Source of the DNA: Elusimicrobia bacterium RIFOXYD2_FULL_34_15
GTDB lineage: Bacteria > Elusimicrobiota > UBA8919
Assembly (NCBI GenBank): GCA_001800605.1
Contig: MGVS01000051.1
Coordinates: forward strand, 1 to 39,326
Direction: 5' to 3'
Length of the DNA: 39,326 nt
The notes beneath the pieces were generated by a model. It was not told the origin of the DNA. It did no database searches and saw only the letters and a program-made list of their open reading frames with translations. Every line of letters starts with the position of its first letter. Positions within the stretch are counted from its first letter, which is position 1. Below are positions 1 through 39,326 of this stretch, piece by piece. The position numbers were made by a program, and so were the translations under genes.

Positions 1-2
1 CC

Positions 3-3000
3 GGTACAGTTTGGATGGACGATGCCAGCTTAAGTGAAGTTAATACTAATATTGTTAGTACACAAAATACAATTCCCGGAAATTTCTTTGGTATGCATAT
101 TTGTCATTGGGATGATTATAATTATAAAGTTTGGCCGGAATTTTTACAGTTTAAAACTATGCGGTTATGGGACACGCGGACTGACTGGAGAGATGTTGAA
201 CCGACAAATAATAATTGGAATTGGAGCCGGCTTGATTTAGTTGTAAGTACAGCTGTAAAATTTAATTGTGATCTAATCTATAATTTTGGCAGGACACCTA
301 CTTGGGCAGCAAGTGATTGGAAACTTCCGCCGGCAAATATTGCAGACTGGCGTAATTATGTTAATACAATTGCCACCCGATATAAAGGAAAAATAAAATA
401 TTGGGAAATATGGAATGAAGTTAATACCGGTGGTTTCTATACGGGCACCGTTGAACAAATGGTTGAAATGACAAGAGTTGCATATGAAGAATTAAAAGCT
501 GTAGATTCTACTAACATAATTCTTTCTCCGAATATAACAAGGGTGTATGGAATTGAGTGGCTGGATAAATTTCTTAATGCAGGCGGCGGACAGTATGTAG
601 ATGCTATTGCTTTTCATTTATATGATGATAATCTATATAGGCCAGAATTAGATAAGCCATTGGTGGCATCCATAAAGAACCTTATGGAAAATTACGGTAT
701 AAGTAATAAACCGCTTTGGAATACTGAAGGTGCGAACGGCACATCGCTTACTACTGATGATTCTGCGGGTTCTGTTGCAAGAATGTATATTCTGCAATGG
801 GCATGGGGAATAAATAATTTTTGTTGGTATGGCTGGGATCTTGATGTAGGTAATCCGTTAAGTCAGCCAGGTTATATTCAACCAACAGCCGCAGGTACTG
901 CGTATCCCGAAGTTGTAAAATGGTTACGTGGAAATCAGATGATGAATATCAACAAGGATACTAACGGAACATGGATTGTTAATATAAAAAATGCAGACTT
1001 ATCTTTATCATATATTGTCTGGAATCAAAATGGAGCAAGGTCATTTACCATACCCGGGAATTGGTCAGTTCAGACCAAGAAGGATCTGGCAGGTCTTTCA
1101 GTATCTGCTACACCTGGATCTTCGATATCTATCGGGGTTTCGCCGGTTTTACTCGGAGCTGCTGCTCAAGACACAGTATCGCCTGCCCAGATAAATACTT
1201 TAAATCAAAACTCTATAACTCAGAACTCTATAACTCTTAATTGGACAGCAGTAGGCGATGATGGAACAACCGGAGTAGCTCAGACATATGACATAAGACT
1301 TCAGACTTATGCGATAACAGCAAGTAATTGGAATAACGCTACACAATGCACAGGTGAACCCGCACCACAGACATCAGGTACAAACCAAACATACACAGTA
1401 AATGGACTTACAGCAGATACAACATATTATTTTGCGATGAAAGTAGCTGATGAAACACCTAATTGGTCCGGTATAAGTAACATAGTTATTGGTAAAACTC
1501 TGGCAGGAACACCACCGATAGCTAAATGGCATCTTGACGAAGGAACCGGAACAACAACAGTGGACGCATCAGGGAATAATAATACAGGAACATTAATTAA
1601 TGGCCCTGTTTGGGTAAATGGTAAATCAAATAAGGCAGTAAAATTTGACGGAATAAGCGATTATATATCGGTAGCTAGTTCAACAAGTTTAGATATGGGT
1701 ACCCAGGATTTTACAATAACAGCATGGGCTGACTTTGATGAATTAACAACTGCAAGACATGCGATTGTAGGGAAAATTACCGGAGATCCGACAAATAGTC
1801 CTGCGATGAGATATGGATATGTGTTAGCTGTCCTTAATAACCATCTTTTGCGGTTTTCAGTAACAGGCGGTGTAAATATTTTTAGATTTGCGAACTATAC
1901 ACTAACCGGAGCAAACCTTACCGGATGGCATTTAGTAACAGGTGTGTGGAATGCCGCAACAAATACGGCAAAGTTATATTTAGACGGATTAGAGGTAGCA
2001 TCAAATTCATTAGTTTCTGGAACAGTTGGCAATATTGATAACACAAATAAGCTAACTATTGGTCTTGCTGCCGGCTCAGGATATTACAAAGGCATTATTG
2101 ATGAAGTCAGTATTTGGAACCGTGTATTGAACACAACTGAAATTTTATCCCTTTATCAGAACGTTCCGGTATCGCCGGATTTGACAGCACCACAAGCAAT
2201 AAACAATTTGAATTTAACTAACTTATCATCGAACACAGTTACTCTAGGCTGGACGGCGACAGGTGATGACGGAACAACAGGAACAGCGACAAGTTATGAC
2301 ATACGTTATGCAACATATAATATAACATCAAATAGTTGGGGCAATATAACACAATGCAGCAATGAACCGACTCCAAAATCAAACGGCAATTTGGAAACAT
2401 TTATAGTAGTAAATCTGCAAGCTGATACGACATATTATTTTGCAATAAAAGCGGTAGACGAATATAATAATATGTCCACATTATCCAATGTAGCAAGTGG
2501 TAAAACTGTAACTATAGTAGGAGCAGACACAACGGCTCCATCAACAATAAATACATTAACTACAAACATTCCGGCTACTAACTCTATAACTCTAAACTGG
2601 ACTTCCGTAGGCGATGACGGTACAACAGGCACAGCAAGTATTTATGATATACGTTATGCTACATACAGCTTAACCATTGGCAATTGGAATGGTGCAATTC
2701 TAGCGACAGGAGAACCAACACCAAGTGTCGCAGGAAGCAGTGAATTTTTTGTAATTAGTAATTTAACTACAAATACAACATATTATTTTGGAATCAAATC
2801 AGGTGATGAAATACCTAACTGGTCAGGAATATCTAATATAGCAATCGGTAGGACATTATCAGACACAACCGCACCGTCACAAATTACGAGTTTAGTGACG
2901 AGCAATTTTACTACAACCAGCATAACATTAAGATGGACATCGGTAGGTGACGATGGCACAACCGGAGCCGCAATTATTTATGATATCCGATATTCTACAT

Positions 3001-5651
3001 ACAACATTAGTGCTTTGAATTGGAATACGGTAACACAAGTTAATGAAGGATTTAGTCCACAGGGCTCAGGACGCAACGAGTCATATACTGTAACCGGTTT
3101 AATTAGCAATGCAACATATTATTTTGGCATCAAGACACGAGATGAAATCCCGAACTGGTCAGTATTATCCAATGTAGCGCAAGGAAAGACTTTAGCACCT
3201 ACGGGCGACATAACATTACCCTCACAAATAAATACACTAACAACAGATAATCCAACTCTTAACTCCGTAACTCTCAATTGGACATCAGTCGGTGATGACG
3301 GTACGATAGGAACAGCAAGTATTTATGATATACGTTTTGCTACATACAATATAACCAGTAGCAATTGGAACAGTGCAATTTCAGCAACAGGAGAACCAAC
3401 ACCAAATACGGCAGGAAGCAGCGAGTATTTGACAATTAGTAATTTGATAACGGATACAACATATTATTTTGGAATCAAATCAGGTGATGAAATACCGAAC
3501 TGGGCTGGAATATCTAATATAGCAATCGGTAGGACATTATCAGACACAACCGCACCGTCACAGATTACGAGTTTAGCGACGAGCAATTTTGCTACAACCA
3601 GTATAACATTAAGATGGACCTCAGTTGGTGAGGATGCAACAATCGGAACTGCAACAACTTATGATATAAGATATCAAACGTATACAATAACAGCCGATAA
3701 TTTTATAAACGCAATCCAAGTAAATGGAGAACCAATACCGGCTATATACGGTACAAATGAAAGTTTTACTGTAACCGGTTTAACAAGTAATACAACTTAT
3801 TACTTTGCAATGAAAGTTGGTGATGAAATTCCTAACTGGTCAGCACTATCCAACATTGCCATTGGTAAAACTATAATGGTAGTGGTGCCGGACACAACTT
3901 CGCCGAATGCGATAACAAACTTATCAGTTATAACAACATCAACTAACACAATAACCGTAACCTGGACAGCACCCGGTGATGACGGCACAATAGGAATTGC
4001 ATCGGAATATGACATACGGTATTATACAGATATTATAAACAGCGGTAATTGGGACAATGCAACACAATTAAACGAAGGATTTAGTCCTCAGAATTCAGGA
4101 AATATGGAAATATATACAATTACAGGTTTAACAGCAGGCACAACATATTACATAGCGATAAAAACGAAAGACGAATCATTCAACGAATCAGAGATATCCA
4201 ATGTAGCGAGCGGAAAAACACAACTGATACAGAGTGGTACAAAACCTAACACAGTAAGTTATCTGACATCAACACCGCAAAACAACAACAGCATACAGTT
4301 AAACTGGTTAGAATCAACTAGTGAAAACATAATGTGTTATAATATATACACAGCGGCTGGAAATGACGATATGAATTATGCAGTACCAAGTTATGTAGTA
4401 AGCAGCACAGAAACATCAATAACAATAAATAATTTAACAAACAATCAGGAATATAAATTTGTAGTAAGGGCAGTAAATAAAGACGGGAACGAAGATATCA
4501 ACACCAATATAATATCAGAAACTGCGGTAACAAGCATTGCAGATACAATACAAACAAAATTAACTTCACTTGTAAATGGTGTAAAAATAAGTGGAAAGAA
4601 CATACTATTAGTAGCAGACACAAATATAAGCGGCGAGGCATCAAGTATTTTATACGAATACAGAAAAGTAGGTGACACAGATTGGATAACTATACAGCCG
4701 GTACAAAGCAATACAGGCACAAGCAGTCCATCTTATATTCAATGGGATATAAGCAGCATGGAAGACAAACAACAATACAACTTGAGGACAGTGACAACAA
4801 ACAAAGACGGTTTAAGCAGTATAAACGGAAGTTACATCACTGTAACTGTAGACAATGAAGATCCTGATATTAAAGAAGGCATCAACTACAAATACGAAAG
4901 GATAGACAACCGTAAACTAAATACGATAAATATACTTGATACATATACAAATCTACTTAGCCAAGTAAAGATATCTACCGGTGTACTAACAAATGGTACA
5001 ACCGATAAATTATTAATAACTATAAATCCTCAAGATGCTCCATTAGTAAGTAAGAACCTGCTACAGATAGGATCAATTTATAAAATAGAAATGTATAGTG
5101 GTCAGCATGAATTTACGGATGACTTAGAAATAATACTCCCATACAAAGACACAAACAATGATAACCGGATACCTTCCGGTGACACTTTTAGCATAGCTGA
5201 TGCCGGTGGTTATAACACAGATATATCGGTAACAAAATTGATAGTTTGCACATTTAACAACATAACCGGCAAATGGGAGAAAGTAACAACAACCACAATA
5301 GATAGAATAAACAAAGTTTTAACCGTCAAAACCAAACATCTGTCATATTATGGGATATTTGCCGTAATACAAAATGATTTAATGACTGCACATGTATATC
5401 CAAATCCGTTTAAGCCAAGTTTAGGACATACAAAAATATACTTTTCAAATCTGACCAGTCATACAAATGTAAAGATTTTCAACACAACAGGAGAGCTGGT
5501 ATATGAGGAAGAAAAAGACACGCCTACCGGAGAGTTAAACTGGGATGTAAAAAATTTAAATGACAAGGAAATAGCCAGCGGCGTATACATATATATGATA
5601 ACAAATAACAATGGCCAAACCAAAAAGGGGAAACTAGCAATTATTAGATAG
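3..5651 (+). CDS. Giant secreted multidomain glycoside hydrolase, 5' end cut by the window
   Basis: The reading frame is open to the window edge. The codons before the first ATG (base 15) read G-T-V-W-M-D-D-A-S-L, typical of the end of a CBM4/9-like carbohydrate-binding module, so the true start lies upstream. Residues below count from that ATG. A clan-A-type TIM barrel occupies about 20-380. The likely acid/base is E135 in WEIWNEV and the likely nucleophile is E238 in LWNTEGA, most like GH39/GH5-related families. One FN3 domain follows (386-497), then a LamG/concanavalin-like domain (about 500-720). Six FN3 domains of 112-116 residues begin near 722, 838, 950, 1065, 1177 and 1293, with a further FN3-like domain near 1408. 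After these come Ig-like and ZU5-like segments and a C-terminal FlgD/type IX-like sorting domain (about 1787-1878, starting VYPNPFKPS). The protein is probably exported and surface-bound or released to attack polysaccharide. The substrate is unknown. Composition is rich in N, T and S and poor in K. Confidence 0.85.
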   Translation, partial: GTVWMDDASLSEVNTNIVSTQNTIPGNFFGMHICHWDDYNYKVWPEFLQFKTMRLWDTRTDWRDVEPTNNNWNWSRLDLVVSTAVKFNCDLIYNFGRTPTWAASDWKLPPANIADWRNYVNTIATRYKGKIKYWEIWNEVNTGGFYTGTVEQMVEMTRVAYEELKAVDSTNIILSPNITRVYGIEWLDKFLNAGGGQYVDAIAFHLYDDNLYRPELDKPLVASIKNLMENYGISNKPLWNTEGANGTSLTTDDSAGSVARMYILQWAWGINNFCWYGWDLDVGNPLSQPGYIQPTAAGTAYPEVVKWLRGNQMMNINKDTNGTWIVNIKNADLSLSYIVWNQNGARSFTIPGNWSVQTKKDLAGLSVSATPGSSISIGVSPVLLGAAAQDTVSPAQINTLNQNSITQNSITLNWTAVGDDGTTGVAQTYDIRLQTYAITASNWNNATQCTGEPAPQTSGTNQTYTVNGLTADTTYYFAMKVADETPNWSGISNIVIGKTLAGTPPIAKWHLDEGTGTTTVDASGNNNTGTLINGPVWVNGKSNKAVKFDGISDYISVASSTSLDMGTQDFTITAWADFDELTTARHAIVGKITGDPTNSPAMRYGYVLAVLNNHLLRFSVTGGVNIFRFANYTLTGANLTGWHLVTGVWNAATNTAKLYLDGLEVASNSLVSGTVGNIDNTNKLTIGLAAGSGYYKGIIDEVSIWNRVLNTTEILSLYQNVPVSPDLTAPQAINNLNLTNLSSNTVTLGWTATGDDGTTGTATSYDIRYATYNITSNSWGNITQCSNEPTPKSNGNLETFIVVNLQADTTYYFAIKAVDEYNNMSTLSNVASGKTVTIVGADTTAPSTINTLTTNIPATNSITLNWTSVGDDGTTGTASIYDIRYATYSLTIGNWNGAILATGEPTPSVAGSSEFFVISNLTTNTTYYFGIKSGDEIPNWSGISNIAIGRTLSDTTAPSQITSLVTSNFTTTSITLRWTSVGDDGTTGAAIIYDIRYSTYNISALNWNTVTQVNEGFSPQGSGRNESYTVTGLISNATYYFGIKTRDEIPNWSVLSNVAQGKTLAPTGDITLPSQINTLTTDNPTLNSVTLNWTSVGDDGTIGTASIYDIRFATYNITSSNWNSAISATGEPTPNTAGSSEYLTISNLITDTTYYFGIKSGDEIPNWAGISNIAIGRTLSDTTAPSQITSLATSNFATTSITLRWTSVGEDATIGTATTYDIRYQTYTITADNFINAIQVNGEPIPAIYGTNESFTVTGLTSNTTYYFAMKVGDEIPNWSALSNIAIGKTIMVVVPDTTSPNAITNLSVITTSTNTITVTWTAPGDDGTIGIASEYDIRYYTDIINSGNWDNATQLNEGFSPQNSGNMEIYTITGLTAGTTYYIAIKTKDESFNESEISNVASGKTQLIQSGTKPNTVSYLTSTPQNNNSIQLNWLESTSENIMCYNIYTAAGNDDMNYAVPSYVVSSTETSITINNLTNNQEYKFVVRAVNKDGNEDINTNIISETAVTSIADTIQTKLTSLVNGVKISGKNILLVADTNISGEASSILYEYRKVGDTDWITIQPVQSNTGTSSPSYIQWDISSMEDKQQYNLRTVTTNKDGLSSINGSYITVTVDNEDPDIKEGINYKYERIDNRKLNTINILDTYTNLLSQVKISTGVLTNGTTDKLLITINPQDAPLVSKNLLQIGSIYKIEMYSGQHEFTDDLEIILPYKDTNNDNRIPSGDTFSIADAGGYNTDISVTKLIVCTFNNITGKWEKVTTTTIDRINKVLTVKTKHLSYYGIFAVIQNDLMTAHVYPNPFKPSLGHTKIYFSNLTSHTNVKIFNTTGELVYEEEKDTPTGELNWDVKNLNDKEIASGVYIYMITNNNGQTKKGKLAIIR

Positions 5652-5652
5652 A

Positions 5653-5712
5653 GGTTAGGAAAATCTAACTGCTAATCCCTGCCCCCTAATCTCTGACCTC
5701 TAACCTCTGATT
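5653..5712. repeat. Degenerate tandem repeat between the GH gene and the MFS gene
   Basis: The gap between the two genes consists of imperfect repeats of a TAA-T/C-CTCTGAC-C type word (CTAATCTCTGACCTCTAACC and neighbours). The array begins at the stop codon of the upstream gene. It resembles the TAATGGG heptamer arrays elsewhere in this window in position and style, but has a different unit. No promoter or terminator is evident in it. Confidence 0.5.
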
Positions 5713-5721
5713 TTATATATT

Positions 5722-7038
5722 ATGTCCAAAGAAAGCAGTTTAGATGCATCCTTTAAAGACGGCATATTTGCTTCACTGATGTTGGGTTTTTCCACCAATT
5801 ATATCACGCCTTTTGCAATGCTGCTAGGTGCAAACAATTTTTACGTAGGTCTGCTCAATTCTATACCCCAGATTTTCGGTTCTGCAATCCAATTAAAATC
5901 AACCGAGATTGTAAATACTATAAAAAGCCGGGTTAAAGCTATTACTTTGACTGTTTTTTTGCAGGCATCTACTTTGATAATGGCATGTTTAATATTTTTA
6001 CTGCCCAAGGAATTGCATGTAGGAATATTTATATTTTTAATAGTACTAAATGCTGTTTTTGGTTCTATGGCAGCACCTGCATGGCTAAGTTTAATAAGTG
6101 ATACTGCAGATAAAAACAAATACGGGGAATATTTTGCATGGCGCGGTAAAGTATTTGGTTTTATAGTATTGATCAGTAATTTCGTAGCCGGATTTTTGTT
6201 ATTTATAATTCCAAATAAAATTATTGGTTTTGTAATTTTGTTTTTGTTGGCGGGTGTATGCAGAATTATTTCGGGAATATTTTTAGGTAAAATGGATGAT
6301 ATTCCTGTAGAAAAGTCGGGAAAAGCAGATTTTTCATACTTTCAGTTTATTAAAAGAATTTCTGAAAGCAATTTTACAAAATTTGTTTTATTTGTTTCAC
6401 TTATGAATTTCGCAACATATCTATCTGCACCTTTTTTTGCGGTATATATGCTTAATGATCTCAAATTCAAATATTCTACATATACAATAATAAAATCCGC
6501 GAGTGCATTATCTGCCTTGATTTCTCTGCCTTTTTGGGGCAGGCTTGCAGATAAATATGGTAATGTAAAAGTAATTAAATCTTCTGCACTGCTGCTGCCG
6601 CTTGTACCAATCCTATGGATTTTTTCTAAAAATCCGGTTTATCTTATAATTGTAGATTCATTTGGCGGTTATGCATGGGCGGGATTTAACCTTGCTGTTG
6701 TCAATTTTATCTTTGATTCTTCATCCTGCGAAGTTAGGACTCGTTGTGCGTCATATTTCAATTTTACAAATGGAACTTGTATTTTTCTTGGAGCAATTAT
6801 CGGCGGCTATTTAGCAACGCATATGCCCGCTTTAATATTTAGTTCTATTTTACTTACACTTTTTTTTGTTTCTGGAGCTGCGAGATTTTTAGTTAACATA
6901 TTTATGCTTGGCAAATTTCACGAAGTTAGAAATGCGGAAGCAATCGGGGATTTGAAAATATTTAATATGATTTTGGGTATTGCTCCGGTACTTAATTTAG
7001 GTGAGGAAATTTATAACAGAAAAAATAAGCAGAATTAA
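5722..7038 (+). CDS. Major facilitator superfamily transporter
   Basis: A 438-residue, highly hydrophobic protein with about 12 predicted membrane segments in two halves, separated by a polar loop near residues 195-215 (GKMDDIPVEKSGKAD). A loop in the first half (SDTADKNKYGEYFAWRGK, about residues 130-147) and GRLADKYGN in the second half are MFS-type cytoplasmic motifs with conserved acidic, basic and glycine residues. It should act in the inner membrane as a secondary transporter. The cargo cannot be read from sequence. Its place directly after a polysaccharide-degrading enzyme suggests a sugar or oligosaccharide, but this is inference. No strong Shine-Dalgarno sequence precedes the ATG. 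Confidence 0.8.
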   Translation: MSKESSLDASFKDGIFASLMLGFSTNYITPFAMLLGANNFYVGLLNSIPQIFGSAIQLKSTEIVNTIKSRVKAITLTVFLQASTLIMACLIFLLPKELHVGIFIFLIVLNAVFGSMAAPAWLSLISDTADKNKYGEYFAWRGKVFGFIVLISNFVAGFLLFIIPNKIIGFVILFLLAGVCRIISGIFLGKMDDIPVEKSGKADFSYFQFIKRISESNFTKFVLFVSLMNFATYLSAPFFAVYMLNDLKFKYSTYTIIKSASALSALISLPFWGRLADKYGNVKVIKSSALLLPLVPILWIFSKNPVYLIIVDSFGGYAWAGFNLAVVNFIFDSSSCEVRTRCASYFNFTNGTCIFLGAIIGGYLATHMPALIFSSILLTLFFVSGAARFLVNIFMLGKFHEVRNAEAIGDLKIFNMILGIAPVLNLGEEIYNRKNKQN

Positions 7039-7045
7039 ATTCTTG

Positions 7046-7127
7046 CCCCGTTAGAAAATGAAGTTTTGTAATAAATTTAAAATATTATATAGTTAAGAAA
7101 TAATATTTGCAACATTTTCGTACGGGG
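7046..7127. repeat. MITE-like inverted-repeat element, copy 1
   Basis: An 82-base AT-rich element with imperfect terminal inverted repeats: left end CCCCGTTAGAAAATG, right end CATTTTCGTACGGGG. The interior shares long stretches with copy 2 at 8928-9008 (AGTTTTGTAAT, ATAGTTAA, CAACATTTT). A third, more divergent copy lies at 23848-23968. It is non-coding with no obvious target duplication. It starts 7 bases after the MFS stop codon. Confidence 0.75.
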
Positions 7128-7184
7128 TTTACCGTTTCAAAAACCAACCTCCAAAAATAAAAAATAAAAAAAATAAAAAAATAC

Positions 7185-7213
7185 TTGACAAACTACATGT
7201 AGTATGTTAAACT
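7185..7213 (+). promoter_or_regulatory. Sigma-70-type promoter of the nrdR-nrdG module
   Basis: TTGACA (7185-7190) and TAAACT (7208-7213) are separated by 17 bases, directly downstream of an A-rich tract (7150-7182) that could act as an UP element. A perfect 12-base palindrome, ACTACATGTAGT (7192-7203), fills the spacer, the expected place for a repressor operator. Confidence 0.65.
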
Positions 7214-7288
7214 TAAAACAATAGAACATATTGTAGTGTGTGGCTGTTATTTAGTGTAATAAATTTTACAAGATACAACATGTAGTAT
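7190..7288. promoter_or_regulatory. Candidate NrdR boxes (autoregulation)
   Basis: Three related words share TGTAGT with an A/T-rich palindromic left half: around 7190-7206 (perfect palindrome ACTACATGTAGT), 7225-7240 (ACATATTGTAGTGT) and 7274-7289 (ACAACATGTAGTAT). Known NrdR boxes are 16-base A/T-rich palindromes of the form acaCwAtATaTwGtgt, usually in pairs. The similarity and the position over the promoter of an nrdR-nrdD module support the call. The spacings here (34 and 49 bases between TGTAGT words) are not the classical 31-32, so the assignment is tentative. Confidence 0.45.
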
Positions 7289-7300
7289 TTGAAGGTACAT

Positions 7301-7759
7301 ATGAAATGTCCTTTTTGCGGGCGGAACGATTGCGATGTTAGTGATACTCGCCATATAGAAGAAAGTTCAATAATAAAAAGAAGAAGAGAGTGCATCCATT
7401 GTAAAAAAAGATTTACCACGTACGAAAGAGTAGAAATCCCTCCACTTACAGTAATAAAAAGCGACGGTAAAAGAGATCCTTTTAACGTTGAAAAATTGAA
7501 AAGAGGCATCAGAATGGCCTGTGTTAAAAGGCCGATACCTGAAGATATAATAGAAAAAATAATTAGTGAAATAGAAATGGAATTACAGGATTTTATTATG
7601 GAAGTTCCATCAAAAACAATAGGCGAAATGGTTTTGAAAAGTTTAAAAAAAATAGATGAAGTTGCATATGTGAGATTTGCTTCGATTTACAGGAAATTTG
7701 ACAGTGTTGATACTTTTTTAAAAGAGTTGGAAAAATTAAAAAGAAAAAATAAAGTTTAA
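7301..7759 (+). CDS. nrdR: Transcriptional repressor NrdR
   Basis: A 152-residue protein, the usual family length. It starts MKCPFCG, the standard NrdR beginning, which is why I chose the ATG at 7301 over an upstream TTG at 7289. A zinc ribbon is formed by C3, C6, C31 and C34, with the conserved segment DTRHIEESSIIKRRREC between the pairs, followed by RFTTYERVE. Residues about 49-139 are an ATP-cone domain that senses ATP/dATP. NrdR represses ribonucleotide reductase genes when dATP is high. Here it leads a module with nrdG and nrdD and probably controls its own promoter, where candidate operators are visible. Confidence 0.96.
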   Translation: MKCPFCGRNDCDVSDTRHIEESSIIKRRRECIHCKKRFTTYERVEIPPLTVIKSDGKRDPFNVEKLKRGIRMACVKRPIPEDIIEKIISEIEMELQDFIMEVPSKTIGEMVLKSLKKIDEVAYVRFASIYRKFDSVDTFLKELEKLKRKNKV

Positions 7760-7776
7760 TAATATTGATTTTAGTG

Positions 7777-7840
7777 TCCGCCACTAAGGCTATGGCGAGA
7801 CCTTCGGGCCACCACTGAAACGTTGGCGAGCCCTTCGGGA
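7777..7840. repeat. Two CCGCCACT-type mini-hairpins before the redoxin gene
   Basis: Two tandem copies of the window's short hairpin family lie here: CCGCCACTAAGGCTATGGCG (7778-7797) and CCACCACTGAAACGTTGGCG (7809-7828). Each is followed by a CTTCGG-capped turn. The second turn runs into the GGGAGGA Shine-Dalgarno sequence of the next gene, so folding could affect its translation. Confidence 0.6.
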
Positions 7841-7847
7841 GGATATT

Positions 7848-8228
7848 GTGGAAAAAGAAGTTTGTGAAGATGGCAGTTGTTCGTTGTCACAGGAAAAAAT
7901 GGATTTTATTAAATCCGGCGAAGTACTTAAAACTAAAAAACAGCCGGAAATTAGCATGGGAATAAAAATAAAAATATTTAGCAAAAAAGAATGTGATATC
8001 TGTAAAACAACCATAGGAAAACTCAACAGTGTTTTGTCACAATTTTCCAACAAACCGGCAATAATTCATTATGATTTTGATACACTTGACGGTTTAACGG
8101 AAGCTGCTGTAAGCAGCGCGTTTGATGTGCCGACAGTTTTAGTTGAAAAAAACGGCGTTGAAATTAAACGGTGGGGTGGAAGCACACTGGGATCAATGGA
8201 TAAGGAAATAGAAAATGTTTGTAGCTGA
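7848..8228 (+). CDS. Thioredoxin/glutaredoxin-fold redoxin with CxxC, likely NrdD reductant
   Basis: A 126-residue protein starting at GTG, 5 bases after a strong GGGAGGA ribosome site. After a charged N-terminal extension containing C6 and C11, residues about 38-125 look like a compact thioredoxin fold: beta strand IKIKIFS, then C49-D-I-C52 at the head of a helix, then the cis-proline motif DVPTVLV (P95) and a final strand with GG. A third cysteine sits at C125. It overlaps the activase gene by 14 bases, so the two are coupled. Some class III ribonucleotide reductases use a thioredoxin/NrdH-type protein instead of formate as electron donor. The location makes that role likely here, but it is inferred. 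It could instead be a general thiol-disulfide protein. Confidence 0.75.
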   Translation: MEKEVCEDGSCSLSQEKMDFIKSGEVLKTKKQPEISMGIKIKIFSKKECDICKTTIGKLNSVLSQFSNKPAIIHYDFDTLDGLTEAAVSSAFDVPTVLVEKNGVEIKRWGGSTLGSMDKEIENVCS

Positions 8229-8913
8229 TTATCTTGAAACATCTCTTTTAGATTGGGAAGGAAAAATATCCTGTGTTTTGTTTTTGTCTGGATGTAATTT
8301 CCGCTGTCCGTGGTGTCAAAATAAGGAACTTGCTTTGGGTAAAGCGGAAAATAAAATTTCGGTTACCGATATAATTAACAAGTTTAAAAATAAAAAGAGC
8401 TGGATCGATGGTTTTGTGATTACCGGTGGAGAACCCACGATAAATGCTGGTTTAAAAAATATAATTTCTGAAATCAAAAATAACGGATTTTCTGTAAAAA
8501 TTGATACAAACGGTTCAAGGCCGGATGTTATAAAAGATATTGTTTCATCCGGGATGGTAGATTTTATTTCAATGGATATAAAAACATCGCTTGATAAAAC
8601 CAAATATGATATTGCGTGCGGGGTAAGTGTGGATTTAAGTGCTATTAATAAGACAGTAGATATTTTATTAAATATAAATCCTTATGTCGGTGTTTCTTTT
8701 AGGACGACAGTAGTTCCCGGTATAACGGATGTTGAAGATGTAAAAGAAATAATAAAAAAAATAAAAAATAAAAAATACTCCATACAAAAATTTATTCCGC
8801 GTAATACGCTTGATGAAAAATATTCCGGTATAGAACCTTATACTGAAGCAGAAATAAAAGAAATGAAAGAGTTTGAGGGTAAAGAAAATATCAATAGGTT
8901 GGTAACGCTTTAG
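8215..8913 (+). CDS. nrdG: Anaerobic ribonucleotide reductase activating protein (radical SAM)
   Basis: A 232-residue radical SAM enzyme. The [4Fe-4S] cluster ligands are C27, C31 and C34 in SGCNFRCPWCQNKEL. The SAM-binding GGEP motif follows in GFVITGGEPT (about 65-74). It would use SAM to create the glycyl radical on NrdD. The ATG overlaps the redoxin gene by 14 bases, and nrdD follows after a 124-base gap containing a repeat element. The form resembles the bacterial and archaeal subfamily of pflA-like NrdG proteins (about 230 residues) rather than the 154-residue E. coli form. The symbol therefore rests on fold, motif and neighbour. Confidence 0.88.
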   Translation: MFVADYLETSLLDWEGKISCVLFLSGCNFRCPWCQNKELALGKAENKISVTDIINKFKNKKSWIDGFVITGGEPTINAGLKNIISEIKNNGFSVKIDTNGSRPDVIKDIVSSGMVDFISMDIKTSLDKTKYDIACGVSVDLSAINKTVDILLNINPYVGVSFRTTVVPGITDVEDVKEIIKKIKNKKYSIQKFIPRNTLDEKYSGIEPYTEAEIKEMKEFEGKENINRLVTL

Positions 8914-8927
8914 TTAAGAGTAGCAAG

Positions 8928-9008
8928 CCCCGTTAAAAAATGGAGTTTTGTAATATATTCAAAATATGAAATAGTTAAAGATAATATTAGCAACATTTTT
9001 GAACGGGG
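8928..9008. repeat. MITE-like inverted-repeat element, copy 2
   Basis: An 81-base element between nrdG and nrdD with ends CCCCGTTAAAAAATG and CATTTTTGAACGGGG. It is closely similar to copy 1 at 7046-7127 over its whole length. The ORF upstream of the true nrdD start runs into its right end, so an apparent N-terminal extension of NrdD is repeat-derived and not real. Confidence 0.75.
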
Positions 9009-9037
9009 TAAATGGTTTAAAGCCAGGGAGATGTTTT

Positions 9038-11488
9038 ATGAAAAGTTGGTTCAGTTATGTTAAGAAGGAAGATGGCAGGCTTGAGGCGTTTGACGAGAGT
9101 AAAATAATTACGTCTATCACTAGGTCAAGCCGGGAAGGGGGCAGTGAAAATAAGGAAACGGTAAATAAAGTTATACGCGATATTCTAAAAATATTGCGGG
9201 GTAGTTATCTCCCCGGAGAAACAATCATAACACAGGCAATAAGCGATGCAGTTGAGAAAGCTCTTATAGACGGCAGATTCGATTTGACGTTTCACTCATA
9301 TCAGAGAAGACGCATAGAAAAAAGCGAAATCCGTAAAAGGTTAAAAGTAGCAAAAAGAAAAGAAAAAGCAGATTCGACGGATCTCTCACTGCTTGTTCAG
9401 GCGGAAGTGGAAGAAGAGACATCTTTCTGGGATAAGACCAAAATAGCGGACGCATTGGTAAAAGAAGCAAAAATTTCTCACGCAGATGCAAGACAGATTG
9501 CAGGTAATGTAGAAAAAAGAGTTATTTCTTCCGGTGTAAATAAAATAACAACATCGCTTTTAAGGGAACTTGTAGACAACGAACTTCTGGCTTTAGGTTA
9601 TTCTTCAAAAATAAAGAAACAGGCATCTATTGGTATTCCGACATATAATCTTGAAGAAATAATATTTTCAAAAGGAAAAGAAAACTCAAATATTGCTGAA
9701 CATAATCCGGAAGCAATCAACCTTGCAATTGCAGAAATTACTTTAAAACAATACGCACTAAATAATATTTTTTCAAGGGATGTCGCAGATGCTCATTTAG
9801 AAGGACGCATTCATATACACGATTTAGGATATCCTACCAGAGTTTACTGCTCGAGCCATTCTCTTGAGTATATAAAGAAATACGGATTACAATTGGAAAA
9901 TCTCGAAATTATATCTTCGCCTGCGAAACACGCAAGAACGCTTACTGGCCATCTTAACACTTTTCTTGCTTCTATGCAGGCATATTATGCTGGAGCGCTG
10001 GGTGTCGGGTATTTGAATATTTTCTATGCACCTTATTTGGTAGATTCTACATATGAAGAGATGATTCAGGAAGCCCAGTATTTGATTTTTTCGCTTTCAC
10101 AATCGGCTTTTTCAAGAGGCGGACAGGTTTTGTTTTTAGATGCAAATATTCATACTGGAATACCGGCGTATTTGAAAAATGTTCCTGCAATAGGGCCTGG
10201 CGGTAAATATACAGGAAGAACATACGCTGATTACGAAAAACAGGCACAGATGTTTGCGATGGCCCTTCTCGATGTATGGAGAAAAGGCGATAAATATGGA
10301 CATGTCTTTGCTTTCCCGAAATGTGATTTACATATAAATGAAGAAACATTTTCTGATCCCAAACAGAGAGAGATTTTGGACTATGCGTGCCTGGTAGCTT
10401 CTGAAAATGGAACACCGTATTTCATTTTTGATAGGGATGCGGTTACTCTTTCCGCGTGCTGCCGTTTAAGAACAAAGATAACGGATAATTACATGATAGA
10501 ACATCCGGAGTCAATGCGCTTCTGCGGTTTCCAGAATGTTACAATAAATCTTCCTCAGGCTGCCTATAGGGCAGGCAGGGGAAATGTAGATAAATTGCTG
10601 GAAGAAATAGCGTTTGATATGGATTTATGCATAAAAGCACATCTTCAGAAAAAAAGTTTTGTAAAAAAACTTATGTCTGATAAAAATATGCCGCTTTATC
10701 AATTGGGGAGACCGGCATTAGATGAGAGGCCGTATGTTGATCTTGAAAATTCAACATATATAATGGGTATGTTAGGACTTAATGAATGTGTCCAGCACCT
10801 GACGGGTAGGCAGCTCCACGAGAACGACGAAGTATTCAAGTTAGGATTAAAGATAATATCTTACATGTATCTAAGAACAAAGGAATATGAAAAGAAATAT
10901 AATCTGAAATTCGCACTTGAGGAAAGTCCCGCAGAATCAGCGGCAAGAAGAATGGCAAAAGTGGACTTGCAAAGATTTCCGCAGGCAAAGGAAGTTATAA
11001 AAGGCGATATAAATAAGGATGAATATTATTATACGAATAGCATTCATTTCGCAGCTAATGCTCCGGTAGGATTGATTGACAGGATAGTTAAACAGAGTCA
11101 GTATCATTCTCTTATAGAAAGCGGTGCAATAGTACATGCATTTATTGGCGAAGAAAGACCGCAGCCGTCTTCAATTCTAAATCTTATTGAGAAAACCTGG
11201 AGAAATACAAAGTGTGCACAGATAACAATTTCTCCGGAGTTTACGGTCTGCAACGACTGCCATAGGATGGTTCGTGGAATAAAAGATGACTGCTCAAGAT
11301 GCGGTTCCGACAGCGTTTATGGCATAACGAGAATTGTCGGTTATTATTCAAGAATATCCAATTGGAATAAATCCAAAAAAGGTGAGTTGAAAGACCGACA
11401 TAAAGGTGAATATTTAGTGGAGGACAAAAATGCAGGTGAGAGTACTGAAATTAAAGAAAGAAATAAAACTTCCGCAGTATCAGCATAA
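9038..11488 (+). CDS. nrdD: Anaerobic (class III) ribonucleoside-triphosphate reductase
   Basis: An 816-residue glycyl-radical enzyme reducing NTPs to dNTPs without oxygen. I chose the ATG at 9038 because GGGAG lies 7 bases upstream. An earlier in-frame TTG at 8999 falls inside a repeat. The N-terminus carries one clear ATP-cone (about 1-95) and a second cone-like region (about 130-195) for allosteric control. The catalytic barrel follows. VYCSSHS and LSACCRLR supply active-site cysteines. A zinc site near the C-terminus has C738, C741, C752 and C755. The radical glycine is G768 in RIVGYY. The last 19 codons overlap dut, so the tail after the radical loop is longer than usual. The paired cysteines in ACCR and the adjacent CxxC redoxin suggest the redoxin-dependent rather than the formate-dependent type, an inference. 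Confidence 0.94.
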   Translation: MKSWFSYVKKEDGRLEAFDESKIITSITRSSREGGSENKETVNKVIRDILKILRGSYLPGETIITQAISDAVEKALIDGRFDLTFHSYQRRRIEKSEIRKRLKVAKRKEKADSTDLSLLVQAEVEEETSFWDKTKIADALVKEAKISHADARQIAGNVEKRVISSGVNKITTSLLRELVDNELLALGYSSKIKKQASIGIPTYNLEEIIFSKGKENSNIAEHNPEAINLAIAEITLKQYALNNIFSRDVADAHLEGRIHIHDLGYPTRVYCSSHSLEYIKKYGLQLENLEIISSPAKHARTLTGHLNTFLASMQAYYAGALGVGYLNIFYAPYLVDSTYEEMIQEAQYLIFSLSQSAFSRGGQVLFLDANIHTGIPAYLKNVPAIGPGGKYTGRTYADYEKQAQMFAMALLDVWRKGDKYGHVFAFPKCDLHINEETFSDPKQREILDYACLVASENGTPYFIFDRDAVTLSACCRLRTKITDNYMIEHPESMRFCGFQNVTINLPQAAYRAGRGNVDKLLEEIAFDMDLCIKAHLQKKSFVKKLMSDKNMPLYQLGRPALDERPYVDLENSTYIMGMLGLNECVQHLTGRQLHENDEVFKLGLKIISYMYLRTKEYEKKYNLKFALEESPAESAARRMAKVDLQRFPQAKEVIKGDINKDEYYYTNSIHFAANAPVGLIDRIVKQSQYHSLIESGAIVHAFIGEERPQPSSILNLIEKTWRNTKCAQITISPEFTVCNDCHRMVRGIKDDCSRCGSDSVYGITRIVGYYSRISNWNKSKKGELKDRHKGEYLVEDKNAGESTEIKERNKTSAVSA

Positions 11489-11867
11489 CGGTGATTCTTG
11501 TGTTGATTTAATAAATGCCGGTGAAGATGTTTTAATTAAGCCGTTTTCAAGACAGCTTATACCCACCGGTTTGAAAGTTTCTATTCCTGAAGGTTACGAA
11601 CTTCAGGTAAGGCCAAGAAGCGGATTAGCAATAAAAAAAGGTATTACAGTACTTAATACACCCGGCACGATTGATTCAGGTTACCGCGGGGAAATCTGTG
11701 CCATTATGTATAATAGCTCAAATGAAACTGTAGAAATAAAAAGCGGAGAAAGGATAGCACAAATGGCACTTTGTAAGGTAGAAAAGATAAATTGGGAAGA
11801 AGTAGAAGATTTAGATCAAACAGTAAGAAGTGAAGGTGGATTTGGTTCTACAGGTACACATAGCTAA
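11430..11867 (+). CDS. dut: Deoxyuridine 5'-triphosphate nucleotidohydrolase (dUTPase)
   Basis: A 145-residue protein of normal trimeric dUTPase length. The family motifs are visible in order: motif 1 near SCVDLINA, motif 2 RPRSGLA, motif 3 GTIDSGYRGEI with the uracil-contacting Tyr, motif 4 GERIAQMAL, and the C-terminal motif 5 GGFGSTGTH that closes over the triphosphate. It hydrolyses dUTP to dUMP plus pyrophosphate, lowering uracil in DNA and feeding dTMP synthesis (see the thyA-like gene at 15090). The ATG at 11430, with GGAGG just upstream, lies inside nrdD and overlaps it by 59 bases, indicating tight coupling to dNTP production. Confidence 0.95.
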   Translation: MQVRVLKLKKEIKLPQYQHNGDSCVDLINAGEDVLIKPFSRQLIPTGLKVSIPEGYELQVRPRSGLAIKKGITVLNTPGTIDSGYRGEICAIMYNSSNETVEIKSGERIAQMALCKVEKINWEEVEDLDQTVRSEGGFGSTGTHS

Positions 11868-11906
11868 AAAGAAGTCAAAAATGGGTTTGCTTGCCCGGTT
11901 GTTTCA

Positions 11907-11942
11907 GTACAGGGCCTGCCGTATCGGTGGATAATTCTGTAC
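11907..11942. other. Possible hairpin in the dut-guaB leader
   Basis: GTACAG (11907-11912) pairs with CTGTAC (11937-11942) around a 24-base loop, 45 bases before the guaB-type gene. The stem is short and I see no purine riboswitch core, so this is only a weak structural candidate. Confidence 0.2.
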
Positions 11943-11986
11943 CGTTAAAATCAAAAATTAAATTAATAAAGTTATAGGAGGAAAAT

Positions 11987-13156
11987 ATGCCGTTTTTTAT
12001 TGGGAGGGACAGGGAGGCGAGGAGAGCTTACGGTTTTGATGAAATCGCGCTTGTTCCTTCTACGAAGACAATTGATATTGATGATGTGGATGTTACAACA
12101 AAATTAGGAAATCTAGAATTAAAAGTACCAATTTTAGCATCTGCAATGGATGGAGTTGTTGATGTAAATTTTGCAATAGCTTTGGGGAAACTTGGCGGTC
12201 TTGCAGTGTTAAACCTGGATGGTGTTCAGACTAGATACGAAAATCCTGAAGAAGCAATTGAAAAAATAAGGGAAGCCTGCAAAACTAAAGACAGAAAATC
12301 CACTGAAATTATTCAGAAAGTTTATGAGGAACCGGTAAAAGAAAAATTAATCTCAAAGAGAATTTCCGAAATTAAAAAAGGCGGTGTTTTAGCTGCAGTT
12401 TCGACAATTCCAAAAGATGCAGAAAAATATTCAAAGTTAGCACAGGAAGCCGGCTGTGATCTTTTTGTCATTCAATCAACCGTTACTTCAGTAAATTTCA
12501 TATCAAGCAGGCAGGAAAAAGTTGACTTAAAGAAAATCTGCAGCTCGCTGAAAATTCCGGTAATTATAGGCAATACCGTTACATATGCTGCAACACTTGA
12601 TTTAATGGAAACCGGATGTGCAGGAATACTTGTAGGAATCGGACCCGGCGCAGCATGTACTTCACGGGGTGTTTTGGGAATCGGAGTACCTCAGGTAACG
12701 GCGATTGTTGACTGTGCTTCTGCAAGAGATTTTTATCTTAAAAAAACAGGCCGCTATGTTTCTATATTAGCTGATGGCGGAATGGTAACCGGCGGTGATA
12801 TATGTAAAGCATTTGCTTGCGGTTCAGATGCAGTTATGATAGGTTCCGGTTTTGCACGTTCGGAGGAATCTCCGGGCAAGGGCTATCATTGGGGAATGGC
12901 AACAAGCCACAAAAATCTTCCGAGAGGAACAGGCATTCATGTCGGATTGACCGGTAAACTCAAAGACATATTATTAGGACCCGCAAGAACTGATGACGGA
13001 ACACAAAATTTAGTAGGTGCATTAAAGACAAGCATGGGTTCGCTTGGCGTAAAAAATATTAAAGAGATGCAATTGGTTGAAATAGTCATCGCACCCGAAA
13101 TAAAGCACGAAGGAAAAATAATGCAGAAGATGCAGGGTGTAGGAATGGGCAAATAA
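11987..13156 (+). CDS. guaB3: GuaB3-type IMP dehydrogenase family protein (no CBS domains)
   Basis: A 389-residue TIM barrel of the IMPDH/GMP reductase superfamily, preceded by AGGAGG. The catalytic-loop cysteine is C224 in GIGPGAACTSRG, followed by LGIGVPQ and the phosphate-binding segment ILADGGMVTGGD. The pair of CBS domains found in canonical GuaB (about 490 residues) is missing. The N-terminus (RDREARRAYGFDEIALVPS) and GAACTSRGVLGIGVP match the GuaB3 branch known from actinobacteria and cyanobacteria. It sits just before guaA, so the expected reaction is IMP to XMP with NAD, the committed step to GMP. GuaB3 proteins have been doubtful IMPDHs in some bacteria and active in others. The activity is therefore inferred from motif and context. 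Confidence 0.85.
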   Translation: MPFFIGRDREARRAYGFDEIALVPSTKTIDIDDVDVTTKLGNLELKVPILASAMDGVVDVNFAIALGKLGGLAVLNLDGVQTRYENPEEAIEKIREACKTKDRKSTEIIQKVYEEPVKEKLISKRISEIKKGGVLAAVSTIPKDAEKYSKLAQEAGCDLFVIQSTVTSVNFISSRQEKVDLKKICSSLKIPVIIGNTVTYAATLDLMETGCAGILVGIGPGAACTSRGVLGIGVPQVTAIVDCASARDFYLKKTGRYVSILADGGMVTGGDICKAFACGSDAVMIGSGFARSEESPGKGYHWGMATSHKNLPRGTGIHVGLTGKLKDILLGPARTDDGTQNLVGALKTSMGSLGVKNIKEMQLVEIVIAPEIKHEGKIMQKMQGVGMGK

Positions 13157-13166
13157 CTACAGTACA

Positions 13167-13262
13167 CCCGCCACTTCCGCCACTGAAACTTTGGCGGACA
13201 AGAAACCGTAGGCGGGCAGGCAGGATACAGGATACAGCACATAGCAGACAAGTAGTTCATAG
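13167..13262. repeat. Mosaic of mini-hairpin and heptamer repeats after guaB3
   Basis: CCCGCC (13167) and GGCGGG (13211) enclose a nested perfect hairpin, TCCGCCA (13176-13182) with TGGCGGA (13192-13198). Next comes an AGGATACAGGATACAG tandem, then a degenerate AGTTCATAGAAC word. It lies directly before the duplicated leader at 13270. Confidence 0.55.
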
Positions 13263-13269
13263 AACTAAT

Positions 13270-13394
13270 ACCACAATTTTTCCGCCATTGGTGCTTAGGC
13301 GGAACTTGCCTGACGGCAGTCAGGTCCGCCAGCGACTTAGTGGCGGATAATTTTGATCCCGTAAAAACGGGACAAGTTTTTTAATTTTTAATTG
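13270..13394 (+). promoter_or_regulatory. 125-base multi-hairpin leader of guaA (duplicated at purQ)
   Basis: This segment differs at only three positions from 21394-21518, upstream of purQ. It can fold as hairpin 1 (TCCGCC 13281-13286 with GGCGGA 13298-13303), hairpin 2 (CCTGAC 13309-13314 with GTCAGG 13319-13324), hairpin 3 (TCCGCCA from 13325 with TGGCGGA 13341-13347) and hairpin 4 (TCCCGT 13357-13362 with ACGGGA 13367-13372). After hairpin 4 comes CAAG and six T residues. The arms of hairpins 1 and 3 are interchangeable: GGCGGA 13298 can instead pair with TCCGCC 13325 around hairpin 2. That gives two exclusive folds before a terminator-like stem. It may be an attenuator, or only a mobile repeat that happens to be palindromic. 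Confidence 0.55.
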
Positions 13395-13402
13395 GAGTTA
13401 TA

Positions 13403-14929
13403 ATGATAATAATTCTTGATTTTGGGTCACAATATACGCATTTAATAGCGAGAAGAATTCGTGAAATGAATGTTTTTTCCGAAGTCCTTCCTTATAATGC
13501 TGAAATAGCAGAAATACTTAAAAAAGAACCTTCCGGAATAATATTGTCAGGCGGGCCTGCCTCAGTAATTTCAAAAGGTTCACCTGCATGTGACGATTAT
13601 ATTTTTAAACTTGGAATTCCTATTTTAGGCGTTTGCTACGGGATGCAGCTTATTGCAAAGATATTTGGAGGCGAGGTTATAAAAGGCAGCTTACGTGAAT
13701 ACGGAAAATCAAAATTGTTTGTTGATAAAAAAGATATATTTTTTGACAAAACTCCAAAGAGTTTTAATGTGTGGATGAGCCATTCCGACAGGATTAAAAC
13801 ACTTCCGAAGGGATTCACAAAAATAGCGCATTCGGAAAATATAGGTTGTGCGGCATTTGCAAATACCGAAAATAAGATTTACGGTGTTCAGTTCCATCCG
13901 GAAGTTGTTCATACTGAATTCGGTAAAAATCTGCTTAATAATTTTGTGCTTAAAATTTGCAAAGCAAAAAGAGACTGGAATTTAAAGTCGTTTGTAGATG
14001 AGCAAATTGCCGAGATAAGAAAAAAAGTCGGTAATTCAAACGTAATATGCGGAGTTTCAGGCGGAGTTGATTCCTCTATAGCTGCAGTAATATTAAATAA
14101 AGCGATAGGTAAGAAATTGGTTGCAATTTTTGTGGACAACGGTCTTTTAAGAAAAGAAGAAGGCGAAAGAGTAAAAACTGTTTTTCAAAAAGAATTCAAA
14201 ATGAATATGCGGTTTATTGATGCCAAAGATGTTTTCTTAAAAGAACTTAAGGGCGTCGTTGATCCGGAAAAGAAAAGAAAAATTATAGGTAGAGTATTTA
14301 TAGAAGTATTTGACAGGGAAGCAAAGAAAATAAAAAATGTAAAATTTTTAGCACAGGGAACACTTTACCCTGATGTTATTGAATCATTGCCGGTAAAGGG
14401 GCCTTCTTCAACAATAAAATCACATCATAATGTAGGCGGACTTCCCGAGAAAATGAAACTTTCTCTTATTGAACCCCTAAGATATCTTTTTAAAGATGAA
14501 GTAAGGATTATAGGTAGCAAATTAAATGTTCCGGACGAGCTTGTTAACAGACAGCCATTCCCGGGTCCGGGTCTTGCAATAAGGATTATGGGTGAAATAA
14601 CTGAAGAAAGATTAAATATATTGAAAGAAGCGGACTGGATTTTAATCGATGAAATGAAAAAATCCGGTTATTATTATAAAGTATGGCAGTCATTTGCGAT
14701 ACTAATTCCTGTCAAAACAGTCGGAGTTATGGGCGATGAAAGAACTTATGAAAGTGTAATAGCCGTTAGAATAGTTGAGAGTTTGGACGGAATGACGGCC
14801 GACTTTACAAAAATGCCGTATGAATTACTTCAAAAAATATCTACAAGAATTGTGAACGAAGTAAAAGGCGTAAACAGGGTCGTGTACGATATAACATCAA
14901 AACCGCCTGCAACAATAGAGTGGGAATAA
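13403..14929 (+). CDS. guaA: GMP synthase (glutamine-hydrolysing)
   Basis: A 508-residue two-domain enzyme of usual length converting XMP to GMP with ATP and glutamine. The N-terminal class I glutamine amidotransferase has the nucleophile C78 in GVCYGMQ and the H165/E167 pair in FHPEV. The ATP pyrophosphatase domain has the P-loop SGGVDSS (219-225). The C-terminal dimerisation domain ends in the typical KPPATIEWE. The start ATG is 5 bases after GGAG. It follows guaB3 and completes GMP formation. The 246-base gap upstream is filled with structured repeats, including the 125-base leader shared with purQ. Confidence 0.97.
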
Positions 14930-14934
14930 AATAT

Positions 14935-15074
14935 GACATCCTATAAAGAGAAGGATGTCTGATTAAAAAGATTAGCAGAAGACAGATTACACAGATTTCT
15001 ATTAAAGGATCAGATTCTAATCAGTGTAATCAATGTTAATAATCTGTGTAATCAGATATAATGTATATTATATC
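14935..15074 (+). repeat. GATTACACAGATT inverted-repeat unit with hairpins, copy 1 (before thyA-like gene)
   Basis: Three parts lie in order. A leading hairpin has GACATCCT (14935-14942) paired with AGGATGTC (14952-14959) and the 9-base loop ATAAAGAGA. The core element (14961-15053) carries GATTACACAGATT at 14985-14997 and its perfect complement AATCTGTGTAATC at 15041-15053. A trailing hairpin has GATATAAT (15055-15062) paired with ATTATATC (15067-15074). The trailing hairpin contains TATAAT (15057-15062), a possible -10 box without a good -35. The gene's Shine-Dalgarno sequence AGGGG follows at once. Confidence 0.7.
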
Positions 15075-15089
15075 AGGGGAAAATAAATA

Positions 15090-15908
15090 ATGAATAATGG
15101 AAACATACCGGTATTTTTAGTTGAGGGCGAAACGTTACCAGAAGTCTGGGAAAAAGCTGTATTGAAAGTGTGGAATGAGGGTGTTCAGATAAAAACGGAA
15201 TATGATAAACCTGGCGATCCGCCAAGCAAAGATTGCACGATGGTAATGGTATGCCACAATCCGTTCAAGGAACCAAGAATACACAGATGTTTCCCGGCAG
15301 GGCTTGATACCCTTGAAGTGTACAGGCAGGAAGTGGTAGACGGTATACATGATAACTGGATTAATCCTGCCGAGCATAAATGGACATACACATATCACGA
15401 AAGAATTTTTTCGTATAAAATAGAAGGTAAAGTAATAAATCAGATAAATTATATAATTGACAAACTTTCAAAAACTTCGTATACACGCAGGGCACAAGCA
15501 ATAACATGGAATGTGGGAAGTGACCCACAGACGTATGATGCACCTTGCCTTCAGAGAATATGGTTTAGAATGCTGGAAAATGAAAACAAAGAATTGGTCT
15601 TGAATATGAACACAAATTGGCGTTCGAGAGACGGTTATAAAGCGGCATTTATGAATATCTTTGCATTAACAGATTTGCAGAGAATAGTCGCGGAAAAGAT
15701 TTCTAAAAATATAAATAAAAAAGTTTTACTTGGCAGATATACAGATATTGCCGATAGTTTCCATATATACGGAAGTTATTATAAAGAGTTTGAGTCATTT
15801 GTCAAAACGGTACAAAAGAGAAGTTTTGAAGAACGGACATGGGACAGTGAATATGCCGAACCGATTTTCGAAGAAGCCAGAGAAAAATTAAAACAGGAGA
15901 AAAAGTAA
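15090..15908 (+). CDS. thyA: Divergent ThyA-family thymidylate synthase
   Basis: A 272-residue protein with low overall resemblance to E. coli ThyA but with the catalytic core in register: R133-R134 (phosphate arginines), W140-N-V-G, C153 in DAPC (nucleophile), R178-S-x-D181, N189 and H225-x-Y227. In the E. coli enzyme the same pattern is R126-R127, WNVG, C146, R166-S-x-D169, N177 and H207-x-Y209. The Asn at position 189 is the residue that selects dUMP; dCMP hydroxymethylases have Asp there. The N- and C-terminal parts look unlike classical ThyA and more like archaeal-type homologues. It would make dTMP from dUMP using methylene-tetrahydrofolate, following dut and nrdD upstream. Its stop overlaps the purC start by one base (TAATG). 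Confidence 0.78.
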   Translation: MNNGNIPVFLVEGETLPEVWEKAVLKVWNEGVQIKTEYDKPGDPPSKDCTMVMVCHNPFKEPRIHRCFPAGLDTLEVYRQEVVDGIHDNWINPAEHKWTYTYHERIFSYKIEGKVINQINYIIDKLSKTSYTRRAQAITWNVGSDPQTYDAPCLQRIWFRMLENENKELVLNMNTNWRSRDGYKAAFMNIFALTDLQRIVAEKISKNINKKVLLGRYTDIADSFHIYGSYYKEFESFVKTVQKRSFEERTWDSEYAEPIFEEAREKLKQEKK

Positions 15909-16768
15909 TGACTGATATCAGTAAAGTTTATAGCGGTAAAGTCCGGGATGTATATGCAGTTGGCGATGATAAATTACTGATTGTTGCAACCGATAGAATT
16001 TCCTGTTTTGATTTTATCCTGCCGACATTAGTACCTGATAAAGGCAAGATTTTAACTAAAATCTCGGTTTTCTGGTTTAATTATTTAAAAGATATAGTAG
16101 AAAATCACCTTATATCGGCAGATATAAATGAAATATACAAGGTGATTCCCCGCAATATTGCAGAAGATTTAGACGGCCGTTCAATGCTTGTTAAAAAAGG
16201 AAAACGTGTAGATATTGAAGTAATAATCCGCGGTTATCTTTCCGGAAGCGCGTGGAAGGAATATCAAAAATCCAACAGTGTCTGCGGAATTAAATTACCA
16301 AAAGGACTTAAAGAATCAGAAAAACTTCCCGAAATTATTTTTACTCCTTCGACGAAAGCGCCGGACGGTGAACATGATATAAATATAACCGAGCAAGAAG
16401 CATCGAAAATTGCAGGAAAAGACGTGATAAAAATTATCAAGGAAAAAAGTGTAGCGATTTATAAAAAAGCATCCGAGTATGCATCAACAAAAGGTATCAT
16501 AATCGCAGATACGAAATTTGAATATGGGATAGTAGACGGAAAAGTTATTTTAATTGATGAAATATTTACACCGGATTCTTCAAGATTCTGGGATAAAGAA
16601 AAATACGCGCCCGGTAAATCACAGGAAAATTTTGACAAGCAATTTGTCCGTGATTATCTGATTGCGATTAACTGGAATAAACAACCGCCGGTACCGGAAC
16701 TCCCTAAGGACATAGTTGAAAAAACAAAGGCAAGATATCTTGAAGTTCAGAGGAGATTGTGTGAGTAA
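15908..16768 (+). CDS. purC: SAICAR synthase
   Basis: A 286-residue protein of the SAICAR synthetase family. It carries the N-terminal signature YSGKVRDVYAVGDDKLLIVATDRIS in two halves, the segment RGYLSGSAWKEYQ, and LIDEIFTPDSSRFW near the C-terminus. It ligates aspartate to CAIR using ATP, step 8 of purine synthesis. The start codon overlaps the previous stop by one base, and AGGAG lies just upstream. The following purS gene overlaps its end by 8 bases. The 286-residue length, longer than the roughly 240 of Bacillus, matches the longer subfamily. Confidence 0.96.
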   Translation: MTDISKVYSGKVRDVYAVGDDKLLIVATDRISCFDFILPTLVPDKGKILTKISVFWFNYLKDIVENHLISADINEIYKVIPRNIAEDLDGRSMLVKKGKRVDIEVIIRGYLSGSAWKEYQKSNSVCGIKLPKGLKESEKLPEIIFTPSTKAPDGEHDINITEQEASKIAGKDVIKIIKEKSVAIYKKASEYASTKGIIIADTKFEYGIVDGKVILIDEIFTPDSSRFWDKEKYAPGKSQENFDKQFVRDYLIAINWNKQPPVPELPKDIVEKTKARYLEVQRRLCE

Positions 16769-17216
16769 TTACAAAATTTTAATTGAGCATAAAGATAATG
16801 CTTTAGACGCCGAATCTAAAGGAACTTTAAAGGATATTATAGATTTAGGTTTGAAAACGGTTAAATCAATTAAAGTTTCACAGATTTATGAAATTTCCGG
16901 AGATATTTCACTGCATGAAATTGAAGAAATTTCTAATGATTTGCTGGTTGACCCTATAACTCAGAAAATAACAATAAATTCTGATTCTAAAGAAAGCGGA
17001 ATTGCAATTGAAGTGTATTATAAAAGCGGTGTTACCGATGCTGTGGCAGATACGGTGCATATTGGTATTAAGGATATGAATATTGATAAAGATGTAAAAG
17101 TTAGAACCGGTAAAAGATATTTTTTAAAAGGTAAACTGTCATCAACAAATGTAAAAAATATTGCTGAAAAAATATTATCGAATACGGTAGTACAGGAATA
17201 TGTAATAAGACAGTAA
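16761..17216 (+). CDS. purS: Tandem-duplicated PurS subunit of FGAM synthase
   Basis: A 151-residue protein, about twice a normal PurS (roughly 80). I chose GTG at 16761 because AGGAG lies 5 bases upstream. A TTG at 16716 deeper in purC would add an unrelated tail. Two PurS-like halves are visible: residues about 3-75 (YKILIEHKDNALDAESKGTL, through KVSQIYEI) and about 80-151 (IEVYYKSGVTDAVADTVHIG, through VRTGKRYFLKG). PurS bridges PurL and PurQ and helps ammonia transfer. A double PurS is what is found at the N-terminus of PurSL fusion proteins; here it is a separate gene directly before purL. The stop codon is the first TAA of a TAACGGG repeat array. Confidence 0.8.
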   Translation: MSNYKILIEHKDNALDAESKGTLKDIIDLGLKTVKSIKVSQIYEISGDISLHEIEEISNDLLVDPITQKITINSDSKESGIAIEVYYKSGVTDAVADTVHIGIKDMNIDKDVKVRTGKRYFLKGKLSSTNVKNIAEKILSNTVVQEYVIRQ

Positions 17217-17255
17217 CGGGTAATGGGTAATGGGTAATGGGTAACGAGTAATGGT
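17214..17255. repeat. TAATGGG heptamer array
   Basis: Six imperfect heptamers (TAACGGG, TAATGGG three times, TAACGAG, TAATGGT) begin with the purS stop codon. The word CAGTAACGGGTAATG at its left end recurs exactly at the pyrE stop (31906-31920). A related array follows pyrG at 21317. Confidence 0.75.
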
Positions 17256-17262
17256 GGAAGTT

Positions 17263-17356
17263 TCCGCCACTGAAACTCTGGCGGAACTTGCCTGACGGCA
17301 GTCAGGTCCACCCTCGCCACTAATACTATGGCGGGCAAGAACGACTTAGTGGCGGA
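17263..17356 (+). promoter_or_regulatory. Variant of the guaA/purQ multi-hairpin leader before purL
   Basis: Hairpin 1 is TCCGCCA (17263-17269) with TGGCGGA (17279-17285). It is followed by the same CCTGACGGCAGTCAGG hairpin 2 as at guaA and purQ. The third stem has an inserted extra mini-hairpin (CGCCACTAATACTATGGCG), and the block ends with the shared CGACTTAGTGGCGGA. The terminal TCCCGT hairpin and T-run of the guaA and purQ copies are missing here. Confidence 0.5.
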
Positions 17357-17379
17357 AAAATAAAAAGGTTAAAAATAAC

Positions 17380-19719
17380 ATGGAAATAAAGACAATTGAT
17401 ATATTGAGCGCAAGCGAAACTCAACTTCAGGAGATGAGTAAAAAATATCTTTTATCATTAAATCTTGAAGAAATGTTAGTTGTACAAAAATATTTCAAAG
17501 ATTTAGGCAAAAATCCGACTGATGTTGAAATTGAAACTATAGCTCAGACATGGTCGGAACACTGCAAGCATAAAACACTTACAAGTTCTATTGATTTCAA
17601 TTATACAAAGATTGGCGGCAAGCCGCAAAAAAAGCTTTATAAAAATCTTTTAAAAGATACAATATTTAAAATTACAAAAGAGTTAAATAAGAAATGGTGT
17701 ATCTCAGTATTTCAAGACAACGCAGGAGTTATAGAGTTTGATGATAAGGATGCGGTTGCTTTTAAAGTGGAAACACATAATCATCCTTCTGCGATCGAAC
17801 CATACGGCGGTGCAGGCACCGGTATCGGCGGAGTTATTAGAGATATTTTAGGTGTCGGGCTTGGTGCAAAACCTATAATGAATACCGACATTTTCTGTTT
17901 TGGACCCGATAATTACCCTCAGGAAAAGGTTCCGAAAGGTGTTTTGCATCCAAAGAGGGTTTTTAAAGGTGTAGTTTCAGGAGTCAGAGACTATGGCAAC
18001 AGAATGGGAATTCCGACATCAAACGGCACGATATTATTTGATGAAGGCTATATACATAATCCGCTTGTATATTGCGGAACAGTCGGAATGTTACCAAAAG
18101 ATAAAGCTTTTAAAAAAGTTTTACCCGGTGATATAATTTTAGCGGTTGGCGGTAAAACAGGCAGAGACGGTATTCACGGAGCAACGTTCTCTTCGCTTTC
18201 TCTTGACGAAAATGTATCATCCACCGTTGTTCAGATTGGTAATCCGATTGTAGAAAAAAAAGTTTTGGATACAATGCTGATTGCAAGAGATAAAAATTTA
18301 TACAATGCGGTGACTGATTGCGGTGCAGGAGGTTTCTCTTCGGCAATCGGCGAACTTGCGATATTTTCAAACGGTGCAAAAGTGCATCTTGAAAAAGCTC
18401 CGCTTAAATATAAAGGGCTTCAACCTTGGGAGATATGGATTTCGGAAGCACAGGAAAGAATGGTATTTGCGGTACCGAAAAATAATTTAGAGGAAATTTT
18501 AAAAATATTTACTGATGAAGATGTGGAAGCCACTGTCTTGGGCGAATTTACGAATACCGGAAAACTTGAAGTTTTTTATGATAGCAAAATAGTATGTTCT
18601 TTGGATATGAAATTCCTGCATGATGGGATACCAAAACGTCATAAATCCGCAGTTTGGAATGAGAAAAAGTCTGCAGTCAAAAAAATAAAAAGTAAAAATC
18701 TCACTAATAGATTAAAAGAAATTTTATCATCGCTCAATGTTTGTTCCAAGGAATGGGTTATACGCCAATACGACCACGAAGTTCAGGCACAAACAGTTAT
18801 AAAACCCCTGGTTGGAGTAAAAAATGACGGACCTTCAGATGCTGCTGTTTTGAAACCTTTACCGGATTCTGATAAAGGTATTGTGGTCTCAAACGGTGTA
18901 AATCTATATGGGAAAAAAGATGCATATTCAATGGCTGTATCCGCAATAGACGAAGCACTTAGAAATTTGGTTGCGGTAGGCGGTAATTTGAAAAAAACAG
19001 CACTTCTTGACAATTTTTGCTGGGGTGCCTTGGATACACCCGAGCAGTTAGGTGAAATTGTAATGACTTGCGAGGCATGTTATGATATGGGTAAAGTTTT
19101 TGAAACTCCTTTTATTTCAGGCAAAGATAGTTTAAATAATAAATATAAACTGGGCTCTAAAACGGTTTCAATACCCCCGACGTTGTTAATTTCGGCAATT
19201 TCAGTTATTGATGATATAAAAAAATGTATTACTATGGATTTAAAAAAATCCGGAAATCCTGTCTATATAGTCGGGTTAACTAAGGATGAGGTTCTGCCAA
19301 GAGTTGATTTTGAAAATGCAAAAAAACAAATGACTGCCCTGCAGGAAGCAATAGAACAGAAAACTGTGGATTCCTGCCATGATTGTTCAGATGGCGGAAT
19401 TGCTGTGTCGTGCAGCGAGATGTGTTTTTCAGGCGGATTGGGAATGGAAATAAATTTAAAAAATGTTCCTGCTGAAAATATAAAATCAGATGAAGCAATT
19501 TTGTTTTCAGAATCAAATAGCAGGTTTATCGTTGAAGTAAGAAAGGAAAAGGAAAAAGATTTTAATAGAATTTTACAAGGAGCAAATTTTGCGAAAATAG
19601 GCCAGGTTGTTAAAAATAAAAAGTTTATTGTAAATGGACTGCGTAAAAAGTCAGTAATTGACTCTGATATATCAGAGTTAAAAAACAGTTGGCAGAAAAC
19701 ATTGGGTAATTATGATTAG
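17380..19719 (+). CDS. purL: Phosphoribosylformylglycinamidine synthase, large subunit
   Basis: A 779-residue small-type PurL (Bacillus about 740). It catalyses FGAR to FGAM with ATP and ammonia delivered by PurQ. Visible family marks are QTWSEHCKHKT near residue 50, the metal and substrate segment ETHNHPSAIEPYGGAGTGIGG, the central TDCGAGGFSSAIGE, and the C-terminal half with DGPSDAAVLKP and CHDCSDGGIAVS. The glutaminase domain is absent and supplied by purQ about 1.8 kb downstream, with pyrG lying between. purL overlaps pyrG by 8 bases. The ribosome site AAAGG is modest and sits about 14 bases upstream. Confidence 0.96.
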   Translation: MEIKTIDILSASETQLQEMSKKYLLSLNLEEMLVVQKYFKDLGKNPTDVEIETIAQTWSEHCKHKTLTSSIDFNYTKIGGKPQKKLYKNLLKDTIFKITKELNKKWCISVFQDNAGVIEFDDKDAVAFKVETHNHPSAIEPYGGAGTGIGGVIRDILGVGLGAKPIMNTDIFCFGPDNYPQEKVPKGVLHPKRVFKGVVSGVRDYGNRMGIPTSNGTILFDEGYIHNPLVYCGTVGMLPKDKAFKKVLPGDIILAVGGKTGRDGIHGATFSSLSLDENVSSTVVQIGNPIVEKKVLDTMLIARDKNLYNAVTDCGAGGFSSAIGELAIFSNGAKVHLEKAPLKYKGLQPWEIWISEAQERMVFAVPKNNLEEILKIFTDEDVEATVLGEFTNTGKLEVFYDSKIVCSLDMKFLHDGIPKRHKSAVWNEKKSAVKKIKSKNLTNRLKEILSSLNVCSKEWVIRQYDHEVQAQTVIKPLVGVKNDGPSDAAVLKPLPDSDKGIVVSNGVNLYGKKDAYSMAVSAIDEALRNLVAVGGNLKKTALLDNFCWGALDTPEQLGEIVMTCEACYDMGKVFETPFISGKDSLNNKYKLGSKTVSIPPTLLISAISVIDDIKKCITMDLKKSGNPVYIVGLTKDEVLPRVDFENAKKQMTALQEAIEQKTVDSCHDCSDGGIAVSCSEMCFSGGLGMEINLKNVPAENIKSDEAILFSESNSRFIVEVRKEKEKDFNRILQGANFAKIGQVVKNKKFIVNGLRKKSVIDSDISELKNSWQKTLGNYD

Positions 19720-21316
19720 AAAATTTATTTTTGTAACGGGCGGAGTGGTTTCGTCTTTAGGAAAAGGTATAACGACAGCATCTATCGGGATGCTTTTAAA
19801 AAGCAGGGGATTAAAAGTAAATGTAATGAAGATTGACCCCTACTTAAATATTGATCCCGGAACAATGAGTCCTTATCAGCACGGAGAAGTATATGTTACC
19901 GAAGATGGCGCAGAAACAGATTTAGATTTAGGTTACTATGAAAGATTTTTGGATATAAATATGTCCAAAATGAATAATTTTACTGCGGGACAGATATACG
20001 AATCTGTATTAAGAAAAGAAAGAAACGGCGAATATCTCGGTAAAACGATACAGGTAATCCCGCATGTAACAAATGAAATAAAATCACGGATAAAAAAAGT
20101 TGGTGAAACGGCAGAAATAACTATAGTAGAATTAGGCGGTACGGTTGGCGACATAGAAGGGCTGCCGTTTTTAGAAGCAATAAGACAAATGAAAATAGAC
20201 ATAGGTAGGGAAAATGTATTATATGTTCATTTAACTTTAATTCCATATATCAGGGCTGCGGAAGAATTAAAAACAAAACCTACACAGCAATCAGTCGGAA
20301 AACTCAGAGAGATAGGTATAGAGCCGGACATTATAATTGCAAGGTCTGAAAAACCTCTCAATGATGATTTGAAAGGAAAGATATCTTTGTTTTGTAATGT
20401 TACAAAAGATGCCGTAATGGAAGAGGTTGATGTGGGAGCAGGAAATATTTATGCTATACCGCTTATTTTAAAAAACCAGGGATTAGACGAAATAATACTG
20501 AAATATTTACATGTTACTTCCAGAAAACATGAATTGAAAAAATGGGAAGATATGGTTGAAAGCAAAAAGAAATATAAAACTACCGTTGAAATCGCTATTA
20601 CTGGTAAATACACGGGTTTAAAAGATGCCTACAAAAGTATCTGTGCCGCTTTAATACATTCTGAATATCCAAATAAGACAAATGTGAAAATAAAATATGT
20701 TGATGTCGAAAGCAAGTCTTTGAATGATGATTTAAAAACTGCAGACGGAATAATTCTGCCGGGTGGTTTCGGTGACCGCGGAATAGAAGGAAAAATAAAA
20801 GTTTCACAATATGCACGAGAAAAAAAAGTTCCGTTTTTGGGAATTTGCCTGGGCATGCAGTGTGTTGTTATGGATTTTGCTAGAAATGCGTGCGGTTTAA
20901 AAAATGCAAATAGTTCCGAATTCGATAAAAACACTCCATATCCTGTAATAGATTATTTGCCGGGTCAATGTGACGATACTCAAAAAGGCGGTACAATGCG
21001 TCTTGGCGGTTATCCGTGTATTTTAAGTAAAAAATCTATTGCTTATACAGAATACAAAAAAGAAAAAATATCTGAAAGGCACAGGCATAGATACGAATTT
21101 AACAACAAATATAAAGAAATACTTACTTCCAAGGGTCTTGTAATTGCGGGACAAAATGGTGATTTAGTTGAAATAGTGGAAGTAAAAAATCATCCTTGGT
21201 TTGTAGCGACGCAATTTCATCCGGAATTCAAATCAAGACCTTTGAATGCGCATCCATTGTTTGCGGGTTTGGTAAGGGAAGCATTGATTTTTTCAAAGAA
21301 GAAAGGAAAAAAATAA
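19712..21316 (+). CDS. pyrG: CTP synthase
   Basis: A 534-residue enzyme of standard length making CTP from UTP, ATP and glutamine. The N-terminal synthase domain begins with [17 protein letters not shown], a P-loop, followed by [20 protein letters not shown] and GTVGDIEG. The C-terminal amidotransferase domain has C379 in GICLGMQC, the same number as in E. coli, and the FHPEF histidine/glutamate pair. The ATG overlaps the end of purL by 8 bases, placing a pyrimidine gene inside the purine run. A heptamer repeat array begins right after its stop. Confidence 0.97.
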
Positions 21317-21386
21317 GTAACGGGTAACGAGTAATGGGTAATGGGTAAAAGGTAAAAAGTTCATAGTTGATAGTTCGTGGTTCATG
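21317..21386. repeat. Heptamer arrays after pyrG
   Basis: GTAACGG/GTAATGG-type heptamers (21317-21358) pass into a degenerate GTTCATAG/GTTGATAG/GTTCGTGG/GTTCATGG octamer run (21359-21386). The first array matches those after purS and pyrE. The second word recurs near 13250 and 31920. Confidence 0.6.
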
Positions 21387-21393
21387 GAAAAGC

Positions 21394-21518
21394 ACCAAAA
21401 TTTTTCCGCCATTGATGCTTAGGCGGAACTTGCCTGACGGCAGTCAGGTCCGCCAGTGACTTAGTGGCGGATAATTTTGATCCCGTAAAAACGGGACAAG
21501 TTTTTTAATTTTTAATTG
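21394..21518 (+). promoter_or_regulatory. 125-base multi-hairpin leader of purQ (duplicate of guaA leader)
   Basis: Identical to 13270-13394 except three single-base differences, all of which leave the stems intact. The last stem is TCCCGT (21481-21486) with ACGGGA (21491-21496), then CAAG and six T residues (21501-21506). Homology stops at AATTG. The guaA copy continues with GGAG, whereas purQ continues ATTATTATG and so lacks a Shine-Dalgarno sequence. Confidence 0.55.
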
Positions 21519-21524
21519 ATTATT

Positions 21525-22304
21525 ATGAATAAAACAAAAGTAATCGTCCTAAGGACTGCAGGTACTAACTGCGATATTGAAACAGCAAACGGATTTAAAC
21601 TTGCGGGTGCTGATCCGGAAATAGTTCATATAAACAAATTCTTAAGAAATGAAAAGAGTTTTTCTGATTATAAAATTCTGGCGGTCCCGGGCGGTTTTTC
21701 ATACGGTGACGATATTTCTGCAGGTAAAGTGTTTGCAAACAAACTGAAATACAAGCTAAAAAACGAAATAATGGAATTTACTAAAAATGGAAAACTTATA
21801 ATCGGAATTTGCAACGGTTTCCAGATACTTGTTAAATCCGGTTTTTTCCCGTTTATAGAAAACAAACAATCGGTGACTCTAACGAACAATGATTCCGGAA
21901 AATTTGAGTGCAGATGGGTGTATTTAAAAACAATGAAAGGTATTGCGAACAAGATATGGACGAAAGGCCTGCCTGATGTGATTCAGCTGCCCATTGCACA
22001 CGGGGAAGGCAAATTTGTTTGTGAAAAAGATACATTAAAGAAAATAAAACAAAACTCCCAAATAGTTTTTAAATATGTCGATGAAAAAGGCAAAAGCAGC
22101 GGGTTCCCATATAATCCCAATGGTTCCGTAGAAGATATTGTTGGCATTACCAATCCTGAAGGTAATATTTTTGGCCTTATGCCTCATCCTGAAAGATTTG
22201 TAGTAAAACAGCAATATCCTCTTTGGACAAAAGACAAAAATGTCGAGCCATTTGGTTTAATGATATTGAAAAATGCTGTTGATTATGCGAAGAGTAATTT
22301 GTAA
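21525..22304 (+). CDS. purQ: Phosphoribosylformylglycinamidine synthase, glutaminase subunit
   Basis: A 259-residue class I glutamine amidotransferase. It starts MNKTKVIVLRTAGTNCDIET, typical for PurQ, so I take the ATG at 21525 rather than the TTG at 21516. Nucleophile C96 lies in GICNGFQ, with H221 and E223 in MPHPERF. It produces ammonia for PurL. The length exceeds the roughly 227 residues of Bacillus PurQ and fits the longer form found with PurSL-type systems, in line with the double PurS encoded upstream. No Shine-Dalgarno sequence is visible, which is unusual in this cluster where most genes have a clear one. Confidence 0.95.
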   Translation: MNKTKVIVLRTAGTNCDIETANGFKLAGADPEIVHINKFLRNEKSFSDYKILAVPGGFSYGDDISAGKVFANKLKYKLKNEIMEFTKNGKLIIGICNGFQILVKSGFFPFIENKQSVTLTNNDSGKFECRWVYLKTMKGIANKIWTKGLPDVIQLPIAHGEGKFVCEKDTLKKIKQNSQIVFKYVDEKGKSSGFPYNPNGSVEDIVGITNPEGNIFGLMPHPERFVVKQQYPLWTKDKNVEPFGLMILKNAVDYAKSNL

Positions 22305-22334
22305 TAAAATATAATTACGGGAATTTGAACGAAT

Positions 22335-22403
22335 GATTAAAAGATTTTATAAACCTGATTACAATGATTTAATCACTGCTATCAATCTTTAAATCTTTTA
22401 ATC
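22335..22403. repeat. Divergent GATTA-type inverted-repeat element before purF
   Basis: GATTAAAAGATTT (22335-22347) and its perfect complement AAATCTTTTAATC (22391-22403) bound a 69-base element. The layout copies the GATTACACAGATT elements elsewhere, with matched changes in both arms and an internal GATTAC. It may be a distant relative of that family or an independent palindromic repeat. Confidence 0.5.
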
Positions 22404-22423
22404 CATGTATTTTACTCTTTACT

Positions 22424-22446
22424 CCCGCCACTAGGTCTTCGGCGGG
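22424..22446. repeat. CCCGCCACT mini-hairpin before purF
   Basis: CCCGCC (22424-22429) pairs with GGCGGG (22441-22446) around ACTAGGTCTTC. It is one of the dispersed mini-hairpins. The purF ribosome site (GGGG) follows about 25 bases later. Confidence 0.55.
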
Positions 22447-22482
22447 CAAGCATTATCCGTTACACGTTACTGGGGTTAAATT

Positions 22483-23847
22483 ATGTGCGGAATATTTGGC
22501 GTATATAACAATACTGAATCTGCAAAACTGACATATCTTGGTCTTTATGCGGTACAGCACCGCGGACAGGAATCCGGAGGAATAATATCATCTGACGGTA
22601 AAAAATTCCATAGTAAGCTGGGTATGGGACAGATTTCGGAGATTTTTGCTAAGGATGATTTGAACGGGCTTAAAGGTTCAAATGCAATAGGGCATGTAAG
22701 GTATTCTACTGCCGGCTCTACCTCGCTGTTAAATGCACAACCGCTTGCTATAAAATTCATTAAAGGCAATTTGGCAATCGCTCATAACGGTAATCTTTGC
22801 AATGCAGGTTCATTAAAAGAAAAATTAGAGGAAGAAGGTTCGATATTTCAGACATCTTCGGATAGTGAGGTTATACTTCATTTAATAGCGAAATCAAAGA
22901 AAAAAAATATAGAAGAAAAAATTGCTGATGCTTTATCAAATGTTACCGGCGCTTATTCCTTATTATTTCTATTAGATAATAAAATTATAGCAGCACGTGA
23001 TCCGTATGGTTTTAGGCCTCTTTGCATCGGTAAATTAAAAAATTCATTTGTTATATCTTCGGAAACTTGCGCTCTTGATATAATCGGCGCACAATATGTA
23101 AGAGATGTGGAACCGGGCGAGATTATTTCTTTTTATAACAAGAAAATGCATTCTATAAAATTTTCTCAAAACAAAAAAAGAGCGTTTTGTATTTTTGAGT
23201 ATATATATTTTGCCAGGCCTGATTCTAAAGTATTTGGTAAATCTGTTTATAGTATAAGAAAAAATCTTGGTAAACAACTGGCAAAAGAATCACCTGCCGA
23301 TGCCGATTATGTTATTTCAGTTCCTGACTCGGCTAATGTGGCAGCCGTCGGATTAGCGGAACAATCAAAAATTCCATATCAAATCGGTTTTATAAGAAAT
23401 CACTATATAGGAAGGACATTTATTGAACCTAAACAGGAAATACGTGATTTTGGAGCAAAAATAAAATACAATCCTGTACCGGAAACTTTAAAAGGCAAAA
23501 AAATAATTTTAGTTGATGATTCTATTGTCAGGGGCACAACGAGCAGGAAACTGATTAGGATGTTAAAACATGCCGGTGTCAAGAAAATTCATCATAGGAT
23601 TAGTTCACCTCCGATAAAGTGCCCATGCTTTTATGGTATAGATACACCGCAAAAAACCGAACTGATAGCAGCAAATAAGTCGGTTGAAGAAATTAGGAAA
23701 TATATAGGGGTTGATACGCTATCTTATTTATCTATTGACGGTTTAGTGAAAGCGACGGGAATGAAAAAAGAAGATTTTTGTCTTGCTTGTTTTAATAATG
23801 ATTATCCAGTAGAACCGCCTAAAAAGAAAAATAACGGTAAATGTTAG
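22483..23847 (+). CDS. purF: Amidophosphoribosyltransferase, iron-sulfur type
   Basis: A 454-residue enzyme for the first committed purine step, PRPP plus glutamine to phosphoribosylamine. It begins MCGIFGVY, so Cys2 becomes the N-terminal nucleophile after Met removal with no longer propeptide. The PRPP-binding loop is ILVDDSIVRGTTS in the C-terminal phosphoribosyltransferase domain. C236, C382, C433 and C436 (FCLACF) match the four [4Fe-4S] ligands of Bacillus PurF, so an oxygen-sensitive cluster is expected, in keeping with an anaerobe. The TAG stop abuts the third MITE-like element. Confidence 0.96.
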   Translation: MCGIFGVYNNTESAKLTYLGLYAVQHRGQESGGIISSDGKKFHSKLGMGQISEIFAKDDLNGLKGSNAIGHVRYSTAGSTSLLNAQPLAIKFIKGNLAIAHNGNLCNAGSLKEKLEEEGSIFQTSSDSEVILHLIAKSKKKNIEEKIADALSNVTGAYSLLFLLDNKIIAARDPYGFRPLCIGKLKNSFVISSETCALDIIGAQYVRDVEPGEIISFYNKKMHSIKFSQNKKRAFCIFEYIYFARPDSKVFGKSVYSIRKNLGKQLAKESPADADYVISVPDSANVAAVGLAEQSKIPYQIGFIRNHYIGRTFIEPKQEIRDFGAKIKYNPVPETLKGKKIILVDDSIVRGTTSRKLIRMLKHAGVKKIHHRISSPPIKCPCFYGIDTPQKTELIAANKSVEEIRKYIGVDTLSYLSIDGLVKATGMKKEDFCLACFNNDYPVEPPKKKNNGKC

Positions 23848-23968
23848 CCCCGTTAGAGATTAGTTTGTAATCTTAAAATACGTTGCTAAATATAGGTATG
23901 AAAAAATATGAAAAGTTTTATTAATATTAGACGGAAGCATTTAAAAATGCTTCCTATCTCTAACGGGG
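23848..23968. repeat. MITE-like inverted-repeat element, copy 3
   Basis: A 121-base element with perfect 13-base terminal inverted repeats, CCCCGTTAGAGAT and ATCTCTAACGGGG. It fills the gap from directly after the purF stop to 12 bases before the purD ATG. The interior differs from copies 1 and 2 apart from TAGTTTGTAAT near the left end. A nested palindrome, GGAAGCATTT with AAATGCTTCC, lies near the right end. Confidence 0.7.
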
Positions 23969-23980
23969 TTGAATGAAAGA

Positions 23981-25228
23981 ATGAACATTCTTGTAATAGG
24001 TTCCGGCGGCAGGGAACACGCAATAGTGTGGAAACTGTCAAAGAGCAATAAAATAAAAAAAATATTTTGCATTCCCGGCAGCGGTGCAATTTCTAAGATT
24101 GCCGAATGTGTTAATATCGATTCTTTAGATTTTGAAAAAATATCAGATTTTGTTCTAGAAAATAAAATTGATTTAACTGTTGTAGGTCCTGAAATTCCGC
24201 TTTCTGAAGGAATTGTGGATTATTTCAATAAAAAGAATCTAAAAATATTTGGTCCGGATAAAAGAGCGGCTCAATTGGAATCGAGCAAAGTATTTGCAAA
24301 GACGTTCATGAAAAAGTATAATATCCCGACTGCATCTTTTGAAGTATTTGATAATTACGAGAAAGCATTGAAATATATAAATTCTAATCCTTCAGTTGTT
24401 ATCAAAGCTGATGGTCTTGCTGCAGGCAAGGGTGTTTTCGTATGCGATAACGTAAAAGAAGCCCAGGATGCTTTAAAAGAAATAATGGTTAATAAGATAT
24501 TTGGAGAAGCAGGGAAAAATATCGTTATCGAAGAAAAGCTTTCCGGCGAAGAAACGTCACTGCTTGCCTTTTGTGACGGTAAAACAATATTACCGTTAAT
24601 ACCGGCCCAGGACCATAAACGAATATTTGATTTTGATAAAGGACCTAATACCGGTGGAATGGGCGCATATGCACCGGTAAATTTAGTTGATAAAAAGGCT
24701 TCTGATAAAATATTCGATAGTTTTTTAAATGGTATAAATTTAGAAAAGTTAAATTTTAAAGGTATAATTTATGTAGGTATTATGCTGACAAAGGAAGGTC
24801 CAAAGGTGTTGGAGTTTAATGTTAGGTTCGGTGATCCCGAAACACAAGCGATACTACCGCTTTTAAAAACTGATTTGTTAGATTTAGTTTCTGCAACGGT
24901 TAACGGAGAATTAAGCAAATATAAAATTGAATGGTATAACGGATATTGCGTATCGGTTGTATTGGCATCCGGCGGTTACCCCGGAAAATTCGAAAAAGGA
25001 AAAGAAATATCCGGCTTGGATAATATTAAAGATGCGGTTGTATTTCATGCAGGAACAAAACTTGAAAATGGTAAATTTTTAACATCCGGCGGCAGAGTTT
25101 TAAATATCAGTGCAATAGGCCCGACATTAAAAGAATCTATATCGAAAGTATATTCTAATTTAGAAAAAATAAAGTTTGAAGGCATGCATTATCGCAAAGA
25201 TATAGCGGCTAAAAGATTATCTCAATAA
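23981..25228 (+). CDS. purD: Phosphoribosylamine-glycine ligase (GAR synthetase)
   Basis: A 415-residue ATP-grasp enzyme of standard length joining glycine to phosphoribosylamine. The start MNILVIGSGGREHAIVW is the normal PurD beginning, which fixes the ATG at 23981; the TTG at 23969 would begin next to the repeat end. Other marks are the ATP-grasp segment VVIKADGLAAGKGVFV, the PurD signature RFGDPETQ and the metal site near EFNVRFGDPE. It acts directly after PurF, its neighbour. The Shine-Dalgarno sequence is weak (GAAAG). Confidence 0.96.
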   Translation: MNILVIGSGGREHAIVWKLSKSNKIKKIFCIPGSGAISKIAECVNIDSLDFEKISDFVLENKIDLTVVGPEIPLSEGIVDYFNKKNLKIFGPDKRAAQLESSKVFAKTFMKKYNIPTASFEVFDNYEKALKYINSNPSVVIKADGLAAGKGVFVCDNVKEAQDALKEIMVNKIFGEAGKNIVIEEKLSGEETSLLAFCDGKTILPLIPAQDHKRIFDFDKGPNTGGMGAYAPVNLVDKKASDKIFDSFLNGINLEKLNFKGIIYVGIMLTKEGPKVLEFNVRFGDPETQAILPLLKTDLLDLVSATVNGELSKYKIEWYNGYCVSVVLASGGYPGKFEKGKEISGLDNIKDAVVFHAGTKLENGKFLTSGGRVLNISAIGPTLKESISKVYSNLEKIKFEGMHYRKDIAAKRLSQ

Positions 25229-25230
25229 TA

Positions 25231-25363
25231 AACATCCTATAAAGAGAAGGATGTTTGATTACGCGGATTACACGGCAGATTACACAGATTAAAGTCAACG
25301 GTTTATAATCGGTGTAATTGGTGTTGGAAATCTGTGTAATCAGATATAATAAAAATTATATCT
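25231..25363 (+). repeat. GATTACACAGATT inverted-repeat unit with hairpins, copy 2 (before purE)
   Basis: It has the same three parts as copy 1. The leading hairpin is AACATCCT (25231-25238) with AGGATGTT (25248-25255) and the same ATAAAGAGA loop. The core element (25257-25341) has GATTACACAGATT at 25278 and AATCTGTGTAATC at 25329. The trailing hairpin is AGATATAAT (25342-25350) with ATTATATCT (25355-25363). The closing pair of the leading stem is G-C in copy 1 and A-T here, a compensated change. TTGGAA (25324) and TATAAT (25345) are a possible promoter with a short 15-base spacer. Confidence 0.72.
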
Positions 25364-25374
25364 CGGGAGGGAGT

Positions 25375-25890
25375 ATGGCTAATCCGCTTGTAAGCATTGT
25401 AATGGGTAGTGATTCCGATTTGCCACAGATGAAACATTGTGCAGGAGTATTGGAATATTTCGATATACCGTTTGAAATGACAATAGCATCAGCCCACAGG
25501 TCTCCGGAATTTACAACTCAATATGCAAAAAATTTAACAAAAAGAGGTGTCCAGGTAGTTATAGCGGGCGCCGGCGGCGCGGCGCATCTTCCCGGTGTTG
25601 TGGCATCTTTAACTACAATACCTGTGATTGGGATACCGTTGAAAACAGATGCACTTTCAGGAGTAGATTCGCTTTATTCAATCATTCAAATGCCTAAAGG
25701 GATACCGGTTGCAACTGTTGCTATAGGTGAAACCGGTGCATATAATGCCGCTTTACTTGCAGCCCAGATTTTAGCTCTTAAGAACCAATCACTTAAAAAG
25801 AAGATTTTAAGTTTTAAAGAAGATCTCGAAAAGGGCGTTGTTACAAAATCTTTAAAATTAAAAAAAGTGGGATACAGAAATTACAAATGA
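25375..25890 (+). CDS. purE: N5-carboxyaminoimidazole ribonucleotide mutase (class I PurE)
   Basis: A 171-residue PurE starting MANPLVSIVMGSDSD, with GGGAGG upstream of the ATG at 25375. An upstream TTG would add 19 residues encoded by a repeat and is rejected. Motifs are GSDSDLPQM, ASAHRSPE, AGAGGAAHLPG and GVDSLYSIIQMP. The AHR-S/T-P form and GGAAHLPG indicate class I, which rearranges N5-CAIR to CAIR and normally needs PurK to make N5-CAIR. No purK is present in this window. The stop codon TGA lies inside the hairpin at 25887-25910. Confidence 0.95.
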   Translation: MANPLVSIVMGSDSDLPQMKHCAGVLEYFDIPFEMTIASAHRSPEFTTQYAKNLTKRGVQVVIAGAGGAAHLPGVVASLTTIPVIGIPLKTDALSGVDSLYSIIQMPKGIPVATVAIGETGAYNAALLAAQILALKNQSLKKKILSFKEDLEKGVVTKSLKLKKVGYRNYK

Positions 25891-25936
25891 TTCCGAGCAA
25901 GCGGAATCATCCTGAGGTCGTTATGCGACCGAAGGA
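25887..25936. repeat. Stop-codon hairpin and second hairpin between purE and pyrR
   Basis: ATGATTCCG (25887-25895), which includes the purE stop TGA, pairs perfectly with CGGAATCAT (25902-25910). A second structure pairs TCCT (25910) with AGGA (25933) and GGTCG (25916) with CGACC (25926). It resembles the CATCCTGAG-n-CGAAGGATC type of dispersed repeat. The pyrR ribosome site TAGGAG follows. Confidence 0.6.
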
Positions 25937-25954
25937 TCTATAGGAGTTTTCGAT

Positions 25955-26500
25955 ATGAAATCAATCCCAAAAAAAGTTATAATGACTGATAAAGAGATGT
26001 CGATAACATTAAAACGTCTTGCTCACGAGATAATTGAGAGATTACACGGTGTTAATAATTTAGTGTTTATAGGAATTCAAACCCGGGGAGTTTTCATTGC
26101 AAAAAGGGTAGTTTCTATAATAGAAAATATTACAAATAAAACAATACCTTGCGGAACTTTAGATATAACTTTATACAGGGATGATGTAAATCATATTTCT
26201 AAACAACCGGTTGTTCAAGAAACTGAAATACCGTTTGATATAACAGGTAAAGATATAGTTCTTGTTGACGATGTTTTATATACGGGAAGAACTATAAGAG
26301 CGGCACTTGATGAATTAATAGATTTTGGCAGGCCGAGAACAATAAAGCTGGCGGTATTTATAGATAGAGGAGGCAGAGAACTGCCTATACAGCCGGATTT
26401 TGTCGGTTTAAATTATCCTATATCAAAGAAAGAACGAATAAGCGTTGACTTAAAAGAGTTTGACGAAAAAGATAAGGTTATTGTATACAATAAAGAATAA
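25955..26500 (+). CDS. pyrR: Pyrimidine regulator / uracil phosphoribosyltransferase PyrR
   Basis: A 181-residue protein of the usual PyrR length. It has the type I phosphoribosyltransferase loop VLVDDVLYTGRTIRAAL, the family segment DITLYRDD and the end VDLKEFDEKDKVIVYNKE. In Bacillus PyrR binds pyr mRNA when UMP is high and favours termination; it also has weak UPRTase activity. It heads pyrB, pyrC, pyrK, pyrD, pyrF and pyrE here, as in Firmicutes operons. I could not find the conserved PyrR-binding loop (UCCAGAGAGG-like) before pyrR or pyrB, so how it acts here is open. Confidence 0.95.
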   Translation: MKSIPKKVIMTDKEMSITLKRLAHEIIERLHGVNNLVFIGIQTRGVFIAKRVVSIIENITNKTIPCGTLDITLYRDDVNHISKQPVVQETEIPFDITGKDIVLVDDVLYTGRTIRAALDELIDFGRPRTIKLAVFIDRGGRELPIQPDFVGLNYPISKKERISVDLKEFDEKDKVIVYNKE

Positions 26501-26529
26501 TATAATTGTTAAAAACTTAAATAATCATC

Positions 26530-26647
26530 GATTACACAGATTACACAGACCTGCCTGACGGTAGGCAGGTTAGGACTTGTAGTTAAATCAGTGTAATCGC
26601 TTTTAGAAATCCGTGTAATCAAGACCATTGAATCTTTTCAATGGTCT
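26530..26647 (+). repeat. GATTACACAGATT inverted-repeat unit with hairpin, copy 3 (before pyrB)
   Basis: The element runs from 26530 (GATTACACAGATTACACAGA) to 26620 (AAATCCGTGTAATC). An internal perfect hairpin has CCTGCC at 26550 and GGCAGG at 26564. The trailing hairpin has AGACCATTGAA (26622-26632), loop TCTT, and TTCAATGGTCT (26637-26647). The ribosome site GGAGGAG follows immediately. It is not followed by a T-run, so it is not a classical terminator. Confidence 0.72.
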
Positions 26648-26659
26648 CGGAGGAGTTAA

Positions 26660-27607
26660 ATGAAGCTGAAACAAAAGGATTTACTAGGCTTAGAATATTT
26701 ATCAAAAGAAGAAATTGAACTTATAATCCAGACAGCTAAACCTTTCAAAAATCTTTTTACAAGAACAGTTAAAAAAGTACCAACCTTAAGAGGAAAAACA
26801 GTTGTCCTCCTTTTTTATGAGCCTTCAACAAGAACCAGAACCTCTTTTGAACTTGCTGCGAAACGTTTAAGTGCAGATACGATAGGTATTTCTGTCTCGG
26901 CTTCATCGGTAGTAAAAGGCGAATCGCTAATAGATACCGTTAAAACAATCGAAGCAATGAAAGCAGATTTTGTAGTATTAAGGCACGGAATGTCAGGTGC
27001 CGCACACATAGTTTCAAAAACGATATCGGCATCCGTAATAAATGCCGGTGACGGTATGCACGAACATCCGACCCAAGGTCTTTTGGATATATTTACTATA
27101 TTAGAAAAGAAAGAAAAAATAAAAGGCCTTAATGTTGCAATCATAGGCGATATCTTACATTCAAGGGTTGCACGTTCAAATATTTGGGGATTAAATAAGC
27201 TTGGCGCTAATGTGTTTGTAGTAGGTCCTGCAACTTTAATTCCGGCAGAAATAGAGAAACTCAATGTAGAGGTTCACCATAACATCGAAAAAATTATGCA
27301 TAAACTGGATGTTATAAACATATTAAGAATACAAAGGGAGAGACAAGAACAGAACCTTTTTCCGACCTTCGAGGAATACAGCGAAATATTCGGAATAAAT
27401 TCTTACAAATTAAGAAATGCAAAAAACGATATCGTAATAATGCATCCGGGTCCGATGAACAGAGGTGCAGAAATATCTTCTGAAGTTGCCGAAAGCAAAA
27501 ACTCGGTAATAACCGAACAGGTTACAAACGGAATCGCGATACGGATGTCAGTTCTATACTTACTTGCCGGCGGTGATGGAGGTGAAAGTGAAACTTTTAA
27601 TTCTTAA
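26660..27607 (+). CDS. pyrB: Aspartate carbamoyltransferase catalytic subunit
   Basis: A 315-residue ATCase catalytic chain. The carbamoyl-phosphate loop is S56-T-R-T-R-T-S62 in YEPSTRTRTSFE, followed by the HPTQGLLDIFT aspartate-domain segment and MHPGPMNRG near the C-terminus. It makes carbamoyl aspartate. No pyrI regulatory chain is present, so control is probably through PyrR, as in pyrR-pyrB operons. The ribosome site GGAGGAG is strong. The end overlaps pyrC by 20 bases. Confidence 0.97.
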   Translation: MKLKQKDLLGLEYLSKEEIELIIQTAKPFKNLFTRTVKKVPTLRGKTVVLLFYEPSTRTRTSFELAAKRLSADTIGISVSASSVVKGESLIDTVKTIEAMKADFVVLRHGMSGAAHIVSKTISASVINAGDGMHEHPTQGLLDIFTILEKKEKIKGLNVAIIGDILHSRVARSNIWGLNKLGANVFVVGPATLIPAEIEKLNVEVHHNIEKIMHKLDVINILRIQRERQEQNLFPTFEEYSEIFGINSYKLRNAKNDIVIMHPGPMNRGAEISSEVAESKNSVITEQVTNGIAIRMSVLYLLAGGDGGESETFNS

Positions 27608-28892
27608 CGGAATCGTTTGTGATCCTGCAAATAAGTTTGAAAAAAAAGCAAATATACTTATAGAAAATGGGAAAATAGTAAATATTAGTTTAAAACCGGA
27701 ATCTAAAAAACGCAAATCAAATATAAAAGTAATTGATGCAAATGGAAAATTTGTCGTTCCCGGTTTAATTGATATGCATACTCATCTTAGAGAACCGGGC
27801 AGGGAAGACGAAGAAACAATAAAAACGGGAACCCGTGCTGCCGCTGTCGGCGGATTTACAACGATATGTTCAATGCCGAACACACAACCGGTGATTGATT
27901 CAGTATCCGGCGTAAAATTTATATTATCAACTGCAAGCAACGAAGGAATTGTAAATGTTTTTCCGATAGGAGCAATAACAAAAGGAAGCAATGGTTTGGA
28001 ACTTGCAGAAATCGGTAAAATGAAAGGTGCGGGCATCATCGCAATATCGGATGACGGCAAATCGGTGATGAATTCTATAATAATGAGACGTGCGCTTGAA
28101 TACAGTAAAATGTTCGGTCTTCCTGTGATTTCTCATTGTGAGGATATGAATCTTTCGGCAAACGGGGAAATCAACGAAGGTTATATTTCCACGGTCCTGG
28201 GACTAAAAGGAATACCAAGACAGGCAGAAGAAATTATGGTTGAAAGAGATATCGCTTTAGCGGAATTGACCGGCGGGAGAATTCATATTGCACATATGAG
28301 TACCGAACGTTCGGTCGAAATAGTAAGAAATTCTAAAAAAAGAGGAATAAAAGTAACTGCAGAAACCGCGCCCCACTATTTCTCGTTAACAGATGAAGAA
28401 ATTAAAAATACAGATTATAACACAAATACGAAAATGAATCCACCTTTAAGGACAAAAGCTGATATCAATGCTATTTGCAAAGGACTTGCTGACGGAACTA
28501 TTGATTGCATAGCATCTGACCATGCTCCGCATCTTGCTGAAGAAAAAGAACAGGAATTTAGGGTTGCACCTTTTGGAATAATAGGCCTGGAAACTATGGT
28601 GCCGTTGATAATAACCAAACTTGTAAATGAAAAAGTAATTTCATTTAGAGAAGCAATATCTAAAATTACATGCGGGCCTGCAAAAGTGCTTGGATTGAAC
28701 AAGGGAACACTTTCAGTAGGAAGTGATGCGGACATAACCATAATAGATTTGAAGCAAACAAAAACTATAGAAAAATTCGAATCAAAATGTAAGAATTCAC
28801 CTTTTATAGGCCAAAAGCTTACCGGATTTGCAACTACAACTATAGTTTCCGGAATAGTGGTAATGAACGGGGGACAGATTGTATCAGATTGA
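27588..28892 (+). CDS. pyrC: Dihydroorotase (type I)
   Basis: A 434-residue amidohydrolase closing carbamoyl aspartate to dihydroorotate. The GTG at 27588 is preferred: GGAGG lies 5 bases upstream and the protein then starts VKLLILNG, which is usual. Zinc ligands H64 and H66 lie in DMHTHLREPG, and the catalytic Asp segment is IASDHAPH. Length and motifs indicate the class I type found in Gram-positive bacteria and many anaerobes, not the short E. coli form. It overlaps pyrB by 20 bases and pyrK by 14. Confidence 0.96.
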   Translation: MKLLILNGIVCDPANKFEKKANILIENGKIVNISLKPESKKRKSNIKVIDANGKFVVPGLIDMHTHLREPGREDEETIKTGTRAAAVGGFTTICSMPNTQPVIDSVSGVKFILSTASNEGIVNVFPIGAITKGSNGLELAEIGKMKGAGIIAISDDGKSVMNSIIMRRALEYSKMFGLPVISHCEDMNLSANGEINEGYISTVLGLKGIPRQAEEIMVERDIALAELTGGRIHIAHMSTERSVEIVRNSKKRGIKVTAETAPHYFSLTDEEIKNTDYNTNTKMNPPLRTKADINAICKGLADGTIDCIASDHAPHLAEEKEQEFRVAPFGIIGLETMVPLIITKLVNEKVISFREAISKITCGPAKVLGLNKGTLSVGSDADITIIDLKQTKTIEKFESKCKNSPFIGQKLTGFATTTIVSGIVVMNGGQIVSD

Positions 28893-29724
28893 CAGTAAAA
28901 TAATTAATAATAAAAAACTTTCAAACAAATATTTTCTAATGACATTTAATAGTCCTAAAATTGCGGAATCGTCAAAGCCGGGCCAGTTTGTAATGGTAAA
29001 TATAGGCACTGCAACAACTTTTTTAAGAAGGCCGTTCAGTATCTGTAAAACAAATAAAAAAACTTTTGATATTCTTTATAAAGTTGTCGGATGCGGTACC
29101 GAAGAATTATCGAAAAAAAAATCCGGGGATAGTTTAAACATAATAGGCCCGCTCGGAAATGGTTACAAGTTTCCTATTTTGGAAATAAACAAAACGCCAA
29201 TTCTGGTTGCAGGCGGTACCGGAGTGGCTTCACTCCTTTTTTTTGCCCAAAAAATTAAAGAGAAATATAAATCTGTTAAACCAATTGTATTTATAGGTGC
29301 AAAAAACAAAAAGGAAGTACTGCTAAAAAATGAATATGAAAAACTTGGTTTCAAAGTAATCGTCTCAACAGAAGACGGTTCAATGGGGAAAAAGGGACTT
29401 ATATCTAATTTACTTTCTTCATATTTAGAAGAATGCTGCTTGAAGCAAGTATCTGCCATATATTCCTGCGGACCAAAAGCGATGCTGAAAGAGATTTCTA
29501 AAATTGCAAAGAAAAATAATGTTGATTGTTTTGTGTCTTTAGAAGAATACATGGTTTGCGGGATTGGAACATGTATGGGATGTGTTACAAAAACAATTAA
29601 AAATTTAAAAACTTGTCCCGAGCTCGTTGCGGGATTAAAAATTAAAAATGAAGGAAATAATTACGAGTATAAGTCGGTTTGTAAGGATGGGCCGGTATTT
29701 GACGCAAAAGATATAATATGGTGA
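28879..29724 (+). CDS. pyrK: Dihydroorotate dehydrogenase electron-transfer subunit
   Basis: A 281-residue FAD and [2Fe-2S] protein of the ferredoxin-reductase family. The FAD site is RRPFSIC, the pyridine-nucleotide segment AGGTGVASLLF, and the cluster ligands are C227, C232, C235 and C268 (VCGIGTCMGC, then KSVCKDGPVF). It links PyrD to NAD. The likely start is TTG at 28879, just after GGGGGA and overlapping pyrC by 14 bases; the next Met is 20 codons in and would remove a beta strand. It overlaps pyrD by 7 bases, as expected for subunits made together. Confidence 0.93.
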   Translation: MYQIDSKIINNKKLSNKYFLMTFNSPKIAESSKPGQFVMVNIGTATTFLRRPFSICKTNKKTFDILYKVVGCGTEELSKKKSGDSLNIIGPLGNGYKFPILEINKTPILVAGGTGVASLLFFAQKIKEKYKSVKPIVFIGAKNKKEVLLKNEYEKLGFKVIVSTEDGSMGKKGLISNLLSSYLEECCLKQVSAIYSCGPKAMLKEISKIAKKNNVDCFVSLEEYMVCGIGTCMGCVTKTIKNLKTCPELVAGLKIKNEGNNYEYKSVCKDGPVFDAKDIIW

Positions 29725-30551
29725 AAATAGGCCAGATAAAACTAAAAAATCCGGTGATGGTAGCTTCAGGTACATTCGGTTACGGAATTGAATGTAAAGA
29801 CTTAGTTGATTTAGATAAACTTGGTGCGATAATAACAAAGACGATCACATTGAAACCGAGATTGGGGAATCCGCAACCCAGGACTTTTGAACTTCCTTAC
29901 GGGATGATAAATACAATCGGACTTCAAAATGTCGGCTTGGAAAAATTTTTAACTGAAAAACTACCGGAATTAATAAAAATTACGAAAACTCCGGTAATCG
30001 TGAGCATTGCAGGAGAAAAAGAATCGGAGTATTCGGAAGTTGCAAAAATATTGGATAAAGAAAATATAGCCGGAATTGAAATGAATATTTCCTGTCCAAA
30101 TGTAAAAGGAAGTATAATATCAAAATGTAAAACTGATACTTATAATGTCGTAAAATCGGTAAGAAAAAAAACTAAACATACGCTAATTGTAAAACTTTCA
30201 CCTGACGTTACAGACATTTTAGAAATTGCAAAATCTACGGAAAGTGCCGGTGCCGACGCGGTTTCTTTGATAAATACAGTCCCTGCACTTTTTTATAAAA
30301 ATGGGAATACTATTCTTGGCGGGCTTTCAGGCCCCTGCATAAAGCATATCGCGCTTAGAAAAGTTTATGAAGTAGCAAAATTTCTAAAGATACCGGTAAT
30401 TGGTATCGGCGGAATAATGAATATTGAAGATACTTTAGAGTTTTTCAAGGCGGGAGCAAAAGCAATACAAGTCGGCACAGGAAATTTCATTGACCCAAAA
30501 ATACCAATAAAAATAATAAATGGTTTGAGTTTTAAAAAGATGTCATTCTGA
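29718..30551 (+). CDS. pyrD: Dihydroorotate dehydrogenase, NAD-dependent class 1B catalytic subunit
   Basis: A 277-residue FMN TIM barrel, somewhat shorter than the roughly 300-310 usual for class 1B. IKLKNPVMVASGTFGYG opens the protein. The catalytic base is C126 in NISCPN. GIGGIMNIEDTLEF and QVGTGNF form the FMN phosphate site. With PyrK it oxidises dihydroorotate to orotate with NAD and needs no quinone or oxygen. The start overlaps pyrK by 7 bases. The stop is embedded in a 14-base-pair perfect hairpin. Confidence 0.95.
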   Translation: MVKIGQIKLKNPVMVASGTFGYGIECKDLVDLDKLGAIITKTITLKPRLGNPQPRTFELPYGMINTIGLQNVGLEKFLTEKLPELIKITKTPVIVSIAGEKESEYSEVAKILDKENIAGIEMNISCPNVKGSIISKCKTDTYNVVKSVRKKTKHTLIVKLSPDVTDILEIAKSTESAGADAVSLINTVPALFYKNGNTILGGLSGPCIKHIALRKVYEVAKFLKIPVIGIGGIMNIEDTLEFFKAGAKAIQVGTGNFIDPKIPIKIINGLSFKKMSF

Positions 30552-30574
30552 TCCCGATTCATCGGGATCAGAAT
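30545..30574. repeat. Perfect hairpin over the pyrD stop codon
   Basis: ATTCTGATCCCGAT (30545-30558) and ATCGGGATCAGAAT (30561-30574) form 14 uninterrupted pairs with a 2-base tip; the TGA of pyrD is in the left arm. A CTTCGCCGAAGG turn (30604-30615) follows before pyrF, within a segment that looks like a dispersed repeat. It could protect the mRNA or terminate weakly; there is no T-run. Confidence 0.6.
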
Positions 30575-30642
30575 CTCGATTTAAAACATTTTACTACGAG
30601 ATGCTTCGCCGAAGGCTCAGCATGACAAATAGGGACTTTAAT

Positions 30643-31308
30643 ATGGAACTTATTGTAGCACTTGATGTTGATAATATTTCTCAGGCAGAAAAAATAATAG
30701 ACCTGCTTAAAAGCAAAGTAAAAATATTTAAAGTTGGTTCGCGGCTTTTTACATCTGAAGGTCCTAAAATAATAGATTTGATAAACAGTAAAGGCTGCAA
30801 GGTTTTTCTTGATTTAAAATATTACGATATTCCGACTGTCATTGCTGAGGCAGTAAGGATTGCAGGTGAAAAGAAAGTTTTTTCTACAACACTTCATGCT
30901 TCCGGCGGAAGAGATATGCTGAAATTGGCGGTCCAGCAGAAACCGAGACCTTTAATTTGGGGAGTAACGGTCCTTACAAGTTTTGATGAGAACAATCTAA
31001 AGGAAATAGGCGTTACAAAAAAGGTTGATGAACAGGTCGAGTCGTTAGCAAAATTAGCAAAAGAATCAGGATTGAATGGTGTTGTGTGCTCCGCTCAGGA
31101 AATAGGAATTGTAAAAAAGGTTGGCGGATTGCAAATAATTGTTCCCGGAATAAGATTAGAAGATGCAAAGGATGATCAAAAGAGGACACTGACTCCTAAA
31201 AAGGCAAAAGAATTAGGAGCGGATTATATTGTCGTAGGCAGGCCGATAATTAAATCAGAAAATCCATCGGCTGTTGTAGATACGATAATATCTATCTGCC
31301 TATCCTAA
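30643..31308 (+). CDS. pyrF: Orotidine 5'-phosphate decarboxylase
   Basis: A 221-residue TIM barrel converting OMP to UMP. It starts MELIVALDVDN, typical for the short-form PyrF, so I use the ATG at 30643 (AGGGA upstream) rather than the in-frame ATG at 30601, whose extra 14 residues come from a repeat. The catalytic D-x-K-x-x-D is in FLDLKYYDIPT, with Lys59 central. The phosphate site is DYIVVGRPI near the C-terminus. It stands before pyrE, the enzyme that makes its substrate. Confidence 0.96.
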   Translation: MELIVALDVDNISQAEKIIDLLKSKVKIFKVGSRLFTSEGPKIIDLINSKGCKVFLDLKYYDIPTVIAEAVRIAGEKKVFSTTLHASGGRDMLKLAVQQKPRPLIWGVTVLTSFDENNLKEIGVTKKVDEQVESLAKLAKESGLNGVVCSAQEIGIVKKVGGLQIIVPGIRLEDAKDDQKRTLTPKKAKELGADYIVVGRPIIKSENPSAVVDTIISICLS

Positions 31309-31341
31309 TGATTTACAGAAAAGGGGCAGAAAGGATATAAA

Positions 31342-31911
31342 ATGAAATTAGAAAAATTGTTTAAGGCAAAGAAAGCATTGTTGGAAGGCCATTTCTTACT
31401 CACAAGCGGGTTGCATTCCGATAAGTATATGCAGTGCGCAAAAATACTGCAATATCCGGATATCACGGAAAAAATTGCAAATATGCTCATAAAAAAAATG
31501 AAGGCAAAAAAGATTGATGTTGTAGTAAGTCCTGCAATTGGCGCAATTGTAATAGGGCAGGAGCTTGCAAGACAGTTGAAATGCCGTGCAATTTTCTGTG
31601 AAAGAGAAAATGGCGCTATGATGTTACGTCGTGGTTTTGAAATTAAAAAAAATGAAAAATGCCTGGTAGTTGAAGATGTTATAACCACCGGCGGTTCAGT
31701 TAAAGAGATAATAAATATAATAAAAGATTGTCAAGGAATAGTTGTCGGTGTAGCTTGTATTGTTGACAGGTCAGATATGAGTGAGTTGCTGTCATCTGCT
31801 TTAAAAGTAAATATTAAAACATATAAACCGGAAGAATGTCCTTTGTGTAAAAAAGGACTATCTTTGGTTAAGCCTGGGAGTAGAAACTTTGCGGGGCAAA
31901 GAAAACAGTAA
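31342..31911 (+). CDS. pyrE: Orotate phosphoribosyltransferase
   Basis: A 189-residue type I phosphoribosyltransferase joining orotate to PRPP. The substrate loop is LLTSGLHSDKYMQC, the flexible catalytic loop is near CERENGAMMLRRGF, and the PRPP motif is VVEDVITTGGSVKE. The C-terminal segment contains a CPLC pair (EECPLCKKGLSLVKPG), seen in a subset of PyrE proteins with about 190 residues. AAAGGA lies upstream of the ATG. The stop TAA starts a TAACGGG heptamer identical to that at the end of purS. Confidence 0.94.
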   Translation: MKLEKLFKAKKALLEGHFLLTSGLHSDKYMQCAKILQYPDITEKIANMLIKKMKAKKIDVVVSPAIGAIVIGQELARQLKCRAIFCERENGAMMLRRGFEIKKNEKCLVVEDVITTGGSVKEIINIIKDCQGIVVGVACIVDRSDMSELLSSALKVNIKTYKPEECPLCKKGLSLVKPGSRNFAGQRKQ

Positions 31912-32014
31912 CGGGTAATGAGTTCATAGTAGTTGCCGACCTTGGTCGGCGAAGTTGATTAGGTAAAGAGGAGTAGCCCGCTACTGAGGCTTCGGCGAGT
32001 CCGCAATGTGCGGA
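31909..32014. repeat. Repeat and hairpin mosaic between pyrE and purM
   Basis: TAACGGGTAATG heptamers start at the pyrE stop. They are followed by a GTTCATAG word, a hairpin GCCGACC (31935-31941) with GGTCGGC (31944-31950), a mini-hairpin variant (CCCGCTACTGAGGCTTCGGCG, in pieces from 31978) and TCCGCA (32000-32005) with TGCGGA (32009-32014). The last stem touches the purM ribosome site AAGGA and holds an upstream ATG (32006) in its loop. Confidence 0.55.
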
Positions 32015-32026
32015 AAGGATAAGAAT

Positions 32027-32974
32027 ATGCTAACTTACAAAAAATCAGGTGTTGATGTCGATAAAGCAAATAGTTTGGTTGATTGGATAAAAAAACTAAA
32101 TCCTTCAATTGGCGGATTTTCAGGGCTTTTTCCTGTTGATAAAAGCAAATTCATTTCAGCATCTTGCGACGGTGTCGGTACAAAATTGAAAGTTGCGCAC
32201 ATAGCTAATAAGCATGATACTGTCGGAATAGACCTGGTTGCTATGAATGTAAATGATGTTTTATGCTGCGGAGCAAAACCGTTATTTTTTCTAGATTATT
32301 TTGCTTGCGGAAAACTTGATTTGAATGTAACTAAACAGGTAATAAAAGGAATAAAAGACGGATGTGACCAGGCAGAATGTGTGTTGTTAGGCGGTGAAAC
32401 AGCCGAAATGCCGGGTTTTTATCATGGCAAGGATTATGATTTGGCGGGTTTTACTGTTGGAATTGTTGATAAAAAAAATATAATTGATGGTTCAAAGATA
32501 AGAAAGGGAGATGTAATTATCGGACTTCCTTCTTCGGGACTTCATTCTAACGGTTTTTCACTGGTTAGAAAAGCTTTGTCAGAAAAAGAAATTAAAAAAT
32601 ATTCAAAAATACTTTTGAAGCCAACAAAAATTTATGTGAAAGAAGTGCTAAACGTTTTTAAAAAATTTCCAAACTCGGTCTTAGGTATTTGTCATATTAC
32701 CGGCGGTGGATTTTACGATAATATTGTCAGGGTCTTACCTAAAAATGCTGTGGCGGTAATTGATAAGGATTCCTGGAAAATTCCGGAAATATTCAAAATT
32801 ATACAGATAAAAGGTAAAATGTCCGATAAGGAAATTTATAGAACATTGAATATGGGTATCGGCATGATAATGGTTGTTCGTGAATCAAATGCAGCTAAAA
32901 TTCAAAAGTTACTTAAAAACTCGATTATAATCGGTAGAATAGAAAGCGGTAAAAGAGATGTAATTGTTTCATAA
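32027..32974 (+). CDS. purM: Phosphoribosylformylglycinamidine cyclo-ligase (AIR synthetase)
   Basis: A 315-residue protein, a little shorter than the 345 of E. coli. It closes FGAM to AIR with ATP. The start MLTYKKSGVDVDKANSLVD matches the family; AAGGA lies 7 bases upstream of the ATG at 32027, and the ATG at 32006 lies in a hairpin loop. Motifs are SCDGVGTKLKVA, DLVAMNVNDVLCCGA, LGGETAEMPG and the C-terminal HITGGGFYDNIVR. The next gene starts 4 bases after its stop. Confidence 0.95.
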   Translation: MLTYKKSGVDVDKANSLVDWIKKLNPSIGGFSGLFPVDKSKFISASCDGVGTKLKVAHIANKHDTVGIDLVAMNVNDVLCCGAKPLFFLDYFACGKLDLNVTKQVIKGIKDGCDQAECVLLGGETAEMPGFYHGKDYDLAGFTVGIVDKKNIIDGSKIRKGDVIIGLPSSGLHSNGFSLVRKALSEKEIKKYSKILLKPTKIYVKEVLNVFKKFPNSVLGICHITGGGFYDNIVRVLPKNAVAVIDKDSWKIPEIFKIIQIKGKMSDKEIYRTLNMGIGMIMVVRESNAAKIQKLLKNSIIIGRIESGKRDVIVS

Positions 32975-32978
32975 AATC

Positions 32979-33365
32979 ATGAGAAGATTTGTACTTTATT
33001 TAATTAGATGGCAGCTGTCAACTCCGATACTTGCCCCTATTGTTGCTGCTTTCAAGCATTCAAATTCACTTTTCGGAACAAAAGAGGACTGGATAGGAGC
33101 TACAATCGCAAATTTAATTGGCGGATGCATTTTTTTCTGGGTTGACAAATTTATTTTTACAAGTCCCCTGATTGAAGCTTGGTATCTCAAGGAAAACGCA
33201 AAATGTGATTCTTGCAGAAAAATTGCAAGAGTACAAAGGTTAGTCAAAACAAAAGATTATGATAGAACGGATTCATCGCCGGTTTATTTGTGCAAAATAT
33301 GTTCTCTTAAAAAAATAGAAGAATTAAAAAAACGCGGTATAAATGTCAGTGAAATGCCAAAATAG
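32979..33365 (+). CDS. Small membrane protein with a cytoplasmic zinc-ribbon-like tail
   Basis: A 128-residue protein I cannot name. Residues about 10-28 (QLSTPILAPIVAAF) and about 38-62 (WIGATIANLIGGCIFFWVDKFIF) look like two membrane segments, giving a hairpin in the inner membrane. After them come C76-x2-C79 and C105-x2-C108, a spacing suited to a zinc ribbon, with a basic tyrosine-containing linker (RLVKTKDYDR). The ATG at 32979 lies 4 bases after the purM stop, so it is probably translated with purM. Homologues with the same layout may exist in related uncultured phyla, which I believe but cannot check. No function is assigned. Confidence 0.7.
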   Translation: MRRFVLYLIRWQLSTPILAPIVAAFKHSNSLFGTKEDWIGATIANLIGGCIFFWVDKFIFTSPLIEAWYLKENAKCDSCRKIARVQRLVKTKDYDRTDSSPVYLCKICSLKKIEELKKRGINVSEMPK

Positions 33366-33686
33366 TTCCGCTAGTTCCTTGATTTTAGAGTCCCCCTTAT
33401 GGCTGCCCATAAGTGAATAATTTTTCGGGGTAGTCGGCGAGGACTGTCCGAAGCCCATCATGGCGAAGCCGAAGGGCAAGTTCCACAGCCGCCGAAAAAT
33501 TACGAGCGAAATAGCCATCGGGGTGCATTTCTTTTCTAACTTTTCTTTGTGCACCCAAAGAAAAGTTTAACAGGGGTGCAGGGGTTATACCCCGCGGTGT
33601 TTAAGTAATTATAAATGAAAGATATAGTTTCTTATTAGGAAATTGATAATAATTTGAAACAAGAAAAAATAAATAAATTTTAGAAA
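33366..33686. repeat. Structured non-coding region before purN
   Basis: A 321-base gap without a convincing gene and more GC-rich than its surroundings. TAATTTTTCGG (33418-33428) pairs with CCGAAAAATTA (33492-33502), closing a segment with smaller self-complementary words such as GGACTGTCC and GCCC/GGGC. AACTTTTCTTT (33538-33548) and AAAGAAAAGTT (33557-33567) form a perfect 11-pair hairpin with loop GTGCACCC. GGGGTTATACCCC (33581-33593) is a third. The base composition suggests an inserted repeat or structured RNA. The last 90 bases are plain AT-rich sequence before purN. Confidence 0.5.
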
Positions 33687-34280
33687 ATGATTAAAATAGG
33701 AGTATTAATTTCCGGAAGCGGTTCGAATTTACAGGCGATTATAGATGCATGTAAAAATAAAAAAATCAATGCAGAAGTAGCAGTCGTAATAAGTAATAAA
33801 AAAGACGCTTACGGATTAGAAAGAGCAAGAAAATCTAATATACCGGCAGTTTTTATTGAACCAAAAGTAGAAGATTTCAATAAAAAAGCAATAGAAGTTT
33901 TAGAAAAAAGTAAAGTTGATTTAATTTGTTTAGCAGGTTTTTTATTAAAAATTTCAGAAGAATTTACAAGAAAGTATAAAAATAAAATTTTAAATATCCA
34001 TCCTGCATTGCTGCCGAATTACGGCGGTTACGGTATGTATGGAATAAACGTACATAAAGCGGTAATACAAGCAAAAGAAAAAGTTTCCGGTTGTACCGTG
34101 CATTTTGTAGATGAGGAATATGACAACGGAAAGATTGTTCTACAAAAAAAAGTAGAGGTTTTGGAAAACGATACACCCGAAATCTTACAGAAGCGTGTTC
34201 TTGAACAGGAACACATTGCATATCCCGAAGCATTAAAAATAGTTATAAAAATGATTTTTGAAAAAACTAAAAATCATTGA
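33687..34280 (+). CDS. purN: Phosphoribosylglycinamide formyltransferase (folate-dependent)
   Basis: A 197-residue GAR transformylase. GVLISGSGSNLQAIIDAC opens the protein. The catalytic Asn and His lie in ILNIHPALLPNYGG, and the catalytic Asp segment is VHFVDEEYDNGKIV. It uses 10-formyltetrahydrofolate to formylate GAR, step 3. The loop NYGGYGMYGINVH is a variant of the more common PSFPGxxxH form. The ribosome site is weak. Its stop TGA overlaps the left end of the GATTACACC repeat. Confidence 0.94.
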   Translation: MIKIGVLISGSGSNLQAIIDACKNKKINAEVAVVISNKKDAYGLERARKSNIPAVFIEPKVEDFNKKAIEVLEKSKVDLICLAGFLLKISEEFTRKYKNKILNIHPALLPNYGGYGMYGINVHKAVIQAKEKVSGCTVHFVDEEYDNGKIVLQKKVEVLENDTPEILQKRVLEQEHIAYPEALKIVIKMIFEKTKNH

Positions 34281-34392
34281 TTACACCGATTAAAAAGAAG
34301 ATTACACAGATTTTTTTAAGGTTTTTGATTTAATCTGTGTAATAGGTGTTAGAAATCTGCGTAATCAAGACCGCCGGTAATTTCGGCGGTCT
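34279..34392 (+). repeat. GATTACACAGATT inverted-repeat unit with hairpin, copy 4 (before purB)
   Basis: The core runs from GATTACACCGATT (34279, overlapping the purN stop) through GATTACACAGATT (34300) and AATCTGTGTAAT (34332) to AATCTGCGTAATC (34354-34366). The trailing hairpin is AGACCGCCG (34368-34376) with CGGCGGTCT (34384-34392). The GGAG ribosome site of purB follows 7 bases later. Confidence 0.72.
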
Positions 34393-34411
34393 AAAACATG
34401 GAGAAAAAGAA

Positions 34412-36971
<2,560 letters not shown>

Positions 36972-37007
36972 TGGTTGTATAAATAGAAGGAAAAGAAAAA
37001 TCACTTT

Positions 37008-39176
37008 ATGAGTATATCGATAAACAAAATTTCTTCTAAACCGGTAAAATACATTATCAATTCCAATTATCGTTTTACGCTTTATTCATCATCATTAATT
37101 AGAGCGGAATACTCTAAAAAAGGATTATTTGATGACGAAAACACTTTAATCACAGAACCGACTTTTAACGAAGAAGTAACGCATCAAATTAAAGAAACAA
37201 AAGATTCTTTTTTATTATCTACAGACAAGTTTGAGTTGAAACTAGCGCCTGACGGAAAGCAATTTGATATCGGAAATTTATTTTTTATAATTAAAGATAA
37301 GAAAGTAACATGGCAGCCCGGTGTTATTGATGATAAAAATTTGGGCGGTGCGATGCTTGATTTATACAAATTTCCCGGAGGTCGAGCCGAAGAACGTTTC
37401 ACCGAAGGCTTAATCTCAAAAAATGGTTACTTCATATACAGGGAGCATTGCGAATTCTTGTGGGATAAAGAAAAAAACTGGATTAGAAAAAGACAGGATT
37501 ATCAGTTCCAGGACTGGTATCTTTTCGGTTACGGAAATAATTATAAATGTGCATTCTTGGACTATGTAAAACTTTTCGGAAAAATCCCGGTTCCGCCAAA
37601 ATGGGTATTTGGTTACTGGTATTCTAAATGGCATAAATTTAAAGATGTAGAAATTTTAGAATTAATAAAAAAAATCAGAGACTTGGATATTCCTCTGGAT
37701 GTTTTCGTAGTTGATACCGATTGGCGTAAAAATGTCTGGAACGGTTACGAATGGAATAAAGAGCTCTTTCCCGAACCAAAAGGTTTTCTCCAGGAACTAA
37801 AAAGACAAAACATACATACCTGTTTAAATGACCATCCCGGGTACAGGTATTCTGACGAGCTTCCGTTGGATGACCCATATAGAGAAAAAGTAAAATCAAG
37901 GATTCCGGATTTAACCGATTACCGAATAAAATGGTCGGATTCAAGATACGTTTATGCATGGCTTAAAGAAATATTTGTAAAATTCTTAAAAGACGGGGTT
38001 GACTTCTGGTGGGTGGACGGTTGGGGAGCTGCCGACAGGATTGAAGATGTAGCTCAGCAGTTATGGGTTAATAAATTCTACTTTGAAGCGGCAAAAATGG
38101 CAGGTGACAACAGGCGTCCAATGATACTTTCACGCTGGGGCGGAATCGGTGCTCAAAAATACCCGATACAATTTTCAGGTGATACGCTTTCTACTTACGA
38201 AACTTTAAAATATCAGATATCCTTTACGCATAAAGGCGGAAACATCGGTGCTGCTTACTGGTCCCACGATATAGGCGGTTTTGCCGGCGGTAAAATCACG
38301 GATGAATTATTTATGAGATGGCTGCAATTCGGCTGTTTCGCTCCGATAATGAGGACACATTCATCAGGCGGTGACAGGCAGGTTTGGAATTACTCAGAAA
38401 AAGTTTTAGAAAATTTTAAAAAGTACATAAAAATAAGATACGCATTATTTCCATATTTCTATAATTTATCAAGAGAATGTTTTGATACCGGGTTGCCGTT
38501 AATGCGCGGGTTATATTTAGAATATCCAAATGACAAAAATTCATACACAAATGACGAAGAATATTTGATAGGAAATTCGATGCTGGTCGCGCCTGCATAC
38601 GGTCCCGGAGATAATTTTGAAAGACAAGTTTATTTTCCCAAAGGTTCATGGATTTCACTTGAAGGAAACAGTATAGTAAAAGGTCCTTGCTATAAAAAAA
38701 TTAAAGTTCCGCTTGAACAAATTCCTGTATACATTAAAAAAGGTTCTGTTATACCGACAAAACCGGTAAAAGAAAATCTGAGTGAAAAAATATCTGAGAT
38801 AGAATTTAATATTTTCCCTGATTCAAAAACGGAATTTTCATATTATGAGGATGACGGTTTAACGGAAAATTATAAAAATAACGAGTTTATCACACAAAAA
38901 ATTGAAGTATTTGAATCAAAGAAAGAAATTAAAATTAATATATTGCCTGTTTCAGGTAAATATAAGGGATGCCCCGAGGAAATAAATTATAAAATAAATG
39001 TGTTTTTAAATAAAAGAAAACCCAAAACTGTTCTAGTGGATTATAGTAAAAAAGAATTTAAATTCGCTAAAAAAATATTTTCCGAAACCATAAACACAAA
39101 ACACAAAATTCTAAATATTGACCTTGGTCATTGCGAAAGAAACGAAGAAATAAACATCGTTATAAAACTAGGTTAA
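37008..39176 (+). CDS. Glycoside hydrolase family 31 alpha-glycosidase
   Basis: A 722-residue GH31 protein with an N-terminal beta-sandwich (about 1-195), TIM barrel (about 200-550) and C-terminal beta domains. The probable nucleophile is D337 in DFWWVDGWG and the probable acid/base is D392 in FSGDTLSTY. WSHDIGGF, RWLQFGCFAPIMRTHSS and PLMRGLYLEYP are family segments. There is no signal peptide, so it should act in the cytoplasm on imported oligosaccharides. Substrate could be alpha-glucoside or alpha-xyloside; the sequence does not decide. It is separated from purA by 36 bases and is followed by a terminator-like hairpin. Its presence beside nucleotide genes may only reflect read-through. 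The other sugar enzymes lie at the opposite end of the window. Confidence 0.9.
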   Translation: MSISINKISSKPVKYIINSNYRFTLYSSSLIRAEYSKKGLFDDENTLITEPTFNEEVTHQIKETKDSFLLSTDKFELKLAPDGKQFDIGNLFFIIKDKKVTWQPGVIDDKNLGGAMLDLYKFPGGRAEERFTEGLISKNGYFIYREHCEFLWDKEKNWIRKRQDYQFQDWYLFGYGNNYKCAFLDYVKLFGKIPVPPKWVFGYWYSKWHKFKDVEILELIKKIRDLDIPLDVFVVDTDWRKNVWNGYEWNKELFPEPKGFLQELKRQNIHTCLNDHPGYRYSDELPLDDPYREKVKSRIPDLTDYRIKWSDSRYVYAWLKEIFVKFLKDGVDFWWVDGWGAADRIEDVAQQLWVNKFYFEAAKMAGDNRRPMILSRWGGIGAQKYPIQFSGDTLSTYETLKYQISFTHKGGNIGAAYWSHDIGGFAGGKITDELFMRWLQFGCFAPIMRTHSSGGDRQVWNYSEKVLENFKKYIKIRYALFPYFYNLSRECFDTGLPLMRGLYLEYPNDKNSYTNDEEYLIGNSMLVAPAYGPGDNFERQVYFPKGSWISLEGNSIVKGPCYKKIKVPLEQIPVYIKKGSVIPTKPVKENLSEKISEIEFNIFPDSKTEFSYYEDDGLTENYKNNEFITQKIEVFESKKEIKINILPVSGKYKGCPEEINYKINVFLNKRKPKTVLVDYSKKEFKFAKKIFSETINTKHKILNIDLGHCERNEEINIVIKLG

Positions 39177-39185
39177 TATGTATTA

Positions 39186-39215
39186 CCCGCCACTGGGTCT
39201 TTGGCGGGTTTTGTT
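39186..39215 (+). terminator. Intrinsic terminator candidate after GH31
   Basis: CCCGCCA (39186-39192) pairs with TGGCGGG (39202-39208) and is followed by TTTTGTT. It belongs to the dispersed CCGCCACT mini-hairpin family, but here it has the T-run expected of a Rho-independent terminator and comes 10 bases after the last stop codon. Confidence 0.55.
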
Positions 39216-39281
39216 CCGATATATCGGAACAAAAAACAGCTTGACTGAAAACGCGCCAAGCCCCGATGCTTGGCATCGGGG
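39211..39281. repeat. Two palindromes near the right edge
   Basis: A perfect 22-base palindrome spans 39211-39232 (left half TTGTTCCGATA). CCCCGATGC (39261-39269) with GCATCGGGG (39273-39281) forms a 9-pair hairpin; an alternative CCAAGC/GCTTGG pairing (39257, 39268) competes with it. Confidence 0.55.
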
Positions 39282-39315
39282 GATCAGAGCGGCAAAGCAA
39301 TTTTGAGGAAAAAAG

Positions 39316-39324
39316 TGGTATAAT
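39316..39324 (+). promoter_or_regulatory. Extended -10 promoter element at the window end
   Basis: TGGTATAAT fits an extended -10 (TGn then TATAAT). No good -35 lies 17 bases upstream. It would serve a gene beyond the window. Confidence 0.35.
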
Positions 39325-39326
39325 AA

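Follow-up and report, generated by a model that had tools for sequence, protein, structure and literature searches.

A redoxin-linked class III ribonucleotide reductase operon from an Elusimicrobia bacterium, with a conserved cysteine tail on the redoxin

Introduction

Protein-reduced class III ribonucleotide reductases (RNRs) have been little studied. Methanosarcina barkeri reportedly has an NrdD3 enzyme together with an NrdH-like redoxin and a ferredoxin disulfide reductase. For the class III RNRs of Neisseria bacilliformis and Thermotoga maritima a protein reductant is described in the relevant portions of PMC4493059 and PMC9669993, and portions of the latter associate an active-site glutamate without the finger-loop methionine with thioredoxin-only class III enzymes. 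Here we analyse a locus of the uncultured Elusimicrobia bacterium RIFOXYD2_FULL_34_15 that is probably an NrdR-controlled class III RNR operon in which a redoxin would re-reduce the NrdD disulfide, with a cysteine tail as a putative relay. The operon forms a self-contained system with a likely dedicated donor.

Results

The window, by which we mean the whole stretch of 39,326 nucleotides that was analysed, contains the gene order nrdR-redoxin-nrdG-nrdD-dut:

7301..7759, + strand: nrdR, RNR repressor (ATG at 7301, in-frame TTG upstream at 7289; TIGR00244, 184.6 bits, cut-off 125)
7848..8228, + strand: nrdD-associated redoxin, 126 amino acids (open reading frame; thioredoxin fold of the predicted model)
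8215..8913, + strand: nrdG2, radical-SAM activase (TIGR02495 NrdG2, 181.8 bits, cut-off 131)
9038..11488, + strand: nrdD, class III RNR (ATG at 9038, in-frame TTG upstream at 8999; TIGR02487, 418.9 bits, cut-off 326)
11430..11867, + strand: dut, dUTPase (NF001862, 182 bits), overlapping the 3' end of nrdD

The redoxin frame opens with GTG and encodes CDIC at C49-C52, with C6 and C11 towards its N-terminus. The initial annotation had described a 126-residue CDIC protein tied to nrdG by a 14-base overlap, and the coordinates agree exactly (8215-8228). It had also reported a double cysteine in LSACCRLR of NrdD, a stretch that we locate at residues 484-491 when counted from TTG 8999, the numbering used below. 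Homologues of nrdR begin MKCPFCG or MRCPFCG. For NrdD, homologues such as that of G001 begin at the residue matching the in-frame ATG 9038, and so a protein of 816 amino acids is more likely than one of 829 starting at TTG 8999.

Given that nrdR-redoxin-nrdG-nrdD recurs in that order in six other genomes of the source genome's family, the arrangement is not attributable to chance. The redoxin adjoins nrdG/nrdD, nrdR included, in all seven NrdD-bearing genomes of the family, and overlaps nrdG by 4-23 bases in six of the seven loci. The eighth family genome (G004) and an order-mate (G008) gave no NrdD match, and their redoxin matches were weak, partial and located elsewhere. These profile matches (G004, E 8.4e-7 over residues 31-123, or 2.1e-4 by single sequence; G008, 7.7e-4) were set aside as other thioredoxin-like genes, which by eye lie beside a CcdA-like membrane protein with no nrdG or nrdD in view. 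Linkage extends beyond the family: nrdD adjoins the redoxin at 14/14 Omnitrophota loci, with nrdG in view at 11 of them, and at 3/3 loci of a third lineage. Elsewhere in the phylum Elusimicrobiota, NrdD itself ends in a fused redoxin domain; this was so at the 11 f6 loci opened, ten chosen for a long frame and one (G203) for a redoxin match. Among the 11 f6 genomes that gave a match, G121 has only an NrdD of ordinary length and G085 contains one NrdD of either kind. The redoxin profile A1 at 1e-6 missed every fused f6 domain except that of G203, so that a failure to match in other genomes counts for little. A plasmid search returned no match, and the single match on a viral contig (L129) was rejected as chance, the contig being phage-like by eye and its frame unlike a redoxin.

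Upstream of nrdR lie three palindromes, found with a search pattern that we take to represent the NrdR box:

7190..7205, + strand: NrdR-box-like palindrome 1 (AAACTACATGTAGTAT), pattern match with no mismatch in the 12-base core
7221..7236, + strand: NrdR-box-like palindrome 2, one mismatch, 15-bp spacer from box 1
7273..7288, + strand: NrdR-box-like palindrome 3, no mismatch, immediately upstream of nrdR

The 12-base core occurs without mismatch twice in the 39 kb window (box 1 and 7275) against 0.06 expected, and none of 100 shuffles reached two perfect cores. Box 1 was recovered at 0-1 mismatches in all seven family loci; a second box stands at 31-32 bp, with at most two mismatches, in four of them, the window's included, and in none of the other three. 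Portions of PMC12051234 give 15-16 bp as the usual spacer between NrdR boxes. The pair of 16-bp palindromes at 7190 and 7221 has this spacing, as predicted for a member of the NrdR regulon.

The residues by which the class of NrdD can be read were located by alignment:

9848..9850, + strand: C284, beta-A cysteine (cysteine aligned in 32/32 rows)
10454..10465, + strand: finger loop A486-C487-C488-R489, aligned to T. maritima SCCR
10919..10921, + strand: E641, active-site glutamate, equivalent to T. maritima E495 (tyrosine in E. coli and L089)
11249..11302, + strand: zinc-site cysteines 751, 754, 765 and 768
11339..11341, + strand: G781, predicted glycyl-radical residue (RIVGYYS)

A score above the NrdD cut-off, a C-terminal RIVGY, the four zinc cysteines and the adjoining activase all point to a class III RNR, and a domain search placed an ATP-cone at its N-terminus. 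The finger-loop methionine of formate enzymes is absent, with Ala486 in its place. In a table of 32 rows, A/QCCR with the glutamate and without the methionine was found in all 21 redoxin-linked or redoxin-fused NrdDs. The remaining rows are eight Elusimicrobiota enzymes with MCCR and the glutamate (taken from MCCR-type loci L049-L078), E. coli and L089 with MGCR and no glutamate, and T. maritima with SCCR and the glutamate; the NrdDs of G007 (contig end), L094/G083 and L025/L027 (partial) and L072 (internal stop) were left out. The double-cysteine loop, active-site glutamate and beta-A cysteine that characterise NrdD2 are all present in the window's enzyme, which has neither the single-cysteine MGCR without glutamate of NrdD1 nor the joint lack of methionine and glutamate of NrdD3.

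The absence of the methionine, the presence of the glutamate and the conserved or fused redoxin together support a redoxin-dependent class III RNR as the best reading. The initial annotation had reached the same assignment from the double cysteine and the neighbouring gene; the assignment is borne out by the three features just named, but the double cysteine is insufficient alone, since eight of our rows combine MCCR with the glutamate and, according to portions of PMC9669993, 83% of double-cysteine class III enzymes retain the methionine and could use formate. In the placement against formate-dependent enzymes that it had proposed, NrdD did not group with E. coli NrdD, in a tree with a small reference set, long branches and an unsure deep placement. 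The T. maritima branch here has a length of 5.6 and arises at an open fork, and N. bacilliformis is absent from the tree; the cited work, in its relevant portions, has two thioredoxin-type subclades, and NrdD could belong to a different one. An AlphaFold2 model of NrdD from a six-row alignment (mean pLDDT 49.9) was set aside for reading the active site.

We judge it highly improbable that the enzyme is of the NrdD3 type, with an NrdH-like redoxin passing on electrons from a ferredoxin disulfide reductase. A free redoxin partner would suit such a system, as would QCCR in two of three Omnitrophota rows, G129 and the f6 rows, but the glutamate whose absence defines NrdD3 in portions of PMC9669993 is present in 21/21, and no such reductase gene was recognised in the neighbourhood of the operon.

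Another alternative is that the enzyme still uses formate, the redoxin simply keeping NrdD/NrdG cysteines reduced or helping activation. Such a role has a precedent in the activating function of thioredoxin for the E. coli class III enzyme, described in portions of PMC4390871, and formate-related genes occur in relatives whose NrdD is of this type: formate dehydrogenase in G005 and G006 (over cut-off) and G002 (under cut-off), and a PFL-like protein in G002. Formate could also come from other sources, such as peptide deformylase. Against this, the finger loop lacks the methionine, the glutamate is present, redoxin domains are fused to NrdD, and the source genome has no match to PFL (PF02901) or the formate dehydrogenase alpha subunit (TIGR01591), which makes continued formate use unlikely.

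The operon seems to encode the only RNR in its genomes. The class I/II family PF02867 matched in none of the nine genomes, the source genome included, against 11 of 14 controls. A candidate second NrdD in the source genome, a second PF13597 match, proved to be a short glycyl-radical domain. Thioredoxin reductase scored over its cut-off in eight of the nine. Side observations were an NrdD in split form and a glycyl-radical domain standing by itself.

The redoxin itself falls into three parts:

7848..7919, + strand: N-terminal cysteine tail, residues 1-24 (C6 at 7863-7865, C11 at 7878-7880)
7920..7961, + strand: variable linker, residues 25-38 (length varies; mean pN 0.62)
7992..8003, + strand: active site C49-D-I-C52 (both cysteines invariant in alignments A1 and A2)

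Its best curated match in Pfam and NCBIfam stays under the cut-off (PF00085 thioredoxin, 13.4 of 23.5 bits, E 0.078), and no NrdH or glutaredoxin model is among its matches there. A sequence search of the PDB returned thioredoxin 6mos (E 1.1e-4), and the predicted model has a thioredoxin fold whose top PDB matches are thioredoxins (E 3e-6). The CxxC and the modelled fold thus suggest a member of the thioredoxin/glutaredoxin/NrdH family, one that falls short on curated score.

The N-terminal extension with C6 and C11 to which the initial annotation drew attention was upheld, both cysteines being invariant in the family (7/7). CxxGxC-x-L-x-QE is common to all seven redoxins, with C6, G9, C11, L13, Q15, E16 and I21 as the invariant tail residues. 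Because a Shine-Dalgarno-like stretch precedes the redoxin start in six of the seven loci (weak in G006) and nonsynonymous divergence is low in the tail relative to the linker (means over all 21 pairs: tail 0.24, linker 0.62, core 0.22), the extension is, by these sequence measures, real coding sequence. Within the linker, pLDDT is below 50 at residues 25-34. The motif was not found in the redoxins examined from outside the source family, the fused f6 redoxins have no such tail, and the tail alone matched no PDB sequence. The tail is dispensable for the NrdD type: at L029, which lacks the tail, the enzyme matches the window's NrdD in its finger-loop and beta-A residues and has the glutamate as well. 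No title or abstract found in the open-licence literature describes the tail or these Elusimicrobiota operons, which is not proof of absence from print.

Given its likeness to CESGAC at the end of E. coli NrdA, we infer that the N-terminal tail may serve as a dithiol redox relay between the CxxC and a partner, most simply by reaching into NrdD. A more specific version, which we put forward tentatively and hold to be on balance doubtful, is a swinging arm in trans, a class I-like Cx4C tail borne on the electron carrier and entering the RNR active site; the arm would have moved to the redoxin because the class III C-terminus is occupied by the glycyl-radical domain. It is rather unlikely that the tail cysteines instead bind metal (zinc or an Fe-S centre, C49/C52 perhaps taking part), mediate dimerisation of the redoxin or form a redox switch. 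CxxGxC does look like a portion of the plant-type [2Fe-2S] ferredoxin motif, and C6, C11, C49 and C52 make four cysteines, but the third cysteine of that motif is absent (the seven rows have S, T or P at position 14) and the linker varies widely in length, an uncommon trait where a metal site is fixed.

Discussion

These data allow us to propose how a redoxin-dependent enzyme of this kind would work; its radical, disulfide and glutamate chemistry is established for the family. NrdG would place a glycyl radical on G781 of NrdD, from which the radical would pass to one of the finger-loop cysteines, C487 or C488, and start NTP reduction. C284 and the other finger-loop cysteine would become linked in a disulfide as they give up two electrons, E641 taking the place of formate in donating the proton. 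The likely donor for re-reducing this disulfide is C49-x-x-C52 of the redoxin, itself recharged, probably, by the genome's thioredoxin reductase, and the C6-x4-C11 tail on its flexible linker may relay electrons between the CxxC and its partner.

The enzyme, being NrdD2-like, belongs to a known kind; the novelty lies in its redoxin variant. If the swinging arm in trans is true, the CxxC and the tail would be united in one small protein, and the class I tail would have been re-invented by convergence. Related lineages provide natural controls in tail-bearing, tail-less and fused redoxins, and the system is suited to asking by what route electrons enter the active site of a class III enzyme without formate, and whether the class I redox tail has been re-invented on a redoxin.

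The window's NrdD has in common with the N. bacilliformis and T. maritima enzymes (NrdD2; NrdDh in RNRdb), as given in portions of PMC4493059 and PMC9669993, the double-cysteine loop without methionine, the beta-A cysteine and the glutamate. It is nonetheless far from T. maritima NrdD in sequence (phmmer E about 2e-20). Its operon also encodes a probable dedicated redoxin. With E. coli NrdD1 it shares the barrel family, the glycyl-radical motif and four aligned zinc cysteines, but that enzyme has MGCR, with the methionine and without the glutamate, whereas the window's has ACCR and the glutamate. M. barkeri is said to encode its redoxin together with nrdD, as in the window; its NrdD3 lacks the glutamate that the window's enzyme has.

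The tail of E. coli class Ia NrdA, CESGACKI, has the form CESG-x-C with four residues between its cysteines, and CESG(S/K)C occurs in four of the seven family redoxin tails. The NrdA tail, as is defining for class I, lies at the C-terminus of the catalytic subunit, whereas the window's lies at the N-terminus of the redoxin and reads CEDGSC, and so would not count as a class I redox tail. A random Cx4C pair would agree in at least three of four inner positions at a rate of roughly 8e-4, a rough estimate for which E. coli NrdA was picked post hoc. For this reason, and because the E. coli spacing is a minority form among class I tails (portions of PMC9669993), we do not claim homology with NrdA. 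In Facklamia, a redoxin fused to an RNR component has been shown to be its reductant, as described in portions of PMC6187632. The f6 fusions likewise join a redoxin to an RNR component, at the C-terminus of NrdD, whereas the window's redoxin is encoded by a separate gene.

Operon organisation and regulation

Re-reading of the open reading frames at 7848-11488 bore out the initial annotation in its ORFs, the 14-base overlap of the redoxin gene with nrdG, the CDIC site of the redoxin and the LSACCRLR segment of NrdD. The NrdD start is most likely ATG 9038, since its homologues begin at the matching position. The genes around the operon are:

7301-7759: nrdR, ATG start, just upstream of the redoxin gene
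overlapping the 3' end of nrdD: dut
downstream, in turn: guaB3, guaA, a thymidylate-synthase-like gene (score below the cut-off), purC, purL, pyrG

Given these downstream genes, the operon is part of a nucleotide-synthesis cluster. Upstream of nrdR, two palindromes (7190 and 7221, separated by a 15-bp spacer) fit the pattern that we take to be the NrdR box, and another such palindrome starts at 7273. Perfect copies of the 12-base core number two in the window, both upstream of nrdR, against 0.06 copies expected from shuffles. Within the window's own Elusimicrobiota family, box 1 is found with at most one mismatch in 7/7 loci and a second box at the correct distance from it in 4/7; 15-16 bp is described in a passage of PMC12051234 as the common spacing of NrdR box pairs. 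Between nrdR and the redoxin gene, a stretch judged GC-rich by eye (7777-7840) holds two copies of GGCGAGNCCTTCGGG (7794, 7825), its 3' end providing the redoxin's ribosome-binding-like sequence. At 15-5651, an ORF of 1878 aa appears by eye to encode a multi-domain secreted protein with repeated modules and a sorting-like C-terminal end.

NrdD type and genomic context

We evaluated the finger-loop motif and active-site Glu in 32 aligned NrdD sequences. A/QCCR with Glu and without Met was found in 21/21 enzymes of one set (six from the family, three from Omnitrophota, one from G129 of a different Elusimicrobiota family, and 11 redoxin-fused enzymes of the family f6). Eight further Elusimicrobiota NrdDs have MCCR with Glu, that of T. 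maritima SCCR with Glu, and those of E. coli and locus L089 MGCR without Glu. Passages of PMC9669993 give Glu without Met as the mark of NrdDs likely restricted to thioredoxin, and describe NrdD3 as lacking the Glu. The NrdD2 enzymes of N. bacilliformis and T. maritima combine a Met-free double-cysteine finger loop with a beta-A cysteine, the active-site Glu and a protein reductant (PMC4493059, PMC9669993). Since Glu is present and Met absent, the window's enzyme carries NrdD2-type features, as judged from its sequence. The function proposed initially, that of a redoxin-dependent class III RNR, remains the probable one, but the double cysteine is not a sufficient reason for it, as the eight MCCR enzymes have both cysteines together with Met. 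In a maximum-likelihood tree, a fully supported branch separates the 21 A/QCCR NrdDs from E. coli and L089 as well as from the MCCR set, but it lies where long branches meet (the program issued a warning), and the placement of T. maritima is unsure. Genome G085 holds two NrdDs, a redoxin-fused QCCR enzyme (L085) and the MGCR formate-type L089.

Searches for class I/II RNR found none in nine genomes (11/14 controls positive). No PFL-like protein was found in 8/9 (3/14 controls positive) and no formate dehydrogenase alpha in 6/9, the window's own genome (97% complete) among the six. On this basis the class III enzyme seems to be the cell's sole RNR, and the own genome seems to be without the two commonest formate makers, these being the two covered by the search. 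Thioredoxin reductase scored above the cut-off in 8/9.

Linkage of redoxin and NrdD

NrdD and redoxin co-occur in the same 7/8 family genomes, in the order nrdR-redoxin-nrdG-nrdD. In the remaining member, G004, and the order-mate G008 there was no NrdD match, and weak redoxin matches were other thioredoxin-like genes; these genomes (96% and 94% complete) also gave no class I/II RNR match, which raises the question of incompleteness or salvage. The nrdG of G003 (L032:2637-2913) is seemingly truncated, with just part of its N-terminal region and a small C-terminal remnant left, by deletion, frameshift or assembly error. Among 285 Omnitrophota genomes the redoxin occurs in 14 and nrdD adjoins it in all 14, in the order nrdD-redoxin-nrdG wherever nrdG is in view (11/14). 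A third lineage has nrdR-redoxin followed by nrdD in 3/3 genomes, and G129 has redoxin-nrdG-nrdD with a tail-less redoxin. In f6, the NrdD frame spans about 1010-1050 aa in 10 of the 11 genomes with an NrdD match, and a CxxC domain ends the long NrdD (1006-1049 aa) in 11/11 loci opened, a set chosen as those ten plus G203; in the one fused protein scanned, a glutaredoxin-like domain was recognised at a score below the Pfam cut-off. Taken together, neighbourhood, altered gene order and fusion make it very likely that redoxin and NrdD share a function.

Split NrdD and free-standing glycyl-radical domains

In other Elusimicrobiota families, MCCR-type NrdDs have a heptad-like end and stop short of the glycyl-radical domain in 9/9 loci selected for an early-ending match (L073-L078, L090-L092), and in the same nine a separate downstream ORF of 58-101 aa bears the radical motif (CEVYSRVVGYLRP) behind a second heptad-like stretch. 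NrdD is unsplit at L049, L050 and L055, and L072 has no clear ORF. Could these sequences encode a glycyl-radical enzyme in two pieces, whose radical subunit can be exchanged? A literature search of open-licence papers found no description of a split NrdD.

Downstream of an Rrf2-family regulator in the own genome (L105:1318-1632, G000:C48) lies a free-standing NrdD-type glycyl-radical domain of ~100 aa, just under the Pfam cut-off. Others occur in the same setting at L104 and L106, so that G000, G001 and G002 represent 3/7 NrdD-bearing family genomes; in G003, G005, G006 and G007 the single PF13597 match is NrdD. As the own genome has no PFL match, the domain could serve NrdD as a spare part; in a passage of PMC8683613 such parts are described as validated for PFL only.

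The redoxin tail

The redoxin core (residues 39-126) is predicted to adopt a minimal thioredoxin fold (whole-model mean pLDDT 76.9), and the top Foldseek matches of the model are thioredoxins (E 3e-6). The N-terminal extension with C6 and C11, already remarked on, proved to be conserved, with C6, G9, C11, L13, Q15, E16 and I21 invariant in 7/7 family redoxins. The tail (residues 1-24) follows the pattern C-x2-G-x-C-x-L-x-Q-E-x4-I and leads into a linker (residues 25-38) of variable length. Redoxins outside the family start at the first strand or a few residues ahead (MKIK...), and CxxGxC is absent from the one longer frame among them, L116. Over all 21 pairs, mean pN was 0.24 for the tail, 0.62 for the linker and 0.22 for the core at mean pS 0.66-0.71, from which we infer that the tail, unlike the linker, is under constraint comparable to that of the fold. 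Values for single pairs scatter more: tail dN/dS, where computable among seven printed pairs, was 0.10, 0.17, 0.50 and 0.50, and in the closest pair (own genome and G001) the tail value of 0.50 was no lower than the linker's 0.43 (2 synonymous and 5 nonsynonymous changes).

In class III enzymes the C-terminus is taken up by the glycyl radical domain. Because of this, and because the tail resembles a class I redox tail, we propose that the redoxin carries a relay arm, whereby an electron-carrying arm would be borne by the redoxin in place of the RNR C-terminus. Against this, the likeness was spotted post hoc, the NrdD accompanying the tail-less L029 shares the same active-site motifs, and the fused redoxins are without such a tail. 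Given these last two points, the arm, if present, would be an improvement rather than a necessity. A tail acting upstream, as a relay from reductase to CxxC, fits as well, and the tail may instead serve in metal binding or as a switch. CESGSC also occurs near the C-terminus of an FmdB-type zinc-ribbon protein beside thioredoxin reductase in G001 (L042:2304-2537).

Comparison with known systems

The window's enzyme is a further member of an already known NrdD kind; what is new is the redoxin variant that bears the tail. A parallel to this tail is found in E. coli class Ia NrdA, which ends in CESGACKI (NC_000913): the CESGAC of that tail resembles CESG(S/K)C in 4/7 family redoxins, the window's own having CEDGSC and the other two CTSGSC and CKSGNC. 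Passages of PMC5704485 describe the class I C-terminal tail as an electron carrier from redoxin to active site, and Cx4C, with E. coli as type, is given in part of PMC9669993 as a minority form among class I tails. In NrdA, however, the cysteine pair sits on the C-terminus of the reductase itself, whereas here it is on the redoxin.
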